From Clostridia bacterium (lineage in GTDB: Bacteria; Bacillota; Clostridia; Christensenellales; Aristaeellaceae), in NCBI GenBank assembly GCA_017541105.1, contig JAFXZS010000016.1:124001-188000 (forward strand): a stretch of DNA of 64,000 nucleotides, in the 5' to 3' direction. Made by a program: the position numbers and the translations under genes. The notes under the pieces were generated by a model, which had not been told where the DNA came from, made no database searches, and worked only from the letters and a program-made list of their open reading frames with translations. Shown here piece after piece: positions 1 through 64,000 of the stretch. The first letter of the stretch is position 1. Each line of letters begins with the position of its first letter.

Positions 1-55
1 GAGATGTGCGCGGCGTACCTGGGCGAGATTACTAACAAAGAGAGGAGGCGAGATC

Positions 56-155
56 ATGGGGTAGTTATCAGGACAACTGGCAGCAACTCAAACAGGCCCC
101 CAACAGATGGAACACCATGCTGCTGACTATCATCCGGAGCTGGCCGGAAAACTGA
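56..155 (+). pseudogene. Small phage-type ORF broken by a GGGG run
   Basis: A strong ribosome binding site (GAGAGGAGG, about 40-48) stands seven bases before ATG 56, yet that frame reads ATG GGG TAG and stops. If one G of the GGGG run is skipped, the frame opens into a protein-like stretch of about 32 residues (M-G-S-Y-Q-D-N-W-Q-Q-L-K..., ending ...R-S-W-P-E-N) that stops at 153-155. A further short open stretch in the same frame (171-251) ends just before a hairpin. I infer a decayed small gene at the end of a phage-type operon. A one-base sequencing error in the homopolymer would look the same. I do not recognise the family. Confidence 0.3.
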
Positions 156-252
156 CTCCATTCGGAATCGATGTCGGTGGTTATCGGAATGACACCTGTG
201 ATGACTTCCGGCATAGGAACTGTGAGGAACAAAACATGGCATGTCCAATAAT

Positions 253-286
253 ACGGAGGGGGCAGGCTAGAATCCCCCCCCTCCGT
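253..286. terminator. GC-rich hairpin, terminator-like
   Basis: ACGGAGGGGG (253-262) pairs perfectly with CCCCCTCCGT (277-286) around an 11-14 base loop. It lies two bases after a stop codon at 249-251. There is no T-run after it, so rho-independent termination is uncertain. It may instead be a processing or roadblock hairpin. Confidence 0.45.
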
Positions 287-1090
287 GATCCCAATCGATC
301 GGCAGTATGGAAATAGCCTCAGAAATGCGGCCTAGCTAATATACCCCTTGGCTGGATCGATGTACCGTTATAATTCTTCCTCTGTTTCCTATCCGTTTCA
401 GTCTCGAGCTGAACGCAGATGCTGATGCAGCAGGAATACTCTAAAACGTGACTGATGAATTTGACAGGAAATGAAAACTGATAGCCAGCGAGTGGAAGAG
501 CTTGAATCATCAGCTGCATTTTTCAGAAGGAACGGTAGTTGTTAATTGTACCCCCTACATATTTCATATAACCATGAGCATTTATACGACTTTATCGAGT
601 GATAAGTTTTTCACAAGAAAGGCAGCGAACAGGATTCTTCTTTGTTCTTAGGATAATTAATCAGTTTAAGCAGATAAAGAACAACTTCTGGTAGGTTTGC
701 AAGAAGAAAGAGAAACACATGTGATGATCATCGTTATTGATTCGGAATTAGGAAATCTAACCGTCATAGAAAGAATAATTGTTCATTGTATGCTTGCTCA
801 TAGGGATAATACTCAAGATCTTATCAGCGATCATCAGCGGGAATATCGATCGAGTTATATAAGTTCACCCTCCAGGTTTACTGGATCCACTAGACATGGG
901 CGGACGCATATTGGCATTAACGGTACTGGGGGAAAAGGAAAAAGCGTCTGCGCACCACTGACGACTATATCCCTATAGACGGGGGGGGGATACCCCCCTC
1001 CCCGCCTTCGGTGCGACCTTCCTTTCCGCCGTCTGGGAAAATTCACTGGGGATCCATGATTCTACACAGGAAGGATGGATATACCTACAC
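287..1090. other. Degenerate, mostly non-coding stretch of the element
   Basis: No convincing gene is seen. Short open stretches look like remnants: about 24 codons from an ATG near 454 preceded by GACAGGAA, and an open frame at 697-978 that could start at TTG 697 or an ATG near 724 but matches nothing I know. At 980-1004 a run of nine Gs is followed by ATA and C-tracts (C6, T, C4), which can fold as a GC hairpin similar in style to the one at 253-286. The base composition is more AT-rich than the chromosome to the right. Confidence 0.4.
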
Positions 1091-1612
1091 ATGAAAAACA
1101 GCATGATATCCTGTGTAATCTGCGGGGAAAAGTTCGTACCATCGACACCGAACGCGAAGTATTGTTCTCCTGAATGCGCGGAAACTGGACAGAACGCGCG
1201 TCGGCGCGAATGGGAACAGCGCACAGGATACCTTGAGAAGAAGAGAAGACAAGCCCAGGAACGCCGGAACGCGATAAAAGCTGCCGCACAAGCCGAGAAA
1301 GATGCAGCTGCAAGACAAGCGGCGGAGGAGCGCCAACGGCTGGGAAAAGAGCGTATAGAGGTCGCGCAGAATGCGCTTATTCAATCAATCGAGCGCGGGG
1401 AACCGCTTGCCAGGATGAGGGTCTATCCGCCGAATACGCTGGAATATTGGGAAGCTTATCGGGACTATGATATCAGTTATGCCGAAAGCATAGGAAAAAG
1501 ATGCTATACGACTGTTAATGATATATATGTTACGGATGCTGATTTCCCAAACTTAATGATTATAAGCATTCGAGAACTTGGACAGATCCGGGAGGATGTG
1601 CGTCATGTATGA
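1091..1612 (+). CDS. Zinc-finger phage-type protein, 173 aa
   Basis: The N-terminus carries a treble-clef-like CxxC...CxxxC pattern (C-V-I-C-G near residue 8 and C-S-P-E-C near residue 26), typical of small zinc-binding phage or mobile-element proteins. It is followed by a long, strongly charged Arg/Lys/Glu/Ala-rich helix (residues 35-95, probable coiled coil) and a mixed C-terminal region rich in Tyr. The start could be ATG 1091 or ATG 1103; neither has an ideal Shine-Dalgarno. The 3' end overlaps the next tiny gene by eight bases, which suggests translational coupling. I do not know a named function. DNA or RNA binding is inferred from the zinc ribbon and basic helix. Confidence 0.6.
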   Translation: MKNSMISCVICGEKFVPSTPNAKYCSPECAETGQNARRREWEQRTGYLEKKRRQAQERRNAIKAAAQAEKDAAARQAAEERQRLGKERIEVAQNALIQSIERGEPLARMRVYPPNTLEYWEAYRDYDISYAESIGKRCYTTVNDIYVTDADFPNLMIISIRELGQIREDVRHV

Positions 1613-1694
1613 CCATATAATCATTGTCACCGGTGAGACAGGCAGCAGGATCCGCAGTGAGTACAGACTTCCGTTACGAAAGGATAGTCCATGA
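1605..1694 (+). CDS. Tiny coupled gene, 29 aa
   Basis: An ATG at 1605 follows GGGAGG at ideal distance and opens a 29-residue frame (M-Y-D-H-I-I-I-V-T-G-E-T-G-S...). Its stop overlaps the ATG of the next gene (ATGA at 1691-1694). Its start also overlaps the previous gene. This stop-start chaining with a good ribosome binding site supports real translation despite the size. The product is unknown, and it may mainly relay ribosomes to the downstream gene. Confidence 0.5.
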   Translation: MYDHIIIVTGETGSRIRSEYRLPLRKDSP

Positions 1695-1894
1695 GAAAAG
1701 ACATCTACAGCCTCAGAGAACACGAAGACAGTCCGACACCAAAGCAGGGATATGGTAAATATGGACGCAGCAAGGCACAGTGGCAACAGCGCAACAAAGA
1801 AGATGCCAGAAAAAAACTGAACCCACGCCTTGTACTATCAGATCCAGACATATTCTTTTCTGATTTGCTGATGGAGCAACAAGAACATACCTGA
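1691..1894 (+). CDS. Hypothetical element protein, 67 aa
   Basis: A basic, hydrophilic 67-residue protein (many Lys, Arg and Gln) starting at an ATGA overlap with the preceding 29-codon gene. It has no membrane segment or recognised domain. It sits just ahead of the sigma-like gene, in the position where phage early/middle regions carry small accessory proteins. The function is unknown. Confidence 0.5.
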   Translation: MRKDIYSLREHEDSPTPKQGYGKYGRSKAQWQQRNKEDARKKLNPRLVLSDPDIFFSDLLMEQQEHT

Positions 1895-1915
1895 CCGGGG
1901 AGGGAGGGGATTCCA

Positions 1916-2701
1916 TTGGATGAACTGATTCGGGATGCAGATATTCCAACGGCTGACCCTGCCGATATTGTCGAACAGTATAAAAGATGGGTTTGCAAGA
2001 TCGCAAACCAGTATCAGAGTTTCCTGGGCAAGAATGGCCGGATGGATATGGAAGACTTGAAGCAGGCCGGTTATATAGGCCTTCTGCAAGCTCAAAAAAC
2101 ATACATTCCGGATAATGGGGCATTTACCGGATGGAGTGCGTTTTATATAAGAAAGTATATCCGATATACAATAGGCTTCCGGCAAGACGGATCACTGCCG
2201 CCTGGCTGGATGGAGATCAGCCTTGACGCACCACTGCCGGAAGCGGATGGATTGACATTAAAGGACATAATCGCAGACACAGAAGTATTACCGCCAGAAG
2301 AAGCAATAGTGGAAGCTCAGCAGCAGCTGGAAGTATCAGAACATGTCAGGAAGGCTGTTGAACGCTTGAAAAACGGCAAGCAACGTGAAGTCATTACCAA
2401 GGTTTATCTTGAAGAACAGACAACAGAAGAAGCTGCTGACAGTATGGGATTAACGGCGAAACAGATAAGATCAATAAGCCTTGAAGGACGGTACAAACTT
2501 CAGCGGGATAGGAAACTGAAAACTCTTGCCAAGAAGTATTTCGGCCTTCATGTAGGGAAAAAGGCGTTCAATTCGACCTTCACGAGTGCTGTTGAGCTTG
2601 CGGTTCTGCGGCGAGAACAGGAGTTTGACAGGGCTTTCGGCATGGGGGCATACGCAGTAGAAAAAACAGCTGTTATCCAGGAGAACAGAGATGAAGAATA
2701 G
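1916..2701 (+). CDS. Sigma-70-like RNA polymerase factor of the element, 261 aa
   Basis: Probably directs host RNA polymerase to element promoters. Residues about 17-88 resemble sigma region 2 (I-V-E-Q-Y-K-R-W-V ... D-L-K-Q-A-G-Y-I-G-L-L-Q-A ... F-T-G-W-S-A-F-Y-I-R-K-Y-I-R). Residues about 155-200 resemble region 4, a helix-turn-helix around E-E-A-A-D-S-M-G-L-T-A-K-Q-I-R. A C-terminal extension of about 60 residues is not typical. Translation appears to start at TTG 1916, placed after a long purine-rich ribosome binding site (GGGAGGGAGGGGA, 1899-1911); no ATG exists nearby in frame. It overlaps the ArpU-like gene by eleven bases. The assignment rests on motif order, not on a database match. 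Confidence 0.75.
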   Translation: MDELIRDADIPTADPADIVEQYKRWVCKIANQYQSFLGKNGRMDMEDLKQAGYIGLLQAQKTYIPDNGAFTGWSAFYIRKYIRYTIGFRQDGSLPPGWMEISLDAPLPEADGLTLKDIIADTEVLPPEEAIVEAQQQLEVSEHVRKAVERLKNGKQREVITKVYLEEQTTEEAADSMGLTAKQIRSISLEGRYKLQRDRKLKTLAKKYFGLHVGKKAFNSTFTSAVELAVLRREQEFDRAFGMGAYAVEKTAVIQENRDEE

Positions 2702-3026
2702 ACAGCCATTATTGGAAACTGACAGAAAAGTGATTCTGAATTATCGATCAACCATAATGCTGATAGGAACCCTCCGGAATCAAATCAGTTGGAACGCAGC
2801 GCATCAGATCCCGGTTAGCCATCTACAGGAAGAAATCACGCAGCTAAAACAGGAACTTGTCAGTTTTGAGAATGTTCTAGCCAGCATTCAAGACCGGCAG
2901 GAACGTAATATCATCTGTTGCCGGTATGCACTAGGCATGAACACGCATGAAACAGCATACCAGCTGAGTATCTCACGCGCCACTGTCGGCCGCATATGTA
3001 AACACTATTTCAGCTCTGGGAGATAG
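2691..3026 (+). CDS. ArpU/sigma-region-4-like phage regulator, 111 aa
   Basis: A small regulator with a predicted coiled-coil middle (residues 45-72, E-E-I-T-Q-L-K-Q-E-L) and a C-terminal helix-turn-helix (residues 76-107: D-R-Q-E-R-N-I-I-C-C-R-Y ... A-Y-Q-L-S-I-S-R-A-T-V-G-R-I). This layout is that of ArpU/RinA-like late-gene activators of Firmicutes phages, which in intact phages sit just before the terminase genes. Here the next thing is not a terminase but the tail end of a capsid gene, ten bases on, which implies a large internal deletion. The gene starts inside the end of the sigma-like gene. Confidence 0.65.
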   Translation: MKNRQPLLETDRKVILNYRSTIMLIGTLRNQISWNAAHQIPVSHLQEEITQLKQELVSFENVLASIQDRQERNIICCRYALGMNTHETAYQLSISRATVGRICKHYFSSGR

Positions 3027-3618
3027 ATATACTGAATTAGAAGCGGACGGGAAGTGCTGCAAATGGTGCAGCGGGCTGGCCGGAACGTATGATTACGAGG
3101 ACGTGCGCGGGAGCGGGAACGATGTTTTCCGCCGGCACAAGAATTGTCACTGTCTGATCCTGTACAATCCGGGGGACGGAAGCAAGCGCAGGCAGAATGC
3201 GCACACAAAAAGATGGACTGAGGAGGATGAAGCTGCTAAAATAGCATACGAGAAGATAAGAAACTCTCTGCCGCCGTTGGAAAGAGGATTCGAAGAGGCA
3301 AAAGTATACGGAAAAACATGGCAGGAAGCAAGCCTGCAGGATACAGTGGCAAAGTTTGCCCCGAATGCGAAGCCGGAATCGGATATAAATGGCAGAAAAA
3401 TCGGCTACAAAGGCGAAAGATATATCGTTGTTTATGATGCAGGGGGCAATTATTTCACCATACAGGACACAAAAGACAGTTCAAAACGGCCATTTGTTGA
3501 TCTGAATGGGAATAAGATCCTGAACATCACTGAAAACGGAAAGCAGCGAGGAGCAACAAAAGAGGAGTATAGAGCCCTGACACACTTCAGAAACACTGAT
3601 CAGGAAAGGAGGCGCTAA
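3027..3618 (+). pseudogene. Truncated phage minor capsid (MuF-like) gene with toxin-like C-terminal domain
   Basis: The reading frame is open from about 2967 to the stop at 3618 but has no ATG, TTG or GTG until GTG 3103. The part before that (from about 3030) reads as the C-terminal Zn-ribbon tail of Clostridial phage minor capsid proteins: G-K-C-C-K-W-C-S-G-L-A-G-T-Y-D-Y, then R-R-H-K-N-C-H-C-L. A linker and a separate domain of about 110 residues follow (from W-T-E-E-D-E near 3213), with Y-I-V-V-Y-D-A-G-G-N-Y-F and, at the end, Y-R-A-L-T-H-F-R-N-T-D. That tail resembles C-terminal nuclease-type domains of polymorphic toxins. MuF proteins with such domains are a known temperate-phage toxin class. 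An immunity-like gene follows. I infer a remnant or orphan cassette; the capsid N-terminus is gone. Confidence 0.6.
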
Positions 3619-3620
3619 GC

Positions 3621-3944
3621 ATGCTCGCAAACGAGAATATGTGGATCACTGTCCCGAAAAACAAAAAGGGATATGAGGAATACGATCAGGGAATTGAACA
3701 TATAGAAAACATGGATGAATTCAGGTTTTCTCATGAAGAATATGAGAAGCTGGATAAAAACGGCGTCTTCCGAATTCTGGAGAACACATACAAGGAACTG
3801 TATATCTGTGAGTTTGAAAGCGCAACCATCACAGCTGAGCAGCTGAAAGCGGTTTACAATGCGATCAATGTTGTTGATGGAGTGTTTCTGCAAGCGGTAG
3901 ATATGGCAATCAAGTATGGTACATGTGTCTATCTGGATTTCTGA
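3621..3944 (+). CDS. Candidate immunity protein for the MuF-linked toxin domain, 107 aa
   Basis: An acidic, single-domain protein of 107 residues with many Glu, Asp and Tyr, no signal peptide and no membrane segment. That profile is usual for immunity proteins of polymorphic toxins. It starts three bases after the toxin-like frame ends, with a perfect AAAGGAGG ribosome binding site (3605-3611) lying inside the last codons of that frame. A rho-independent terminator follows at 4000, so the toxin remnant and this gene form the end of a transcript. The role is inferred from position, size and charge. I do not recognise the family. The intact start and RBS suggest it can be made even though the toxin gene lacks its own start. 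Confidence 0.55.
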   Translation: MLANENMWITVPKNKKGYEEYDQGIEHIENMDEFRFSHEEYEKLDKNGVFRILENTYKELYICEFESATITAEQLKAVYNAINVVDGVFLQAVDMAIKYGTCVYLDF

Positions 3945-3998
3945 TTGAATGATATCAAACATTGCTACGCATTTAGAACTATAGCCCAAGTATATCAT

Positions 3999-4031
3999 AA
4001 AGCTCGACGAATGAAACGCCGGGCTTTTTTG
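3999..4031 (+). terminator. Rho-independent terminator after the immunity-like gene
   Basis: AAGCTCGACG pairs with CGCCGGGCTT (one mismatch and one wobble) around a short A-rich loop and is followed by six Ts. It separates the plus-strand phage-type genes from the origin-like region. Confidence 0.75.
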
Positions 4032-4237
4032 ATGCTCCAAATGAATAAAAGCGCCGCGGGACGTGCAAAAAGAAGATTGAAAGGGAGTGAAATGCTCTTC
4101 AGCATCTTCCGCTCTCCGGATCCTGGTCGGTGGAAGTCTGTACACCTGGACAGGTCCGGCAGCGTTGAGATCAGGATCCGAATCTAGAGACGGGGGTTCG
4201 CTCCGACATCTTGGGGAACTATAACTAATACATATAT
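4032..4237. other. Intergenic stretch before the iterons
   Basis: About 200 bases with no supported gene. A continuous frame (3945-4187) runs through the terminator and has no ribosome binding site, so I do not accept it. A tRNA-like snippet (GGGGGTTCGCTCC near 4192-4204) has no matching acceptor or anticodon arms. Confidence 0.4.
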
Positions 4238-4289
4238 ACTGTTACTACTGTTATATCTGTTATTACTGTTACAACCGTTACAACTGTTA
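4238..4289 (+). repeat. Six tandem 9-bp iterons (ACTGTTA core)
   Basis: The seven-base core ACTGTTA (variants TCTGTTA, ACCGTTA) starts at 4238, 4247, 4256, 4265, 4274 and 4283, an exact 9-bp period. A seventh forward copy lies at 4331. Inverted copies (TAACAGT/TAACGGT) are at 4386, 4395 and 4439, and another forward variant (ACCGTTA) is at 4459. Between the clusters lies an AT-rich stretch. Iterons in two orientations around AT-rich DNA, next to the primase-helicase gene, are the arrangement of satellite (SaPI-like) and plasmid replication origins. I infer that this is the element's origin. Confidence 0.7.
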
Positions 4290-4430
4290 TCCCCCTGAGG
4301 TTAACGGTTAAAAATAGTTAAATGGTTTGAACTGTTACCCTTTGAAAGCTTATGTTTCAAGGCATCCAGACGAAGAGCAACAGTATAACAGTTATAACGG
4401 TTCATCTGTAAAAAACGTTCTAAAACAAAG
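4290..4430. other. AT-rich core and inverted iterons of the putative origin
   Basis: Contains GGTTAACGGTTAAAAATAGTTAAATGG (given here only as a run of GTTAA-like motifs at 4300-4327) and the inverted iteron cluster at 4378-4402 with 8-9 bp spacing. No gene is seen. It would be the melting region if the iterons are an origin. Confidence 0.5.
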
Positions 4431-4478
4431 GAACAGGGTAACAGTTTCTCATTGTTCAACCGTTACCCTGTTTTTCAG
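4431..4478. terminator. Hairpin at the 3' end of the primase-helicase gene
   Basis: AACAGGGTAAC (4432-4442) pairs perfectly with GTTACCCTGTT (4462-4472) and is followed on the plus strand by a T-run. Both arms contain an iteron core, so it may double as part of the origin. On the minus strand it lies just beyond the stop of the primase-helicase gene. Confidence 0.5.
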
Positions 4479-6556
4479 TATTCAATGCGCTGCTGTTCCG
4501 GATCCGGTCGGTAAATCTTGCACCGGCGGCCGTGCTTGCCTCCGTTCGGATCAAGGCACCTGATCACGATGCCCTCACATGAAAGCCGGTACTCAACCGT
4601 GTTGAGCAACCTCCGCATCTGTTCCGGTGAATTGGCAGGATATTGGCGTGTCTTGTTTGCAACTTCTTGTATTAAATCCGACATCTTGCCAATCCAGCCG
4701 GTGGGGGATTCCTCTAACAGTTTTCTTATTGTGAACACAACAGGATTCTGATTGTACCGGCTAATCTCGCGCTCTTCTTCGCAATCCTCAACGGTTCCCG
4801 TTATCTTCCATTTGTAGTCGCGGAACGTTGCTTCGAAGTCCATCTGCCCGGAATCATTGTCGCGGCAGATCACGGAAAAGCGTTTCCGGTCATCGGTGCG
4901 CCGGCCAATGATCATCCATGCGCAATCTGCGCTACCAAATTGAGCAATTGACCCAATGATCTCGTTGAAAGGATCATCACCGGGGAGAATCTTATTACCT
5001 TTCCTTGTATGCATGACACAGAGCACAGAAAGATTATATTTCAGCGCTAAATCGTGGAGTGGTTCCAGGATCCTGTTATCTGCTGAGTAGGAATCTTCTG
5101 TTCTGCGCTGTGATCCTTTGACTTGCTGAAGCATATCAATGATAATCAGCACCGGCGGCTGCGAACGTGTAGTAATCCATCTCTCTAACTGAGTAACAAG
5201 GCCCAAATCTGTTGTCCTGGCTTTATATGTTAATGATAAGCCTCTTGGCATCTTCGGAAACCCGATATCACGCAGCCGCTTTTTTGTACGTGATAATGCG
5301 CCTTGAAGATCCATGTACAGAACCGGCCCAGGTCGCAATACACTAAACCCCATGAACGGCTTGCCGGTCACAACACAGCAGCCCAGCTGAAGCACCATGT
5401 ACGTTTTTCCCATTTTTGCTGGTGCGCCAAGCATACCGAGTCCTGGGAAAAGGATCTGATCAATAATCGGCTCTGGCTCTGGTATATCTGTATTGTTGAT
5501 ATAATCAGCATCATAGGTGATTAGATCAGGGATAGTATTCTTAAGGGCTGCCGGTTCTTCTACTCCTGGAGTGGTGATTAATGTTTTCCCTGGTATCGGT
5601 TGCTCAGGATCCGCGCCGGCGACTGGATAGTCCTTTGTAATTATATCATCCCAACTGATCACGTTTTCACCTTGAGCCGGTTCCAATGCTGGTGCGGTGT
5701 GTTTCTCGGCTGTCGAGATTAGCACATCCAGTGTTTGCGCAGCTTTCTCCGGGCCAACCGCTTTGACATAATCGGAAATATCTGCTTTTTCCGGACAATC
5801 TGCCCAGGCTGCCGGAAGATCCAGCAAGTAAACAGCTGCCGCTGTCCTGGTTATCTGCTGAGCTTCGAGCATGGCAAACTGTTTCCCGATGTCGTCATTA
5901 TCCCAAAGGATATAAACGGTTTTCCCGGTCAGCTGCTGGTTGTACTCTTCCAGCCATTTCCCGCCATCTGACCTGGAAGCGCCGTTTTCGGCGGACACAG
6001 CCGTTTTGTTTATGAGGCTGTGGACAGTGTTAGCGTCCTTTTCACCCTCAACGACAAAGACCGTATCCGTTTTGATGCTTCCAGCAACATAAAGCCGGTG
6101 AGCGCTGCCGGTGTGCGTCATTGCGTAGCCGCTGGCCTTGCTGCTGTCTTCACGCATCCATCGAAAATCCTTTGTCCCGTCCGGCTTTCGAAAACGAATC
6201 TTGCAAAGGCCGTCATTATATTGTCCGTAACAATAGGAATACGATTCGACAAGCGTCAATCCGTTCTTCTTCGTGAACCAATCCAGAAAAGTATATGGAT
6301 TTTTCCCGGCGAAGAGATCAGCGACAGAACAGCCAACGGCCTCGCAGATCTCCGTAACAGTGCAGCCTGTGAAACAGTTCACTAAAAGCTTCCCGTTTTG
6401 CCTGTCGTACATGATCGACAGGCTTTTGTTCTGGTCGTTGTGCTTGTGGTTCTGGCTGCATGGGCAGGAAGCCCTCCATTTGTCCGGGCCGGCTGACTCG
6501 ACATTCTTCAAGCGTGATGTGAATGGATGAGTGTTAAATCGAAAAGCACTGCTCAT
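4475..6556 (-). CDS. Primase-helicase (Toprim plus RepA-type ATPase), 693 aa
   Basis: A replication protein of phage satellites and integrative elements that makes primers and unwinds DNA. In order it has an N-terminal CHC2-type zinc-binding part (residues about 28-80, with C-P-C-S-Q-N-H and N-C-F-T-G-C), a Toprim domain (about 160-260, F-V-V-E-G-E-K-D-A-N and I-L-W-D-N-D-D), and a RepA/AAA_25 ATPase (about 365-570). The ATPase has Walker A G-A-P-A-K-M-G-K-T and Walker B-like V-L-I-I-I-D-M-L. The start ATG at 6556 follows GGAGGT. The gene runs from the Cro-like genes toward the iteron cluster, which fits a Pri-Rep protein acting on its own adjacent origin. The length is normal for fused primase-helicases. 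Confidence 0.85.
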   Translation of the reverse strand: MSSAFRFNTHPFTSRLKNVESAGPDKWRASCPCSQNHKHNDQNKSLSIMYDRQNGKLLVNCFTGCTVTEICEAVGCSVADLFAGKNPYTFLDWFTKKNGLTLVESYSYCYGQYNDGLCKIRFRKPDGTKDFRWMREDSSKASGYAMTHTGSAHRLYVAGSIKTDTVFVVEGEKDANTVHSLINKTAVSAENGASRSDGGKWLEEYNQQLTGKTVYILWDNDDIGKQFAMLEAQQITRTAAAVYLLDLPAAWADCPEKADISDYVKAVGPEKAAQTLDVLISTAEKHTAPALEPAQGENVISWDDIITKDYPVAGADPEQPIPGKTLITTPGVEEPAALKNTIPDLITYDADYINNTDIPEPEPIIDQILFPGLGMLGAPAKMGKTYMVLQLGCCVVTGKPFMGFSVLRPGPVLYMDLQGALSRTKKRLRDIGFPKMPRGLSLTYKARTTDLGLVTQLERWITTRSQPPVLIIIDMLQQVKGSQRRTEDSYSADNRILEPLHDLALKYNLSVLCVMHTRKGNKILPGDDPFNEIIGSIAQFGSADCAWMIIGRRTDDRKRFSVICRDNDSGQMDFEATFRDYKWKITGTVEDCEEEREISRYNQNPVVFTIRKLLEESPTGWIGKMSDLIQEVANKTRQYPANSPEQMRRLLNTVEYRLSCEGIVIRCLDPNGGKHGRRCKIYRPDPEQQRIEY

Positions 6557-6574
6557 TTATGCTACAACCTCCAA

Positions 6575-6838
6575 TCACGCTTCGAAAGAATCGTTTGTCC
6601 TTTCCATCTGTTGCCGGATTGCCGTTTCCAGTGCTTCCAGATTCCACTTCTGTTTCCGGAACTTCATCCCGGGGGAGCCGCACAGAATGACCGGATACCG
6701 ACCTTCTTTCCCTCCTCGTCTTAGCTCATACTGTGACAGGCCGGTTGCAGCTGCAGCTTCTTCTGTGGTGAGTAGACGGTCATACAGGCCACGTTGGTCA
6801 AGCTGCTGCTGGATCTGAGTTCTGATATTCTCACTCAT
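6575..6838 (-). CDS. Small HTH, excisionase-like DNA-binding protein, 87 aa
   Basis: I chose the ATG at 6838 (M-S-E-N-I-R-T...), which overlaps the stop of the upstream gene as ATGA; the longer frame runs back into that gene. Residues about 18-45 form a MerR/Xis-like winged helix segment (L-L-T-T-E-E-A-A-A-A-T-G-L-S-Q-Y-E-L-R-R). The rest is a short basic wing and helix. In satellites the gene between the Cro-like regulator and the primase is often the excisionase, so I infer that role. It could also be a simple repressor. Confidence 0.55.
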   Translation of the reverse strand: MSENIRTQIQQQLDQRGLYDRLLTTEEAAAATGLSQYELRRGGKEGRYPVILCGSPGMKFRKQKWNLEALETAIRQQMERTNDSFEA

Positions 6839-7022
6839 GATCCTGGCCACCCTTCGCGATGTATTCATCAATGAGTTCGCAGATCCTGTCCTGTTCTTCT
6901 GCTGGCATTTCATTTCGGAGCATCCGGCAGCGTGTTGGCTCGCTGATCCCAAGGATCTTGTCCAGCTCGTAATACTTCATTCCGTTTTCTGTAAGTTTGA
7001 ATCTGATTTTTAAATTATTCAT
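6831..7022 (-). CDS. Cro-like small HTH regulator, 63 aa
   Basis: A 63-residue protein with one helix-turn-helix (Y-Y-E-L-D-K-I-L-G-I-S-E-P-T-R-C-R-M-L), divergent from the CI-type repressor at 7180, with an operator-like palindrome between them. It is the first gene of the minus-strand replication operon. GGAGGG precedes its ATG. It would be the counterpart of Cro or SaPI Str. The family is assigned by size, fold pattern and position. Confidence 0.6.
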   Translation of the reverse strand: MNNLKIRFKLTENGMKYYELDKILGISEPTRCRMLRNEMPAEEQDRICELIDEYIAKGGQDHE

Positions 7023-7088
7023 AGTTTCCCTCCATCATTGATTATTGTGTATGTGACCACACCGTGCGCTTCAGCTTGGCCAGGAATC

Positions 7089-7133
7089 GGAATATTCCTT
7101 ATGCTTGACAGCTTATCATCATTAATGTATAAT
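7089..7133 (+). promoter_or_regulatory. Consensus promoter and operator of the CI-type repressor gene
   Basis: TTGACA (7105-7110) and TATAAT (7128-7133) are separated by exactly 17 bases. Directly upstream lies the 10-bp palindrome GGAATATTCC (7089-7098), a natural candidate operator for the divergent repressor/Cro pair. The promoter drives the plus-strand repressor. Confidence 0.8.
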
Positions 7134-7179
7134 TTGAAGTCCAAGAGAGTGCCCAAAGAAAGGAGGTGGAAACAATATA

Positions 7180-7767
7180 ATGGATAAAGAAATATCTAAA
7201 CAAATCAAGGCTATCAGGGTATCTCATGGTTTCAAAAGTCAACAATCATTTGCCGATGCTCTTCATGTCCATCTAAAGACTGTCCAGGGATGGGAGAAAG
7301 AAAGCAATCCCAAATTGCCGGATCTTGATAATCTATTGTCAATGTGCGCTGTATTGGATTGTGATCTGGATTATCTGATTGGACGCATCAAGGAAAAGAC
7401 ACATGATATCAAAACAGTTTGCGGGATAACAGGATTGTCAGAAAATGCAGTCACTTGGATTAGTAATCTTGATAAAGACTATTTGGCTGCATTTGATCGA
7501 TTCATCCTGCATGAAGAATTTAAAAACATGATGGATTCGTATGTTGTTTTCCTAAAACTGTTAAATGATGCTTCAGAAAGATTTGATCCTGGTACAACTG
7601 GGGCAAGTATTGGCGTTGGGATCGAGGCTCCAATATCAGTTGAACAAGACGGATCCGTGACAGTTTCCTCAATTTGGCAAGTATTGTCGTTAATTGGGCA
7701 TGATGTCGGGTTTTATGCAGAACTAATAACGGATAATGACAGAATGAAATTGTGGAACAAAGAATAA
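7180..7767 (+). CDS. XRE-family, CI/Stl-type repressor, 195 aa
   Basis: An N-terminal XRE helix-turn-helix (residues about 8-62: F-K-S-Q-Q-S-F-A-D-A-L-H-V-H-L-K-T-V-Q-G-W-E) is followed by a C-terminal domain of about 130 residues that lacks a recognisable LexA/CI peptidase Ser-Lys dyad. Without that, RecA-triggered self-cleavage is unlikely. Release by an antirepressor, as in SaPI Stl, or by proteolysis is a plausible alternative; this is inference. It has an AAAGGAGGTGG ribosome binding site and its own consensus promoter. It is divergent from the Cro-like gene, as expected for the switch of an integrated element. Confidence 0.75.
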   Translation: MDKEISKQIKAIRVSHGFKSQQSFADALHVHLKTVQGWEKESNPKLPDLDNLLSMCAVLDCDLDYLIGRIKEKTHDIKTVCGITGLSENAVTWISNLDKDYLAAFDRFILHEEFKNMMDSYVVFLKLLNDASERFDPGTTGASIGVGIEAPISVEQDGSVTVSSIWQVLSLIGHDVGFYAELITDNDRMKLWNKE

Positions 7768-7837
7768 AAAAGCTGCTGCCGGAGGTCCAGTCCAGCAGCA
7801 GCGAGGCACCCCAACCCATACCAGGAAGGAAGCACCA

Positions 7838-8602
7838 ATGGAATTATACTCCGGAGGGACGTTTCCTTTCAATATAAAACAATTAAGAAAGGAAGTACCC
7901 AACATGAAAATAAACGAAACGAACACCACCGCCGCGGAGAAGCTCACACTGTCTGAGATCGCAGCCATGCCCAGAAAGGCGGACCTTTATTTCACGAAGG
8001 AAAACGAGGAGCCGGAAGATGGTATTCTCTGGCATGAGATAGAGCTGGCAACGATTGTCGATCCGGGAATGTATGGCAGGATCATCGTTGTCAGCAAGGG
8101 AGGATACCGCGACTTTGATATCTGTGATGACCTGCTGGATGATCCGACCATCGCGTTTTGGAACCGTGAACCAGATCACCAGCAGCTCAAAGGGGTTTCT
8201 GAGGATGAATTCAACACGCTGCCGGAAGGGATCCTTCTCAAGAATCTTTCCCGTCGGATCACATCGGAGAAAATGACCTTTGAAACGTTCTGCCGTGATG
8301 CCGATCTGGACCTGGACAGTTTCACCAATGCGATGACCGGAAACTCTGATTTTACCGCGGGGATGGTCGCGAAAATCAGTAAGATTCTGAACCTTACTGA
8401 TGGCGAAATGATGGATTTGTTCACGGTGAAGCACCAGGATGAGGAACCGGTCGCTCCAGCAGTGGCTCCGGATCCTGAACCGGAGAATCCAATGACAAAA
8501 GAGCTCGCGAAACTCACCGTCAAATTGTTCCAAATGCCGGAGGAAAAGTCGAAACGGCTGGTTCCGCTGATCTGGAACCTGATCAATAACTATACGGCTT
8601 GA
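7838..8602 (+). CDS. Unknown element protein with HTH-like C-terminal segment, 254 aa
   Basis: I do not recognise this family. The ATG at 7838 (after GGAAGGAAG) gives 254 residues. An internal ATG at 7904, also after a good AAAGGAAGT, gives 232 and may be the true start, with the first 22 residues a leader. Residues about 140-195 look like an XRE-type helical bundle (M-T-F-E-T-F-C-R-D-A-D-L-D-L ... M-V-A-K-I-S-K-I-L-N-L-T). A Pro/Glu-rich linker and a short helical tail follow. It lies between repressor and integrase on the same strand, so it may act in maintenance of the integrated state. Confidence 0.6.
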   Translation: MELYSGGTFPFNIKQLRKEVPNMKINETNTTAAEKLTLSEIAAMPRKADLYFTKENEEPEDGILWHEIELATIVDPGMYGRIIVVSKGGYRDFDICDDLLDDPTIAFWNREPDHQQLKGVSEDEFNTLPEGILLKNLSRRITSEKMTFETFCRDADLDLDSFTNAMTGNSDFTAGMVAKISKILNLTDGEMMDLFTVKHQDEEPVAPAVAPDPEPENPMTKELAKLTVKLFQMPEEKSKRLVPLIWNLINNYTA

Positions 8603-8703
8603 TGCCGTAGATCTGACGGATGTACAGACTTCCATTATGTTGCCGGTGCTGTTGGTGTAGGAACTGACAGCCCCGGCGGGAAAACTGACAGGAGGCGCGA
8701 GCA

Positions 8704-9966
8704 ATGGCATCGGTGGAACTGGTCAACCTTAGCACGGGAACATGGAAAGCAATCGTCTGTGATGGATATAACCCGGACGGCACGAAGAAAAGAGTAAAGA
8801 GGACGATCAAAGTTAATCCGAACAGCACTGAAGACAGTCAGCGAAAACAGGCGAAAAGGCAAGCGGAAGCCCTGGAAACCGATTACCGGCGGCACCTGAT
8901 TACCGAAGCAAAGAAGATTAGGCTGTATGATGTTGCTAAGGAATTCCTGGAATCAAAGCCGATGGCGGAGAGCACAAAGGCCGGATATCTCGCTTTGCTT
9001 GACCGGAGAATCAAGGACAAGATCGGAAATATCTATATCCAGGATCTCACTCCGCGACAGATTCGAGAATTCTATAAGTATCTGGAGCAGGATCCAGCGC
9101 GACCGGCTCACAATGTCAGCAAGGACAAGGACAAGCAAAAGCCAAAAACAAGATCAAAGACGGGGAAGCTCTCCGGAACCAGCCGCAAGCATTATCATCA
9201 GTTTTTATCCGCTGTTCTTAATTTCGCTGTCAGATCCGGCTATATTGTTGTCAATCCGATTGCTGCGGTCGATCCGCCTCGACAGGATACTAAGGAATCA
9301 GAATTCTTGGAAGGGGAGGATGTAGCTAGGCTGATGGAAGCGCTGGAAGATTGCCCGGATCCGATGTGGCAGGCATTCTTTACGCTGGATCTGTTCTCGT
9401 CCTGCCGGCCAGGGGAACTGATCGCGCTGAATTGGTCAGATCTTGAAGTTAAGGAAGAAGGGGCAGACATAAAGCGGTATATCCTCACAATCAGCGCCGG
9501 CGCAAATCGCGTAAAAGGGGAAGGGACGATCCGCACCGACAGGCCCAAGACAAAGGCTTCGATTCGGTCAATTGTTTTGCCTCCGGAGGCTGTGCAGCCG
9601 CTTCTTCGATGGAAAGCCGTCCAGGCTGCACTGCGGCTCAAGTGTGGGAAGGGATGGGAAGAACATGGCGCTATGTTTACCAATAATACAGGCCGCCGGC
9701 TGTATATCTCTACACCGACCCATAAATGGAGAGAGATACAGCAGCGGTATGAGCTGAAGGATGTGCCTCTTTACAGCCTCCGCCACACTGGTGCTTCTTT
9801 ACTGATCGCTGCCGGCTGTGATGTGAAGGAAGTGTCTGGACGCCTGGGGCATTCCAGGACAAGCACGACCTTGGATACCTATACACACCTCTTCGAGAAG
9901 GCGCAACAGCATACAGCGGATGTAATGAGCGCAGCCATTGCAAAGGCACGGAAAGAGGCAAAATAG
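8704..9966 (+). CDS. int: Tyrosine recombinase (phage-type integrase), 420 aa
   Basis: Catalyses site-specific integration and excision of the element. It has an N-terminal arm-binding region (residues 1-60), a SAM-like core-binding domain (about 75-185) and a C-terminal catalytic domain with the first Arg in S-C-R-P-G-E-L (about residue 233), the box-II Y-S-L-R-H-T-G-A-S-L-L (about 359-369), L-G-H-S with its His, and the Tyr nucleophile in L-D-T-Y-T-H-L-F (about 395). Full length and intact. An AGGAGGCG ribosome binding site precedes ATG 8704. It lies 114 bp from the 3' end of tRNA-Trp, the usual place for an integrase relative to its attachment site. Confidence 0.93.
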   Translation: MASVELVNLSTGTWKAIVCDGYNPDGTKKRVKRTIKVNPNSTEDSQRKQAKRQAEALETDYRRHLITEAKKIRLYDVAKEFLESKPMAESTKAGYLALLDRRIKDKIGNIYIQDLTPRQIREFYKYLEQDPARPAHNVSKDKDKQKPKTRSKTGKLSGTSRKHYHQFLSAVLNFAVRSGYIVVNPIAAVDPPRQDTKESEFLEGEDVARLMEALEDCPDPMWQAFFTLDLFSSCRPGELIALNWSDLEVKEEGADIKRYILTISAGANRVKGEGTIRTDRPKTKASIRSIVLPPEAVQPLLRWKAVQAALRLKCGKGWEEHGAMFTNNTGRRLYISTPTHKWREIQQRYELKDVPLYSLRHTGASLLIAAGCDVKEVSGRLGHSRTSTTLDTYTHLFEKAQQHTADVMSAAIAKARKEAK

Positions 9967-10001
9967 TCCCCTGATGTGTAGTAGTCCCCAAAGTAGTCCC
10001 C
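9964..10001 (+). repeat. Three direct TAGTCCCC repeats beside the integrase
   Basis: TAGTCCCC occurs at 9964-9971, 9982-9989 and 9994-10001, the first overlapping the integrase stop codon. Short direct repeats between an integrase gene and the tRNA attachment site are typical of arm-type integrase-binding sites. That role is inferred. Confidence 0.45.
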
Positions 10002-10040
10002 AAGGCAAGCAAAAAGCAGTTTCCACCGATGCAAAAGAAG

Positions 10041-10071
10041 AACCCTGCAGGCTTTATATCTGCAGGGTTTT
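10041..10071. terminator. Bidirectional terminator between integrase and tRNA-Trp
   Basis: AACCCTGCAG (10041-10050) pairs perfectly with CTGCAGGGTT (10060-10069). It is followed by Ts on the plus strand and, read on the minus strand, by a T-rich run that would end the tRNA transcript. Confidence 0.8.
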
Positions 10072-10080
10072 GCTTGTCAG

Positions 10081-10151
10081 CAGGGGCAGAAGGATTCGAA
10101 CCCTCAACAAAGGTTTTGGAGACCCACGTGTTACCATTACACCATGCCCCT
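10081..10151 (-). tRNA. trnW: tRNA-Trp (anticodon CCA); probable attachment site of the element
   Basis: A 71-nt cloverleaf can be folded on the minus strand: 7-bp acceptor AGGGGCA/TGCCCCT with discriminator G, anticodon loop C-T-C-C-A-A-A with CCA, and T-arm with GGTTCGAATCC. The lowest anticodon-stem pair is a T-T mismatch with a wobble next to it, as far as I can fold it. The 3' CCA is not encoded. The element's integrase lies on the 3' side, so the 3' half of this gene is the likely att site. The partner att repeat must lie left of the window. Confidence 0.9.
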
Positions 10152-10169
10152 AGGTCCGCAACAAGGGAT

Positions 10170-10198
10170 ATTATACAGAAAGACAGATACAATGTCAA
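10170..10198 (-). promoter_or_regulatory. Consensus promoter of tRNA-Trp
   Basis: Read on the minus strand, TTGACA (10198-10193) and TATAAT (10175-10170) are 17 bases apart, ending about 19 bases before the tRNA. Confidence 0.85.
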
Positions 10199-10244
10199 CC
10201 AAAAACATGGCCATAAGAGGAGAAAATCTGCGCCGCGGGGTTTG

Positions 10245-10307
10245 TGCAGAAATTGCATAGTATTCAGCTTGATTTGCATAGCAATTTATGAACGGCAAGA
10301 TTAAGAT
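10245..10307 (+). promoter_or_regulatory. AraC-type tandem operator and -10 box of the transporter operon
   Basis: Two identical half-sites TTGCATAG lie at 10253-10260 and 10274-10281, exactly 21 bp apart (two helical turns), with a -10-like TAAGAT beginning 21 bases after the second. The same layout is seen at 14980-15042 beside the AraC gene, with 22 of 27 bases conserved around the first half-site. The second half-site covers the -35 position, as in class II activation. No good -35 hexamer is visible, which fits activator dependence. The rest of 10152-10369 holds no gene. Confidence 0.65.
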
Positions 10308-10369
10308 ATTCATGTAAATATATTGCGTTTTTATGGCCAGATATGCTATTTGTGTCAGGATTCTGACAG

Positions 10370-11341
10370 ATGGGAACGGAGAGATCGGATTTGACAAGTA
10401 TTGCACCGAAAAAGACATCCGGTATCAACAGGCATATGGGATTTTCCTGGAAAACCTATCTGAAAAGATACTGGACGCTGTACCTGCTGCTGGTGATTCC
10501 CATTGCTTTCTTTATCATCTTCCGCTATACGCCCATGTCCTATATTCTGCTTGCGTTTAAGAAAAACAACATTCTTATTCCGCCGTGGAAAGTGGAGTGG
10601 GCAAGGAACAACGGCTTCCAGTGGTTCCTTAAAGCTTTTAAGGATCAGGATTTTATCATTGCGCTGAAAAACACGATATTTCTGAATCTGCTGGATCTGG
10701 TGATCGGCATGCCGATGCCGATTATGATGGCCTTGCTGCTCAACGAGCTTGCGTACCCGAAGTACAAGCGGATTACGCAGACCGTTCTGTATCTGCCGCA
10801 TTTCCTCAGCTGGGTCATTATCTCCAGCATCACGCTCCGCCTGTTTGCCACAAATGACGGGATCATTAATAAGCTGCTGGGGACCAGCATTCCGTTTGTC
10901 GGGAATCCCAACAACTGGCGCGGAACGTACATTTTCCTCGGCATCTGGAAAGAATGCGGATGGAACACCATCATCTACCTGGCCGCCCTGACTTCCATCA
11001 GCCCGGAACTGTACGAGGCGGCCGAAGTGGACGGCGCGGGGCGGATGCGTAAAATTTGGCATGTTACGCTGCCCGGTATCCGCAGCACGATTATCGTTCT
11101 GCTGATCATGAACCTGGGCCATATTCTGGGTTCAGAGTTTGACAGGCCGTTTACATTAAGCAATCCCCAGGTGACAGAAGCCAGCAAGACCATTTCCATC
11201 TACGTCTATGAGAAGGGAATTAACGGGCAGCAATATTCCCTGACCACTGCCGTCGGCCTGTTCCAGAGCGTCATCTGTGTGTTCTTCCTGCTTATGTCAA
11301 ACGCGCTGGCCAAGAAATTCGGCGAACGCGGGATCTGGTGA
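10370..11341 (+). CDS. ABC transporter permease, LplB family, 323 aa
   Basis: An inner-membrane subunit of a carbohydrate (oligosaccharide) importer of the CUT1 type. Six hydrophobic segments are visible, starting near residue 34 (Y-L-L-L-V-I-P-I-A-F-F-I-I-F). The permease EAA loop is present (Y-E-A-A-E-V-D-G-A-G-R-M-R-K-I-W-H-V-T-L-P) around residue 220, where it contacts the ATPase. The ATG 10370 has AGGA nine bases upstream; TTG 10391 is a possible alternative. It is the first gene of a three-gene operon with a second permease and a binding protein. No ATPase gene is present, as is common for this subfamily, which shares a general MsmX-type ATPase. Confidence 0.9.
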   Translation: MGTERSDLTSIAPKKTSGINRHMGFSWKTYLKRYWTLYLLLVIPIAFFIIFRYTPMSYILLAFKKNNILIPPWKVEWARNNGFQWFLKAFKDQDFIIALKNTIFLNLLDLVIGMPMPIMMALLLNELAYPKYKRITQTVLYLPHFLSWVIISSITLRLFATNDGIINKLLGTSIPFVGNPNNWRGTYIFLGIWKECGWNTIIYLAALTSISPELYEAAEVDGAGRMRKIWHVTLPGIRSTIIVLLIMNLGHILGSEFDRPFTLSNPQVTEASKTISIYVYEKGINGQQYSLTTAVGLFQSVICVFFLLMSNALAKKFGERGIW

Positions 11342-11353
11342 GGAGGTGGCGGC

Positions 11354-12289
11354 ATGAGTATCGTAAACGAGACAAACAAGCTTTCCTCCCGGAAACTCCG
11401 TGACGGCATGATCAAATCCCGCAAGACCAGAATCGGGGATCTGCTGATTGCGTTTATCTGCCTGATTCTTATGCTTCTCTGCCTGCTGCCGATGCTGCAT
11501 GTGCTTGCCAGCAGCCTCTCCTCCGCGGACGCCCTGGTGAAGAATGAAGTCTTCATCTGGCCGAAGGGGTGGAATATTGACGCTTATCAGACCGTGCTTA
11601 CGACTGAAAAATACGTTCGGTCACTGGGGTGGACGGCAATCCTGACCTTGATCTGCACACTCCTTTCCATCAGCCTGACGGTCTGCGCGGCATACCCGCT
11701 GATATACACCAACCTCAAAGGCGGGCGTTTCATCAATTTCATCATGCTGTTCACGATGTATTTCAGCGCCGGAACCATACCGTACTATCTTCTGCTGAGC
11801 AGGCTGGGCATGCTGAACACGCCGTATGCGCTGATTTTCCCCAACTGTATCAGCGTATTCAACGTCATTATCATGCGTTCTTTCTTCTTCGGCGTACCGG
11901 ACAGCCTGCGGGAAGCGGGGGAAATCGACGGCGCGAGCCCGATTCGCATTCTTGTGCAGATCTATCTGCCGCTGAGCCTGCCCGTCATCGCGACGCTGAG
12001 CCTTTTCTATGCGGTCGGCCGGTGGAACGGTTTCTCAGACGCCCTGATGTATCTGAAAAAATCCGAATCCGAAAAATACTGGCCGATTCAGCTGCTGCTT
12101 TACAATGTGATCAAGAATTCCACGCAGACCAACGAGCAGGCGGCGCAGGAAGGATTCTTCGCCAACGGCGTATCCAAAACCATACAGATGGCAACCGTAA
12201 TGTTTGCTACCGTACCGATCCTGCTGGTATATCCGTGGCTTCAGCGGTACTTTGTCAGCGGCGTGACCATCGGTGCCGTAAAAGGTTGA
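11354..12289 (+). CDS. ABC transporter permease, YtcP/MalG-like, 311 aa
   Basis: Second membrane subunit of the same importer. Six hydrophobic segments start with L-L-I-A-F-I-C-L-I-L-M-L-L-C-L-L near residue 29. The EAA loop reads L-R-E-A-G-E-I-D-G-A-S-P-I-R-I-L around residue 185. The start has a near-perfect GAGGAGGTGG ribosome binding site 12 bases after the previous stop. Length and order are typical of the LplB-YtcP pairs that import plant or host glycan fragments. Confidence 0.9.
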   Translation: MSIVNETNKLSSRKLRDGMIKSRKTRIGDLLIAFICLILMLLCLLPMLHVLASSLSSADALVKNEVFIWPKGWNIDAYQTVLTTEKYVRSLGWTAILTLICTLLSISLTVCAAYPLIYTNLKGGRFINFIMLFTMYFSAGTIPYYLLLSRLGMLNTPYALIFPNCISVFNVIIMRSFFFGVPDSLREAGEIDGASPIRILVQIYLPLSLPVIATLSLFYAVGRWNGFSDALMYLKKSESEKYWPIQLLLYNVIKNSTQTNEQAAQEGFFANGVSKTIQMATVMFATVPILLVYPWLQRYFVSGVTIGAVKG

Positions 12290-12295
12290 TTTCTG

Positions 12296-12309
12296 AGGGC
12301 ATATGCCCT
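12296..12309 (+). promoter_or_regulatory. Intercistronic palindrome before the binding-protein gene
   Basis: AGGGCATATGCCCT is a 14-bp perfect palindrome between the permease stop and the binding-protein ribosome binding site. In transporter operons such hairpins often protect the downstream mRNA and raise binding-protein levels over permease. No T-run follows, so it is not a full terminator. Confidence 0.45.
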
Positions 12310-12335
12310 TGAAATAAAAAAAGGAGGAAAAACCT

Positions 12336-13973
12336 ATGAAACGTATCCTGTCTCTGATCCTGGTTCTGGCGCTGGCCGCCACCCTGGGCATCACCTCCGC
12401 GTTTGCGGCAGACGAAGGTTTTGTGGACGGAAAGTTCACCGAAACCCGCCACATCACCGTGGAAATCTACAACCGCAACAACGACGGCGGCACGGATCCG
12501 ACCAACAATGTCTGGACCGAGTACCTCAAGAAGGGTATGCTGGAAAAGTACAATGTTGAAGTCGAATATGTTTCCGTCGGCCGCTGGTCCGAAACGGATG
12601 ACATCGCGCAGCTGCTGGCTGACCATTCCGCTCCGGACATCAGCTATACCTACGGCTACAACACCATCATCACCTATGCCAACATGAAAGATGAAAACGG
12701 GAATCCCGGCGTCATCGATCTGGCTCCGTATCTGGAAGAGTACAAGGATTACATCGGCAACATCATCACTCTGCTGGGCGGAGAAGACAACCTGTACTAC
12801 GACAAGGATCCCGTTACCGGTGAAGTATGGATGATCGAAGGCGTGCGCGCCGATACTTCCCGTATCACCACCTTCATCCGGAAGGACTGGCTGGACAAGC
12901 TCGGCCTGGGCCTGCCCACCACCGAAGAAGAGTTCTACAATGCGCTGGTTGCCTTCCGTGACAACGCGGAAACACTGCTGGGCGAGAACGCTGACAAGAT
13001 GATTCCCTACACCACCTCCACCGATATCGGCTGGCGGAACGACCTGCTGGCTGTCAGCAAAGTGGCTGAAGACATCGATGACAACACGCTGTTCGTGTAT
13101 GGCTACGATGACCGCCACCTGCTCTATCCCGGATACAAGGAAGGTATCCGCGTCCTGAACAAGTGGTACAACGAAGGCCTGATCTGGAAGGATTTCGGCC
13201 TGTACAATGACAGCACCCAGGAAGATGACAACATGAAGGCCGGCTATGTGGGCGCTTTCATGCACAACTGGGACTATCCTTTCCGTAACGGCGAAGACTG
13301 CATTAACCTGAACCTGCAGCGCAACGTGGGTGAAGACGCGATGTTCGTTCCGATCGACTGCTTCCAGAATGACGCCGGTATCACCCGGAAGTTCATGGGC
13401 GCGGCTGTCGGCAGCGACCGTAAAATCTTCCTGCCCTCCACCAACACCGAGCCTCTGGCTTCTCTGCTCTACATCGACTTCATCTCCAGTCCCGAAGTCA
13501 TCAAGTACCTGCAGACCGGCGAAGAAGGCGTCAACTTCACCATGACGGAAGACGGAGCCTATCAGATCCTGCCTGCCACCGGCGACTGGATCAAGAACTC
13601 CGGCAACAACATTGACTACACCATGACCTGCAACGGCCTGTATCTGGGCGAAGCCACCGGCAAGACCACCGCGCTGAGCTATCCCGGAATTCCCGCCGAT
13701 ATCGTGATCCAGGCGAATGAATACGGCAAGAACAACGGCCGTTATCCCGCCCACTTCAATGTCGGCACCATCGAGTCCGAGACCGAAGTCGGCACCAGCC
13801 TGAGCGAGAAGCGTGACGAAATCTTCACGAAGTCCGTGATCGCGTCCGTGGACGAATTCGATTCCGTGTATGACAGCCTCCTGGATGCCTACATGAACAT
13901 GGGCGGACAGGACATCATCGACGAGCGGATTGAAAAGCTGCAGGAGATCTACGGGATTACCTACGAGAAGTAA
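12336..13973 (+). CDS. Extracellular solute-binding protein (LplA/YtcQ-type), 545 aa
   Basis: Captures the sugar substrate for the two permeases encoded just upstream. Residues 1-24 form a signal peptide (M-K-R-I-L-S-L-I-L-V-L-A-L-A-A...) ending in A-F-A before A-D-E. There is no lipobox cysteine, so it is predicted to be cleaved by signal peptidase I rather than lipid-anchored, unlike most Firmicutes homologues. The body (25-545) has the size of family-1 CUT1 binding proteins and is rich in aromatic and acidic residues. The ribosome binding site AAAGGAGGAAA is ideal and codon use is strongly biased to C-ending codons, suggesting high expression. A strong terminator follows. Confidence 0.88.
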   Translation: MKRILSLILVLALAATLGITSAFAADEGFVDGKFTETRHITVEIYNRNNDGGTDPTNNVWTEYLKKGMLEKYNVEVEYVSVGRWSETDDIAQLLADHSAPDISYTYGYNTIITYANMKDENGNPGVIDLAPYLEEYKDYIGNIITLLGGEDNLYYDKDPVTGEVWMIEGVRADTSRITTFIRKDWLDKLGLGLPTTEEEFYNALVAFRDNAETLLGENADKMIPYTTSTDIGWRNDLLAVSKVAEDIDDNTLFVYGYDDRHLLYPGYKEGIRVLNKWYNEGLIWKDFGLYNDSTQEDDNMKAGYVGAFMHNWDYPFRNGEDCINLNLQRNVGEDAMFVPIDCFQNDAGITRKFMGAAVGSDRKIFLPSTNTEPLASLLYIDFISSPEVIKYLQTGEEGVNFTMTEDGAYQILPATGDWIKNSGNNIDYTMTCNGLYLGEATGKTTALSYPGIPADIVIQANEYGKNNGRYPAHFNVGTIESETEVGTSLSEKRDEIFTKSVIASVDEFDSVYDSLLDAYMNMGGQDIIDERIEKLQEIYGITYEK

Positions 13974-13994
13974 TTCCGCTTCATGAGCAGACAA

Positions 13995-14030
13995 GGGGGA
14001 TGCCGAAATCTTTTCGGCATCCCCCGTTTT
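13995..14030 (+). terminator. Rho-independent terminator of the transporter operon
   Basis: GGGGGATGCCGAAA pairs perfectly with TTTCGGCATCCCCC around a tiny loop and is followed by GTTTTAT. Confidence 0.9.
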
Positions 14031-14074
14031 ATAAGGCTTTCGTATCCTTATGCGCCCGGAAGCGCGCCGGTTTA

Positions 14075-14962
14075 TTACAGCTCCCGCTTATGATACTGAT
14101 GGAGCATTTTCCGGTAGAGACTGGGAGAAGTCCCGGTGATCTTTGTAAACGAGCGGAGAAAATTGGAATAATCGCTGAAACCGCACTGATAGGCAATGCT
14201 GCTCAGGCTTTCGTCTCCCAGCAGCTGCTGGCGGGCCAGGATGACCCGGCGGTAAAGAATATAGTTATACACGCTGCGGTTGGTGAAATGGGAAAACTCA
14301 TGCGCAAGATAGGAAGCGCTGACATTAAACAGGCGGGCCAGATCCGAAACGTTCAGGGGTTCGGTATAATGATGATTGATATAGGTCAGGACGTCCTGAA
14401 TGATTCCGTTGGAAATCGGCTCACTTTCCGCAGGCGCGGCGGCCACGAATACGTCACAGATCATCGTCAGCGCATGGATCATCAGGGAGTAATCGCGAAG
14501 CCGGCGGAGAGGATCCGCGGCAGCGGGATCTCCTTTCTGGATCTCACGCACCAGGGAGACAAAGCGGGATGCCTGCTCTTCACTGAGCTGGTAGGTATAC
14601 CGCCCGTGGGAAGCATGGGACCGAAAAAACTGAGGAAGGTCCAGCTGGCCGCATCCCAGATCGCGAAGGACTTCCGGGGAAAGATTCAGATAAGCCCGCT
14701 CGTATCCGTGCATTTCCTCCGTACAGCTCAGGCCGTGCATAAAAAAGGGCGGCAGAATAAAAAGCTGATTCGGTTTCAGCGCATAGAGCCGGTTATCCAC
14801 ACCCATCAGCTGCCCCCCGGCAATGTGCACATAAAACTCAAAATAATCATGGCAGTGGTACTGGGTGACTTCCATGCGTTCATTATAGCAATAATGTGCC
14901 TCATAGCCGAAGGGGCTTTGGTCCATCTGCGTAAAGGACGGGGAAATATCCGTTTCGTTCAT
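14075..14962 (-). CDS. AraC-family transcriptional regulator, 295 aa
   Basis: A sugar-responsive activator. The N-terminal cupin domain (residues about 20-140; Y-H-C-H-D-Y-F-E-F-Y near 36) would bind the ligand. The C-terminal AraC domain (about 190-290) holds two helix-turn-helices: L-N-V-S-D-L-A-R-L-F-N-V-S-A-S-Y-L and L-S-S-I-A-Y-Q-C-G-F-S-D-Y-S-N-F. I placed the start at ATG 14962 because AAGGAG stands six bases before it. An ATG six codons earlier would put that RBS inside the gene. It is divergent from the dehydrogenase operon, and the two matching 21-bp-spaced half-site pairs here and before the transporter are its probable operators. Confidence 0.88.
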   Translation of the reverse strand: MNETDISPSFTQMDQSPFGYEAHYCYNERMEVTQYHCHDYFEFYVHIAGGQLMGVDNRLYALKPNQLFILPPFFMHGLSCTEEMHGYERAYLNLSPEVLRDLGCGQLDLPQFFRSHASHGRYTYQLSEEQASRFVSLVREIQKGDPAAADPLRRLRDYSLMIHALTMICDVFVAAAPAESEPISNGIIQDVLTYINHHYTEPLNVSDLARLFNVSASYLAHEFSHFTNRSVYNYILYRRVILARQQLLGDESLSSIAYQCGFSDYSNFLRSFTKITGTSPSLYRKMLHQYHKREL

Positions 14963-14979
14963 GGGAACTCCTTGAAACA

Positions 14980-15042
14980 TGCAGAAATCGCATACATTTC
15001 AGCATGAATTGAATAGAAGAAAAACAAGGCAAATGATATGCT
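14980..15042 (+). promoter_or_regulatory. AraC-type tandem operator and -10 box of the dehydrogenase operon
   Basis: Half-sites TCGCATAC (14988-14995) and TTGAATAG (15009-15016) are 21 bp apart, and TATGCT begins 21 bases after the second. The spacing is identical to that at 10245-10307. The block around the first half-site shares 22 of 27 bases with that locus. The site lies between the AraC gene and the first dehydrogenase, so it may control both directions. Confidence 0.65.
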
Positions 15043-15084
15043 TAAACCATCAGGAGCAAGTGAATAAGCAATGAGGTGCAGGCA

Positions 15085-16248
15085 ATGATCCGGGTGGCAG
15101 TGATTGGTACAGGCGGGATTTCTCATGCACATATCAAAGCATATCTGCGGTTTCCGGACCGGTGCAGAATAGCAGCCCTTGTGGATATTATCCCCGGAAA
15201 AGCGCAGCGTGTCAAGGAACAGTATCATCTCGACGCGGATGTCTTCCTGGATCATCATCAGATCCTGGATATGGATATCGACCTGGTGGACGTCTGCACG
15301 CCGCCGTTTGTGCATGCGGAGATTACTATCAATGCGCTAAAGAGCGGAAAAAATGTAGTATGCGAAAAGCCCATGGCGGCGTCCCTGGAAGAATGCGACG
15401 CGGTGCTTCGGGCAAGGGATGAAAGCGGGAAAAAGCTGTCGATTATAGCACAGAACCGCTTCCGGAAACCGGTCCGTGACCTGAAGGCATTGCTGGACTG
15501 CGGTATGGCCGGAAAAGTCCGGCAGGTGACTGTGAATTCCCTGTGGTTCCGCGGACATAGTTACTATGACCTTTGGTGGCGCGGAACCTGGGAAACAGAA
15601 GGCGGCGGATGCACGCTCAACCATGCAGTGCATCATATAGACATGCTCGGATGGATGATGGGCACTCCGGAAAAGGTGACCAGCGTCCTGGCAAATGTTG
15701 GGCATGATAACGCTGAAGTGGAGGATTTTTCCATCTCTGTAATGGAGTATCCTCATGCAATTGCTTCGGTTACTGCATCTGTGATCTCACACGGAGAGGA
15801 CCAGGAACTGATATTCCAGTGCGAGAAAGCGAAACTGGCTTTCCCGTACAGCGTGTTTGCCTCCCAGCCGCAACCTAACGGATTTCCTCTGATGGAGCCG
15901 GATAAAGCCTTTGAAAAAGAAGCAGAAAACTATTTATCCTCACTGCCGCCGCTGGAATATGAGATGCATGACGGACAGCTGAATGATGTGCTTTGCGCGA
16001 TTGAAGAAGACAGGGAACCAGCCATCACCGGCGAGGACGGACGTCGAACCAATGAACTGATTACAGCAATTTATAAGGCGGGATCGACAAAAACAACGGT
16101 GTCCCTGCCGTTAACGAAGGATGATCCATTCTATACGGTTGAAGGGATTCGTGCACATGTGCCTCATTTTTATGAGAAAACGGCATCTGTGGAAAACCTG
16201 GAGGGAGATCTTTCCTTCGGCAATTTCCGGAAAGGAGAAAGCAAATGA
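15085..16248 (+). CDS. Gfo/Idh/MocA-family oxidoreductase, 387 aa
   Basis: An NAD(P)-dependent sugar or inositol-type dehydrogenase. The N-terminal Rossmann fold starts at residue 4 (V-I-G-T-G-G-I-S-H-A-H). The family motif C-E-K-P-M-A lies near residue 95, and the dimerisation/substrate domain follows, with a G-G-G-C-T-L-N-H-A-V-H-H-I-D-M-L segment near 180 carrying the probable catalytic His/Asp. I chose ATG 15085, spaced from GAGGTG, over GTG 15076. It overlaps the next gene by four bases (ATGA). With two further paralogues it probably oxidises or rearranges the sugar imported by the neighbouring transporter. The substrate cannot be read from sequence. Confidence 0.88.
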   Translation: MIRVAVIGTGGISHAHIKAYLRFPDRCRIAALVDIIPGKAQRVKEQYHLDADVFLDHHQILDMDIDLVDVCTPPFVHAEITINALKSGKNVVCEKPMAASLEECDAVLRARDESGKKLSIIAQNRFRKPVRDLKALLDCGMAGKVRQVTVNSLWFRGHSYYDLWWRGTWETEGGGCTLNHAVHHIDMLGWMMGTPEKVTSVLANVGHDNAEVEDFSISVMEYPHAIASVTASVISHGEDQELIFQCEKAKLAFPYSVFASQPQPNGFPLMEPDKAFEKEAENYLSSLPPLEYEMHDGQLNDVLCAIEEDREPAITGEDGRRTNELITAIYKAGSTKTTVSLPLTKDDPFYTVEGIRAHVPHFYEKTASVENLEGDLSFGNFRKGESK

Positions 16249-17321
16249 ACGTTTCCGACGGAATGAACTATGCCCCGAAGGGGAAACCGCAACCTGTTGT
16301 AAAGCCCGGAGAGTTTATCTTCTCCGCTGTCCGGCTGGACCACGGGCATATCTACGGCATGTGCAACGGACTGACAGAAGCCGGGGGAACGCTGAAGTAT
16401 GTCTATGATCCGGATGAACGGAAGGTTGCCGCGTTTCTGAAAGCTTTTCCGCAGGCCCGGGCAGCCAGGAGCGAAGAGGAAGCGCTGAACGATCCGGATA
16501 CGCACATGATTGCCGGGGCGGCCGTGACCAGCGAACGCTGTGCGCTGGGTCTGAAAGCAATGGCGGCCGGAAAGGATTACTTTACGGACAAGGCGCCGTT
16601 TACCACGATGGCCCAGCTGCGGTCGGCAGAGGAAGCCGTGAAGCGTACCGGCAGAAAATATATGGTTTATTATGCCGAACGCCTGCACGATGAAGGTTCC
16701 ATTCTGGCCGGATATATTGCGGACAGCGGCGAAATCGGCAGGGTCATTTCCGTGACAGGATTCGGCCCTCACCGGCTTGGCGCACCCGGACGGCCTGCCT
16801 GGTTCTTCCAAAGGGAGAAATACGGCGGAATCCTCTGCGATATCGGCAGCCACCAGTTTGAGCAGTTCCTGACATACGCGAAAGAGGAAGACGCGACAGT
16901 GACTGCCAGCAGGATCGCGAATTTCGCGCATCCTGAGTATCCGGAGCTGGAGGATTTCGGCGACTGCCAGCTGACCGGAAAAAACGGCGCCGCGGGATAC
17001 TTCCGCCTGGACTGGTTTACGCCGGACGGGCTGCGCACCTGGGGAGACGGGCGGATGTTCATCCTGGGGACCAAGGGATACATCGAAGTCCGTAAGTATG
17101 TCAATATCGCGTCCGATCGGGACGGAGGCGGCCACGTTTATGTGGTCGGCGACCGGGGAGAAAAATACCTGAACGCCGCGGGCACGACGGGATATCCTTT
17201 CTTCGGCCAGCTGATCCTGGACTGCCTGAACCGGACAGAGAACGCCATGACGCAGAAACACGCGTTCAAGGCTGCGGAATTATGCCTGGAGGCTCAGGAA
17301 AAAGCCGTTCGAATCTCGTAA
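16245..17321 (+). CDS. Gfo/Idh/MocA-family oxidoreductase, 358 aa
   Basis: The second paralogue of the operon, coupled by an ATGA overlap. It is more divergent: the usual glycine-rich Rossmann start is replaced by F-S-A-V-R-L-D-H-G-H-I-Y-G-M-C near residue 26, and the E-K-P motif by D-K-A-P-F near residue 113, the Lys being kept. A late G-G-I-L-C-D-I-G-S-H-Q-F-E-Q segment retains the catalytic-type Asp/His. This variant group may have altered cofactor handling. The substrate is unknown, likely the same glycan derivative as its neighbours. Confidence 0.82.
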   Translation: MNVSDGMNYAPKGKPQPVVKPGEFIFSAVRLDHGHIYGMCNGLTEAGGTLKYVYDPDERKVAAFLKAFPQARAARSEEEALNDPDTHMIAGAAVTSERCALGLKAMAAGKDYFTDKAPFTTMAQLRSAEEAVKRTGRKYMVYYAERLHDEGSILAGYIADSGEIGRVISVTGFGPHRLGAPGRPAWFFQREKYGGILCDIGSHQFEQFLTYAKEEDATVTASRIANFAHPEYPELEDFGDCQLTGKNGAAGYFRLDWFTPDGLRTWGDGRMFILGTKGYIEVRKYVNIASDRDGGGHVYVVGDRGEKYLNAAGTTGYPFFGQLILDCLNRTENAMTQKHAFKAAELCLEAQEKAVRIS

Positions 17322-17343
17322 TGGATCACTGAGGGCAAAAGAA

Positions 17344-18528
17344 ATGGATGAGAAAAAACAAATCCGGCTGGGCGTGATCGGGATCGGCAATATGGGCAGC
17401 GAACACTGCCGGGCGCTTGCTGCGGGGAAATGTCCGGAAATTGCGCTGGCCGCGGTAGCGGATCTGCGGGAAAGCAGGCAGGAATGGGCAAAAAGCAATC
17501 TTCCGGAAAACGTGGCTGTCTACACATCCGGAAGCGATCTGATCCGGAATCATTCCTGCGACGCGGTATTGATCAGCACGCCGCATTTCAGCCATGAGGC
17601 GCTGACGGTCGAAGCACTTGAACAGGGAAAGCATGTGTTATGCGAAAAACCCGCCGCAGTGACCGCGGGAGCCGCGAGGCATATGAAAGAAACCGCGGAC
17701 AGAACGGGCTGCGTCCTGACATACATGTTCAATCAGCGCACCAACTGTGTATTCCGGGGTATCCGTGACCTGCTGGATTCCGGCAGCCTGGGTCGCATCA
17801 AGCGAATGAACTGGATCGTAACGGACTGGTACCGTACCCAGTGCTATTATGATTCCGGTTCCTGGCGGGCTACCTGGGCCGGGGAAGGCGGCGGTGTGCT
17901 TCTCAATCAGTGTCCGCATCAGCTGGATCTTATGATCTGGATTTGCGGCATGCCGGATGCCGTGCGCGCGGTGTGCCATGAGGGGAAATGGCATCAGATT
18001 GAAGTGGAAGACGATGTCAGCGCCTATCTGGAATTTCCGGGCGGTGCCACAGGTGTTTTCATCGCTTCGACCGGAGACCTGCCCGGAACAAACCGGCTGG
18101 AAATCGACTGCGAACGGGGCAAGATCGTATGTGAGGACGGGATTACACGAACCTGGAAACTGGCGGGAAACGAGCGTGAAATCTGTTTTGCCAGTGACAA
18201 CCCGTGGTACCAGGCGGATGTCAGCCCGGGGATTCTGAGAACCGACGGAAAGAATACGCAGCACACGGGGGTCATGAATGCATTTGCCGCTCATCTGCTG
18301 CGGGGGGAGAAGCTGATTGCGGATGCAGAGGACGGGCTGAAGGCCATGATGCTCTCCAATGCCATCCACCTGGCCGGGTGGACAGGGGAAAAAGTTTCCA
18401 TCCCGGCGGACGAAAAGCGCTTTGAGGAAATACTGCAACAAAAAATCGCCGGTTCCCGAAGGAAAACAGGCGCGGACAGGACCTATGAAACAAGCCATCT
18501 GGGGACGGGAAGTATCCGAATGAAATAA
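17344..18528 (+). CDS. Gfo/Idh/MocA-family oxidoreductase, 394 aa
   Basis: The third paralogue, 22 bp after the second. Classical Rossmann start G-V-I-G-I-G-N-M-G-S-E-H near residue 10, C-E-K-P-A-A near residue 100, and G-G-G-V-L-L-N-Q-C-P-H-Q-L-D-L near residue 183, where the family's catalytic His and Asp lie. No clear terminator follows; the next gene converges. Three tandem dehydrogenases beside an oligosaccharide importer suggest a 3-keto-type or inositol-like degradation route, which is inference. Confidence 0.88.
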   Translation: MDEKKQIRLGVIGIGNMGSEHCRALAAGKCPEIALAAVADLRESRQEWAKSNLPENVAVYTSGSDLIRNHSCDAVLISTPHFSHEALTVEALEQGKHVLCEKPAAVTAGAARHMKETADRTGCVLTYMFNQRTNCVFRGIRDLLDSGSLGRIKRMNWIVTDWYRTQCYYDSGSWRATWAGEGGGVLLNQCPHQLDLMIWICGMPDAVRAVCHEGKWHQIEVEDDVSAYLEFPGGATGVFIASTGDLPGTNRLEIDCERGKIVCEDGITRTWKLAGNEREICFASDNPWYQADVSPGILRTDGKNTQHTGVMNAFAAHLLRGEKLIADAEDGLKAMMLSNAIHLAGWTGEKVSIPADEKRFEEILQQKIAGSRRKTGADRTYETSHLGTGSIRMK

Positions 18529-18604
18529 GAATTCCGGAACGATGCGGAAAGGCTGCGGAGCTTTCGATCCGCTTCGAAGGATGCAGCGGAAGCATCAGGC
18601 CAGG

Positions 18605-19366
18605 CTACGGGAGCTCGGACCGGATCAGATCATACATCATAATCCCCGCGGCAACGGCGGCGTTCAGTGATTCAGCGCCGCCCCGCATGGGGAGGCGGAA
18701 GCGATGTGTCGCTCCCGCTTTTACTTCGTCCGAAATGCCGTTCCCCTCGTTTCCGACCACGAGAATGAAAGGGGAAGCGATCGGTTTTCGCTCAAAGAAG
18801 GGATCTCCGTCCAGCTGGGAGGAAATCACCGCGTATCCGTGCGTATCCCGAAACGTTTTCAGGGAATCGGAAAAGAAAGCGGGAAAGCTGAAGCTCATCC
18901 GGAAAATGCTGCCCATGGTGGCCCGGAGCACCTTCGGAGAGAACAGATCCACACAATCCGGGCTGAGGATGATCCCTTCAAAACCGGCGGCATCCGCGGT
19001 ACGGATGATGGTTCCCATATTGCCAGGATCCTGGATGCCGTCCAGCGCCAGAAGGCGGGTTCCTTTCAGCTGCGGCGTCTGAATGCCGACCACCGCGGCA
19101 ATACCCTGCGGTGTTTTCGTATCACAGACCGACCGGAAGACATGTTCGGGAAGGGAAACGGTCTGAACAGTTTCGGGCAGCTCGAACGGAGGAAGATAAC
19201 CGTCCCGCAGAATCAGGGTGCGAACCGGGAAAAGGGATGCCAGTGCTTCCTCCACCATCCGGGGACCTTCCACAAGAAAGGCCTGGGCCGTGTCACGGCC
19301 TTTTTTCTCTTTCAGGGAACGCCAGGCAGCGACCCTGGGATTTTTCAGGGATGAAATATGATCCAT
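18605..19366 (-). CDS. SpoU/TrmH-family RNA 2'-O-methyltransferase, 253 aa
   Basis: Methylates a ribose in rRNA or tRNA using SAM. The N-terminal substrate-binding domain covers residues about 1-95. The C-terminal SPOUT knot has its three motifs: L-D-G-I-Q-D-P-G-N-M-G-T-I-I-R-T near 108, V-V-G-N-E-G-N-G-I-S near 205, and L-P-M-R-G-G-A-E-S-L-N-A near 228. The length is normal for RlmB/YsgA-type enzymes; which nucleotide it targets is not clear. An AGGAGG ribosome binding site lies before ATG 19366. It is the last gene of a four-gene minus-strand operon, 12 bp after the giant gene. Confidence 0.88.
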   Translation of the reverse strand: MDHISSLKNPRVAAWRSLKEKKGRDTAQAFLVEGPRMVEEALASLFPVRTLILRDGYLPPFELPETVQTVSLPEHVFRSVCDTKTPQGIAAVVGIQTPQLKGTRLLALDGIQDPGNMGTIIRTADAAGFEGIILSPDCVDLFSPKVLRATMGSIFRMSFSFPAFFSDSLKTFRDTHGYAVISSQLDGDPFFERKPIASPFILVVGNEGNGISDEVKAGATHRFRLPMRGGAESLNAAVAAGIMMYDLIRSELP

Positions 19367-19378
19367 AGAACCTCCTTC

Positions 19379-22300
19379 CTACTGCAGCAGATCCAGCAGG
19401 TTTCCGATCCAGGCAGAGAGGGAATCATAAGGCCGGGGCGTCTCCCGGACAGGAAAAGACTGGCTGATTGCGGAGGATATGAGCGCCTCCCCGTGCTCAG
19501 ACAGGGGATGATAATAATCTCCCGAGTAGAATCCCGGAAACAGAAGCTCCGCGGAAGCAGGGAATTCTCTGCGAAAGCGAAGCAGGAATTCCGGAAGCAG
19601 TTCCTCGGGCCGGACCGCGATCGAAGCGGGTACGGAAGAGGCAGGCGGAAGGCCGGGGGAAGTTTCATTCAGCAGGGAAAGCCCGACAGGAATTTCCATT
19701 TTTTTCTCCGCGGAGAAAAGAAGGGACAGGGAAGCGACCCGCTGGTTCCTGAACATGGTCAGGAAATGCCAGAGAGAAGTCTTCAGACGGGGCGGAAGCG
19801 TTTCCATCAGGATGGAGCCGCGTCCGGAAAGGCAGAGGGACATCTGTTCCGGAAGGAAGTCGTTTTTTCCGGGATCCGCGCAGATTTGAAGCAAGACCAG
19901 GCCGGATAGCATCATCAGATAGGAAAAATGGAGGAACAGGAGCGATCCGAAACGGGTCGGAATCCCAGAAGCCGCCAGATGCGTGACCGCCGTGATGAGA
20001 GCCGGCCAGTGATCCGACAGGAAATAATCCAGAGAGACACGGGCACGGCGGAGCGCAACCGGATCCGTCCGGGCAGCTGCCAGCGAACGGGAAAACAGAC
20101 CGAGGTCTCTTTGAAAAACACCATTGGGGATGTTTCCGAATTCCCGCAGCAGAAGCTCAGGATCGCGAAGCAGGGAGGGAAGCAGCATATACTGAACTCC
20201 CAGAGGAATCTGACAGGTTCGGACAGCCTGCTCCCTGCCGCGCAGGAAAAGCGAAATATCAGCCGTACAGGCACCGAGATCCAATACCATAAATCCGCCG
20301 CGCGTATCCTCAGGCGCGCAGAAACGGAAATACGCGCCAAGGGCAGCGCTGTCGGAGGCGAAGGAAACCGGCGGGACATTCTCCGGAACGGGGAACCCGC
20401 TTTCCAGGTATACCTGCTCCGCAAGGGAACGGAGGAGGTTCATCAGATTTTCACGGCCCTCCCGGGCCATTTCATCCGGAAGGGAAAAGCGCCAGAACAG
20501 GGAAAAAGCTCCTTCCGAACGAGCCTGCAGGGCGGCCATCAGCATGACCTGATGAAGGCAGAGGAAACCTGAGCGGCCTTTTTCTTCCTCCCATTTCAGG
20601 CTGGTATAGATCGCGTCGGAAGGTGTTGTCAGCAGGTCCTCAAGATCCGCCGACATAAGAATGATGCCGTCTGAGAAGGGAACCGGCGAAGCACCGGGCA
20701 CATTTCGGAAAATTCTGGATACCGTCGGGAGAAGCGCGGAAACGGGAACCGCCGGCAGGAACTCCCGGCGCAGCAGATCCCGGGACGATGCGGGATTGTT
20801 CAAAAGCGTTCTGACCATGACAGGCCCCTGCATCGGCCGGGGACGGAGGCCGTCCGTAAACACGACGGATGTTCCCGAAGAACCGAAATCCATACAAACC
20901 GTCACGGAGCCGGACAGGGGCCGGTCCGGGCGGGGAAGGAGATTCGGCAGGACACCGGCCGGCCGGTTGTCACGGAAAAAACTGAAACATACCGGGAATG
21001 AATCATAGACGCCGACAAAGCGGCGGTCCGATATCAGGGGCAGCGCTGTTTCATCGGATCCTTCCGGGAAAACGGACATGGAGTCCTTTTCTGACAGATG
21101 CGCATAGACATAATAGGCGTGCCAGTCTTCAGGACGGAACGGCACGGAGGGCCAGACCGCGACGGTCGGGATTTCATGGGCGTAGAGATAAAGGACTTCT
21201 TCCGGCGAATACTCACGAATCAGATGGACCGGAAAAACTCCGTTGAGGGAAAGAACCAGCCGGAAAGCATCCTCCCGGATCCGGTCGAGGCGCAGGAAAC
21301 CCGGCTGCAGCAGGATCCGCCCCTCTTCCAGCGTGCAGAGCGAACGGGCAAATTCAGGGGAAAGCGGCGGCAGGAAAGCATCCCGCTGCACCGCCGGCTG
21401 ATTCGGATCCTGCATCCGGTCTGCATCTTCCTGCGCATTCAGAATACACAGCGCGGAAAACAAAGAATCCCCGATGATTTCTCCGCCGCGTGCCGGGAAA
21501 ACGGTCAGCAAATCAGAAAAAGGACGGAGAGCTGCACGGGACAGTTCGTCTCCGAGGGATTCACACAAAACGGTCTGCACAGAAGGAGACAGGGGATCCC
21601 AGGGCCATGTGAAGGAAGCGTCACGGGAGGACAGCGGCTTTTGCGCCTGCTCCAGCAGCGTCCGTGCCTGGGAACGGTGCTCCGGCAGCGCGTCCGGATA
21701 CCGATTCAGGCAGGCCTGCAGATTCCGGAGCAGCGTGTCGCGGTAATCATCGGAAGAATCGGAAAGGACAGCGCATTCCTCTCCGAGGCGTGACAGCGCA
21801 TAATCCTCTCCGGGCGCGTGGGAAGATTCCAGAATCAGGCGGGAACTCTCTCTGGCAAATGGGGTATCACGCCAGAAATACAGAACATCCTCGGGGATTT
21901 CCATGCAGGAATACGCGGGGAAATCCTCCCGGCCGGTCAGGCAGCTCCCCAGAAGATCGGAAGCAAGAGAATGCTCATAAGGAACGGCCACTTTGCGGAG
22001 TATCTGCCGGTAAGCCGGAAGATCAATCAGGCCGCAGGCGGCGCGAAGCCGGGTTTTCAGCGCGGTGTCCGGATCCTGCGGATCAGAGGGAAGCAGGAGA
22101 TCCTGCAGGAAACCGGAGAGAAAAGCATACAGGGAGGAAGGCTGATCTGCCGGAGGAAAACCGGAGAGGAAGGACTGCAGGCGTTCAGCCAGAAGTTTAC
22201 GGTCTCCTTCTCCGAGATCCTTGCAGGGATCCCGGAAGCAATCGGATTCCCTGTCATACCAGGTCACGAAGGAAGGAACCAGGGAAGCCCGGCGGATTCC

Positions 22301-24529
22301 CCTGTAGGCGGGAATCAGGGAGGAGCCCGGAAGAATCAGCAGAAACGGAACGGAAAGTTCGTGATTGCTCAGAGAAAGAATATGGACCCGATCGGCCCGG
22401 CGGCAGGACAGCCAGTAACACAGGACCGGGGAATCATCGGAAGAAAGGCACGTCCCGGAAAGGAGCGCTTCATCAGCGGCAGGACGGCGGTACTGGCGGA
22501 GCAGCAGCATGGCCAGAATTCCCCGGCATTCCGGACTGTCCGCATCAGAAGGATCGGACGATGCCAAAAGAGACAAAAGATCCCGGATGGATTCCGGCCT
22601 TGAAACAGGCATCAGGTCAGGCAGAAGGGGAACGGGCGGCATGGCTTCCCCGGAAAGGAAGGAACAGGCGGAAAGCTCTTTCAGAAAAGCATCATACGCG
22701 CGGAGAAGCAGCGAAGGCAGCGGATGCGCGGGCGGATGCTCTCGAAGAGGAAGGAAAGCGGTCTTCAGGATGCTCCTGGGTTCAGCCAGGGATAATCCGG
22801 GGAAAAGAGGCGGGATCTGATCCTGCTGCCCCTCCAGCGCATGGCAGGCTGCCGGAGAAAGAAACTCTCCGGCGTAGGGATCGGGAAGAAGGGTGACCGT
22901 ATTCGGAAGAAGTGAGACGGAGGCTTCTACCCGGGCAGGAGTCAGCTCCGATTCACACCGGGCGACAGCAGCTTCCAGCAGGCGGATCCGCCGTTCCCTG
23001 CGCAGGATCGTAAGATGATCCGGGATGTCAGCGTTTTGCTCCGCTTTCTTTCTGGCATCTGACAGTGCGGCCCGGCAGCGGTTCAGGCAGTCCAGCTGCA
23101 CCTGAAGCGACCGAAAGCCTCCCAGGGCGTGAAAAGACTGATCACGCAGCGATATCTCGTTTTCGAGCTGTTTTCGGATATCATCCAGGCGATGGAGAAG
23201 CTGTTCTTCGTCCGTGTCGGCAAGCGAGTCCCGATGCACGGGGCGCACCGCGTCCAGCCCTGATTCATGGGCTTCGGCAACGGCAACATCGTGCTCGGAA
23301 GCGACGGTTACCGTTCTTCCGCATGCGTCAATTGCCTGCTGCCAGAGGGCGGCTGTTTCAGAGGAGAGGCGAAGCGATGAAGGAACAGCGCGCAGGAAGG
23401 ACAGTATTTGGGAGATAAGAAGGCGGAACGTTTTTTCCAGAAGGGAGAGATCCCTGCTCAGGGCAGGATCTGCTGCGGAAGACGAGAAAAGACGTTTGAA
23501 AAGAGCACCTCTTGAATTCGGGGAGATGGAACGCAGCCGAGCCGGGTGCCCGAGAAAGTTCCGCAGGGAGGGAAACAGATCGTACAGAGCCCAGACAGCA
23601 GTGCGGAGGAAAGCGGCGAAAGGTACGGTTTCCGACTGCAGGGATGAGAGGGACAGCGTGCCGTCAATCTCATGGAAATGATATCCGTAATCCGGAAGAG
23701 CTTCTTCGGAAAAAAACCTGCCGAGAATACGCCCGGCAGCTGCGGCAGTGATCAGATGCGCATCCGGCGATTCAACCATGGAAGAGGGCAGGGAAAGGAA
23801 CCAAAGCGCATCCGCTCCGTGGGGCGCCGCCTCTGCGCTGACACGGAGAAGATCCCGCTCCTCCATTGCTTTGAGAAAGGATGCGCAATTCCCGCGGAAG
23901 GAAGAAGGCAGCGGAGAGGCTGTTTCCGCAATCGCGAGAAAAGAAATGAAAACGGACGTTTCCGGAAACAGAATCCGAAGATCATGAAGAAGAAACAGCG
24001 CGATCCCGCCCGCAAAGGGATCTGCCGGATCCGCGAGCAATGCCAGGCGGACAGAATTCCCTTTTTGAAGGTCTGACCGGATTCCGGACAACCATCTGCG
24101 CAGCGGCTCGACGGAAGCGTCCGAGGCATGGCTCATCAAATCGGAAAAAGCCCATTCCACGGCCTCTGAATCCGTGCGGAAGGAGAGGGGGATTCCTTTT
24201 CCCCGCAGCGCGGCAATCAGCTGCGGCGTACCGGAATCATTCGGAAGGTGCTGAAGGTCCGGCAAAGACGGGACACAGCTGTCCACGGAACAGGACAATC
24301 CGGGAAAGGCAGAAGCACCTTCCCGGGAAAGCAGATCCCGGCACGCCGAAAGCTGCGAGGCAAAAGACGGAAGACTATCCTCTTCTGCCTGCTGGCGGAG
24401 AATCCGGAAGATATGAAGGTGTTCCGCGGAAAGGGCGGCACCGCACGACTGCATGGTCAGGACGGCAGGCAGCGCGCGATCCGCAAAGCTGCCGACAGAC
24501 AGCAGCCACGAAGAATGAACGTTCATCAT
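19379..24529 (-). CDS. Giant protein with C-terminal actin/Hsp70-type ATPase domain, 1716 aa
   Basis: I do not recognise the full architecture. The C-terminal third (from about residue 1205) is an actin-like ATPase: phosphate-1 loop M-D-F-G-S-S-G-T-S-V-V-F-T near 1212, phosphate-2 L-D-L-G-A-C-T-A-D-I-S-L-F near 1415, and an adenosine-type L-S-G-R-G-S near 1580. The first about 350 residues look alpha/beta, with alternating hydrophobic stretches (V-R-L-A-L-L-A-D-P-A-D-P near 160). A central region of about 850 residues is Leu/Ser/Pro-rich and probably helical, with one charged coil near 470-500. No signal peptide or certain membrane segment. It lies 9 bp after a sugar-nucleotidyltransferase gene. 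I infer a cytoplasmic ATP-dependent scaffold, possibly in envelope glycan assembly. The unbroken 5.1 kb frame argues it is functional. Confidence 0.75.
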   Translation of the reverse strand: MMNVHSSWLLSVGSFADRALPAVLTMQSCGAALSAEHLHIFRILRQQAEEDSLPSFASQLSACRDLLSREGASAFPGLSCSVDSCVPSLPDLQHLPNDSGTPQLIAALRGKGIPLSFRTDSEAVEWAFSDLMSHASDASVEPLRRWLSGIRSDLQKGNSVRLALLADPADPFAGGIALFLLHDLRILFPETSVFISFLAIAETASPLPSSFRGNCASFLKAMEERDLLRVSAEAAPHGADALWFLSLPSSMVESPDAHLITAAAAGRILGRFFSEEALPDYGYHFHEIDGTLSLSSLQSETVPFAAFLRTAVWALYDLFPSLRNFLGHPARLRSISPNSRGALFKRLFSSSAADPALSRDLSLLEKTFRLLISQILSFLRAVPSSLRLSSETAALWQQAIDACGRTVTVASEHDVAVAEAHESGLDAVRPVHRDSLADTDEEQLLHRLDDIRKQLENEISLRDQSFHALGGFRSLQVQLDCLNRCRAALSDARKKAEQNADIPDHLTILRRERRIRLLEAAVARCESELTPARVEASVSLLPNTVTLLPDPYAGEFLSPAACHALEGQQDQIPPLFPGLSLAEPRSILKTAFLPLREHPPAHPLPSLLLRAYDAFLKELSACSFLSGEAMPPVPLLPDLMPVSRPESIRDLLSLLASSDPSDADSPECRGILAMLLLRQYRRPAADEALLSGTCLSSDDSPVLCYWLSCRRADRVHILSLSNHELSVPFLLILPGSSLIPAYRGIRRASLVPSFVTWYDRESDCFRDPCKDLGEGDRKLLAERLQSFLSGFPPADQPSSLYAFLSGFLQDLLLPSDPQDPDTALKTRLRAACGLIDLPAYRQILRKVAVPYEHSLASDLLGSCLTGREDFPAYSCMEIPEDVLYFWRDTPFARESSRLILESSHAPGEDYALSRLGEECAVLSDSSDDYRDTLLRNLQACLNRYPDALPEHRSQARTLLEQAQKPLSSRDASFTWPWDPLSPSVQTVLCESLGDELSRAALRPFSDLLTVFPARGGEIIGDSLFSALCILNAQEDADRMQDPNQPAVQRDAFLPPLSPEFARSLCTLEEGRILLQPGFLRLDRIREDAFRLVLSLNGVFPVHLIREYSPEEVLYLYAHEIPTVAVWPSVPFRPEDWHAYYVYAHLSEKDSMSVFPEGSDETALPLISDRRFVGVYDSFPVCFSFFRDNRPAGVLPNLLPRPDRPLSGSVTVCMDFGSSGTSVVFTDGLRPRPMQGPVMVRTLLNNPASSRDLLRREFLPAVPVSALLPTVSRIFRNVPGASPVPFSDGIILMSADLEDLLTTPSDAIYTSLKWEEEKGRSGFLCLHQVMLMAALQARSEGAFSLFWRFSLPDEMAREGRENLMNLLRSLAEQVYLESGFPVPENVPPVSFASDSAALGAYFRFCAPEDTRGGFMVLDLGACTADISLFLRGREQAVRTCQIPLGVQYMLLPSLLRDPELLLREFGNIPNGVFQRDLGLFSRSLAAARTDPVALRRARVSLDYFLSDHWPALITAVTHLAASGIPTRFGSLLFLHFSYLMMLSGLVLLQICADPGKNDFLPEQMSLCLSGRGSILMETLPPRLKTSLWHFLTMFRNQRVASLSLLFSAEKKMEIPVGLSLLNETSPGLPPASSVPASIAVRPEELLPEFLLRFRREFPASAELLFPGFYSGDYYHPLSEHGEALISSAISQSFPVRETPRPYDSLSAWIGNLLDLLQ

Positions 24530-24538
24530 CAGACGACC

Positions 24539-25444
24539 TTACAGCGCCGGAGGATAGCTGCCGTTCTCATGGAGCTTTTTCAGCTCAGAGGCAACATAAT
24601 CCTTATCCTCCTTATAGGTGACACCGAACCATACGGCATGGGTGGAGAGCACTTCCACCTGCAAACCCTGGGTATGCATGAGGGTGTCCACAAGCGCGGG
24701 AAGCAGGCATTCCTTCTTCAGGGGATCTCCGGATGAATCCTGCAGGAAATCGGAAAGGTATTTCATGCCCGCATCGAAGAATGAAGGGGAAAAGCCCCAT
24801 AGATTCATGGAAACAAGGGCATCCGGATCCAGAATGACCCCTTCGGGATGATCGTGGATATCGCGGATGGTCCCGTCCGGGAAGGGAAGAATGCTGTAGG
24901 TCTCCGTAACCTTTACAAGATGGTGATCCTGATCCGTTGTGCAGACACCGCGTGTCACATGCCCGTTTTTGGAAACGGTGTTCTTCAGATAATAGGCGAC
25001 CATGGAGGCCCGGTTCGGAGTATCGCGGAGACGGCGGAGAGAATCGGCCATCGCCTTGAAAGCATCTTTGCCGTAATAATCATCCGCATTGATGACGGCA
25101 AACGGCTCATGAATCAGATCCTTTGCGCACATGACCGCATGGACGGTGCCGTAGGGCTTGGTCCGGTCCGCGGGGGGAATAAAACCGCCCGGCAGGGAAT
25201 CGTATTCCTGGTAAGCATAGGCGACTTCGGTCTTTTTCGCGATTTTGTCGCCGATCATTTCCCGGAACAGCTGATCCATACTCTTCCGAATGACGAAAAC
25301 AACCTTATTGAAACCTGCTTCCAATGCGTCATGGATAGAGTATTCCATCAGAATTTCCCCGTTCGGGCCGATTCTGTCAATCTGCTTGTTTCCGCCGTAA
25401 CGGGATCCCAGACCGGCAGCCATAATCAAAAGAGTCGTGTTCAT
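24539..25444 (-). CDS. Sugar-phosphate nucleotidyltransferase, 301 aa
   Basis: Transfers a nucleotide to a sugar phosphate to make an activated sugar for cell-surface glycans. The N-terminal signature L-I-M-A-A-G-L-G-S-R-Y-G-G-N-K-Q begins at residue 6, and the metal-binding acidic patch is V-I-N-A-D-D-Y-Y near residue 118. It overlaps the upstream sugar transferase gene by four bases and precedes the giant protein, so the three are co-translated or nearly so. Which nucleotide and sugar are used is not readable; UTP-glucose-1-phosphate-like enzymes are related. Confidence 0.85.
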   Translation of the reverse strand: MNTTLLIMAAGLGSRYGGNKQIDRIGPNGEILMEYSIHDALEAGFNKVVFVIRKSMDQLFREMIGDKIAKKTEVAYAYQEYDSLPGGFIPPADRTKPYGTVHAVMCAKDLIHEPFAVINADDYYGKDAFKAMADSLRRLRDTPNRASMVAYYLKNTVSKNGHVTRGVCTTDQDHHLVKVTETYSILPFPDGTIRDIHDHPEGVILDPDALVSMNLWGFSPSFFDAGMKYLSDFLQDSSGDPLKKECLLPALVDTLMHTQGLQVEVLSTHAVWFGVTYKEDKDYVASELKKLHENGSYPPAL

Positions 25445-26859
25445 GATGAGACCTCCTGTTTCACGTTTTTATTGGACGGAATCTTTTCCGGAGCCGGCTT
25501 AAAACCCTGGGTAGAGTCTTTTCGCGTGAGCACCGTAAAAGTTCTGAGCAGCAGTTTGACATCGAGCCAGACAGAGAAGCTTTCAATGTACATCATATCC
25601 AGCATCAGCTTGTCCTCGGCCGTGGTGTTGTAGCGCCCCTCAATCTGCGCGTACCCGGTCAGCCCGGCCTTCATTTTTTCCCTGTAGACGAATGAAGGGA
25701 GTTCCACTTTATAGCGCATGACATTGGCCATCATTTCGGGCCGGGGGCCTACCAGGGACATATCACCGATCAGAATGTTGAAAAACTGGGGGATTTCATC
25801 AAGCCGGAAGCGCCGCAGGAACTTGCCTACCCGGGTAATCCTCGGATCATCCACGGTAATGGAGGTCTGAATGTCTTCCGTTTCTGTATGGGGCACCATG
25901 GTGCGGAACTTCCGGATCGTAAAGGTCTGGCCGTCCGCCGTGAGCCGTGACTGACGGAAGATTACGGGGCCTCCGTCTTCCAGCTTGATCGCAAGGGAAA
26001 TGATGGCAATAAAGGGAGAAAACAGGATCAGGGCAAGGAGGGAGATCACAATATCTCCGGCGCGCTTTGCCGCCCGCTGGAAGGCTGTGGTTTTGTTATA
26101 TTCCATCTCGAGAAAAGCCGCATCATCCACAACCGTCGGCCGCGCGTTGCATAACATGATATCCTGAAGCTGCGCTTTGGACATTACATCTTTCCGGTCG
26201 TCGTAACACATTTTCAGCAGCGGGAACTTCACGTTTTCAGGCACCTGGCCGATAAAGACGACATCCGCCCGGTCAATTCTCTTCTCCAGGTCCGGAACGT
26301 TGTACAGAACGGCGTCATCCACGCGCCACTGCAGGCGGTACCGGTCAATCTTGTTCCGGATTTCCTCCTCCTGGGACGCGGAACCCAGAATAATCAGGCA
26401 GCTGCGCGGAGGATGAAAGTGGAAATACAGCTGATTGCCGAATCTTACAAAGAGAATGATGATGATCACCTGAATCAGAATGCATGTGAAAAGGAGCAGG
26501 AGATCCGGCCCGAAAAGACGCAGGGAAGAATTGTTGTTGTCATTCACATTCATGATTTCAAGCTGAAGATACGTAACGAAATCCGTGATGACCGTGCCGG
26601 CGATCATGGCGGAAATGACGGGCTTTGATTTTTTTCGCCCGACATCAAACCCGCCGTAGACCGCATGCATCGCACAGGTCATCGCGAAATATGTCAGCAG
26701 CGTGGTGGCGAGGGTACGGTTCACCACCCGAAGAAAGAAATTGTTGATGGAGAGGCACACAAAAAATGCTGCTCCTAAAAGCAGATAGAGGGATACGGCC
26801 ATAAATCCGATGAGAAGATCCGACTTCGTCTGATAAACCGAACGAGTTCGGGAAGCCAC
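25441..26859 (-). CDS. Polyprenyl-phosphate sugar-1-phosphate transferase (WcaJ/CpsE-like), 472 aa
   Basis: An initiating membrane enzyme that loads a sugar-1-phosphate onto undecaprenyl phosphate for exopolysaccharide or surface-glycan synthesis. There are four hydrophobic N-terminal segments (residues about 14-135), then a CoA-binding-like soluble domain (about 145-245). The C-terminal catalytic part starts with K-R-A-G-D-I-V-I-S near 265, contains F-T-I-R-K-F-R-T-M near 315 and ends with S-L-V-G-P-R-P-E-M near 370. Translation appears to start at GTG 26859, spaced from GGAGGGA. It is the first gene of the operon containing the nucleotidyltransferase, giant protein and SpoU enzyme. No other glycan genes are adjacent, which is unusual for such an enzyme. 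Confidence 0.9.
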   Translation of the reverse strand: MASRTRSVYQTKSDLLIGFMAVSLYLLLGAAFFVCLSINNFFLRVVNRTLATTLLTYFAMTCAMHAVYGGFDVGRKKSKPVISAMIAGTVITDFVTYLQLEIMNVNDNNNSSLRLFGPDLLLLFTCILIQVIIIILFVRFGNQLYFHFHPPRSCLIILGSASQEEEIRNKIDRYRLQWRVDDAVLYNVPDLEKRIDRADVVFIGQVPENVKFPLLKMCYDDRKDVMSKAQLQDIMLCNARPTVVDDAAFLEMEYNKTTAFQRAAKRAGDIVISLLALILFSPFIAIISLAIKLEDGGPVIFRQSRLTADGQTFTIRKFRTMVPHTETEDIQTSITVDDPRITRVGKFLRRFRLDEIPQFFNILIGDMSLVGPRPEMMANVMRYKVELPSFVYREKMKAGLTGYAQIEGRYNTTAEDKLMLDMMYIESFSVWLDVKLLLRTFTVLTRKDSTQGFKPAPEKIPSNKNVKQEVSS

Positions 26860-26936
26860 CGGAAATCCCTCCCTTTCCCATACTTAAGAGAATTTTACCA
26901 CAGGTTAAAGAAGCATGTCAACGAAGGAAAAAAAGG

Positions 26937-26965
26937 TTTACAATCGTGTGTAAGAATGATAAAAT
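26937..26965 (+). promoter_or_regulatory. Promoter before the PGY-repeat protein
   Basis: TTTACA (26937-26942) and TAAAAT (26960-26965) are separated by 17 bases, about 70 bases before the gene start, in an AT-rich divergent gap. Confidence 0.65.
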
Positions 26966-27035
26966 TTTATATTGAACTGCTATACGTTCATCGTCATGCA
27001 GCGAGGATACGCCACTCAGGCGGAAAGGGAACGGA

Positions 27036-28571
27036 ATGAATCAGAACGGTTATCATCCCCGGGGGATGCAGGGATCTGCCCCTTCCGGACAGGGCTGGAT
27101 GCCGGGTGAAAACAACGGAATGCCGCAGCAGCCCGCCGGATACGGTTATTCCTCTTCCGGGCAGCAAAGCCAGGGATATCCTCCGGTCCAGGTGAATGCC
27201 GGAGGTTATCCGATGACGCCACAACAGAACGCCGCAGGCGGGAGCTATATTCCTCAGACTCCATACAGTCCCGGATACTCAACGCCGGGCTATACGAATC
27301 CCGGTTATGCCGGCCAGGAGTACCAGAATCAGGGGTACAATGCGCAGGCATACAATCAGCCGGCTTCCTCCTATCCCGGATACACCGCTCCCGGAATGAA
27401 TTCTCCCGGCTATGCCGGCAACGGCTATCCGGGACCCGGAGCCCCTCAGCAGGGATACGGCGCGTATGCACAGATGGGGAGATCGGCCGCGAACCAGAAC
27501 GGCCAGCAGCCGGATTACGGACAGTATATTCCACTGAACGGGGGCGGATATGTCCCCCAGAGAATCCCGGTCCGGCGTAAACCGTTTGAGCTGACCGGGC
27601 TTCATCTGATTCTGATCGGGGCAATTCTGGCCGGCGTTTTTGCCGCTGCCGTGATTATCCTTCAGAATTCCGCGTTGAAGGCGGTTTTCCTCTTCCTGGC
27701 GCTCGGCATCACCGCAGTGCTGTGGATCCGGCCCCTCACAACGGAAAACCGCAGGATGACTTTCACCATCATTGCGCTGGCGCTCTGCATTCTGACGGGA
27801 GTGAGTTTCCTGCTGAAAAAACCGGCGGACACAACCAGAGGAGCCAATGATCCCGCGAAGGTTTCCGAAGGAAGCGTACCGGCGGAGCAGGCGGGCGGCA
27901 ACAATCCTGAAAACGCTTCAGCGCAGGGCAGCGGGTTTGTCAGCTATACGGCAAAGCCGGAAGAACAGCCCACGAACGGGCCGGTAGACAATTCCATGAT
28001 GGAAAGGCTGGTCACCTTCTTTAAATACTGGAGCGAGAACCGGCAGGATGATATGCTGACCCTGTGTTCCCTCAATTGGAAAAGCAAGACGGAGAACCCG
28101 AGGACAAGCCTGTTTGCCCTTCTCGCGAACAGAACGCCGCTGAACTGTACCCCGGAGACGGTTTCAGGCACGGAAGCGGACAGCAACCGACGGGTAACCC
28201 TGACATCCAAGATGGACCGGAATAACGGAAAACCTGCGGAGCTATACCGCCTTACCGTGATGATGGTAAAGGAAAACAATGAATGGTATGTGGATCCCCA
28301 AAGCCTGCAGACCTATGAGGCAGCGGAAACTCCGGATCCGAGCATTACGCCGACGCCCGGCCCCACGGATACACCCGCCGTTTATCCGAATACGGTACTG
28401 TACTATAATCCGAAGGGCGGAGAATACTATCACGCGGATCCCAGCTGCAGAACGATCAACGAACGTTTTACGCCGCTGCAGGGACAGTTTCAGTATTCGG
28501 AAATCAACAATAATCCCTACAGGAACCTGAAGCCGTGCAATGTATGCGGCGCTCCTTTACGGGATGACTGA
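27036..28571 (+). CDS. PGY-repeat membrane protein with extracytoplasmic domain and zinc-ribbon-like tail, 511 aa
   Basis: The function is unknown. Residues 1-175 are low-complexity Gly/Tyr/Pro/Gln with repeated P-G-Y units. Three hydrophobic segments follow (about 190-265: L-I-L-I-G-A-I-L-A-G-V-F-A-A-A and two more). A linker then leads to a DUF4878/NTF2-like domain (about 320-430) of the kind found outside the membrane. A Pro/Thr linker precedes a tail Y-Y-H-A-D-P-S-C ... K-P-C-N-V-C-G (about 470-505), which resembles the His/Cys cluster of Ada-like metal-binding tails. ATG 27036 follows GGAACGG weakly. It overlaps tilS at the 3' end by eight bases. Confidence 0.65.
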   Translation: MNQNGYHPRGMQGSAPSGQGWMPGENNGMPQQPAGYGYSSSGQQSQGYPPVQVNAGGYPMTPQQNAAGGSYIPQTPYSPGYSTPGYTNPGYAGQEYQNQGYNAQAYNQPASSYPGYTAPGMNSPGYAGNGYPGPGAPQQGYGAYAQMGRSAANQNGQQPDYGQYIPLNGGGYVPQRIPVRRKPFELTGLHLILIGAILAGVFAAAVIILQNSALKAVFLFLALGITAVLWIRPLTTENRRMTFTIIALALCILTGVSFLLKKPADTTRGANDPAKVSEGSVPAEQAGGNNPENASAQGSGFVSYTAKPEEQPTNGPVDNSMMERLVTFFKYWSENRQDDMLTLCSLNWKSKTENPRTSLFALLANRTPLNCTPETVSGTEADSNRRVTLTSKMDRNNGKPAELYRLTVMMVKENNEWYVDPQSLQTYEAAETPDPSITPTPGPTDTPAVYPNTVLYYNPKGGEYYHADPSCRTINERFTPLQGQFQYSEINNNPYRNLKPCNVCGAPLRDD

Positions 28572-29931
28572 CGGGCTGGCGGAGCTGCGGGCAAAGCTCG
28601 GAAACCTTCCGGACGGGCCTTGCCTGATCGGCCTTTCAGGCGGAGCGGACAGCTCCGCGCTGATACGGATGATGGCAGCGGAACGGGAATCCGGCGGGAT
28701 TGTTCCCGAAGCGGTCCATGTGAACCACGGCCTTCGAGGAGAGGAATCAGACGGGGATGAAGCCTTTTGCGCGGAACTGTGCGAAAGCCTCCGGGTGCCT
28801 CTGACCGTCATGCACGCGGATCTGAAGGGAAGAAAGGACGAAAATGCCTGCCGTGAGGAGCGTTTCCGGTGCTTTCTGGATGTGATGCGGGCAAAGGGTA
28901 TCCGGAACCTTGTGCTGGCGCACAACCGGGATGACCTGGCGGAAACCTTTCTGATGCGCCTGCTGCGGGGAGCAGGAACGGAAGGCCTTGCCTGTATGGG
29001 CGGGCAGGAAGAAAGGGACGGGTATGTCCTGTACCGTCCCATGCTGAGAATCGGAAGGGCTGAAATCCGGGACGCGATGCGCCGTGACGGATGGACGTGG
29101 CGCGAGGATTCCTCCAATCAGCGAAGGGAATACCTGAGAAATGACATCCGGCTGCGGCTGCTGCCGATCATGGAGGAAATGGCTCCGGGAGTATCCGGAC
29201 GGATCGCCGTGACCGCGGGGATCCTGACGGAAGAAAACCGGATGCTGCAGGATGAGGCGGAAGGGTTTCTGCGCAGGCACAGCGGACCGCGGCGAATTGA
29301 TGCGAATGCTTTGCTGGAGGTTCCCGCATCCATGCGGGCCAGAATTCTCCGGGCCTGGTGGAAAAGAAACGCACCGGAGCTTCGGGAACATGCTTTGAAT
29401 GCCCGGCAGACAAAGGAGCTTTCAACGCTGGCGGACACAGGGCATGGAAAGGTCAATCTTCCCGGGAATCTGATGGCAGTCAGAGGGCGCCGCACGATTC
29501 ATCTGGTCGGTTTTCCCCGGGAAACGCTTCGGGAAGTTCCGTACCGGACGGGCGAACTGTGTTTCGGCGGAATCCGGCTGAAGACTCTTCCCAGCGGGAA
29601 TGATCCCGGAGACGGCGTGCTGACGCAGGAAATTCCGGAAGGCTTCGCGGAGGGATGCACCATCCGGACCCGAAAGCCGGGGGACCGGATCCGTCCCTTC
29701 GGCATGCAGGGATCCCGGAAACTGCAGGACTATCTGACGGACCGGGGGATTGACGAACCATGGCGGGACGAGATTCCTCTGCTGTGCAGAGGCAATGAAG
29801 TGCTCCTTGCGGCCGGCGTCGGAGCCGGGGCCGTTCCGATATGGAATCCGCGGATCAGAAATATCCGTCTGCAATGGGATGGGGAAATCCCATGGCACAG
29901 ACCGGAAAAAGAAGGTGGAAGGAATGGATAA
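28564..29931 (+). CDS. tilS: tRNA(Ile)-lysidine synthase TilS, 455 aa
   Basis: Modifies C34 of the CAU-anticodon tRNA-Ile with lysine so it reads AUA. The N-type ATP pyrophosphatase motif L-S-G-G-A-D-S-S-A-L lies near residue 25, the H-V-N-H-G-L-R-G segment near 60 and A-H-N-R-D-D-L-A-E-T near 120. The C-terminal tRNA-binding domain includes T-R-K-P-G-D-R-I-R-P-F near 375. The start could be ATG 28564, overlapping the upstream stop, or ATG 28540; neither has a strong RBS. It overlaps hpt by eight bases. tilS-hpt-ftsH is a standard Firmicutes block. Confidence 0.92.
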   Translation: MTDGLAELRAKLGNLPDGPCLIGLSGGADSSALIRMMAAERESGGIVPEAVHVNHGLRGEESDGDEAFCAELCESLRVPLTVMHADLKGRKDENACREERFRCFLDVMRAKGIRNLVLAHNRDDLAETFLMRLLRGAGTEGLACMGGQEERDGYVLYRPMLRIGRAEIRDAMRRDGWTWREDSSNQRREYLRNDIRLRLLPIMEEMAPGVSGRIAVTAGILTEENRMLQDEAEGFLRRHSGPRRIDANALLEVPASMRARILRAWWKRNAPELREHALNARQTKELSTLADTGHGKVNLPGNLMAVRGRRTIHLVGFPRETLREVPYRTGELCFGGIRLKTLPSGNDPGDGVLTQEIPEGFAEGCTIRTRKPGDRIRPFGMQGSRKLQDYLTDRGIDEPWRDEIPLLCRGNEVLLAAGVGAGAVPIWNPRIRNIRLQWDGEIPWHRPEKEGGRNG

Positions 29932-30484
29932 TACTTCTGAATTGTACAGGGATCTGGACCGGATCCTGATTACCCGGGAGGAAATCGCCGCGAAAGTACG
30001 CGAGCTCGGGCAAACCATTACCGCGGACTATCGGGGGAAAAACCCGGTGATGATCTGCATTCTGAAAGGAGCCGCGATGTTTTTCACGGATCTGATCCGG
30101 GAAATAGACCTGCCGCTGACGCTGGATTTTATGGCAATTTCAAGCTACGGCAGCGCCACGAAAACCAGCGGCGTTGTCCGGATCCTGAAGGATCTGGACA
30201 AGGATATTGTCGATAAAGATGTTATTGTCGTGGAAGATATTGTGGATACCGGCATTACGCTCAGTTACCTGAAAAAGATACTGGAACAGCGGGGAGCGAA
30301 AAGCCTGAAAGTCGCCACGCTTCTGGACAAGCCGGCCAGGAGAAAAGTCAAGGATCTTTACGTTGATTATATGTGCTTTAATATTCCGGATGCTTTTGTG
30401 GTGGGTTACGGTCTGGATTATGACCAGGTTTACCGGAACCTGCCGGATATCGGCGTACTGAGTCCGAAGATATACGAAAGCTGA
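29924..30484 (+). CDS. hpt: Hypoxanthine phosphoribosyltransferase, 186 aa
   Basis: Salvages hypoxanthine and guanine to IMP and GMP with PRPP. The PRPP loop [12 protein letters not shown] lies near residue 102, and the flexible loop S-S-Y-G-S-A-T near 68. I chose ATG 29924 (after GGTGGAAGGA), which overlaps the tilS stop. A longer in-frame extension runs inside tilS and is not needed. The size is normal for the family. Confidence 0.93.
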
Positions 30485-30519
30485 ATGAAGGCATCTGTTT
30501 GCTGAAGGAGGATACCCCA

Positions 30520-32568
30520 TTGAAGAACAAACCGTCCAAAGGGATTATCGGATACTTTTTCCTGATCGGAACACTGCTACTGATCGCCATTCTGCTGAAC
30601 GGCGGCCTGCGGCAGACGGTGAACAAACGGATCGAATATCCTCAGCTGTTAAGGGCGATTGAGAATGAGGAAGTCGGACGTGTCGCGATTCGCGGGAATT
30701 CGCTGGTCGGTGTATTCGGCGGAAAAAACGGGGCGACCCGGGTCGCCGACGCGGATTTTCCGGAGCGCAGTTATGACTTTGAGACCACGATCGGCGACGA
30801 TTTCATAGAGACCGTCCGGCAGATGGAAGCAAACAAGAAGGGCGTTTCCATCAGTGAAATAACCGTAAAGGATCTGAGCTTTGAGATCCAGTACCGCGCG
30901 CCGATCACCATCCCCTGGTGGTATGAGTTTATTCCGTACCTGATCATGCTGGGAATCATGGCGGTTGTCTGGGTGCTGATGATGCGTGCGCAGGGAGGCG
31001 GAAACGGACGGGTGATGTCCTTCGGGCGCAGCAGGGCCCGCATGCAGGATCCATCCAAAAACAAGGTCACTTTTGCAGACGTGGCTGGCGCCGATGAAGA
31101 GAAGGAAGAACTCCAGGAAATGGTGGATTTCCTGAAAAATCCGAAAAACTATACGGAAGTCGGCGCGAGGATTCCCAAAGGCGTTCTGCTGGTGGGACCG
31201 CCCGGAACAGGAAAGACTTTGCTGGCCAAAGCAGTCGCTGGAGAAGCCGGTGTTCCGTTCTTCTCCATCAGCGGCAGTGACTTCGTGGAGATGTTTGTCG
31301 GTGTCGGCGCCAGCAGGGTACGCGACCTTTTCGAACAGGCAAAGAAGGTGGCACCGGCCATCGTGTTTATCGACGAAATCGACGCGGTCGGCCGCCACAG
31401 GGGCGCCGGTCTGGGCGGCGGGCATGATGAACGCGAACAGACGCTGAATCAGCTGCTGGTTGAAATGGATGGGTTTGCGGTCAACGAAGGCATTATTGTG
31501 ATGGCTGCCACAAACCGCAGGGATATCCTGGATCCTGCCCTGATGCGGCCCGGCCGTTTCGACCGCCAGGTGACGGTCAACTATCCGGACCAGGAAGGCC
31601 GCGTGGCTATTCTGAAGGTACACAGCCGGGGCAAAACGCTGGACAGCGATGTCGATCTGAACAACATCGCGAAACGTATGCCCTTCGCAACAGGCGCGGA
31701 TCTCGAGAACGTGATGAATGAGGCAGCCATTCTGGCCGCCAGATCCAGGAAGAAGAAAATTGACCAGCAGCTGCTGATTGACGCGATTGCCCGCGTGCAG
31801 ATGGGACCGGAAAAGAAGAGCCACAAGGTCAACGAAAAAGACAAACGAATGGTTGCCTATCACGAAGGCGGGCATGCGATTGTCGGCCATATGCTGGAAG
31901 GCTGTGACGAGGTTCATCTGATTACGGTGGTTCCGAGAGGACAGGCCGCAGGCCATACGCTGGCGCTGCCCGAAGAAGAACATGACAATCTGAGCCGCAG
32001 CCAGCTGCTGGATCAGATTACGATGATGCTGGGAGGTCACGCGGCAGAGGAGGTTGCCCTGGGAGAGATCTATACGGGTTCTTCCAGCGATCTGAAGCGG
32101 GCAACGGAACTGTGCCGGAAGATGGTAACCCAGTTCGGCATGAGTGAGAACATCGGAACCATTTATCTGGGCAGCGACCAGGAAGTGTTCGTGGGGATGG
32201 AGTTTGGGCAGAGCCGCGAATACAGCGAGGAGATTGCGGCAAAAATAGACCGGGAGGTTGCCTCCATGCTCAGCCGCTGCTATGAGAAGGCAAAGAGCAT
32301 TCTGAAAGAAAAGGCCGACCGGCTGGATGCCCTGGTGGAGGCTCTGATGCAGCTGGAAACGCTGAACCGGGCTGAGTTTCTGGCTGTGATGGAGACGGGC
32401 ACGCTGCCGCAGCAGGGGCTGGGTGACGACAAGCCGCGGACGACCGCACAGGTGTTGGAAACCGCCAAGGAAGTGCTTGCAGCGGAAAAAGCTGAAAGAG
32501 AGGCAGCTGCTGCCCGGGAAGAGCAGAAGGAAAAAATCGGGGATGACGATACGATTCCACTGAATTAA
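30520..32568 (+). CDS. ftsH: ATP-dependent zinc metalloprotease FtsH, 682 aa
   Basis: A membrane-bound AAA+ protease that removes misfolded membrane proteins and short-lived regulators. Two transmembrane segments (about 8-30 and 125-148), Walker A G-P-P-G-T-G-K-T near 226, Walker [10 protein letters not shown] near 280, [11 protein letters not shown] near 345, and the zinc site H-E-G-G-H near 447. Translation starts at TTG 30520, eight bases after AAGGAGG. The TTG at 30499 lies upstream of that RBS and is rejected. Confidence 0.95.
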
Positions 32569-32592
32569 TGACACAGGAATGATAGCGGAAAA

Positions 32593-34227
32593 ATGAAAGC
32601 AAAAAAGACACCGGAGCGGGTGGTTAACGCCGCGGAAGCGATGCGCAACACTTCCGCTCATGGTACAATGCGGGGATATGTGCCTCAGCAAAGGCCGCAG
32701 CAGGCCTATCATCCGGTGTATGAAAACCGTGAAACCGGACACGGGCAGCGCGGCTTTTATGCCGCGGGAACCGCTGCGCCCGCACGCAGCGCCAAAAGAA
32801 AGGAAATATGGATAATCATTGCCGTTATTGCCGCGCTCGTGCTGATTGCGGGAGCAGCGGTTTACGGGGTTGAAGAATCCAAGAAGCAAGCGGAAGCGAA
32901 GCAGATCAGCGACAGGGTGACGCCTTACGACGATCTGTATTGTCCGGGTGTTTACGTGGACGGAATCCACCTGGGGGGGATGACGCCGGAACAGGCGCTG
33001 AACTCCGTGCAGAGCCAGATCAACCAGCGGCATGATGCCTGGAAGGTCCAGCTGGTATACGGCGGGAATGTTGTGGCGGATCTCAATACGGATTCCCTGA
33101 ATATGTCGGTGGACCAGAACCAGATTTATGAGCTGCTGAATGAAGCATGGACCTACGGGCATACCGGAGATGAAGCACAGCGGTATGCGCAGATGGATCA
33201 GCTTGAACAGCAGCCGTTCAGCGCCTATACCGCGAAACCAAGCGGGAAAACCGGTGAAATTGAACGAATTCTGACAGAACTGAAGAGCCGGATTGACCGG
33301 CCGGTGCGGGACGCAAGCTTTCACCTTTTTGATCCGGATCTGGATGAGCCTTTTGTGTTCACGGAAGAGGTCGTCGGGATTACACTGGACATCGAGCCTG
33401 TGATCCAGCGGCTTTATCAGATGGTCAGTACGCTGGAAAGCGGGACGGTGGAACTGGTTCCGGAAACAATTCAGCCGAAGGTGTACAAGGCGGAGCTGGA
33501 AAAGCACTATACATTAATCTCTACCGCTACGACGCCGATTGACAAACATTCCACGGAGAACCGAAACAATAATATCAGGCGGGCTTTTGAGCCGATCAAC
33601 GGATATATTCTGAAACCGGGGAAGACATTCAGTTTCAATGATGTGGTCGGCGAACGGAGCATCAAGAACGGATTTTACACAGCGATTGAATACGCGTATG
33701 ACGAGCATGTGGAAGGCGTGGGCGGCGGTGTCTGCCAGGCCAGCACCACGCTGTACCAGGCGGCTGTGCGCGCGGGCCTGCAGATCCTCAAACGCAAGCC
33801 GCATTCTGATTCTGTTTCCTATACCGATTACGGGAAAGATGCCACGGTATACTGGTACAAGGGCGGAAAGAAAATAGACCTGAGCTTTAAGAACAACGGA
33901 GATCAGCCGATATATATTACGGCGCATGTATTGGAGGATCCCACAAACAAGAAGCGGCTGATTGCCAAGGTCTGCATGTACGGGGAAGATCTCGGGAACA
34001 TCCGGTACGAACTGACATCCGAGGTGATTGAGACCCTGCCGTCCTTGCTGGAACCGGTATATGTCAGCGACAAGGACGCCGCGGCGAAAGCCAAGGAAGG
34101 GTATGTGGTGAGGAGCTATCGGTTGACTTACACGGACGGCATCCTGACGGAGAAGAAAGAACTGTACGAGGATACTTATAAACCGAAACCGGAAAAAATA
34201 TACGATCCCGAAAGAGCAAATAAATAA
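32593..34227 (+). CDS. VanW-family membrane protein with peptidoglycan-binding-like domain, 544 aa
   Basis: A cell-envelope protein of unclear biochemical role, common in Clostridia. A basic Gln-rich cytoplasmic head (1-70) is followed by a single transmembrane anchor (about 73-95, I-I-I-A-V-I-A-A-L-V-L-I-A). An extracellular YoaR/PG_binding_4-type region (about 115-310) and the VanW domain follow (about 320-455: F-S-F-N-D-V-V-G-E-R and G-V-G-G-G-V-C-Q-A-S-T-T-L-Y-Q-A-A). A final G5-like tail starts near 480. The gene lies 24 bp after ftsH and ends at a bidirectional terminator. Confidence 0.85.
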   Translation: MKAKKTPERVVNAAEAMRNTSAHGTMRGYVPQQRPQQAYHPVYENRETGHGQRGFYAAGTAAPARSAKRKEIWIIIAVIAALVLIAGAAVYGVEESKKQAEAKQISDRVTPYDDLYCPGVYVDGIHLGGMTPEQALNSVQSQINQRHDAWKVQLVYGGNVVADLNTDSLNMSVDQNQIYELLNEAWTYGHTGDEAQRYAQMDQLEQQPFSAYTAKPSGKTGEIERILTELKSRIDRPVRDASFHLFDPDLDEPFVFTEEVVGITLDIEPVIQRLYQMVSTLESGTVELVPETIQPKVYKAELEKHYTLISTATTPIDKHSTENRNNNIRRAFEPINGYILKPGKTFSFNDVVGERSIKNGFYTAIEYAYDEHVEGVGGGVCQASTTLYQAAVRAGLQILKRKPHSDSVSYTDYGKDATVYWYKGGKKIDLSFKNNGDQPIYITAHVLEDPTNKKRLIAKVCMYGEDLGNIRYELTSEVIETLPSLLEPVYVSDKDAAAKAKEGYVVRSYRLTYTDGILTEKKELYEDTYKPKPEKIYDPERANK

Positions 34228-34231
34228 ATAC

Positions 34232-34257
34232 CGGCGTGCCGGATAACCGGCACGCCG
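34232..34257. terminator. Bidirectional hairpin between the VanW gene and fba
   Basis: CGGCGTGCCGG pairs perfectly with CCGGCACGCCG around ATAA. The minus-strand side is followed by a T-rich tail (TATTTATTTATTT), so termination toward the VanW gene side is the stronger. Confidence 0.8.
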
Positions 34258-34279
34258 ATAATTTACGTTACGGGAGCGA

Positions 34280-35218
34280 TCAGGCTTTCCCGTCACAGCC
34301 GAGGACGTTCACGATCTTGTGCGCAACCATGTCATGCACAGCCTGACGGGCCGGCTTCAGGTACTGGCGCGGATCGAAATGATCCGGATGCTCGGCGAAG
34401 TACTTCCGGATGACCGCGGTCATCGCCAGGCGGATGTCTGAATCAATATTGATCTTGCAGACCGCGCTCTTGGCAGCCTGGCGGAGCTGCTCCTCCGGGA
34501 TGCCGATGGCGCCGGGCATGTTGCCGCCGTACTGGTTGATGATGTTGACGAATTCCTGCGGAACGGAAGAAGAACCGTGCAGGACGATCGGGAAGCCGGG
34601 CAGCTGCTTGGAGCATTCTTCAAGCACGTCAAACCGGAGCTGCGGCTTGGTGCCGGGCTTGAATTTGTAGGCGCCGTGGCTGGTCCCGATGGCGATGGCC
34701 AGGGAATCGCACCCGGTGCGGGTGGCAAACTCGACCACTTCTTCCGGATGGGTGTACATGGCCTTGTCTGCCTCCACGGATACTTCATCTTCCACGCCGG
34801 CCAGCGTGCCAAGCTCCGCCTCGACCACGACGCCGTGATCATGCGCGTACTCGACAACCTGTTTGGTCAGGGCGATGTTCTCTTCAAAGGGCTTGGAGGA
34901 AGCGTCAATCATAACGGAGGTGAATCCGCCGTCGATACAGCTCTTGCAGAGCTCAAAACTGTCCCCGTGGTCCAGATGCAGCGCGATCGGGATTTCGGGA
35001 TTCAGCTCCACAGCAGCCTGCACCAGCTTAACAAGATAGGTATGGTTGGCATAAGCACGGGCACCCTTGGAAACCTGCAGAATGACGGGAGCTTTCAGCT
35101 CGCCGGCCGCATCGGTAATGCCCTGGATGATTTCCATGTTATTGACGTTGAAGGCACCGACGGCATAACCGCCGTCATAAGCTTTTTTAAACATCTCGGT
35201 TGTGGTAACAAGTGCCAT
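34280..35218 (-). CDS. fba: Class II fructose-bisphosphate aldolase, 312 aa
   Basis: A zinc-dependent glycolytic enzyme that splits fructose-1,6-bisphosphate. The metal-binding H-L-D-H-G-D lies near residue 80, V-M-I-D-A-S near 108, E-A-E-L-G-T-L-A-G near 137, and the later zinc histidines in G-T-S-H-G-A-Y-K-F near 180 and V-L-H-G-S-S-S-V near 212. A strong AAAGGAGG ribosome binding site precedes ATG 35218. It stands alone on the minus strand between two plus-strand operons. Codon use is highly biased, as expected for an abundant enzyme. Confidence 0.95.
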   Translation of the reverse strand: MALVTTTEMFKKAYDGGYAVGAFNVNNMEIIQGITDAAGELKAPVILQVSKGARAYANHTYLVKLVQAAVELNPEIPIALHLDHGDSFELCKSCIDGGFTSVMIDASSKPFEENIALTKQVVEYAHDHGVVVEAELGTLAGVEDEVSVEADKAMYTHPEEVVEFATRTGCDSLAIAIGTSHGAYKFKPGTKPQLRFDVLEECSKQLPGFPIVLHGSSSVPQEFVNIINQYGGNMPGAIGIPEEQLRQAAKSAVCKINIDSDIRLAMTAVIRKYFAEHPDHFDPRQYLKPARQAVHDMVAHKIVNVLGCDGKA

Positions 35219-35394
35219 GAGAAAGGACCTCCTTTTCTAAAGTGAAAAAATTATATCACAGATCCCCCGGAAAGGAAAGATACAAATCAGAACACGTCGG
35301 AAGGAGTACGAAAGGAAGACATCCGATGAGTTGCGAAACCGTATGAATTAAGGTAAAATACATGATATTCTGAAGAATACGGGAGGGAACCGCC

Positions 35395-36237
35395 TTGTAC
35401 CCAATTATCAGGAAAAAGGTTCTGAATGAAACAACAACCCTGATGGAAGTGGAAGCGCCTCTGGTGGCCAGAAAAGCCAGACCCGGGCAGTTCATTATTT
35501 TCCGGATCGACGAGGAAGGGGAGCGCGTCCCGCTGACCATTGCGGGATATGACCGTGAAAAAGGAACGGTGACCATCATCTTCCAGAAGGTCGGATATAC
35601 GACGGAAAAGCTGGATACCCTTCAGGAAGGCGACAGCCTGCAGGATTTTGTGGGGCCGCTCGGCGAACCCAGCGCTACGGAGGGAATTCACCGTGCTGCC
35701 GTAATCGGAGGCGGCCTGGGCGTTGCGATCGCGTATCCGCAGGCAAAGGCGCTGCATGACGCCGGCGCGGAGGTGGATCTGATTGTCGGCTTCCGGAACG
35801 AGCATCTGATTATTCTTCAGGAGGAGCTGCAGGCAGCCTGCACGAACCTGATTATAATGACAGACGACGGGAGCAACGGGAACAAGGGATTTGTGACGCA
35901 GGCGCTTGAAAAGCAGATCCGGGACGGCCGTGAATACGACACGGTCATTGCCATCGGCCCGCTGCCCATGATGAAGGCGGTCAGCGAAATGACGAGGCCC
36001 CTGAAGATCCGCACGATCGTCAGCATGAACCCGATCATGATCGACGGAACCGGCATGTGCGGCGGCTGCCGCCTGACGGTCGGCGGTGAGACGAAGTTTG
36101 CCTGTGTGGATGGCCCTGATTTTGACGGACATCTGGTGGACTTTGACGAAGCCATGGCCCGGGGCAGAATGTTCAGGCCCGAAGAAGCCAGGGCCCGTGA
36201 AAAACATACCTGCAGACTGACAGGGGAGGCGAGATAA
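35395..36237 (+). CDS. NADH-dependent ferredoxin:NADP+ oxidoreductase alpha subunit NfnA-like, 280 aa
   Basis: The small FAD/NAD-binding subunit of the electron-bifurcating transhydrogenase (sulfide dehydrogenase/DHODH electron-transfer fold). The FAD domain spans about 1-95 (R-P-G-Q-F-I-I-F-R near 25), the NAD domain begins at I-G-G-G-L-G-V-A near 103, and the C-terminal [2Fe-2S] cysteines are in G-M-C-G-G-C-R and a later F-A-C near 220-235. It starts at TTG 35395, spaced from GGGAGGG. It is followed two bases later by the large subunit, as in all nfnAB pairs. Confidence 0.88.
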   Translation: MYPIIRKKVLNETTTLMEVEAPLVARKARPGQFIIFRIDEEGERVPLTIAGYDREKGTVTIIFQKVGYTTEKLDTLQEGDSLQDFVGPLGEPSATEGIHRAAVIGGGLGVAIAYPQAKALHDAGAEVDLIVGFRNEHLIILQEELQAACTNLIIMTDDGSNGNKGFVTQALEKQIRDGREYDTVIAIGPLPMMKAVSEMTRPLKIRTIVSMNPIMIDGTGMCGGCRLTVGGETKFACVDGPDFDGHLVDFDEAMARGRMFRPEEARAREKHTCRLTGEAR

Positions 36238-36239
36238 CC

Positions 36240-37622
36240 ATGCCGAATCTTTCGCTTGTTAAAAATCCCATGCCTGAACAGGAACCCGCCGTACGGGCAC
36301 GGAATTTTCAGGAAGTCGCCCTGGGATATACCGCGGAGATGGCCGTGAATGAGGCGGACCGGTGCCTTCACTGCAAAAACAGCCCCTGTGTCAGCGGATG
36401 CCCGGTCAATGTGCCGATTCCGGATTTTATTGCGAAAATCCGCGAAGGGGATATCATCGGGGCATACCATCTGATTCGCAGCCAGAATGCCCTTCCCGCG
36501 ATCTGCGGACGCGTCTGTCCCCAGGAGAGCCAGTGCGAAAGCAAGTGTGTCCGCGGCATCAAGGGTGAACCGGTCGCCATCGGAAGGCTGGAACGGTTCG
36601 CGGCGGACACTGCCATGGCAGAAGGCGCTGCGGCGGCGGAAAAAAAGCCGGCCTGCGGGAAGAGGGCGGCCGTCATCGGCAGCGGACCTGCCGGGCTGAC
36701 CTGCGCGGGCGAACTGGCCAAGGCAGGCTGGGATGTGACCATCTATGAAGCGCTTCATACCGCGGGCGGTGTTCTGATGTACGGCATTCCGGAATTCCGG
36801 CTGCCCAAGGCGCTGGTCAGCCGTGAAATCGAAGGCCTGAAATCCCTCGGCGTGAAGATTGTCACCAACGCGGTGGCCGGCAAGGCGTTCACTGTGGACG
36901 AACTCCTGGAAGAGGGAAACGACGCGGTTTTCATCGGCAGCGGAGCCGGACTGCCGAACTTCCAGAAAATCCCCGGAGAGAGCCTGTGCGGCGTCTATTC
37001 GGCAAATGAGTTTTTAACGAGACTGAATCTGATGAAAGCCTATACATTCCCGGAACACGACACCCCCGTTAAAATCGGAAGCCGGGTGGCTGTGATCGGC
37101 GGCGGAAACGTTGCCATGGATGCCGCACGCTGCGCCAAACGGCTCGGGGCCGAGGTTACCATTGTGTACCGCAGGAGTGAAAAAGAGATGCCCGCCCGGG
37201 CGGAAGAAGTTCACCACGCGCGGGAGGAAGGCATCATTTTCTGGATGCTGACGGCTCCGACTGCCATTGAAGGAGACGAAAACGGATTTGTCAAATCCAT
37301 GAAATGTATTGAAATGGAACTGGGAGAGCCGGACGAACGCGGAAGAAGGCGGCCGGTACCCATTGCGGGAAGTGAATTTGAACTGCCTGTGGAAACGGTG
37401 ATCGTAGCGATCGGCAACAGCCCGAATCCGCTGATCAAGAAAACGACGCCGGACCTTCCCACGGAGAAATGGGGAGGAATTCAGGCGGACGCTTCGGGGC
37501 GCACCGGGAAGAAGCATGTTTATGCCGGAGGCGACGCCGTGACAGGCGCCGCGACGGTGATCCTGGCAATGGGCGCCGGAAAGAAGGCGGCGGCCGCGAT
37601 TCTGGAGGATCATCCGAACTGA
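36240..37622 (+). CDS. NfnB-like / GltD-type glutamate synthase-family oxidoreductase, 460 aa
   Basis: The large subunit of the Nfn complex, or a homotetrameric glutamate synthase small-chain homologue. It has an N-terminal four-helix Fe-S part with C-L-H-C-K-N-S-P-C ... C-P-V-N-V-P near residue 42 and further cysteines near 90-100. The first dinucleotide site V-I-G-S-G-P-A-G-L-T is near 144, the second V-I-G-G-G-N-V-A-M-D near 283. Its position directly after the NfnA-like gene favours Nfn over glutamate synthase. This gives the cell reversible exchange among NADH, NADPH and ferredoxin. Confidence 0.88.
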   Translation: MPNLSLVKNPMPEQEPAVRARNFQEVALGYTAEMAVNEADRCLHCKNSPCVSGCPVNVPIPDFIAKIREGDIIGAYHLIRSQNALPAICGRVCPQESQCESKCVRGIKGEPVAIGRLERFAADTAMAEGAAAAEKKPACGKRAAVIGSGPAGLTCAGELAKAGWDVTIYEALHTAGGVLMYGIPEFRLPKALVSREIEGLKSLGVKIVTNAVAGKAFTVDELLEEGNDAVFIGSGAGLPNFQKIPGESLCGVYSANEFLTRLNLMKAYTFPEHDTPVKIGSRVAVIGGGNVAMDAARCAKRLGAEVTIVYRRSEKEMPARAEEVHHAREEGIIFWMLTAPTAIEGDENGFVKSMKCIEMELGEPDERGRRRPVPIAGSEFELPVETVIVAIGNSPNPLIKKTTPDLPTEKWGGIQADASGRTGKKHVYAGGDAVTGAATVILAMGAGKKAAAAILEDHPN

Positions 37623-37648
37623 TCGGAACTGGAAGGACTGTGAGAAGC

Positions 37649-39130
37649 ATGACATTCGCCTTTGATGAACAATTTGCCATGTTTGACATCACTCCGGTGG
37701 AAAACCATTTCATTCTTGAATACCTTCCCGGAGCACGGGGCGAATATGTAAAAGTATACCTGTACGGACTGCTGTACTGCTATCATCCCCGGAAAGAAAT
37801 GAATATCAGCGACATCAGCCGGGAGCTCTTCATGAGCGAGGAGGAGGTCCTTGCCGCCTTCCGGTACTGGGAGCGGCGCGGCATCGTACGCCGGATAAGG
37901 GATCATCCGCCGGAATGGCAGTATGTCAATATCAAACAGAAGGACCTGGCCGGCGATGACGCACCGGATCCGGAATACACCGAATTCTGCCGGGATATTG
38001 AGAACAGCTTCGAAGGAATCCGGGATTTTCACGGATCGGAGCTTTCCGACTGCTATGAATGGAAGGAAGCGATGCATCTTCCGACGGAAGTGATTCTTTT
38101 CCTTCTACAGTACATGGCGAAAAACCGCGGAAAGCATTTTAAAATCCGTGATGCCGAAAAGATGGCAATCCGCCTGTCTCAGGAAAACGCCTTTACAGCC
38201 GAGGAAGCCCTGGAAGTCCTGAACCGGGATGAAGCGGTGGTATCGGGGCTCAAAAAGATTTTGCGCAAGCTCGGAATGAAAAACTCGCCTTCTGACGCGA
38301 ACCTGGCTCTGTACAGGAAGTGGACAGAGGACTGGCGTTTCACCCAGGAGGCCATCGAGGAAGCCTGTGACAGAACCGGAACCAGTGTTCCCAGCCTGGC
38401 ACTGCTGGACAGGATCCTGGAGAATGTCCGTCAAAGCAGCCAGAATGCTGACGGACCGCTTGATTCCGGGGATGTGGCGGAAGCCTCGCAGAGGAGGCAG
38501 GAGATGCGGCAGGTGCTGCGCGAGGTCGGGCAGAACGGCGCAACGACGCCGGCGCAGGAAAACCTGTACAACCAGATGCGGGATCTGTATCCCCAGGGAA
38601 TCATCCTGCTTGCCGCCAGGGAATGCGCCATCAAACAGAAACGATTCGATTCCGTTCTGAAACTGCTCCAAAGCTGGAAGGAACGGGGATTCTCCGGCGA
38701 GGAAGAAATCCGTGAGCACATCAGCGAATTCCACCGGAAAGAGGAATTCCTGAAGGCACTGAAGGCCAGGTGGTCCGGAAAGGAAGCGGAGATCGGCCAG
38801 AAAACGGTTCAGCTGCTTGATAAATGGGAGAAGGATCTGGGGTTCAGCCGGGAAATGATCTCGCTGGCCGCGGATGCCGCTCTGGAAGTCCGGAAGCCGA
38901 TGGCCTATATGGACAAACTGCTTTCCTACTGGGCGGAGAAACAGATCCGTACGGAAGCCGATGTGCTGCGGGATCGCCGGGAGCATCAGGAACGGTATCA
39001 GAATCCCGATAAAAAGCCGGAAGGGAAAAGCGTCCACGCGCAGGATTACGGCCAGAGGGACTATTCCGGGGAGCAGGACGAAGCGCGGCGGCGAATGCTC
39101 GCCATGATGGGAGGCGCCGGGGATGCGTGA
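37649..39130 (+). CDS. DnaD-domain replication protein, 493 aa
   Basis: Probable primosome component that helps load the replicative helicase. The N-terminal winged helix (about 20-95) includes I-S-D-I-S-R-E-L-F-M-S-E-E-E-V. Two DnaD/DnaB_2-type helical repeats follow: Y-R-K-W-T-E-D-W-R-F-T-Q-E-A near 221 and L-L-D-K-W-E-K-D-L-G-F near 390. A basic tail ends the protein. I placed the start at ATG 37649 because the longer frame runs back through the end of the upstream gene. It overlaps the DnaC-like gene by eight bases, the classic dnaD/dnaB-dnaI pairing. Confidence 0.85.
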   Translation: MTFAFDEQFAMFDITPVENHFILEYLPGARGEYVKVYLYGLLYCYHPRKEMNISDISRELFMSEEEVLAAFRYWERRGIVRRIRDHPPEWQYVNIKQKDLAGDDAPDPEYTEFCRDIENSFEGIRDFHGSELSDCYEWKEAMHLPTEVILFLLQYMAKNRGKHFKIRDAEKMAIRLSQENAFTAEEALEVLNRDEAVVSGLKKILRKLGMKNSPSDANLALYRKWTEDWRFTQEAIEEACDRTGTSVPSLALLDRILENVRQSSQNADGPLDSGDVAEASQRRQEMRQVLREVGQNGATTPAQENLYNQMRDLYPQGIILLAARECAIKQKRFDSVLKLLQSWKERGFSGEEEIREHISEFHRKEEFLKALKARWSGKEAEIGQKTVQLLDKWEKDLGFSREMISLAADAALEVRKPMAYMDKLLSYWAEKQIRTEADVLRDRREHQERYQNPDKKPEGKSVHAQDYGQRDYSGEQDEARRRMLAMMGGAGDA

Positions 39131-40091
39131 GGATTTGCTGAACGAACTGGAAGCGGAATACGAAGTGCAGCGCCTGGCCAACGAAAAAACCGAAGCGGCG
39201 CGGCGGGAACGGATCCGGCAGGAGTTTCCGCAGATTGAGGCCATGCTTTCCAGGCGGGAAGAAATGATCTTCGGAACCGTCCGGAAAATCTTCAGCGGGG
39301 ATACGGACGCGGCCAATCTGACGGAACAGATGGAAGAACTGAACCGCGGCATCCGGAGCCTGCTGCGGCAGAACGGCCTTCCGGAGGATTATCTCGCGCC
39401 GGTATACCGCTGTGAGAAATGCAGGGACACAGGGTATCGGGGGGATCTGATCCGGGAACCCTGCGAATGCCTGACAGCCTTGTACCAGAAAAAAATCCGG
39501 GAATCTATCGGATTGCAGAACGGAAAACCGGAGACTTTTGAGACGTTTGATGAAGAACTGATTCCGGACACACCGGATCCTGCAACGGGGATCAGCCAGC
39601 GAAAACAGACGGTGTTTGTCAGAAACGTCTGTGAAAAATGGGCCGACAGTTATCCGGATACGGAGATCCGGGATCTCCTGCTGACCGGCCAGAGCGGGCT
39701 GGGAAAGACATTCCTCCTTCACGCCATGGTTCATCGGCTGATTGCCAGGGGACACAATGTCCTGATGGTCAGCGCATATCATTTTCTGCAGATGGCGAGG
39801 AAAAGCTATTTTGACGCCGAAAACGGCGTGCAGGAGCTGATGGAGGTTCCCGTGCTGATGCTGGACGACCTGGGCAGTGAACCCATGATGCAGAACGTGA
39901 CGATCGAGCAGCTTTTCCATCTGCTCAATGAACGCCAGGCGCGGAACCTCTGCACGATTATCAGTACGAACCTGTCCCTGGAGGAACTTCGCAAACGCTA
40001 CACGGAGCGGATTGTCTCCAGGCTGAATCATCCGAAAAGATGCATGATCCTGACGCTGGACGGGCAGGATCTGCGCAAACTGGAAAGGTAG
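39123..40091 (+). CDS. DnaC/DnaI-type helicase loader ATPase, 322 aa
   Basis: An AAA+ ATPase that loads the replicative helicase. The N-terminus (1-140) is helical with a zinc-type Y-R-C-E-K-C-R-D-T-G-Y ... C-E-C motif near 96-116, as in DnaI-like loaders. The ATPase core has Walker A G-Q-S-G-L-G-K-T near 192, Walker B V-L-M-L-D-D-L-G near 245, and sensor I S-T-N-L near 280. It overlaps the dnaD-like gene and is followed after 7 bp by the Spx-like gene. Confidence 0.9.
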   Translation: MREDLLNELEAEYEVQRLANEKTEAARRERIRQEFPQIEAMLSRREEMIFGTVRKIFSGDTDAANLTEQMEELNRGIRSLLRQNGLPEDYLAPVYRCEKCRDTGYRGDLIREPCECLTALYQKKIRESIGLQNGKPETFETFDEELIPDTPDPATGISQRKQTVFVRNVCEKWADSYPDTEIRDLLLTGQSGLGKTFLLHAMVHRLIARGHNVLMVSAYHFLQMARKSYFDAENGVQELMEVPVLMLDDLGSEPMMQNVTIEQLFHLLNERQARNLCTIISTNLSLEELRKRYTERIVSRLNHPKRCMILTLDGQDLRKLER

Positions 40092-40098
40092 CACACGG

Positions 40099-40437
40099 AT
40101 GAATATACAGATTTACGCGGGGAAAAAGAATTTTGATACCCAGAAGGCGGAACGGTATTTCAAGGAACGCAGGATTCCCTTTCAGAGCCTGGACCTGAAG
40201 AAGCACAGGCTGGGAGAGCGGGAAATCCGTATGATGATCAGTACCTTCGGCATAGAGAACCTGCTGGACCGGGAAAACCCGAAGGTCCGGGAGCATCCGG
40301 CCTGCTATTACGACCGGCCGGAAATGCTGATCCCGGCGATTCAGGAGTCACCCTGGCTTTTGAAAACCCCGATCGTCCGGAACGGGGCAAAAATGACCAT
40401 CGGTTATCAGCCGCAGGCATGGGATGCCTGGGAATGA
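40099..40437 (+). CDS. Spx/ArsC-fold protein without the N-terminal active cysteine, 112 aa
   Basis: A thioredoxin-fold protein of the ArsC/Spx family. The N-terminal strand and helix read I-Y-A-G-K-K-N-F-D-T-Q-K-A-E-R-Y-F. In relatives the position of the Asn in K-K-N-F-D-T is the catalytic Cys, so this copy lacks it. The only cysteine is in H-P-A-C-Y-Y near residue 75. It retains the C-terminal K-T-P-I-V-R-N-G segment that binds substrate or partner. It cannot act as a normal arsenate reductase; a binding or regulatory role is more likely. It lies between the helicase-loader and yicC genes and overlaps the longest yicC frame. Confidence 0.72.
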   Translation: MNIQIYAGKKNFDTQKAERYFKERRIPFQSLDLKKHRLGEREIRMMISTFGIENLLDRENPKVREHPACYYDRPEMLIPAIQESPWLLKTPIVRNGAKMTIGYQPQAWDAWE

Positions 40438-40460
40438 CGAACGGGAGCGTGAATGAAACA

Positions 40461-41333
40461 ATGCGAAGCATGACCGGGTGCGGATACGGCAAAATTCAGA
40501 AGGACGGATGGGAAATCACAGCGGAAATCCGGACCGTGAATCATCGCTTCCTGGATATCGGGATGCGGTTGCCGCGCAGCATCGGATTTCTGGAGCAGAG
40601 TGTACGGGCTCATCTCGCAAAAAAGATTCACAGAGGACACGCGGATGTGTTCCTGACCGTCAGAAACCTGGAGGAATCCGCCATGAGTGCGGAGGCCGAT
40701 TACGGCCTTGCCGCCTGCTACAGCGATATCGCGAAGGAACTGAATCTGCGCACCGGGGCTGACAATGACATGAGTGTCAGCCGCCTGATGCAGATGGACG
40801 GCGTGATTACCGTCCAGGAACGGGAAATGGACCGGGACAAAGTGACGGAACTCTGCGGGGAAGCACTGGAACTTGCGGCGGATCAGCTGATTGTGATGCG
40901 TGAAAAAGAAGGAATCCATCTGGCAGAGGATCTTCGGTTCCATCTGGGAGAGATTGCCCGCGTCCGGCGGTTGATCCTGAATCGTGCGCCTGTTGTGGTG
41001 GACGAATACCGGAACAAACTGGATGCACGGCTGAAGAGCATGCTGACGGAAGGCGTGGATCTGCAGCGGCTGGCCCAGGAGGTTGCGATCATTGCGGACA
41101 GGTGCGCGATCGACGAGGAGCTTTCCCGGCTGGAAAGCCATATCCGCCAGATGGAAGGATATTTGGAGGAAAAAGGAGAAATCGGGAAAAAGATGGATTT
41201 TCTGATCCAGGAAATGAACCGTGAGGCCAATACAATCGGGAGCAAAGCGTCAGACGCCGAAATTGCCCGATATGTGGTGGAACTGAAAAGTGAAATAGAG
41301 AAAATGCGTGAACAGATTCAGAATGTGGAGTGA
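40461..41333 (+). CDS. yicC: YicC/YloC-family endoribonuclease, 290 aa
   Basis: An RNase of the YicC family, conserved upstream of remA-gmk in Firmicutes. The conserved beginning M-R-S-M-T-G-C-G-Y-G puts the start at ATG 40461. Alternatives are GTG 40449 and ATG 40434. Middle helices and the C-terminal signature (Q-E-M-N-R-E-A-N-T-I-G-S-K near 258) are intact. The length is normal. Confidence 0.9.
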   Translation: MRSMTGCGYGKIQKDGWEITAEIRTVNHRFLDIGMRLPRSIGFLEQSVRAHLAKKIHRGHADVFLTVRNLEESAMSAEADYGLAACYSDIAKELNLRTGADNDMSVSRLMQMDGVITVQEREMDRDKVTELCGEALELAADQLIVMREKEGIHLAEDLRFHLGEIARVRRLILNRAPVVVDEYRNKLDARLKSMLTEGVDLQRLAQEVAIIADRCAIDEELSRLESHIRQMEGYLEEKGEIGKKMDFLIQEMNREANTIGSKASDAEIARYVVELKSEIEKMREQIQNVE

Positions 41334-41339
41334 CAAACC

Positions 41340-41594
41340 ATGAAATTTATCAATGTCGGGTACGGAAATATGGCAGCCGCGGGCAGACTGATCGCGATTG
41401 TTTCACCGGACGCTGCGCCTGTGCGCCGCCTGATTCAGGACGCGAGGGATTCAGGACGCGTAATTGACGCGACCTGCGGACACAAGACCCGCGCCGTGCT
41501 GGTTACGGATTCCGAGCATGTGATTCTGTCTCCGCTGCTGCCGGAGACGGTCGCGGCGAGAATTGACGGAAAGACAGAGGAGGCGGAAGCATGA
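41340..41594 (+). CDS. remA: RemA-family DUF370 protein, 84 aa
   Basis: A small DNA-binding protein that in Bacillus activates matrix genes as a halo-shaped oligomer. The N-terminus ([21 protein letters not shown]) matches the family signature, and [11 protein letters not shown] near residue 43 is the conserved basic part. It sits in its canonical place between yicC and gmk, overlapping gmk by four bases. Confidence 0.92.
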
Positions 41595-42193
41595 AAGAGA
41601 CCCGGAAAGGGATGCTGCTGGTGGTTTCCGGGCCTTCCGGCGCCGGAAAAGGCACGCTTGTGGCCAGGCTCCTGGATCTGGACCCGACATTCGCGTTTTC
41701 GGTCAGTGTGACAACCCGGGGACGCCGTGAAAATGAAATCGAGGATGTACATTACCACTTTATTTCCGAAGAAGAATATGATAAACTGTTGCGCGAGGAT
41801 GCTTTCCTGGAGCATGCCTGCGTTCACGGACACCGTTACGGCACGCTGAAAAGCGAAGTCTACGAGCGGATGGAACGCGGCCAGAACGTGCTGCTGGATA
41901 TCGATCCGCAGGGGGCCCGGGCTGTGATGGAGAAGGAAAAGGAATGCGTCAGCGTCTTTATCCTCCCTCCGAGTTATCATGAACTGAAGGTTCGCCTGCA
42001 TACCCGGAATACGGAGAAGGAAGAGGAGATCACGCGCAGGCTGAACAATGCCAAAGGTGAAATTGAACAGATGGGCCGATACCGCTATCTGGTAGTAAAC
42101 GACAATCTGGAGCTTGCGTTTGAACAGCTGATGGCTATTGTCCGGGCGGAAAAACAGAATTCAGTCCGCTATTTTCCGGAAATTGAAGAGTGA
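41591..42193 (+). CDS. gmk: Guanylate kinase, 200 aa
   Basis: Phosphorylates GMP to GDP. P-loop [10 protein letters not shown] near residue 13, GMP-binding V-T-T-R-G-R-R near 41 and H-Y-H-F-I near 54, and the L-L-D-I-D-P-Q-G-A segment near 101. ATGA overlap with remA. Typical length. Confidence 0.95.
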
Positions 42194-42209
42194 CAGGAGG
42201 AAGAGGAAT

Positions 42210-42422
42210 ATGTCCATTGTTGATCCCAGTGTACTGGAATTGCTGAATCATGCGGAAAGCCGTTATACGCTTGTGGTGGAGGCCAGCAAGAGAGGCCGCG
42301 AAATCGTGAACGGCGCGCTTCCGATGATTGATGCGGAAGGAATGAAGCCGCTGAAAACCGCGGTGGAGGAGATCAATCGCGGTTTGCTGACGTACGACAA
42401 TGTAGCGGAACCGGAGGAATAA
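42210..42422 (+). CDS. rpoZ: RNA polymerase omega subunit, 70 aa
   Basis: A small assembly factor of RNA polymerase. The conserved helix is S-R-Y-T-L-V-V-E-A-S-K-R-G-R-E-I near residue 17. I placed the start at ATG 42210 after CAGGAGGAAGAGG. An in-frame extension lies inside gmk and is ignored. It follows gmk and precedes coaBC, as in most Firmicutes. Confidence 0.9.
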   Translation: MSIVDPSVLELLNHAESRYTLVVEASKRGREIVNGALPMIDAEGMKPLKTAVEEINRGLLTYDNVAEPEE

Positions 42423-42429
42423 AGAAAAG

Positions 42430-43626
42430 ATGGACCTGACCGGCAAAGAAATTGTGCTGGGCGTTACGGGAGGCATCGCAGCGTACAAAAGCGCTGAGAT
42501 TGTCTCCCGTTTGCGTCATCTCGGCGCCCATGTTCATGTAATCATGACAAGGAACGCGACGGAATTTGTTCAGCCGCTGACATTTCAGACGCTTTCCGCC
42601 CAGGAAGTGGTCACGGATACTTTTCGTGCGCCGGAATACTGGAACGTGGAACATGTTGCGCTTGCGAAGCTTGCGGATCTGTTTGTGATCGCTCCCGCCA
42701 CTGCAAATATCCTGGCCAAGATGGCGTCGGGCATCGCGGATGATATGCTCAGCACCACGGTGCTGGCAACGAAAGCGCCGGTGCTTGTTGCTCCGGCCAT
42801 GAATACCGGCATGTGGACAGCGGCCGCGACGCAGGCAAACACTGAGGTGCTGAAAAACCGCGGCATCCATTTTATCGGACCGGAAAGCGGAATGCTCGCC
42901 TGCGGGGATGAAGGCGCGGGCCGCATGAGCGAACCGGCTGCCATTGTGGAACGGATCGGGCAATTACTCTGCGCAAAGACAGATTATCAGGGCCTCCGGG
43001 TTCTGATTACAGCCGGAGCGACCAGGGAGAGACTGGACCCTGTGCGCTATCTGACGAATGATTCGAGCGGGAAAATGGGATTTGCGCTGGCGGAAGCCGC
43101 CAGAGACAGAGGGGCGGAAGTGACGCTGGTGAAGGGAAACACGACAGTGCCCGTTCCTGCCGGCGTTCGGATCCTTCCGATGGAAACCGCGGTTGATCTG
43201 CTGGAAATCATGCGGAAGGAAGCTCCGGAACACAGCGTTGTTATTCAGGCCGCCGCAGTGTCGGATTACCGTCCGGCCTCCGTTTCCGCCACAAAGCTGA
43301 AGAAAAGGAAAGGGGAGCCCCTGGTGCTTACGCTGGAGGAGAACCCGGATGTGGCCAAAGCGGTCGGTGAAATGAAAAAGCCGCATCAGACCCTGGTCGG
43401 TTTCGCTGCGGAAACAGACAGCGTGACTGAAAACGCGGCGGAAAAGCTGAATAAAAAGAACCTGGATCTGATTGTGGCCAACGATGTCACGAAACCCGGA
43501 GCCGGATTCGGTACGGATACCAATATCGCCACGCTGATTTCCCGTGAATCACGGGAAGATCTGCCGATGATGACGAAGCGTCAGCTGGCGGATGTGATTC
43601 TGGACCGGATCCTGTCCGTCAGATAA
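42430..43626 (+). CDS. coaBC: Bifunctional phosphopantothenoylcysteine synthetase/decarboxylase, 398 aa
   Basis: Two steps of coenzyme A synthesis. The N-terminal flavoprotein decarboxylase CoaC (1-180) contains G-G-I-A-A-Y-K-S-A near 13, P-A-M-N-T-G-M-W near 118 and the mobile flap C-G-D-E-G-A-G-R-M near 157. The C-terminal synthetase CoaB (185-398) contains I-T-A-G-A-T-R-E-R-L-D-P-V-R-Y near 195 and a nucleotide-binding K-L-K-K-R-K near 280. Last gene of the yicC operon. Confidence 0.95.
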   Translation: MDLTGKEIVLGVTGGIAAYKSAEIVSRLRHLGAHVHVIMTRNATEFVQPLTFQTLSAQEVVTDTFRAPEYWNVEHVALAKLADLFVIAPATANILAKMASGIADDMLSTTVLATKAPVLVAPAMNTGMWTAAATQANTEVLKNRGIHFIGPESGMLACGDEGAGRMSEPAAIVERIGQLLCAKTDYQGLRVLITAGATRERLDPVRYLTNDSSGKMGFALAEAARDRGAEVTLVKGNTTVPVPAGVRILPMETAVDLLEIMRKEAPEHSVVIQAAAVSDYRPASVSATKLKKRKGEPLVLTLEENPDVAKAVGEMKKPHQTLVGFAAETDSVTENAAEKLNKKNLDLIVANDVTKPGAGFGTDTNIATLISRESREDLPMMTKRQLADVILDRILSVR

Positions 43627-43641
43627 AGGGAATAGTATGCA

Positions 43642-44007
43642 TTAATCCGGCGAGGTCTGATCGAAAGGCAGATCCAGCATATTGGAACCGTCGTTCCAGA
43701 GCCGGTCGAGACTGTAAAACGCACGTTCTTCCCGATGAAACAGATGCACCATGATATGGCCGTAATCCATGACGGCCCAGCGGCCTTCACGCAGCCCCTC
43801 GCTGCGTCGGATGGCACAGCCGGCATCGGACATCATCTGATCTACCGCGTCCGAAAGAGCGGAAACCTGGACAGCGTTCCTGCCGGACGCGATGACCAGA
43901 TAATCACATAGAATTGTAAGGTGACTGACTCTCAGGACGACAATGTCCTGAGCTTTTTTTTCGAAAAGGAGAGAAGCCAACCGAAGTGCAAGTTCCTGAT
44001 CCTGCAT
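43642..44007 (-). CDS. rsfS: Ribosomal silencing factor RsfS, 121 aa
   Basis: Binds L14 of the 50S subunit and blocks subunit joining in starvation. Family features: V-V-L-R-V-S-H-L-T-I-L-C-D-Y-L-V-I-A-S-G near residue 23, E-G-L-R-E-G-R-W-A-V-M-D-Y-G near 70, and V-H-L-F-H-R-E-E-R-A-F-Y near 87. The start ATG 44007 follows AGGAGGTT; a longer frame upstream lacks an RBS. It follows the nadD-yqeK gene on the same strand, the usual nadD-yqeK-rsfS order. Confidence 0.92.
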   Translation of the reverse strand: MQDQELALRLASLLFEKKAQDIVVLRVSHLTILCDYLVIASGRNAVQVSALSDAVDQMMSDAGCAIRRSEGLREGRWAVMDYGHIMVHLFHREERAFYSLDRLWNDGSNMLDLPFDQTSPD

Positions 44008-44050
44008 AATCAACCTCCTATGCCTGAGAATAATAGTAATCCGTCCGGAT

Positions 44051-45088
44051 TTAATGGGTTTCGGAAAGAGAACGAAGCCACTGAATCGTATCCCGGGTGC
44101 GCGGGTGAAGAAACTTTCCTTTTGAGAGGACATGCTCGGAAGTTCCTTCCAGGGAGAGAAGGAGCGCTTTATCCAGGGATGTTCCGGAAAGGCGGCGGAC
44201 TTCGTCCAGAAGAGGGAAAGGTTCCCGGTTAGGCTCAATATAATCCGCAAGGCAAACAACCATTGCCAGGCGGGACATCCCCGGATAACCGGTATTATGG
44301 TATTCGATCGCTTTCAGCACATCAGGATCGGTGATTCCGTAATGCTTTCGGGCGTAGCAGGCACCGGCGACGGAATGGAGCAGCGCTCCGGAAGACAGCA
44401 TCTCCGGATCCGCCGAAGCGTGCGCATCCAGAACAATCGACTGCATTTCCTTCAACGGAAAGCATTTGGCGCAATCATGCAGAAGGCCGGCCTGCTCGGC
44501 TTTTAAAGCGTCAGCCCCATAACGGACAGCCAGCTGCCGGGACTGATCCGCCACCGAAAGGGAATGAGCAAACCGATGAGGATTCAGGGCCTGAAAAAGC
44601 TCCGGTATCCAGGCTTCAGCATGCTCCAGTGAATCCGGATAATGATACAGTCCCAGCGCGGAGCAGTATTCCCATACGGAGGGCTGCAGGGCAGGATGCC
44701 GGCGCCCTGAGGCAAAAGAGGCGCGGATATCGGCGGAAATCGTCTCCCGGACAGCGGAAGAGGAAGCCTCTTCCAGCAATACAGGATCGGCCTTGGGCAT
44801 ACTGCTTTTCACGAGGCGGAGCACTTCTTTCGCGGAGCGGGGAGAAAAAGATGCATCCAGCGCGATCCGGGAAGGGACAAGGCGCTGATCCCCCGCACAG
44901 GCCGCGACCGTCATTTTCCACCGATCGCCTTCCGCCGCCTGACAATCCTGCGAGGATGAAGAGCGCATCAGAACAAGCAGCACATGATCAAGCGTCAGAT
45001 GCTTCAGGGCAGAGCGGGCGAGAAGGATATCATCTGAATGAATCGGATCGAAACAACCGCAAAGAATTCCCAACCTAAGCGTGGACAA
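44051..45088 (-). CDS. NadD-like nucleotidyltransferase domain fused to YqeK HD phosphohydrolase, 345 aa
   Basis: Two enzymes that are usually separate neighbours are one protein here. The N-terminal domain (1-175) has the nucleotidyltransferase fold of nicotinate-mononucleotide adenylyltransferase, but the signature G-x-F-D-P-x-H-x-G-H is changed to G-C-F-D-P-I-H-S-D-D, losing the second catalytic His. The late I-S-x-T-x-x-R motif reads I-S-A-D-I-R. The C-terminal YqeK domain (about 185-330) keeps the HD site (H-R-F-A-H-S and L-L-H-D-C-A-K) and should cleave diadenosine polyphosphates. TTG 45088, spaced from GGGGAGGAA, is the likely start. Whether the first domain is still active is uncertain. 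Confidence 0.85.
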   Translation of the reverse strand: MSTLRLGILCGCFDPIHSDDILLARSALKHLTLDHVLLVLMRSSSSQDCQAAEGDRWKMTVAACAGDQRLVPSRIALDASFSPRSAKEVLRLVKSSMPKADPVLLEEASSSAVRETISADIRASFASGRRHPALQPSVWEYCSALGLYHYPDSLEHAEAWIPELFQALNPHRFAHSLSVADQSRQLAVRYGADALKAEQAGLLHDCAKCFPLKEMQSIVLDAHASADPEMLSSGALLHSVAGACYARKHYGITDPDVLKAIEYHNTGYPGMSRLAMVVCLADYIEPNREPFPLLDEVRRLSGTSLDKALLLSLEGTSEHVLSKGKFLHPRTRDTIQWLRSLSETH

Positions 45089-45238
45089 ACCTTTATTCCT
45101 CCCCAGCGCGCAGGGCTTGCCCAAATCACATGAGAAACGGGAAACCCGGAGATTGCATCAGTTGTATCCGATAGAGACATTATAATTCAAAAACACACGG
45201 AATGGAAGAGACAGAATGACAAAATTTTAAGGAAATGC

Positions 45239-45267
45239 TTGCTTTTTCATTTCAAACATGATATTAT
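45239..45267 (+). promoter_or_regulatory. Promoter of rpsT
   Basis: TTGCTT (45239-45244) and TATTAT (45262-45267) are 17 bases apart, about 45 bases before the gene. The 223 bp between the nadD-yqeK start and rpsT hold no other feature I can support except a minus-strand TATAAT near 45180 that may serve nadD-yqeK. Confidence 0.65.
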
Positions 45268-45311
45268 GCCATGCGATGGTTTTTAAGGATCCTAAGGGGA
45301 GGTGAACCAAG

Positions 45312-45578
45312 TTGCCGAATATTCAGTCCGCGAAAAAGCGCGTCAAGGTCAGCGAGAAAAAGAATCTTCGCAATCGCATTGTGAAGAGCGGTATGCGTAC
45401 ATCCATTCGTAAATTTGATGCCGCTGTAGCCGCCGATCCGGCCAACGCCAACCAGCAGTTGTCCGCGACTTCCGCTGTGATCGACAAGGCTGCGTCCAAG
45501 GGCATTATTCATAAAAATGCAGCCAATCGGAAAAAGGCACGTTTGGCCAAGCAGCTGAATAAAGCCGCTGCCATGTAA
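45312..45578 (+). CDS. rpsT: Ribosomal protein S20, 88 aa
   Basis: Binds 16S rRNA early in 30S assembly. Very basic, with the typical start P-N-I-Q-S-A-K-K-R-V near residue 2 and K-A-A-S-K-G-I-I-H-K-N-A-A-N-R-K-K-A-R near 60. Translation starts at TTG 45312 after GGGGAGGTG. rpsT often uses a weak start codon, which permits autogenous repression. A terminator follows at 45601. Confidence 0.95.
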   Translation: MPNIQSAKKRVKVSEKKNLRNRIVKSGMRTSIRKFDAAVAADPANANQQLSATSAVIDKAASKGIIHKNAANRKKARLAKQLNKAAAM

Positions 45579-45600
45579 GCTGAAGCGCATGTGATAAACT

Positions 45601-45623
45601 CCCTTCCTGAGGAAGGGGTTTTT
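45601..45623 (+). terminator. Terminator of rpsT
   Basis: CCCTTCC pairs with GGAAGGG around TGA(G), followed by GTTTTT. Confidence 0.9.
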
Positions 45624-45792
45624 CATTTATGTAAGAAGGCAGGTATCCTCTCTTTCTGATTTTTGATATTACCGGCGGGAAGAAAAAAGATTCCCCCGGC
45701 GTTGTATATCTGACGGGAGATCGGCAGGAATCTGCAATATCCCCGGATGCATGGACCAGAAATGTATCATGCGAAGGAAAGGAATGTTGGCC

Positions 45793-46764
45793 ATGAAAAA
45801 GACCGGAGCAGGACGTTGTATGGTTTTTTGTGCCGGAATCATCCTGTTGCTTTTCATCCTTATGGCTGCCGCCGGAGCCGAAAAGAAAGGTACGGTGCAC
45901 GGAGGGTGGCTGATTCTACGTGACGCTCCTTCATTTCAGGGCAGAGAACTCGCAAGCTATCCTTCAGGAACGGTTGTGAAAATCACGGGTCAGAAGGGAT
46001 CGTGGTATGCTGTTAAAACACCGGACGGCCTGGAAGGATTTATGCTGAGCAATTATCTTACGGTAAGCGGTACGGACGTAACAGTGGGGGAATCCGCCTG
46101 GGTCACCAGTACGAACGGACTGAATGTACGCCTGAGAACTGGGCCCGGGACGCAGTATACCGCTATTGCCTCATACGCACCGGGAACGAAGTGTACGGTG
46201 CTTGCCAAATCCGGAAGCTTTTACCAGATCAGAGTGGGGAAATATACCGGATATATGATGGGGAAATATCTGACAGGCATCAGCCCGAGCATTGAGAAAG
46301 AACCTGACGAGAATAATGAAGAAAAAATCTCCGCACTGTATGATATATATGTAACCAGCGGAAACGGCGAGGGGGTTAATTTACGCCTTCAGCCTTCCCG
46401 CTCAAGCGTCGCAATCGGTTTTTTCCAGGTGGGGACAAAGGGGGAAATGCTTGTTCCGGGGAAAAACTGGAGTCAGATCTCCATCGGCGGGCTGGAAGGC
46501 TATATGATGACGAAGTATCTGACAACGCAGAAACCGGATTCCAATGAACAGAAGCAGAAAGATGCCGGGAAAGAATATTATGTATACTGTTCCAACGGGA
46601 AGCGGGTGAATCTGAGAAGCGGTCCGGGGACGGATTACTCATCGCTCGGCTCCTATGCAAACGGCACAAAGGTGACGGTTGTGAATAAGGGAGATCTCTG
46701 GTATTTTGTCAAAATCAATGAAACATACGGATATATGATGAAAGACTATATCCGGAAAAAATAA
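45793..46764 (+). CDS. Secreted protein with four SH3b (bacterial SH3) repeats, 323 aa
   Basis: An exported envelope protein that probably binds peptidoglycan or other wall polymers. The signal peptide (residues about 1-28, hydrophobic I-I-L-L-L-F-I-L-M-A-A-A) ends at A-G-A. Four SH3_3 repeats of about 65 residues follow, each with an N-V/L-R ... G-P-G-T or similar and ending G-Y-M-M-x-K/D-Y-L/I (near residues 35-90, 105-160, 185-240, 255-310). There is no catalytic domain. The start is ATG 45793 or ATG 45784; AAAGGA precedes both. Monocistronic between rpsT and cdaA. Confidence 0.85.
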   Translation: MKKTGAGRCMVFCAGIILLLFILMAAAGAEKKGTVHGGWLILRDAPSFQGRELASYPSGTVVKITGQKGSWYAVKTPDGLEGFMLSNYLTVSGTDVTVGESAWVTSTNGLNVRLRTGPGTQYTAIASYAPGTKCTVLAKSGSFYQIRVGKYTGYMMGKYLTGISPSIEKEPDENNEEKISALYDIYVTSGNGEGVNLRLQPSRSSVAIGFFQVGTKGEMLVPGKNWSQISIGGLEGYMMTKYLTTQKPDSNEQKQKDAGKEYYVYCSNGKRVNLRSGPGTDYSSLGSYANGTKVTVVNKGDLWYFVKINETYGYMMKDYIRKK

Positions 46765-46871
46765 CCGGGTTCCCGAAAAATGTTTCAAAAATATGAAAAA
46801 ATTGTGAATCACTCTCTTCCTTTTTATAGGTTAAGCGTGTATAATACTGATAGTAAAAAGGAGGTGGGCAG

Positions 46872-47732
46872 ATGAATGATCTTATGAGCACTTTCAGAAA
46901 TATGATCTGGAATCTGACCCATCGGATCAGAATCGCCGACATGATCGATATCCTGATCGTGGCGGTGATTATTTATGAGCTTCTTTTGCTGACACGGCAT
47001 ACCCGGGGAAGCGCGCTGCTGAAAGGTCTGTTTTTGATTCTTTTGATCGCGCTGCTGAGCAATCTTCTGGGCCTTGTCAGCCTGAACTGGCTGCTGATGG
47101 CCGTCCTGCAGAACGGTGCCATTGTGCTGGTGATTCTTTTCCAGCCGGAATTCCGGAAAGCACTGGAAAAAATGGGGCGGACGCGCGTGTTTTCCAAAGG
47201 CGTCAGGAATTCGGACGAAGGGAATCACCTGATTGTATCGGAGCTGATCCAGACCATCATGGATCTGAGCAAGCGAAGGGTCGGTGCGCTGATTGTTTTT
47301 GAACAGCAGACAGGGCTTCAGGATGTGATAGAGACAGGAACCCGGCTGAACGCGGAGATTTCCGCTCCGCTGCTGGAGAACATTTTTGAACCGAATACGC
47401 CCTTGCATGACGGAGCTGTTGTGATCAGGGATACAGAGATTATGGCAGCAGCCTGCATTCTGCCATTGGCGGAAGCCAGCGGCGTCAGCAGAGAACTGGG
47501 AACCCGGCATCGCGCGGCGGTTGGCATCAGTGAAAATACAGACGCCATTGTATTGGTCGTATCTGAGGAAACGGGCATCGTCAGCATGGCCCGCGACGGC
47601 GAGCTGAACCGGCCGCTGACAGTGGATGCGCTGAAGGAGATTCTGGAAAGCATCTATACGATTTCAACCCCCAAGTTCTCAAATCTCCTGAAATTGCTGA
47701 AAAGGCGTACGGAGGGCGATGAAAATGAGTAA
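46872..47732 (+). CDS. cdaA: Diadenylate cyclase CdaA, 286 aa
   Basis: A membrane-bound enzyme that makes c-di-AMP from two ATP, controlling potassium, turgor and wall homeostasis. Three transmembrane helices (about 25-110), then the DAC domain with the catalytic D-G-A in L-H-D-G-A-V-V near residue 179 and R-H-R in G-T-R-H-R-A-A-V near 212. The promoter -10 TATAAT is at 46840-46845 with a weak -35. AAGGAGGTGG precedes ATG 46872. It overlaps cdaR. Confidence 0.95.
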   Translation: MNDLMSTFRNMIWNLTHRIRIADMIDILIVAVIIYELLLLTRHTRGSALLKGLFLILLIALLSNLLGLVSLNWLLMAVLQNGAIVLVILFQPEFRKALEKMGRTRVFSKGVRNSDEGNHLIVSELIQTIMDLSKRRVGALIVFEQQTGLQDVIETGTRLNAEISAPLLENIFEPNTPLHDGAVVIRDTEIMAAACILPLAEASGVSRELGTRHRAAVGISENTDAIVLVVSEETGIVSMARDGELNRPLTVDALKEILESIYTISTPKFSNLLKLLKRRTEGDENE

Positions 47733-48792
47733 TACGTCCTTCACGGATAAAGCCAGAAGAATCGGATCGATCATGATTCGGATCCTGCGGCATATTCTTC
47801 TTCATAACGGCTGGGTCAAACTGCTCGCGGTCATGATCTCCCTGGTCCTGTGGGCCGGTCTGATTTCCCAGGATGAATCTTTGACCAGAGAAAAAACATG
47901 GCAGAATGTCAACGTATCGGTCAGCGGTTCGGAAACCATGAAAAGGAATCACTTTATTGTTGTCAGCGATCTGGATGAGCTGCTGGACAATGTATCCGTT
48001 ACTGCCGCTGTTCCGCAGAAACAGTATGAGCAGGCTGACAGTTCCGCCTACAATATCCGTGTAGACCTGAGCAGAATCAGCGGCACGGGGCCCCAGGAAC
48101 TGAAAATTATAAGTACCGCAAGCAATACCTACGGAAAAGTGACCAATACCGTTCCCTCCGTGATCAATGTGGAAGTGGAAGAATACATGGTCCGGCAAAG
48201 GCTGCCGGTTTCCGTTACGGTTACGGGTGAGTATCAGAACGGATGGTATAAGGATTGGTATATGCCGAATCCCTCGGTTGATCCTGCACTGATTGCCGTC
48301 AGCGGGCCGAGCTCGCTGGTAAAGACAATATCCAGGGCAAAAGTGGATCTGGATCCCGAATCCTTCGAATGGAAGGAAGGAACATTTCTGACCACAGGCG
48401 AGATCAGCCTGTACAACAGGGCCGGGGAAAAAGTCAGCAGCCCGCTGCTGGGCATTACCACAGAATCGCTGAGTATTGATACCGTACTGATCGAAGCGAA
48501 TATCCTGCCCGCGAAAACATTTGATGTCCTGAACCTGATTGAGTATCAGGGAGAAGTGTCTCCCGGCTACAGGATCGTTTCCAAAAAAGTGAGTCCCGAG
48601 AGCATCACCATTGCAGCCAGGGGAGAAGTGCTGGAACAGATGGAAGAGCTTCCGCTTGACCGGATTGTCAACCTGCAGAACATTTCCGAAACGACGGTCT
48701 TTCAGCTGAAGGTTCAGAAACCGTCAGATGATGCAGTTCTGTCCAATGAGACCGTTACGGTGACTGTGGAAGTCACAGCTGATGAAACATAA
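47725..48792 (+). CDS. cdaR: CdaR (YbbR-domain) regulator of CdaA, 355 aa
   Basis: An extracytoplasmic partner that modulates the diadenylate cyclase. A short cytoplasmic N-terminus and one transmembrane anchor (about 28-48, L-L-A-V-M-I-S-L-V-L-W-A-G-L) precede about four YbbR repeats (about 60-350) rich in beta strands. The start ATG 47725 is at good distance from GGAGG; ATG 47719 is too close. It overlaps the cdaA stop, the conserved cdaA-cdaR pairing. The glmM usually next is absent here. Confidence 0.9.
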   Translation: MSNTSFTDKARRIGSIMIRILRHILLHNGWVKLLAVMISLVLWAGLISQDESLTREKTWQNVNVSVSGSETMKRNHFIVVSDLDELLDNVSVTAAVPQKQYEQADSSAYNIRVDLSRISGTGPQELKIISTASNTYGKVTNTVPSVINVEVEEYMVRQRLPVSVTVTGEYQNGWYKDWYMPNPSVDPALIAVSGPSSLVKTISRAKVDLDPESFEWKEGTFLTTGEISLYNRAGEKVSSPLLGITTESLSIDTVLIEANILPAKTFDVLNLIEYQGEVSPGYRIVSKKVSPESITIAARGEVLEQMEELPLDRIVNLQNISETTVFQLKVQKPSDDAVLSNETVTVTVEVTADET

Positions 48793-48803
48793 AAGGAGCC
48801 TGC

Positions 48804-49382
48804 ATGGGAAGCTTTGCGAATACTGTTTTCAATCTGTTGCTGGGATGGATCCAGGGCATTGCGTCCATGATCTGGTCTGCTGCGACGTCCGACAACGGAT
48901 CTTCTTTCCTCAGCTTTATCGGGAACAATTGGAAATGGATTGCGGGAGCGCTTTGCGCGGCAGGCTGTATTGCGGATCTGACGATCTACCTGATTCGCTG
49001 GAAACCTTACAAAGTCTGGCTTTTCAACAAGCAAAACAAGGAGGGCAAAGGACCCCGGGAAAGCGAAATACCGGAAACAAACATACCCGCAGCCGGGAAA
49101 GACGCGAGAGTCCGGAGCACCGATCCTGCTGAGGACGATCTGGTCAGATGGCGGGAACCCGCCCGCAAGGATGATCCGGAAGCGGCGGATGCTCTGGAGG
49201 AAAAGGAAGAGCAGCTGATGAAAAGCGCATTAAGGCGCAATACCAGGGCCAGAATCCATCATCTGTTTGAAAACAATGATGAAGAACACTATCATTATGA
49301 AACCCCCAAACCGGTTTTTGACCAGAAGGAAACCTATCATTCTCCTGTCTACCCTCAGAACTGGAAACACAGAGGAGAATAA
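48804..49382 (+). CDS. Hypothetical membrane protein with long charged tail, 192 aa
   Basis: Not a family I know. Two hydrophobic segments (about 5-25, F-N-L-L-L-G-W-I-Q-G-I-A, and 45-65, I-A-G-A-L-C-A-A-G-C-I-A) are followed by a strongly charged, probably disordered cytoplasmic tail of about 120 residues rich in Glu, Arg, Lys and His. It is in the cda operon, 11 bp after cdaR and 5 bp before a P-loop gene, so a role at the membrane linked to that operon is possible. Confidence 0.65.
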   Translation: MGSFANTVFNLLLGWIQGIASMIWSAATSDNGSSFLSFIGNNWKWIAGALCAAGCIADLTIYLIRWKPYKVWLFNKQNKEGKGPRESEIPETNIPAAGKDARVRSTDPAEDDLVRWREPARKDDPEAADALEEKEEQLMKSALRRNTRARIHHLFENNDEEHYHYETPKPVFDQKETYHSPVYPQNWKHRGE

Positions 49383-49387
49383 CAGAT

Positions 49388-50089
49388 ATGAATCAATTCT
49401 TTCCCAAACACCGTTTTATTGTCCTGACCGGCAATTACGGAAGCGGAAAAACCGAGATTGCAATCAATCTGGCTTTTCTTTTTGCCCGGCAAGAAAAAAC
49501 GACACTGGTGGATCTGGATATTGTCAATCCATACTTTCGCAGCGGGGAAAAAGCCGAGGCAATGAATCATGCCGGAATTCGGGTGCTTATGCCGACATAT
49601 GCGATGACCGCTGTTGACATTCCCGCGCTGCCCGCGGAGATTCAAAGCGTGTTTGAAGTCCCCTCGGACCGTGTCATCTTTGATGTCGGGGGAGATGACA
49701 CGGGTGCGGCCGCGCTCGGACGCTATTATCCCTCCTTTATGAAAAACAGGGAAAGCACGCTGGTGGCGCTGATTGTCAACTGCATGCGCCCGCTGACGCA
49801 GACTCCGGACGACATCCTGGATCTGGCGGACAGAGTCATGAATCGGGGCCGGCTGAAAATTGACCTGATGATCAACAATACGAATCTGGCGGATCAGACA
49901 ACGCCCGAAATGGTTTGCCAGGGAGAAAGCACACTGCTTGCCTGCGCGGAAAAGCTGGGGTCGGTACCGGTGATCACATCCGGGAAAGAAGAGATTTTAT
50001 CTCACTGTGAATTGAAAACACCGGTTTTATATATCCGGAGGTATATGATGCCTGAATGGATGGAGGAGCATCATGAACACCTTTCCTGA
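49388..50089 (+). CDS. P-loop ATPase, CobQ/MinD-like, 233 aa
   Basis: A cytoplasmic nucleotide-binding protein of unknown role. Walker A G-N-Y-G-S-G-K-T-E near residue 15, a MinD-like switch L-V-D-L-D-I-V-N-P-Y-F-R near 39, and F-D-V-G-G-D-D-T-G near 97 as the likely Walker B/switch II. It overlaps the rsmF-like gene by 17 bases. Relatives occur as orphan ATPases in Clostridia. Confidence 0.75.
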   Translation: MNQFFPKHRFIVLTGNYGSGKTEIAINLAFLFARQEKTTLVDLDIVNPYFRSGEKAEAMNHAGIRVLMPTYAMTAVDIPALPAEIQSVFEVPSDRVIFDVGGDDTGAAALGRYYPSFMKNRESTLVALIVNCMRPLTQTPDDILDLADRVMNRGRLKIDLMINNTNLADQTTPEMVCQGESTLLACAEKLGSVPVITSGKEEILSHCELKTPVLYIRRYMMPEWMEEHHEHLS

Positions 50090-51392
50090 CGCATTCCTGC
50101 GGCGGATGGAGAGGCAGCTTGGTCCGGAAATGCCGTTTTTTCTTCATGCGCTGGAAGCTCCCGCCGTGCGGGGAATCCGAATGAATCCGTTTAAACCGTT
50201 CGAAGGCCGGGAGGATTTTGAGACCGGCATTCCGGTGCCGTGGTGCGGAGACGGTTATACTCTTCCTTTTGAGAGCTGCGCGGGTGCAACAGTGTTCCAT
50301 GAAGCCGGCGCTTTTTACCTGCAGGAACCTGCCGCGATGCTTCCCGCTGAAGTACTGAACGCGAAACCGGGAGAAACAGTTCTGGATCTGTGCGCGGCTC
50401 CCGGCGGGAAATCCACTCAGATCGGACTGGCCATGCGGGGAGATGGAATACTGGTCTGCAATGAACCTGTTCCGTCAAGAGCGCAGATCCTGAGCAGGAA
50501 CATTGAAAGAATCGGGATTCCGAATGCTGTTGTTGTCTCAGCTATGCCGGAAAAACTTGCGGAGAGGTGGAACGGCTGTTTTGATGCCGTTCTTGTGGAT
50601 GCGCCATGCTCCGGGGAAGGCATGTTCCGCCGGGATCCTGATACGCGCAGCGAGTGGAATGCAGAACAGGCGGAAGGATGCGCGAAACGGCAAAAGGAAA
50701 TTCTGCGCGAAGCGGCAAAGATGGTCCGGCCCGGAGGAAGAATTGTTTATTCCACATGCACCTATAATCCCGCTGAAAATGAAGATAATATTGCCTGGTT
50801 CCTGGAAAACCACAGGGATTTTGAACTGTGCCCATGGAATCTTCCCGGAACCGATAAAACGGAAGGTATGTATACCTGTTTTCCGCACCGGAACATGGGG
50901 GAAGGCCAGTTTGTCGCAAATCTCCGCAGAACCGGCCAGACAGATCCCCCATCCCTGACCCGGGTGCTGCCGCTGCCGGACAGGACCGTGATGCAGGCAT
51001 ATCGGGCATCATTCCCGATCTTTCCGGAGCCTGACGGAATGATCGGAAACCGGCTGGTCCGGCTGGCATCCTGTCCGGACATGAAGGGAGTACAAATCCT
51101 GCGGGCAGGCCTCCATCTGGCGGAAATAAAAGGGAAGACACTGGTGCCGGATCATGCTGCGGCCATGTCTATTATTCCTGTTCGGGCGGCCGATGCAGAG
51201 CTGAATGACAGGGAAACACTGCGCTATCTTGCCGGAGAAGAAGTTGCGGGCAATGCTGAAGGATGGGCCAGGATCAGGTATAAAGGGCTTGTCCTCGGCT
51301 GGGGCAAGGGAAGCGGGGGAACAATCAAGAATCATTATCCCAAGGGATTGCGGAAGCACAATTTGCTGGCAGGGACGGATACAATGCCATGA
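50073..51392 (+). CDS. rRNA cytosine-C5 methyltransferase, RsmF-like, 439 aa
   Basis: A SAM-dependent methyltransferase of the NOL1/NOP2/Sun family acting on 16S rRNA. SAM motif L-D-L-C-A-A-P-G-G-K-S-T near residue 105, D-A-P-C-S-G-E-G-M-F-R near 178 with the releasing Cys, and the nucleophile in Y-S-T-C-T-Y-N-P near 227. The C-terminal part matches the RsmF extension. GGAGGAGC precedes ATG 50073. Last gene of the cda transcript. Confidence 0.9.
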   Translation: MNTFPDAFLRRMERQLGPEMPFFLHALEAPAVRGIRMNPFKPFEGREDFETGIPVPWCGDGYTLPFESCAGATVFHEAGAFYLQEPAAMLPAEVLNAKPGETVLDLCAAPGGKSTQIGLAMRGDGILVCNEPVPSRAQILSRNIERIGIPNAVVVSAMPEKLAERWNGCFDAVLVDAPCSGEGMFRRDPDTRSEWNAEQAEGCAKRQKEILREAAKMVRPGGRIVYSTCTYNPAENEDNIAWFLENHRDFELCPWNLPGTDKTEGMYTCFPHRNMGEGQFVANLRRTGQTDPPSLTRVLPLPDRTVMQAYRASFPIFPEPDGMIGNRLVRLASCPDMKGVQILRAGLHLAEIKGKTLVPDHAAAMSIIPVRAADAELNDRETLRYLAGEEVAGNAEGWARIRYKGLVLGWGKGSGGTIKNHYPKGLRKHNLLAGTDTMP

Positions 51393-51417
51393 GCACGAAA
51401 AGAACACCGCATAAACA

Positions 51418-51446
51418 TTGACAACCTCATATAAAAAAGGTATAAT
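51418..51446 (+). promoter_or_regulatory. Consensus promoter of greA-lysS
   Basis: TTGACA (51418-51423) and TATAAT (51441-51446) are separated by 17 bases, about 95 bases before greA. Confidence 0.88.
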
Positions 51447-51471
51447 CCGGCATATCCTCGGAAGATGATCT

Positions 51472-51511
51472 GAAACACCTTGTACTCCTATGGATGGCGG
51501 CAGGGTGTTTC
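51472..51511 (+). promoter_or_regulatory. Leader hairpin before greA
   Basis: GAAACACCTTG (51472-51482) pairs with CAGGGTGTTTC (51501-51511) with one wobble, giving an 11-bp stem with an 18-base loop in the untranslated leader. The loop holds CTCCT (51485-51489), complementary to the AGGAG of the greA ribosome binding site (51523-51527). It could be an attenuator or an RBS-sequestering switch. It matches no riboswitch class I know. Confidence 0.5.
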
Positions 51512-51538
51512 TTGTATGTGAAAGGAGCCTGACAAAAC

Positions 51539-52021
51539 ATGGCAGAAGAAAAATCGACTATCCTGACAGAGAGCGGACTGAAGAAGCTGGAGGAAAAACT
51601 GGATTATCTGATTTCTGTCCGGAGAAATGAGATCAGCGAGCAGATTGCCATCGCGCGCGGTTTCGGCGATCTGAGTGAAAACGCCGAATACGATGAAGCC
51701 AAGAAGGAACAGGCCAAGGTGGAGGAAGAGATTACCCGCCTGCAGGCAACGATCCGTACAGCGACCGTCGTGGCTGATGATGAGATTACGACAGAGCGGG
51801 TTTCTATCGGCACCATTGTAAAAGTCAAGGATCTCGACGATAATGAGATTTATGAGTATGCGATTGTCGGCGCCAATGAAGCGGATCCGATGGAAAATAA
51901 GATTTCAAATGAAAGTCCGGTAGGAGCGGGGCTGCTCGGTGCAAAACGCAATCAGACGGTGGAAATTGCCATTCCTGCCGGTAGCCTGAAGTATAAGATT
52001 ATGTCCATCAAGAAGTTATAA
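51539..52021 (+). CDS. greA: Transcription elongation factor GreA, 160 aa
   Basis: Stimulates transcript cleavage by stalled RNA polymerase. The N-terminal coiled coil (1-75, including I-A-I-A-R-G-F-G-D-L-S-E-N-A-E-Y with the tip acidic residues) and the C-terminal FKBP-like domain (80-160; S-P-V-G-A-G-L-L-G-A near 120) are both intact. AAAGGAG precedes ATG 51539. Followed 25 bp later by lysS, as often in Firmicutes. Confidence 0.95.
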   Translation: MAEEKSTILTESGLKKLEEKLDYLISVRRNEISEQIAIARGFGDLSENAEYDEAKKEQAKVEEEITRLQATIRTATVVADDEITTERVSIGTIVKVKDLDDNEIYEYAIVGANEADPMENKISNESPVGAGLLGAKRNQTVEIAIPAGSLKYKIMSIKKL

Positions 52022-52046
52022 TATACAGGTTAGGAGAAAAGTCGAC

Positions 52047-53561
52047 ATGGCGGAAATGGAAACCTCTAACACGAACGAACTGCTTCAGATACGCAGGGAC
52101 AAGCTGAAGGAATTACAGGAAGCCGGAAAGGATCCTTTTGTAATCACGCGGTACGATGTGACGCATCACAGCGCGGAAATCAAAGACGGCTATGCGGAAC
52201 TGGAAGGGAAGGAAGTATGCATTGCCGGGCGGATGATGTCCAAACGGATTATGGGCAAGGCCTCCTTTTGCCATCTTCAGGATCTGAAGGGCACCATTCA
52301 GTGTTATGTTGCCCGTGATTTCATCGGAGAAGAAAGCTACAAAGATTTTAAAAAGATGGATATCGGGGATATCGTCGGTATCAGGGGAACCGTATTTACG
52401 ACGAAGACCGGTGAAATCTCTGTTCATGCGACCGAGCTGGTGCTGCTTTCCAAGAGCCTGCAGATTCTTCCTGAGAAGTATCATGGGCTGACCAATACGG
52501 ATCTTCGCTACCGGCAGCGGTATGTGGATCTGATCATGAATCCGGAAGTGAAGGACACTTTCATCAAGCGCAGCCGAATTATCAGCGCCATCCGGCGGTA
52601 TCTCGACGCGCAGGGATTCATGGAAGTCGAAACACCGATGCTGGTTTCCAATGCGGGCGGTGCGGCCGCCAGGCCTTTTGAGACGCATTTTAACGCGCTG
52701 GATGAGGATGTCAAGCTTCGGATCTCTCTGGAGCTTTATCTGAAACGCCTGATTGTAGGCGGCCTGGAGCGTGTATATGAAATCGGCCGCGTCTTCCGGA
52801 ACGAAGGTATGGATACCAGGCATAATCCTGAATTTACCATGATGGAACTCTATCAGGCGTATACGGATTATCACGGAATGATGGATCTGACGGAGAACCT
52901 GTTCCGCCATGTCGCCCTGGAAGTGCTTGGCACCACAAAAATCACCTATAACGGGATTGAAATGGATCTGGGCAAACCTTTTGCCAGGATGACAATGGCT
53001 GATGCCGTAAAACAGTATACGGGAGTGGACTGGAACGGGATCCATACGCTGGAGGAAGCCAGAGCGGCTGCCAGGGAACATCATGTGGAGTATGAAGAAC
53101 GCCACAAGAAGGGAGACATTCTGAACCTCTTCTTTGAGCAGTTCTGCGAGGAGCATATGGTTCAGCCAACATTCATCATGGATCATCCGATCGAGATCAG
53201 TCCGCTGACCAAGAAGAAGCCCGGCAATCCGGAATATGTGGAGCGTTTCGAGTTCTTTATGAATGGCTGGGAAATGGCGAACGCTTATTCCGAACTGAAC
53301 GACCCGATTGATCAGCGCCATCGTTTTGCCCTGCAGGAAGAACAGTTTGCGGCCGGAGACGAGGAAGCCAACCACACAGATGAAGATTTCCTCAACGCGC
53401 TGGAAATCGGTATGCCGCCGACAGGCGGAATCGGCTTCGGCATCGACAGAATGTGTATGCTGCTGACGGATTCCGCTGCCATCCGCGACGTTCTGCTTTT
53501 CCCGACGATGAAGACCCTGGGTGCGGAGACCGCCGAAAAAACAGATACGGAATCACACTGA
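52047..53561 (+). CDS. lysS: Lysyl-tRNA synthetase (class II), 504 aa
   Basis: Charges tRNA-Lys. An N-terminal OB-fold (about 50-150) is followed by the class II core with motif 1 (V-E-T-P-M-L near 197), motif 2 (F-R-N-E-G-M-D-T-R-H-N-P-E-F near 250) and motif 3 (G-I-G-F-G-I-D-R near 465). Full length. A terminator follows. Confidence 0.96.
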   Translation: MAEMETSNTNELLQIRRDKLKELQEAGKDPFVITRYDVTHHSAEIKDGYAELEGKEVCIAGRMMSKRIMGKASFCHLQDLKGTIQCYVARDFIGEESYKDFKKMDIGDIVGIRGTVFTTKTGEISVHATELVLLSKSLQILPEKYHGLTNTDLRYRQRYVDLIMNPEVKDTFIKRSRIISAIRRYLDAQGFMEVETPMLVSNAGGAAARPFETHFNALDEDVKLRISLELYLKRLIVGGLERVYEIGRVFRNEGMDTRHNPEFTMMELYQAYTDYHGMMDLTENLFRHVALEVLGTTKITYNGIEMDLGKPFARMTMADAVKQYTGVDWNGIHTLEEARAAAREHHVEYEERHKKGDILNLFFEQFCEEHMVQPTFIMDHPIEISPLTKKKPGNPEYVERFEFFMNGWEMANAYSELNDPIDQRHRFALQEEQFAAGDEEANHTDEDFLNALEIGMPPTGGIGFGIDRMCMLLTDSAAIRDVLLFPTMKTLGAETAEKTDTESH

Positions 53562-53616
53562 AACGGTCTGATCCTGCGGAACGGAACCCGATAACACAGT
53601 TGCTGCTTAACAAAAG

Positions 53617-53651
53617 AAGCGGGTGCACCCGGAAGGGGTCACCCGCTTTTA
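53617..53651 (+). terminator. Terminator of greA-lysS
   Basis: AAGCGGGTG pairs with CACCCGCTT (a nested GCACCC arm also forms), followed by TTTTAT. It may also serve the converging GH9 gene. Confidence 0.85.
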
Positions 53652-53731
53652 TACATACCGAAAACCGGCCTGATCCGGTGAGATAAGGAGAAGCACTCCC
53701 GCAGCGAATATTCGGGAGTCATGGAAATCTG

Positions 53732-56212
53732 TCAGCTGCCCAACAGCTGCCGGACGGCGAGGACAAGGAACATGAACCGGGAAGAACCGCCGCCCATCAC
53801 ATATTCCGTCTGCTGCCACAGGTAAGGCCATTCCTTCAGCTCCGGAAAGTCCGGACGGATGAGCGCGGTGCCAGATACGACACCGCCTGGAATACAGGAG
53901 GCATCCGCGCGGTTGAAACCATAGGCCGTCGTAACGGATTCCGCACCGATCCCTGAGGCGAAGGACACGCTGCGACCGGGATGGCAGCCCAGTACAAAGC
54001 TGAGTGCGTGGCTGCAAAGATCCGGCGGAAAAATATCCGGGAATGCCGTGTGGAGCCAGTAATACTCGAAGCCCAGCCGCTGGATTTCCCAGCCGGCGCC
54101 CCAGATATGGGGACGGTAGGGTACTTTGTAGGGGGAGAGCGTTGTAAGTCCGTCTACGGTCTGTTTATATCCGAGAAGGCTTTCCCGAAGGGTTTTGGTG
54201 AAAGATTCATCACCGATGGAACGTACGATCCGCGCGGCGATCCATCCCAGGCGCTCGGGAACGGTGGCAATCAGGCCGGTTTCCGCCAGAACCGCATCCG
54301 CATATGCCTTCTCTCCGGTACTCAGGAACAGTTCCGCGGCTGCATGGACACGGGCAATCCGGGGCAGCTGTTCCGTTCCGGCCCGGGTTTGGTCAAACAG
54401 AATACGGGAGGCTTCCAGCGACTGGGCAGACAGGCCGGGATTGAAATCCGCCAGGGCCCGGGAGACTGCTGCCAGATGGGCAGCTGTTGTCAGTTCCCTG
54501 AACGGATTGTCTTCTGTGAATACCCACCGGTCGTCCTCGCCGCCGGGAAAGCCGTCTGTCATGGCGGCCGCGTCGCCGAGCATTACATACTGACGGAGAC
54601 GGGCGGCAATTATGCCGCGGAAGAGCCTGCCCAGGGCTTTCCAGCCGCCAAGCACCGCAAGGGCGCCGTGCTCGACCTGCTCGAGCAGGTCATTCTTTCC
54701 GTCCGGGCGGTGAATTTCCACGGTCTGCGTCTGCTGGTCAATGGTCGTGGAGTCCCAGTATACATGGAAGGCCTCCCAGGCCAGGGACAGCAGGTAGGCT
54801 TCGCCGGACTGCGATTCCACCCGCAGGTCAAAATCCCCCGCATCATGCCATCCGCCGTGATTCAGGCCGGGCACACAGTCGCCGGGAGCAAACCGGGTGA
54901 GGGTTTCCGGTCCCTGGCGGTAACCGTCGAAATGGTTCCAGTTCACCGGTGCCATGCGCGCGTCATCCAGGTGGCATCTGTCATGCCAGACCCGGTATTT
55001 CTCATTCACCCGCATATGGCACATCTGAACCGGCAGGAAATATTCCAGGACCGGCTGCCACACGCCGCGTTCGAATACGTCCGGAGCAATCCGGAATACG
55101 GAGGACAGGGCGTCTCCGTACCCGATCTGATAAAGCCCCGGTTCGGTGATATCAGAGAAATCCAGGCAGAGGCATCGGTAACGCAGGAAATGTCCCCAGG
55201 GTGCTCCGGCCTTGCTGAAAACCAGGTGTTTTCCGTCCGGCTTGATCCGCCAGATCGTGAACGGGCTGTCTCCTGCATCCTGCCGATCGAGTTCCGCTAC
55301 AGCCAGTTTGGGCTGCCTCGGCAGATAACCGACCTGGGAAACCTGGATGCGGGGCGTGCCGATCCAGCCATCCACCGTATGCGGTTTAAGAATCCATTCC
55401 ACCGCGTGCGGTTCCCTGGAAGAAAAAGGAGAACTCAGCACAAACCAGCCGTTATTGTGGCTGAGGCGCCCGTCATACAGGCTGAGTTCCCCGCTGAGGC
55501 TCTCCACCGTGAAGCGGAGCAGCGGATCATCCGGACAGACAGTAATGCGGCGGCCCGTGGCATACGGCACAGCGCTTTCCTCATCACCACGCAGGGGACT
55601 GAAAACACTGCCTTCTTCCATCATTTTTTCCGCATAACCTTCCGGCAGACCTTCGGGATGGCGGTAGCTGTCCTTGTATACGGAAAGCCGGCAGTCCACG
55701 GGACCGACAGGCTGGCGGGGGAAGATCCCCTCCCTGCCGTCCAGAATCCATGGCCGGCTGAAAAGCAGCCCGGGGAACAACTCCAGATTAAAGCACAGAC
55801 GATTCGTCCAGTTTTCCGGCAACGGATCCGCATCGACCGCGATCCGCAGGGAAGCACCTTCCGCCTGTACGGAGACAGTATATTCAAACGCGCAGTCCGG
55901 ATACACCATCGGATTGAAGCCACGGAGATGCCGTTCCTCATCCGGATAACGGAGGCGCGTGACAATCCGTCTCTTTTCCGGGTCTGCGTGGCGTTCCAGC
56001 ATTTTGGGAACAGGCTGCCACTGGCCGGGAGCAGGTTCGAACCGCACGTCTCCGTTGGCGGCGATCCGTTCCCCGTGCATCAGCAGGCTTATGCCGCCCT
56101 GATGCCCTTCCGGATAGATATCCTCGAAAACAATCACACTGACGCCCTGATTGATGAAGTAACCGTTCTCACGATCCAGGCTGAAGCCGGGTGTATTCTT
56201 TTTTTCGCTCAT
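53732..56212 (-). CDS. Glycoside hydrolase family 9 protein, intracellular type, 826 aa
   Basis: Hydrolyses beta-glucan or cello-oligosaccharide linkages. The N-terminal 320 residues are a beta-rich region ending in an Ig-like CelD_N-type domain (I-Q-V-S-Q-V-G-Y-L-P near 313). The catalytic (alpha/alpha)6 barrel contains the base G-G-W-H-D-A-G-D-F-D near residue 454 and the acid Glu in Q-Q-T-E-Y-V-M-G-G near 802, which both match GH9. ATG 56212 follows AAAGGAG; a longer frame lacks support. There is no signal peptide, so it would act inside the cell on imported oligosaccharides. It forms an operon with the next gene, under a LacI/CcpA-type site. Confidence 0.82.
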   Translation of the reverse strand: MSEKKNTPGFSLDRENGYFINQGVSVIVFEDIYPEGHQGGISLLMHGERIAANGDVRFEPAPGQWQPVPKMLERHADPEKRRIVTRLRYPDEERHLRGFNPMVYPDCAFEYTVSVQAEGASLRIAVDADPLPENWTNRLCFNLELFPGLLFSRPWILDGREGIFPRQPVGPVDCRLSVYKDSYRHPEGLPEGYAEKMMEEGSVFSPLRGDEESAVPYATGRRITVCPDDPLLRFTVESLSGELSLYDGRLSHNNGWFVLSSPFSSREPHAVEWILKPHTVDGWIGTPRIQVSQVGYLPRQPKLAVAELDRQDAGDSPFTIWRIKPDGKHLVFSKAGAPWGHFLRYRCLCLDFSDITEPGLYQIGYGDALSSVFRIAPDVFERGVWQPVLEYFLPVQMCHMRVNEKYRVWHDRCHLDDARMAPVNWNHFDGYRQGPETLTRFAPGDCVPGLNHGGWHDAGDFDLRVESQSGEAYLLSLAWEAFHVYWDSTTIDQQTQTVEIHRPDGKNDLLEQVEHGALAVLGGWKALGRLFRGIIAARLRQYVMLGDAAAMTDGFPGGEDDRWVFTEDNPFRELTTAAHLAAVSRALADFNPGLSAQSLEASRILFDQTRAGTEQLPRIARVHAAAELFLSTGEKAYADAVLAETGLIATVPERLGWIAARIVRSIGDESFTKTLRESLLGYKQTVDGLTTLSPYKVPYRPHIWGAGWEIQRLGFEYYWLHTAFPDIFPPDLCSHALSFVLGCHPGRSVSFASGIGAESVTTAYGFNRADASCIPGGVVSGTALIRPDFPELKEWPYLWQQTEYVMGGGSSRFMFLVLAVRQLLGS

Positions 56213-56310
56213 GGGAGCTCCTTTCAGACTCATACAGGCTTTCCGGAGTGCAAAAGGGGAGTTGATAACGAAAAAGATCAACTCCCATAAACCGGAAGGT
56301 TTCCTGCTGA

Positions 56311-58071
56311 TTAACGAAGCACCTTCAGATACATGCTCCTGCCCGGCGCGGCAGGGATTTCATAGGCGTATTCCGGCGGCGCGGTCCGGGTCTTTGCCCC
56401 GTCCTGCCGGTGGGCGGGTGCAGGCAGCTGTACACAGTCCCGCCAGATCCTGCCTGATTCCAGATCCTGAATGCCTTTGCATTCTCCCCGTACCACAATC
56501 CGCGCGGAGGAGATCATCGGACGGAAGGAATGCAGGCAGCATACATCGTTGTCGTAGCCGATCAGACTCCATTTCGGCTTGGCAGCCAGGTAGAATGGCC
56601 GATCGGTATTAACCTGCCCGTTCAGGATCCCGATGACTTCCGCCGGCATCTGATACAGGCCGGCAAAATTTTCCGGGACATTCAGGATCAACAGCCGGCC
56701 TTTTCCATAAAAATCTTCCGTCAGAACCGGGAAGTTATCCTCTCCGGACAGTACGAGGATATCGGCCCAGGTCGCGTTGGTTTTGTAATCCAGCGCTTCG
56801 AACATCACTTTTTCGGCGCCCCGGCCAAACCGGATTCCGGAGTAATCATAGTCACACAGGTCAATCATGTAGCGGTCGCCCATTACATGCCGGTGCGTCA
56901 GGCGCACACTGGTCATGTCCTGAATTCCCCGATCCCAGGCCTCATGCAGAAAACCGATCGTAACAATTGCTTTGCCGCCGGACCGTACATATTTTTCCAG
57001 CTTTTCAACCGCGTCCGGCACGTAGGCCGACCGCCCGGTAAGCAGGACGACGGGGGCGTTTTCCGGGAAATCGGGCTGCAGGTCCAGCTGCATCCCACAC
57101 ATGCCCAGGTAGCTGCAGAGCTGGTCTTCGCCTTCCGCGCCGAAAGGCTCCCATACAGCGGTGCCGACGGGAGTGCCGGCCCTGTCCAGGAAGTCGTCCA
57201 CCCGCCGGAGAGATTCACCAAGGGCAGGCAGCGCGGGCGAATTCAGCAGGGAAGGGAAATTGAAGAGCGTCAGTTCCCGGGCACGGCCCAGGAAGGTAAA
57301 TTCCGCCTGCTCCAAGAATCGGCTGAGATTGTCGAAGGAACCGCCCAGGTCGATCCAGCCGCCGCCGTTGCGTCCCGGTGCCGCATTCTCCATCAGGCGA
57401 ACTTCACTGTAGGAAGCGTAACGCTGAAGGTGCTGGCTGGAATAAAAGGGTTCCCGGGTCTCGGTGCCGGTGTAGATCATATTGAAGATATCCTTCTGGA
57501 TTCCCGGATTGTAACCCGTGGCCTGATGGCTTTCATACCAGTTGGGATACTTGATGATAAAGTTCAAATTCGGATTGATGCGATGGGCTTCCTCCACAAT
57601 CTCCCGGGAGAACTCCGCCATCTGCGCCTGCCGGAAATCTTTCCAGCTCCGGTTTCCCTTGGCCTCGATACACAGTTCACACCGGCAGGATGTGAAGAAA
57701 AAATCGTCCAGAATGATTTCATCGAACACTTCCGAAGCTTCCCGCACGATCCGCAGGTATTCAGCCCGGTGGCGCGGATCGGTGTAGCAGAAGGTATCGA
57801 ACATGGAAGGCTTCTGTTCCCCGCCGATCAATGCAGTGGAGGTAATGCCGCCGGACACCCTGATGCCGTATCCCTCGATGACGGCTTTGATTTCCTTTAA
57901 CCGTTTCACAGGGATATCCGTGGTTGCCCTGTGATTCTCAAGGAATACCTTGGACAGGGGAAGACAGCGCATGTATTTTTCAATACCTTCGCTGATCTCC
58001 TGATCCGTTGCTTTGGCAGCATAATATGCGAACATATAACTTGCCACACTGAAATTTCTGTAAGGTTTCAT
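56311..58071 (-). CDS. Uncharacterised predicted glycosidase-like TIM-barrel protein, 586 aa
   Basis: I do not recognise the family. The first about 300 residues suggest a TIM barrel: I-I-L-D-D-F-F-F-T-S-C near 118, with acidic residues at a strand end like a glycosidase active site, and F-I-I-K-Y-P-N-W-Y near 175. Residues about 330-480 resemble a Rossmann/amidotransferase-like trimerisation domain of GH42 type (Y-V-R-S-G-G-K-A-I-V-T-I-G-F near 370). A beta domain ends the protein. No signal peptide. It is the first gene of the operon with the GH9 enzyme, 98 bp apart, under a putative LacI-type operator. The role in glycan breakdown is inferred from context and fold. Confidence 0.6.
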   Translation of the reverse strand: MKPYRNFSVASYMFAYYAAKATDQEISEGIEKYMRCLPLSKVFLENHRATTDIPVKRLKEIKAVIEGYGIRVSGGITSTALIGGEQKPSMFDTFCYTDPRHRAEYLRIVREASEVFDEIILDDFFFTSCRCELCIEAKGNRSWKDFRQAQMAEFSREIVEEAHRINPNLNFIIKYPNWYESHQATGYNPGIQKDIFNMIYTGTETREPFYSSQHLQRYASYSEVRLMENAAPGRNGGGWIDLGGSFDNLSRFLEQAEFTFLGRARELTLFNFPSLLNSPALPALGESLRRVDDFLDRAGTPVGTAVWEPFGAEGEDQLCSYLGMCGMQLDLQPDFPENAPVVLLTGRSAYVPDAVEKLEKYVRSGGKAIVTIGFLHEAWDRGIQDMTSVRLTHRHVMGDRYMIDLCDYDYSGIRFGRGAEKVMFEALDYKTNATWADILVLSGEDNFPVLTEDFYGKGRLLILNVPENFAGLYQMPAEVIGILNGQVNTDRPFYLAAKPKWSLIGYDNDVCCLHSFRPMISSARIVVRGECKGIQDLESGRIWRDCVQLPAPAHRQDGAKTRTAPPEYAYEIPAAPGRSMYLKVLR

Positions 58072-58158
58072 TTGCTTCCTCCGATCAATATATTTCAGCT
58101 CATAGCCTTGGTTGCTTCCGGGAATACCGAGCCGGAACAGAAAACATACGGATAATTA

Positions 58159-58215
58159 TGTAAACGTTTGCATGAGCTGAATCTATTATAAAACTTAGAG
58201 TACACTTTAAGTCAA
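58159..58215 (-). promoter_or_regulatory. Promoter and LacI/cre-type operator of the GH operon
   Basis: TGTAAACGTTTGCA (58159-58172) fits the catabolite-responsive (cre) and LacI-family consensus. It lies just downstream of the minus-strand -10 TATAAT (58190-58185). A -35 TTGACT lies 19 bases further (58215-58210), a longer spacer than usual. A repressor bound there would block initiation. Confidence 0.65.
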
Positions 58216-58303
58216 TACACCGGTGTTGTTTCCGTTATTTTGCCGGTGTATGTTTTCAGGCGGAAAGCTCATAACGAAAAGTCAGTTTTATGAGCATATT
58301 TCA

Positions 58304-58371
58304 TTGTCGTTTGGTTACCCGGGTGCTATAATATATCAACGAGCGTGCAAGGGGGAATTCCCTTGGGCACT
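58304..58371 (+). promoter_or_regulatory. Promoter and leader hairpin before the hemolysin III gene
   Basis: TTGTCG (58304-58309) and TATAAT (58327-58332) are 17 bases apart. The leader then contains GTGCAAGGG paired with CCCTT-GG-GCAC (58345-58371), a 9-bp stem with a two-base bulge. No T-run follows. About 100 bases separate it from the coding start. The remainder of 58072-58472 holds no gene that I can see. Confidence 0.55.
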
Positions 58372-58472
58372 CCCCGGGGTTGACATGGGAGAACAAATGA
58401 CAAGGGGTTCCCTGCAATGATGAGAACATGCGGAAACTGCGATTCGGATCAGGCGGGAACAGAAGAAGAGGA

Positions 58473-59123
58473 ATGAAACAGAATTCTGCCCGCATAAATC
58501 CGCCGAGGCGATCCGTCCTGGAAGAGGTCGGGAATGCCGTGACCCATGGAACCGGGGCCCTGCTGGGGCTGGCAGGACTGGTTCTGCTGCTGGTTCGCAG
58601 CAGAACGGGCCTGCAGATCTGCGCTTCCCTGGTCTACGGGATCTGTATGTTTCTGATGTTTCTCATGAGCTGTCTGTATCATTCCTTTCGATGGGGGAGC
58701 ACGGTCAAACGCGTCTGGAGGCGCTTTGATTATATCTCGATTTATCTCCTGATCGGAGGGACATTTACTCCGCTCTGGCTTCTGTACTGGAAAGGGGCCA
58801 ACGGATGGATCGTATGCGCCGCCGAATGGGTGCTGCTGATTGCCGGGATTACGCTGATCGCCGTATTCGGCCCGGAAAAAGTGCGTTGGTTCCATATGAC
58901 CATGTATATTGCTGTCGGCTGGTGCGGCGTGGTTTTCCTGCCTCAGATGATTGCGAACGACCTGCCGCTTCTGTTCTTTATATTGGGCGGCGGCCTTCTG
59001 TATACGCTGGGGATTATTCCTTTCGCGATGAAACGTAAAGGCGCCCATTTTATCTGGCATATTTTTGTCCTGCTCGGCGCTGTCGCGCATTGGCTGGGGA
59101 TTTATCTGTATCTATACCCATAA
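58473..59123 (+). CDS. Hemolysin III / YqfA-type PAQR membrane protein, 216 aa
   Basis: A seven-helix membrane protein of the PAQR superfamily; the bacterial role is unclear. Conserved features: E-E-V-G-N-A-V-T-H-G-T-G near residue 20, S-C-L-Y-H-S-F near 65, F-D-Y-I-S-I-Y near 85 and a late H-F-I-W-H near 192, which give the conserved metal-binding histidines. I prefer ATG 58473; ATG 58428 gives 15 more residues. It has its own promoter with a structured leader. Confidence 0.88.
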   Translation: MKQNSARINPPRRSVLEEVGNAVTHGTGALLGLAGLVLLLVRSRTGLQICASLVYGICMFLMFLMSCLYHSFRWGSTVKRVWRRFDYISIYLLIGGTFTPLWLLYWKGANGWIVCAAEWVLLIAGITLIAVFGPEKVRWFHMTMYIAVGWCGVVFLPQMIANDLPLLFFILGGGLLYTLGIIPFAMKRKGAHFIWHIFVLLGAVAHWLGIYLYLYP

Positions 59124-59167
59124 GTGTAATAAATTTCAGAAAATGATAAAAAGGAGGAACTGGACCT

Positions 59168-60118
59168 ATGAAGATGAAGGAATTCGGTTTTTACAGAGGT
59201 GTGGACCTGGGCGGATGGTTTTCTCAGTGTGATTATTCGGAAGACCGGATGGATCATTTTATTACGGAGAAAGATTTCGATGTTGTGGCCGGGTGGGGGC
59301 TGGACCATGTCAGGATTCCCGTGGATTACAATGTAATGGAAAATGAGGACGGGAGCTGGAATGAGGACGGATTCCGAAGGATCGGGAACGCATTGTCCTG
59401 GGCTGTCAGAAGAGACCTGAAGGTAGTTCTCGATTTGCATAAAACGGCAGGTTTTTCCTTTGACAGCGGAGAAAAAGAAGAGGGCTTTTTTGAAAGCGAG
59501 AAATACCAGCAGCGTTTCTACCGCCTTTGGGAGGAAATTGCCGCAAGATTCACCGACGCGGAGAATATTGCCTTTGAACTTCTGAACGAGGTTACGGATG
59601 CTGCTTTTATTGATGCGTGGAATCGTATCAGCACGGAGTGTATTCGCGCCATACGCAGAATTGCGCCGGACAGCCTGATTCTGCTTGGAAGCTATCACAA
59701 CAACGCGCCGGATGCCCTCAAGGATCTGAATCCGCCGGCGGACAGGAAAGTGATCTGTAATTTCCACTGCTATGATCCGCTGAACTTTACCCATCAGGGT
59801 GCATACTGGGTTCCCTGGCTGGATCAGAACAAGCGTGTTTCTTTCGAGGAAGCCGGTATCGGGGAAGACTATTTCGAAAAGGCTTTTGCTTCTGCCCTGG
59901 AAACTGCGGAAAAACATCAGACAGCACTCTATTGCGGAGAGTACGGTGTGATAGAGACTGCTACACCTGAGGATACCGTGAAATGGTATCAACGGATTCA
60001 CGATACCTTCGAAAAGTTTGGGATCAGCCGCAGCGCGTGGAGTTACCGGCAAATGAACTTCGGTCTGGCAGATGAACGCCTGGATCAGGTCCGCAGCCGG
60101 CTGATTCCGCTGCTGTAA
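59168..60118 (+). CDS. Glycoside hydrolase family 5 enzyme, intracellular, 316 aa
   Basis: A cellulase-family TIM barrel acting on beta-glucosides or glucans. Catalytic acid Glu in E-L-L-N-E-V near residue 141, nucleophile in Y-C-G-E-Y-G-V near 258, and supporting H-V-R-I-P-V-D-Y near 44 and F-H-C-Y-D near 197. There is no signal peptide, so it probably works on oligosaccharides brought in by a transporter. AAAAAGGAGG precedes the start. It is 44 bp after the hemolysin III gene and 29 bp before dtd. Confidence 0.85.
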   Translation: MKMKEFGFYRGVDLGGWFSQCDYSEDRMDHFITEKDFDVVAGWGLDHVRIPVDYNVMENEDGSWNEDGFRRIGNALSWAVRRDLKVVLDLHKTAGFSFDSGEKEEGFFESEKYQQRFYRLWEEIAARFTDAENIAFELLNEVTDAAFIDAWNRISTECIRAIRRIAPDSLILLGSYHNNAPDALKDLNPPADRKVICNFHCYDPLNFTHQGAYWVPWLDQNKRVSFEEAGIGEDYFEKAFASALETAEKHQTALYCGEYGVIETATPEDTVKWYQRIHDTFEKFGISRSAWSYRQMNFGLADERLDQVRSRLIPLL

Positions 60119-60147
60119 ATATCGGAAAATACGGGAGAACAGGAAAT

Positions 60148-60597
60148 ATGCGGTGTGTGGTACAAAGAGTCAGTGAAGCATCCGTCTCCGTTGGCGGTGA
60201 GACAGTCGGGTGTATCGGCCCGGGACTGATGGCGCTGATCGGTGTTTCCGCCGATGATACGGAAAAAGATCTGAAATATATTGCAGACAAGGTTCCGAAC
60301 CTTCGGATCTTTGATGATGAGAACGGTGTGATGAACCGTTCTGTCCTGGACACGGGCGGAAGTATTCTCGCGGTTTCCCAGTTCACCCTGTACGGAGATG
60401 CAAGAGGCGGGCGCCGCCCTTCCTATATTCAGGCCGCCCGCCCCGAATTTGCCCGTCAGATGTATGAGCAGCTGGTTGCCGTGTGGAGACAAAACGGTAT
60501 TCATGTGGAAACCGGCCGATTTCAGACAGAGATGAAAGTGTTTCTTGTAAATGACGGGCCCGTAACCATTCTGCTGGACAGCAGAAAAGCATTTTGA
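60148..60597 (+). CDS. dtd: D-aminoacyl-tRNA deacylase, 149 aa
   Basis: Removes D-amino acids and glycine mischarged on tRNA. Start M-R-C-V-V-Q-R-V-S-E-A-S-V, the S-Q-F-T-L-Y-G-D motif near residue 77 and N-D-G-P-V-T-I near 136, the two family signatures. Normal length. It converges with the thioesterase gene; no terminator is seen between them. Confidence 0.93.
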   Translation: MRCVVQRVSEASVSVGGETVGCIGPGLMALIGVSADDTEKDLKYIADKVPNLRIFDDENGVMNRSVLDTGGSILAVSQFTLYGDARGGRRPSYIQAARPEFARQMYEQLVAVWRQNGIHVETGRFQTEMKVFLVNDGPVTILLDSRKAF

Positions 60598-60603
60598 AGA
60601 GAC

Positions 60604-61344
60604 TTACTTCTGTATCGACGGACGTACAATTCCACCGATTTCAAAAGCAGTATCTTCTCCGACGGTGCCTACAAGACGATACTGGCAGTCCTTCAGAATA
60701 CGCCGGAGTCTGACCTTCTGGCCGGGGAGGATTTCGTGGTGGTAATTCAGGATGACTTGTTCCGGTTCGTTTTCCGTCATCCATTCTATCCCGAATGCAT
60801 TGCACAGCCAATCCGCATACCGGGTATTATTGACATGGCCATTCATGTCAATATCGGTGTAGACCGGAGTATATTCCGAAATGAACTCTTCTCCCTGAAG
60901 GTTGCCGACTGTGGCAGGGAGATTCATGGGGACGGTCAGATCCCGGTTGTCCGGGATCAGGCGGGCAACATCGCCGGGAGGCAGCATCCGCCTTGTCTGT
61001 GTATCCAGAAGCAGCCAGAGGGTCCCCGCCTTACCGATCATCTCCCCACGCTCATCGGTCATCACATAATACCGGGGAAAAAAACTGATGCGTGTCGGCA
61101 TGGGAAAGGTGTGCAAGGTGATCTTTTCACCTGCCAGCGGATAACGGGACATATGAAGCTCGCTGCGGGAAAGCACCCAGACAGTGTGATGTTTCAGCAG
61201 TTCCTCCCGTCCGCAGCCCAGCAGCAGGCTGTGGGCGCCCGCGGCTTCCTGCATCGCCTCCAGAATGGCACTGAGGCGCCAGCGGCCATTCAGATCACAG
61301 TCCCGGGTCAAAAGAGAAAACGTTACATCATAAGTTTTCAGCAT
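60604..61344 (-). CDS. Acyl-ACP thioesterase, 246 aa
   Basis: Releases fatty acids from acyl carrier protein. A double hot-dog fold: the first has E-A-M-Q-E-A-A-G-A-H near residue 30, the second D-I-D-M-N-G-H-V-N-N-T-R-Y near 163, with the catalytic Asn/His seen in plant-type and bacterial acyl-ACP thioesterases. The start ATG 61344 follows GAGGTGAT. A longer frame overlaps the upstream DUF1643 gene and lacks an RBS. It lies 5 bp after the DUF1643 gene. Confidence 0.88.
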   Translation of the reverse strand: MLKTYDVTFSLLTRDCDLNGRWRLSAILEAMQEAAGAHSLLLGCGREELLKHHTVWVLSRSELHMSRYPLAGEKITLHTFPMPTRISFFPRYYVMTDERGEMIGKAGTLWLLLDTQTRRMLPPGDVARLIPDNRDLTVPMNLPATVGNLQGEEFISEYTPVYTDIDMNGHVNNTRYADWLCNAFGIEWMTENEPEQVILNYHHEILPGQKVRLRRILKDCQYRLVGTVGEDTAFEIGGIVRPSIQK

Positions 61345-61349
61345 GTTTA

Positions 61350-61967
61350 TCACCTCATCAGGGATTGCAGATATACATCCAGATCCATAAAAGGATCCAG
61401 GGGTGTATCGCTTTTCAGATACAGCGGATGATGCGGATGGCCGGCTTTGCTTCGCGGCCCGGCGGTGAACCAGTTTACACGGTATTCTTTTCCGAGACGT
61501 ACAAGATCCAGAATACAGGCAGGAAGATAAGCGCGTTTCATGATAATGGATCCCCAGGCGGCCCAGACAGCGCACGGGGGTTCATATTGCTCCAGAATCC
61601 AACGGAAAGCCTTCATATTCTCCCGATGAAGCAGCGGGTTCATCACAGGGTCCATATCATCCGGAATTGTGGCGCGCTGCGCATAAACGTTGAACATCAG
61701 GAAAGAATCAAACCCGTTGTACCGCGCAATCCGCTGTGTGCTTTTCAGAGTATTGTCCAGCCTGTCGGGAACAGCGGTGGAAGGATTGATTCCGACACAG
61801 ATCAGAGGACGGGAACCGACGGTGCCCAGCAGATAACGGTATTCACTGTAGTAATCAGGAACATATATCCATTTCTTCCGGTCAAAATCATTCCCGGTGG
61901 GAATCAGGGCATCTTCAAACGAAAGAACATCCGTATGAAATGTATCGGAAATCGGGATGTGTCTCAT
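61350..61967 (-). CDS. DUF1643-family protein, 205 aa
   Basis: The family has no known function. The signature L-I-C-V-G-I-N-P-S-T-A near residue 56 is followed by F-D-S-F-L-M-F-N-V-Y-A-Q-R near 86 and A-A-W-G near 135. The fold is thought to relate to uracil-DNA-glycosylase-like proteins, which I state only as a possibility. It is between the F420-ligase-like and thioesterase genes in a three-gene minus-strand operon. Confidence 0.8.
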   Translation of the reverse strand: MRHIPISDTFHTDVLSFEDALIPTGNDFDRKKWIYVPDYYSEYRYLLGTVGSRPLICVGINPSTAVPDRLDNTLKSTQRIARYNGFDSFLMFNVYAQRATIPDDMDPVMNPLLHRENMKAFRWILEQYEPPCAVWAAWGSIIMKRAYLPACILDLVRLGKEYRVNWFTAGPRSKAGHPHHPLYLKSDTPLDPFMDLDVYLQSLMR

Positions 61968-61971
61968 GGGT

Positions 61972-62721
61972 TTATGCCTTCAGGGGCCGGATCAGAATCA
62001 AGGGAGTCAGTTCGTCGCCCTGGCCGGAAGGATTATCCGCCATGGCATCCTGGATTTCTTCGTCAGTCAGCGGGAAATCATCGCATTTACCGAGCTGGTT
62101 CTGTTCCAGATCATTCGCATCCATCAGGACCACGGGGATACCGGTGGCTTTTTCAAGATTGTTGCAGAGCTCCACGGGGTTGGGCGGATTGATCAGGGCC
62201 ATCTGCTTGTAACGGTCAAAGGAGGAACGGAAATAGAATCCGTCAATTCCGCCAACGCCTTTGCCGCAAATCTTATAAAACAGGCCGTGCACGCCGAAAG
62301 GCCGTGTCACCGCGCTGACGAAAGCAGCCAGCAACACACGGGGCAGGCCGCACATATCGATAACCAGCTGCAATTTATAGGGTTCATGCATTCCGACCCC
62401 GGTAGTGTTGATGCCTGCGAAACGCCAGAGGAAGTTTGCCCAGAAACCGGGTTTGACCTCGTCCCTCGTCTTCACATTGCGGGTACACATTGCCATGACC
62501 TTCGCGCCGAAGGAGAGGACATCCCCTTCCTGCCGGAGCGGAAGAACATATTTGCGGACAAGTTCCGCCTGATCTTCCCCAACTTCGACGAAATGGGTCT
62601 GAATCGCAAAACGGGCATAAGAACGCCCGTTTTTACCCGTAACAATTCCACGGTCGAAATAAGTGATGCCGTTCTCCTCACGCCGCTGGGCTTCAAGATT
62701 TCTGGATGGAATAATCCCCAC
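61972..62721 (-). CDS. F420-0:glutamyl ligase-like (CofE/FbiB) protein, 249 aa
   Basis: A relative of the ligase that adds glutamate to coenzyme F420. Conserved stretch D-M-C-G-L-P-R-V-L-L-A-A near residue 124 and G-V-H-G-L-F-Y near 145, with P-N-P-V-E-L-C near 180. Firmicutes generally lack F420, so the true acceptor is probably another molecule. I chose GTG 62721, eight bases from GGAGG; GTG 62730 would overlap that RBS. It is the first gene of a three-gene operon with a consensus promoter. Confidence 0.75.
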   Translation of the reverse strand: MGIIPSRNLEAQRREENGITYFDRGIVTGKNGRSYARFAIQTHFVEVGEDQAELVRKYVLPLRQEGDVLSFGAKVMAMCTRNVKTRDEVKPGFWANFLWRFAGINTTGVGMHEPYKLQLVIDMCGLPRVLLAAFVSAVTRPFGVHGLFYKICGKGVGGIDGFYFRSSFDRYKQMALINPPNPVELCNNLEKATGIPVVLMDANDLEQNQLGKCDDFPLTDEEIQDAMADNPSGQGDELTPLILIRPLKA

Positions 62722-62750
62722 AACAAACACCTCCGCAGATTGCTTAAAAT

Positions 62751-62779
62751 ATTATATCTTCACAGGTGTTGTATGTCAA
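62751..62779 (-). promoter_or_regulatory. Promoter of the F420-ligase-like operon
   Basis: On the minus strand TTGACA (62779-62774) and TATAAT (62756-62751) are 17 bases apart, about 30 bases before the gene. Confidence 0.88.
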
Positions 62780-62801
62780 CGGCTGAAACTTTCAATATAT
62801 A

Positions 62802-62830
62802 TTGTGTTTCCTGTGGTTGTTTGATAAAAT
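62802..62830 (+). promoter_or_regulatory. Promoter of the glycosyltransferase gene
   Basis: TTGTGT (62802-62807) and TAAAAT (62825-62830) are separated by 17 bases, about 48 bases before the gene. Confidence 0.65.
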
Positions 62831-62878
62831 AAAGTGTTCGATCCGGAATGATTCCGGGTCAGAAGGAGCGTAAGCCAG

Positions 62879-63994
62879 ATGGCAGAGATGCAATCCATGA
62901 TTCAGAACACGGTCGTACTGATTCCGTCCCTGGAACCGGACCATCGGTTTTCGGCGTATCTTCAGGAGCTTTCCTCCGTCGGTTTCGGCCAGATCGTTGT
63001 CGTGGATGATGGCAGCGGTGACGGATACCGGCATATTTTCAGCGAAGCGGAAGAGATTGACCGTGTGACGGTCATTCATCATGAAGTCAACCGGGGAAAG
63101 GGCGCCGCACTGAAGACAGGGTACAGGTATATTCTTGACCATCTTCCGGAAATAACGGGAATCATCACAGCAGATTCGGACGGACAACATACGGTCGACG
63201 ACTGTGTGCTGATGGCGGAAAAGCTTGCGGAAGGGAAAAAAGCGCTGTATCTCGGCAGCAGGGATTTCAGCCTGCCGGATATACCGCCAAAGTCAAGAAC
63301 CGGAAACAGGATCACCTCCATCGTATTTATGCTTCTGTACGGCGTATGGCTTCAGGATACACAAACAGGGCTCCGGGCTTTCCGCAGGGAGGATCTCGAC
63401 TTCATGATCCGGGTGGGCGGAGAAAGATTTGAATATGAGATGAAAGTCCTGATCGCCTGCGCGGTGCAGCGGATTCCCATGATAGCCATTCCGATCAAAA
63501 CGGTCTATGAGAACGGAAATGACGGGACCCATTTTCACCCCATCCGGGACAGCTACAGGATTTATAAGGTCATTCTTGGGGGATTCTTCAAATTTATGTT
63601 TTCCTCGCTGATCTGTTTCGCCGCGGATCAGATCCTTTTCAACGTCCTGCGAAGCTGGCTTTTTCCGATGCTGGGCCTGAAGGTGAACAACACGATTTCT
63701 CTCGGGTTCATGGCGGACAACACGTCCCTGGCAAATTATACCGCAAGGCTTTTCAGCGCAATTCTGAACTTTCGGCTGAACAAAGATCTGGTGTTTAAAG
63801 TCAAGGCGAAAAAAGGGACCGCCTGGCGTTACGCGGTCACGGCAGCCGCTATTCTCCTGATGTCAACGCTGTGCATCAAATTCGCGGGCCTGATCGGCAT
63901 TTCTCCCTGGATTGCGAAGATCCTGGCGGATACACTCCTGTATTTCGCGAGCTACCGGATTCAGCAGAACTGGGTTTTCAAGGAGGAAATCTGA
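62879..63994 (+). CDS. GT2-family glycosyltransferase fused to a GtrA-like membrane domain, 371 aa
   Basis: Likely transfers a sugar onto a polyprenyl carrier and flips it for cell-surface decoration. The GT-A domain (1-230) has V-V-V-D-D-G-S-G-D-G near residue 41, N-R-G-K-G-A-A-L near 72 and the metal site A-D-S-D-G-Q-H near 99. The C-terminal part has four hydrophobic segments (about 235-370) matching GtrA, including L-N-F-R-L-N-K-D near 300 and a final Y-R-I-Q-Q-N-W-V-F-K. AGAAGGAGCG precedes ATG 62879. Its stop is followed directly by a new gene start. Confidence 0.88.
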   Translation: MAEMQSMIQNTVVLIPSLEPDHRFSAYLQELSSVGFGQIVVVDDGSGDGYRHIFSEAEEIDRVTVIHHEVNRGKGAALKTGYRYILDHLPEITGIITADSDGQHTVDDCVLMAEKLAEGKKALYLGSRDFSLPDIPPKSRTGNRITSIVFMLLYGVWLQDTQTGLRAFRREDLDFMIRVGGERFEYEMKVLIACAVQRIPMIAIPIKTVYENGNDGTHFHPIRDSYRIYKVILGGFFKFMFSSLICFAADQILFNVLRSWLFPMLGLKVNNTISLGFMADNTSLANYTARLFSAILNFRLNKDLVFKVKAKKGTAWRYAVTAAAILLMSTLCIKFAGLIGISPWIAKILADTLLYFASYRIQQNWVFKEEI

Positions 63995-63995
63995 G

Positions 63996-64000
63996 ATGGA
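63996..64000 (+). CDS. Start of the next gene (cut by the window end)
   Basis: ATG at 63996 follows GGAGGAAA (63982-63989) at good spacing, directly after the glycosyltransferase stop. Only five bases are visible, so nothing can be said about the product. Confidence 0.35.

What the first reader, a model, noticed from the sequence alone, without database searches (positions are those of the whole stretch)
3027..3944. Orphan MuF-type phage capsid-toxin tail with its immunity gene
Seen: the frame from about 3030 encodes the Cys-rich C-terminal tail of a Clostridial phage minor capsid protein, then a separate domain ending in T-H-F-R-N-T-D. Next comes, with its own strong RBS, a 107-residue acidic protein and a terminator. 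No start codon or capsid N-terminus exists; the frame abuts an ArpU-like gene. Known: temperate phages of Firmicutes carry MuF capsid proteins with polymorphic nuclease toxin domains and adjacent immunity genes. Inference: this is an orphan toxin/immunity cassette. The conserved capsid tail could serve as homology for swapping the toxin domain into a helper phage gene, and the immunity protein may protect the host.
Basis: partly seen in the sequence, partly recalled or inferred. Interest (0 to 1): 0.75.

Follow-up and report, generated by a model that had tools for sequence, protein, structure and literature searches.

The report
Orphan phage-capsid toxin tip plus immunity
A virus-parasite-like island in this bacterial genome carries the broken-off, start-less toxic end of a phage capsid protein together with an intact gene for what looks like its antidote; the toxin family has no curated name, and its antidotes are distant relatives of a known bacterial protein, DMP12, whose own role may therefore need rethinking.

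Summary
The frame ending at 3618 has no start codon and no methionine; its first ~70 residues are the Cys-rich C-terminal part of a MuF/minor head protein, and residues from ~85 on (window 3283-3615) form a separate domain. That domain is a polymorphic-toxin tip: relatives sit at the C-terminus of MuF, phage portal, Rhs, haemagglutinin-type, PAAR and MafB-like proteins. In 18 of 18 loci examined the next gene belongs to the same small acidic family as ORF 3621-3944 (leave-one-out profiles; 0 of 20 control loci). The family is distantly related to Neisseria DMP12, known as a 'DNA mimic'. Pfam and NCBIfam have no name for the toxin domain. The cassette lies in a tRNA-Trp-integrated ~11.9-kb PICI-like element (42-bp att repeats, integrase, repressor, primase, 9-bp iterons). 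Three related elements share the backbone but not the cassette, so it looks like cargo, not a prophage leftover. Likely role: the immunity gene is expressed and protects; the tip is silent and drifting (T instead of an otherwise conserved R in YFRI). Swapping into a helper MuF gene is untested; no partner was found in 45 genus genomes. Toxicity, immunity and mobilisation were not tested.

The parts
3031..3240 (+). C-terminal capsid (MuF/minor head) segment, without start codon or N-terminal half
   Evidence: PHROG 2494 positions 181-265, E 9e-24, match runs to residue 95; full-length phage relatives
3283..3615 (+). Polymorphic toxin domain (tip); stop codon 3616-3618
   Evidence: Homologues on six kinds of scaffold; alignment A3; T in place of the otherwise conserved R of YFRI
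3605..3612 (+). Ribosome-binding site of the immunity gene
   Evidence: AAAGGAGG, 8 nt before ATG
3621..3944 (+). Immunity gene, 107 aa, distant relative of the DMP12 family
   Evidence: Leave-one-out profile E 5.5e-15; hhalign of nine family members to a DMP12-type pair, probability 93.5
3999..4030 (+). Terminator-like hairpin after the immunity gene
   Evidence: Fold -11.6 kcal/mol, z -2.68
2691..3026 (+). ArpU-like / sigma-region-4 regulator, abuts the cassette
   Evidence: PHROG 36 E 1.4e-6; 38-43% identical copies in G024, G044, G021
1916..2701 (+). Sigma-70-like factor (TTG start)
   Evidence: Pfam Sigma70_r2 5.9e-9 and r4 1.7e-6; relatives in G024, G044, G021
1091..1612 (+). NinG-like protein of the left arm
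   Evidence: Pfam NinG 4e-5, just below its cut-off
4239..4465 (.). Iteron array, origin-like: 12 CYGTTA copies, six at 9-bp spacing, then mostly on the other strand
   Evidence: 12 observed, shuffle mean 0.58, maximum 4 of 1000; densest place in the window; 60% AT between the two sets
4475..6556 (-). Primase/helicase (Toprim-like + AAA_25)
   Evidence: Pfam AAA_25 3e-25; PHROG 6088 DNA primase 2.7e-22
6575..7022 (-). Two small overlapping regulator/excisionase-like genes (125 and 63 aa)
   Evidence: PHROG 66 excisionase E 0.004; 48-76% identical stretches in related elements
7180..7767 (+). CI-like repressor, divergent to the primase operon
   Evidence: Pfam HTH_3 3e-6
7838..8602 (+). 254-aa protein of the element family, function unknown
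   Evidence: 32-41% identical copies in three related elements; no Pfam, PHROG or PADLOC match
8704..9966 (+). Tyrosine integrase
   Evidence: Pfam Phage_integrase 3.5e-18; 83% identical to that of the G024 element
10080..10121 (.). attR: 42-bp exact repeat within tRNA-Trp (10080-10151, - strand); attL lies outside the window at -1866 to -1825 (G000:C3:122135-122176)

Best explanation
A displaced, start-less C-terminal tip of a MuF capsid toxin and its intact immunity gene have been captured, right behind the ArpU-like gene, in a variable slot of an ~11.9-kb PICI-like phage satellite integrated in tRNA-Trp. Shown by sequence: the tip is a polymorphic-toxin domain, the next gene is its cognate immunity family, and the backbone exists without the cassette in relatives. 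Inferred: the immunity gene is translated from its own strong ribosome-binding site on a sigma/ArpU-region transcript, and its acidic DMP12-like protein binds the active site of the matching toxin when a phage (MuF) or a neighbour (Rhs, CDI, PAAR scaffold) brings it in, so satellite carriers survive. Inferred: the tip itself is not translated and persists as a linked passenger or recombination reserve that is beginning to drift. Inferred (about 0.6): the toxin acts on nucleic acid, since the domain is basic and the immunity family is acidic and related to a DNA mimic.
For: Toxin tip on MuF (L004, Pfam), PAAR (L019, Pfam), portal (L023, PHROG), haemagglutinin-type (L018, record annotation; L053 by eye), Rhs (L022, L026-L028, by eye) and MafB-like proteins (L029, L055, by eye; both carry the DWVKN motif named for MafB in PMC4287609). 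Immunity gene adjacent in 18 of 18 loci, 0 of 20 control loci. DMP12 link: Psychrobacter immunity gene hits Pfam DMP12 at 5e-19; hhalign 93.5%; a profile without DMP12-type rows hits both such rows at 6e-6 and 8e-6, reversed controls 0.6 or worse. Satellite: att repeats, tRNA, integrase, repressor, primase and iterons, and three related elements of 10.7-13.1 kb without the cassette. The tip lacks Met and a credible start; it differs at 4 of 19 near-invariant columns where nine of its relatives differ at 0.
Against: No expression, toxicity or binding data. No helper phage or donor MuF gene found: PHROG 2494 in 1 of 45 genus genomes, the window's own fragment. The genome is 62% complete, so a helper prophage may be missing. 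Direct profile search of nine non-DMP12 immunity proteins against PDB gave DMP12 only at E 0.093, behind an unrelated protein. The promoter scan is at chance level (2 sites, 3.1 expected); one of the two, on the + strand at 3214-3242 with TG before the -10, could serve the immunity gene. Two of four DMP12 genes have no toxin neighbour.
Confidence: 0.6

Rival explanations
1. Inert relic: the cassette arrived by a chance recombination with a phage and is decaying; neither gene matters to cell or satellite.
For: No start for the toxin, four deviations at near-invariant positions, absent from the three sister elements, only the own genome among 150 relatives has the frame.
Against: The 216-codon frame is uninterrupted and the immunity ORF keeps a strong RBS and an ATG; orphan immunity genes are reported to protect in other systems (PMC12483513, passages).
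Confidence: 0.22
2. One reading: the capsid segment is a homology arm by which the tip is recombined into the MuF gene of a helper phage, so that helper virions carry a toxin to which only satellite carriers are immune.
For: Gene anatomy resembles that of MafB silent cassettes, which lack an initiation codon and are followed by an immunity gene (PMC4287609, passages); the element is satellite-like.
Against: No gene of this PHROG in the 44 other genus genomes held; similarity to the phage collection at DNA level limited to two ~40-bp patches; the change in a conserved motif and drift.
Confidence: 0.1
3. Addiction module: the toxin is translated (GTG 3103, or a frameshift from the ArpU-like ORF) and the pair keeps the satellite in the cell like a toxin-antitoxin system.
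For: A stand-alone version with an apparent own start and an adjacent immunity gene exists in G418.
Against: GAGG sits only 2 nt before GTG 3103, and the frame holds no ATG; G418's version is distant (7 of 19 near-invariant positions differ).
Confidence: 0.07
4. The element is a defective prophage; the cassette is what is left after deletion of portal, MuF N-terminus and terminase.
For: In phage contigs the order regulator - portal - MuF - terminase is seen (L005 and L013; L016 as far as MuF; genes recognised by eye).
Against: Three related elements with the same gene set and a sigma/ArpU block also show no portal, terminase or MuF, at tRNA-Trp, tRNA-Val and tRNA-Leu; the sigma/ArpU block is convergent with the primase, unlike a colinear phage.
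Confidence: 0.08

Closest known systems
MuF polymorphic toxins of temperate phages (PMC5576092; section 4 part 1 of 2 and section 13 read)
   Same: Capsid segment, variable C-terminal toxin, small immunity ORF next door; homologous tips on other toxin scaffolds
   Different: Here no MuF N-terminus, no start codon and no phage around it; toxin domain unnamed in Pfam/NCBIfam
MafB-CT silent cassettes of Neisseria (PMC4287609; passages)
   Same: Start-less toxin tip with a short stretch of scaffold homology, followed by an immunity gene; a MafB-like scaffold even carries this same tip (L029, L055)
   Different: Maf cassettes sit behind a full-length mafB on a maf island; here no full-length parent gene was found in the genome held
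Orphan Rhs/CdiA tips (recalled; a displaced Rhs-like tip is seen in L022)
   Same: Displaced tip plus immunity gene
   Different: Capsid instead of Rhs/CDI scaffold, and carried by a satellite-like element
DMP12 DNA mimic (PDB 3w1o; PMC5722371, passages)
   Same: Distant homologue of the immunity protein; DMP12-type genes lie directly behind this toxin domain in L029, L055 and L019
   Different: DMP12 is described as an HU-binding DNA mimic (Kd 2.8 uM as quoted there). One gonococcus paper lists dmp12 among genes for immunity proteins or possible toxin-antitoxin proteins (PMC9998046, passages); another notes a similar mimic encoded behind a coiled-coil nuclease fusion (PMC11090510, passages)
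PICIs (PMC6092414; passages)
   Same: att site, integrase, repressor, primase beside iterons, small size
   Different: Sigma/ArpU-like block convergent with the primase; induction and packaging unknown

Membership tests
MuF toxin | MuF/minor head domain | tested here: inconclusive
   Only the C-terminal part is present (PHROG 2494 positions 181-265 of 399)
MuF toxin | Gene located downstream of portal, in a temperate phage | tested here: not met
   No portal or terminase among the element's proteins scanned; satellite-like element instead
Polymorphic toxin tip | Same domain on unrelated trafficking scaffolds | tested here: met
   MuF, PAAR, portal (models), haemagglutinin-type (annotation), Rhs and MafB-like (by eye)
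Polymorphic toxin tip | Cognate immunity gene immediately downstream | tested here: met
   18 of 18 loci, leave-one-out; in L054 the gene is split by a frame change
Polymorphic toxin tip | Toxic activity neutralised by the immunity protein | not testable with these tools
   Needs expression assay
Known Ntox/Tox domain family | Match to a curated domain model | tested here: not met
   No credible Pfam or NCBIfam match for any of 10 members, best E 0.009; no PADLOC match for the window frame or L022 tip
Nuclease | Fold or catalytic motif | not testable with these tools
DMP12 family (PF16779) | Pfam match | tested here: not met
   Window protein has none; distant homology only by profile comparisons
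PICI | Integrase and specific att site | tested here: met
   42-bp repeat at tRNA-Trp
PICI | Replication origin with two iteron sets flanking an AT-rich region, beside the primase | tested here: met
   Two sets; 60% AT between them against 52% for window 1-10121, only modestly AT-rich
PICI | Helper-dependent induction and packaging | not testable with these tools
   No helper found; experiment needed

The most novel reading that the evidence does not exclude
Phage satellites collect start-less capsid-toxin tips with live immunity genes as cargo: carriers become resistant to toxin-loaded phage particles, and the tips can be spliced into helper capsid genes so that helper virions poison cells lacking the satellite. 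In the same stroke, DMP12, a textbook 'DNA mimic', would be the immunity protein of an unnamed toxin family.
Probability: 0.12. Interest if true: 0.85.

Novelty: new variant of a known kind. Interest (0 to 1): 0.6.

Why it matters
Start-less toxin cassettes are known for MafB, CDI and Rhs; this is a MuF version, and it rides on a satellite-like element rather than a prophage. The listings of ten paper searches in the open-access library, and the passages of the papers opened, showed no MuF cassette in a satellite; most listed papers were not opened and subscription papers were not searched. Two questions become directly testable: whether satellites give their host immunity to toxins delivered by phage particles, and whether DMP12-type proteins exist to neutralise this toxin, with HU binding secondary.

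Tried and rejected
Considered and rejected: (a) ordinary capsid C-terminus: rejected, since the domain occurs on five non-MuF scaffolds. (b) Prophage deletion remnant: disfavoured by three sister elements. (c) ArpU-toxin fusion by frameshift: no slippery site seen by eye, not pursued. (d) A named Ntox family: no model matched; the two of seven parts of the Zhang 2012 table section that I read (PMC3482391, section 5 parts 2-3) list no family recognisable as this one by motif, and DMP12 does not occur in the text held.

Led nowhere: viral-contig scans with the immunity protein, primase and sigma factor found no relatives; a viral-contig scan with the four-row toxin alignment gave only L004 of 184 pattern matches. 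Phage tblastn with the window's or L022's immunity protein found none, with the L004 toxin none, with the ArpU-like protein none. PDB searches with the toxin found nothing credible. PADLOC gave only weak CRISPR-protein matches to the immunity proteins (E 0.012 and 0.003), taken as chance. The promoter/terminator consensus scan was at chance level. Weak matches of the window frame to Pfam DUF5486 (0.0017), VG15 (0.016) and PHROG 595 (3e-4) were not used.

Results against the reading: two of four DMP12 genes in Neisseriaceae lack a recognisable toxin neighbour; a third, weak toxin match in the class sample (G622, 22 bits, 49 positions) has no immunity match in that genome and was not counted among the 18 loci; A5 against PDB DMP12 gave only E 0.093; the 9.5e-33 match to PDB DMP12 is by construction, since L029 was in the profile; DMP12-type rows alone find most other family members only at E 0.009 to 4.5. 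The 18 loci are not all independent (L026-L028 near-identical; L029 and L055 very close). In one search the near-identical L027 and the broken L056 were left out. In one search one training row (L063) was translated out of frame; one search repeats the window and DMP12 tests without it.

Full report
WHAT IS THERE. The frame in question is open from 2968 to 3615 and stops at 3616-3618. It contains no methionine from 3031 on, and its first alternative start, GTG 3103, lies inside the capsid segment with GAGG only two bases upstream. Residues 6-95 of the 3031 translation match PHROG 2494 'minor head protein' at positions 181-265 of 399 (E 9e-24), and two further PHROGs match the same stretch. Phage relatives show the same Cys-rich stretch at about residue 166-184 of a 229-504-residue protein (L009, L011 and L014 are cut by contig ends). 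A portal-like gene lies right upstream in L005, L006, L010, L013, L016 and L017, and a terminase-like gene further on in L005, L006, L008, L009, L010, L013, L017 and L021 (both recognised by eye). In L008 and L009 the protein ends just after the Cys-rich stretch; in others, different C-terminal extensions follow, as expected for a polymorphic toxin scaffold.

THE TOXIN DOMAIN. From about residue 85 (window 3283-3615) a separate domain begins. In plasmid records it matches the end of a Moraxella haemagglutinin-repeat protein (38%, 3e-7) and of a Psychrobacter PAAR-type protein (29%, 1e-4). In viral contigs it matches L004, a MuF protein (47%; Pfam Phage_min_cap2 1.6e-10). A genome scan with a four-row alignment gave eight loci out of 88 pattern matches: Lachnospiraceae, Ruminococcus and Clostridia MAGs, Paludibacter, three Pseudomonas and one Neisseria. 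Their frames show Rhs-like scaffolds (L022, L026-L028, by eye), a portal scaffold (L023; PHROG 12 portal protein 1.5e-55) and a MafB-like scaffold (L029; a longer frame in L055). Invariant in the 16 sequences aligned are one W, YF, one G and TH; 19 columns have at least 14 of 16 identical. No curated model names it and no PDB relative was found by sequence. The window copy differs at 4 of these 19 columns, including T for R in YFRI where the 15 others have R. Nine relatives (L004, L022-L026, L028, L053, L054) differ at none, five at one or two, the distant L063 at seven. I read this as early drift or attenuation, from one sequence only.

THE IMMUNITY GENE. ORF 3621-3944 has AAAGGAGG eight bases before its ATG, 20 acidic and 10 basic residues, and a terminator-like hairpin behind it. 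Leave-one-out profiles found a member of the same family as the next gene in 18 of 18 toxin loci, window included, with E from 7e-30 to 2e-11 (L054 in two pieces, the better at 5e-14), and in 0 of 20 control loci, 11 of which carry the same MuF scaffold with another tip or none. In 391 class-level genomes the toxin profile hit 3 (own; G418; a weak 22-bit fragment in G622) and the immunity profile 2 (own; G418); in G418 the two matches lie 91 bp apart. In 83 genomes of the family of G200 (the genome of L029, titled Neisseria viridiae) the toxin profile hit 6 and Pfam DMP12 hit 4. All six toxin places have an immunity gene behind them, in one (L054) split by a frame change and in one (L056) intact behind a broken toxin. 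Two of the four DMP12 genes stand without a toxin domain (L059, L061).

DMP12. The Psychrobacter immunity protein hits Pfam DMP12 (5.4e-19) and PDB 3w1o (6e-19). One of ten members of alignment A4 hits Pfam DMP12 at 5e-77, by elimination and the Neisseria one. The other members are distant: hhalign of nine against the two DMP12-type proteins gives probability 93.5, E 2.4e-7 over 103 columns; a profile without the DMP12-type rows finds both at 6e-6 and 8e-6, with reversed controls at 0.6 or worse; a direct PDB search gave only 0.093. DMP12 is described as an HU-binding DNA mimic with Kd 2.8 uM (PMC5722371, passages). One gonococcus paper lists dmp12 among genes for immunity or possible toxin-antitoxin proteins (PMC9998046, passages), and a restriction-system paper notes a protein similar to such mimics encoded behind a coiled-coil nuclease fusion (PMC11090510, passages). 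The synteny here gives the immunity idea a specific partner.

THE ELEMENT. A 42-bp exact repeat links attR (10080-10121, in tRNA-Trp) with a copy 11,946 bp to the left, outside the window. Between them lie small genes, a NinG-like gene, a sigma-like factor, the ArpU-like gene and the cassette on the + strand; convergent to them a primase/helicase and two small regulators; then a CI-like repressor, a 254-aa protein and an integrase (a few small ORFs of the left arm were not scanned). Between cassette and primase is an iteron array: 12 CYGTTA motifs against 0.58 expected and at most 4 in 1000 shuffles, six of them spaced by 9 bp, followed by a second set mostly in the other orientation, with 60% AT between. 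Related elements in the genus have the same plan: G024 (tRNA-Trp, 60-bp repeat, 13,147 bp, integrase 83% identical), G021 (tRNA-Val, 45 bp, 11,725 bp) and G044 (tRNA-Leu, 16 bp, 10,670 bp). Each has a sigma-like and an ArpU-like gene, a 63-aa regulator, a repressor, a 254-aa-type protein and an integrase related to the window's; the primase at the same place is of a different type in each (AAA_25+Toprim, DUF3987, PriCT_2+AAA_25, DUF927). No portal, terminase, major capsid or tail gene was recognised in the three (ORF lists and partial family scans; not every ORF was scanned). G024 has a prohead protease (Pfam Peptidase_S78, 7e-45). None of the three has the cassette: behind the ArpU-like gene G024 has a 120-aa sigma-region-4 protein, G021 a 113-aa unknown protein, and G044 no ORF of 80 aa or more on that strand before the primase. 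So the cassette looks like cargo in a variable slot of a PICI-like satellite. Helper-dependent mobilisation is the defining PICI trait and could not be tested.

HOW IT MOST LIKELY WORKS. Shown: domain identity, pairing, missing start, satellite-like backbone. Inferred: the immunity protein is made and protects carriers from MuF- or contact-delivered copies of this toxin; the tip is untranslated. The target is probably nucleic acid, because the domain is basic (21 K/R against 16 D/E) and the immunity family is acidic and DNA-mimic-like. The swap model is attractive by analogy with MafB silent cassettes (PMC4287609, passages), but no gene of this MuF PHROG was found in the 44 other genomes of the genus, and nucleotide similarity to the phage collection is limited to two ~40-bp patches. 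The own genome is 62% complete, so absence of a helper there is weak evidence.

NOVELTY. Start-less toxin/immunity cassettes, MuF toxins, PICIs and orphan immunity genes are all known kinds. New here, as far as the searched listings show: a MuF cassette, in a satellite-like element, of a toxin family without a curated name and with DMP12-type immunity.

Noticed in passing
L023:2-1645 (Ruminococcus MAG contig CAMWQJ010000051.1): The same toxin domain is fused to the C-terminus of a phage portal protein (PHROG 12, 1.5e-55), followed by the immunity gene: a portal-borne polymorphic toxin.
   Followed up: partly
L056 (G216:C10 near 84000): Toxin frame broken into pieces while the immunity gene right behind it is intact, as expected if protection is what is kept.
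   Followed up: partly
L059 and L061 (G231, G216): DMP12 genes without a toxin domain; L059 has a short MafB-like remnant upstream (by eye), so these may be orphan immunity genes.
   Followed up: partly
L063/L066 (G418:C4 near 4100-4900): Distant stand-alone version of the toxin with an apparent own start and adjacent immunity gene, near a recombinase-like gene (by eye): possible toxin-antitoxin use of the same domain.
   Followed up: no
window 4239-4465: Iteron array beside the primase gene, an origin-like region; G024 has a different repeated 7-mer (TATACAA, 9 copies) in the corresponding place.
   Followed up: partly
L083:13407-14024 (G024): Related element encodes a prohead serine protease without a recognised capsid gene.
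   Followed up: partly
L044:6496-14345 (G007): A smaller (7.8-kb, tRNA-Pro, 21-bp repeat) element with integrase, repressor, AlpA-like gene (by eye) and a helicase 38-40% identical to the window's primase.
   Followed up: partly
window 130-1090: About 1 kb of the left arm without a convincing ORF, possibly decayed.
   Followed up: no
window 3214-3242: Promoter-like site with extended -10 inside the toxin frame, upstream of the immunity gene; the scan as a whole is at chance level.
   Followed up: no
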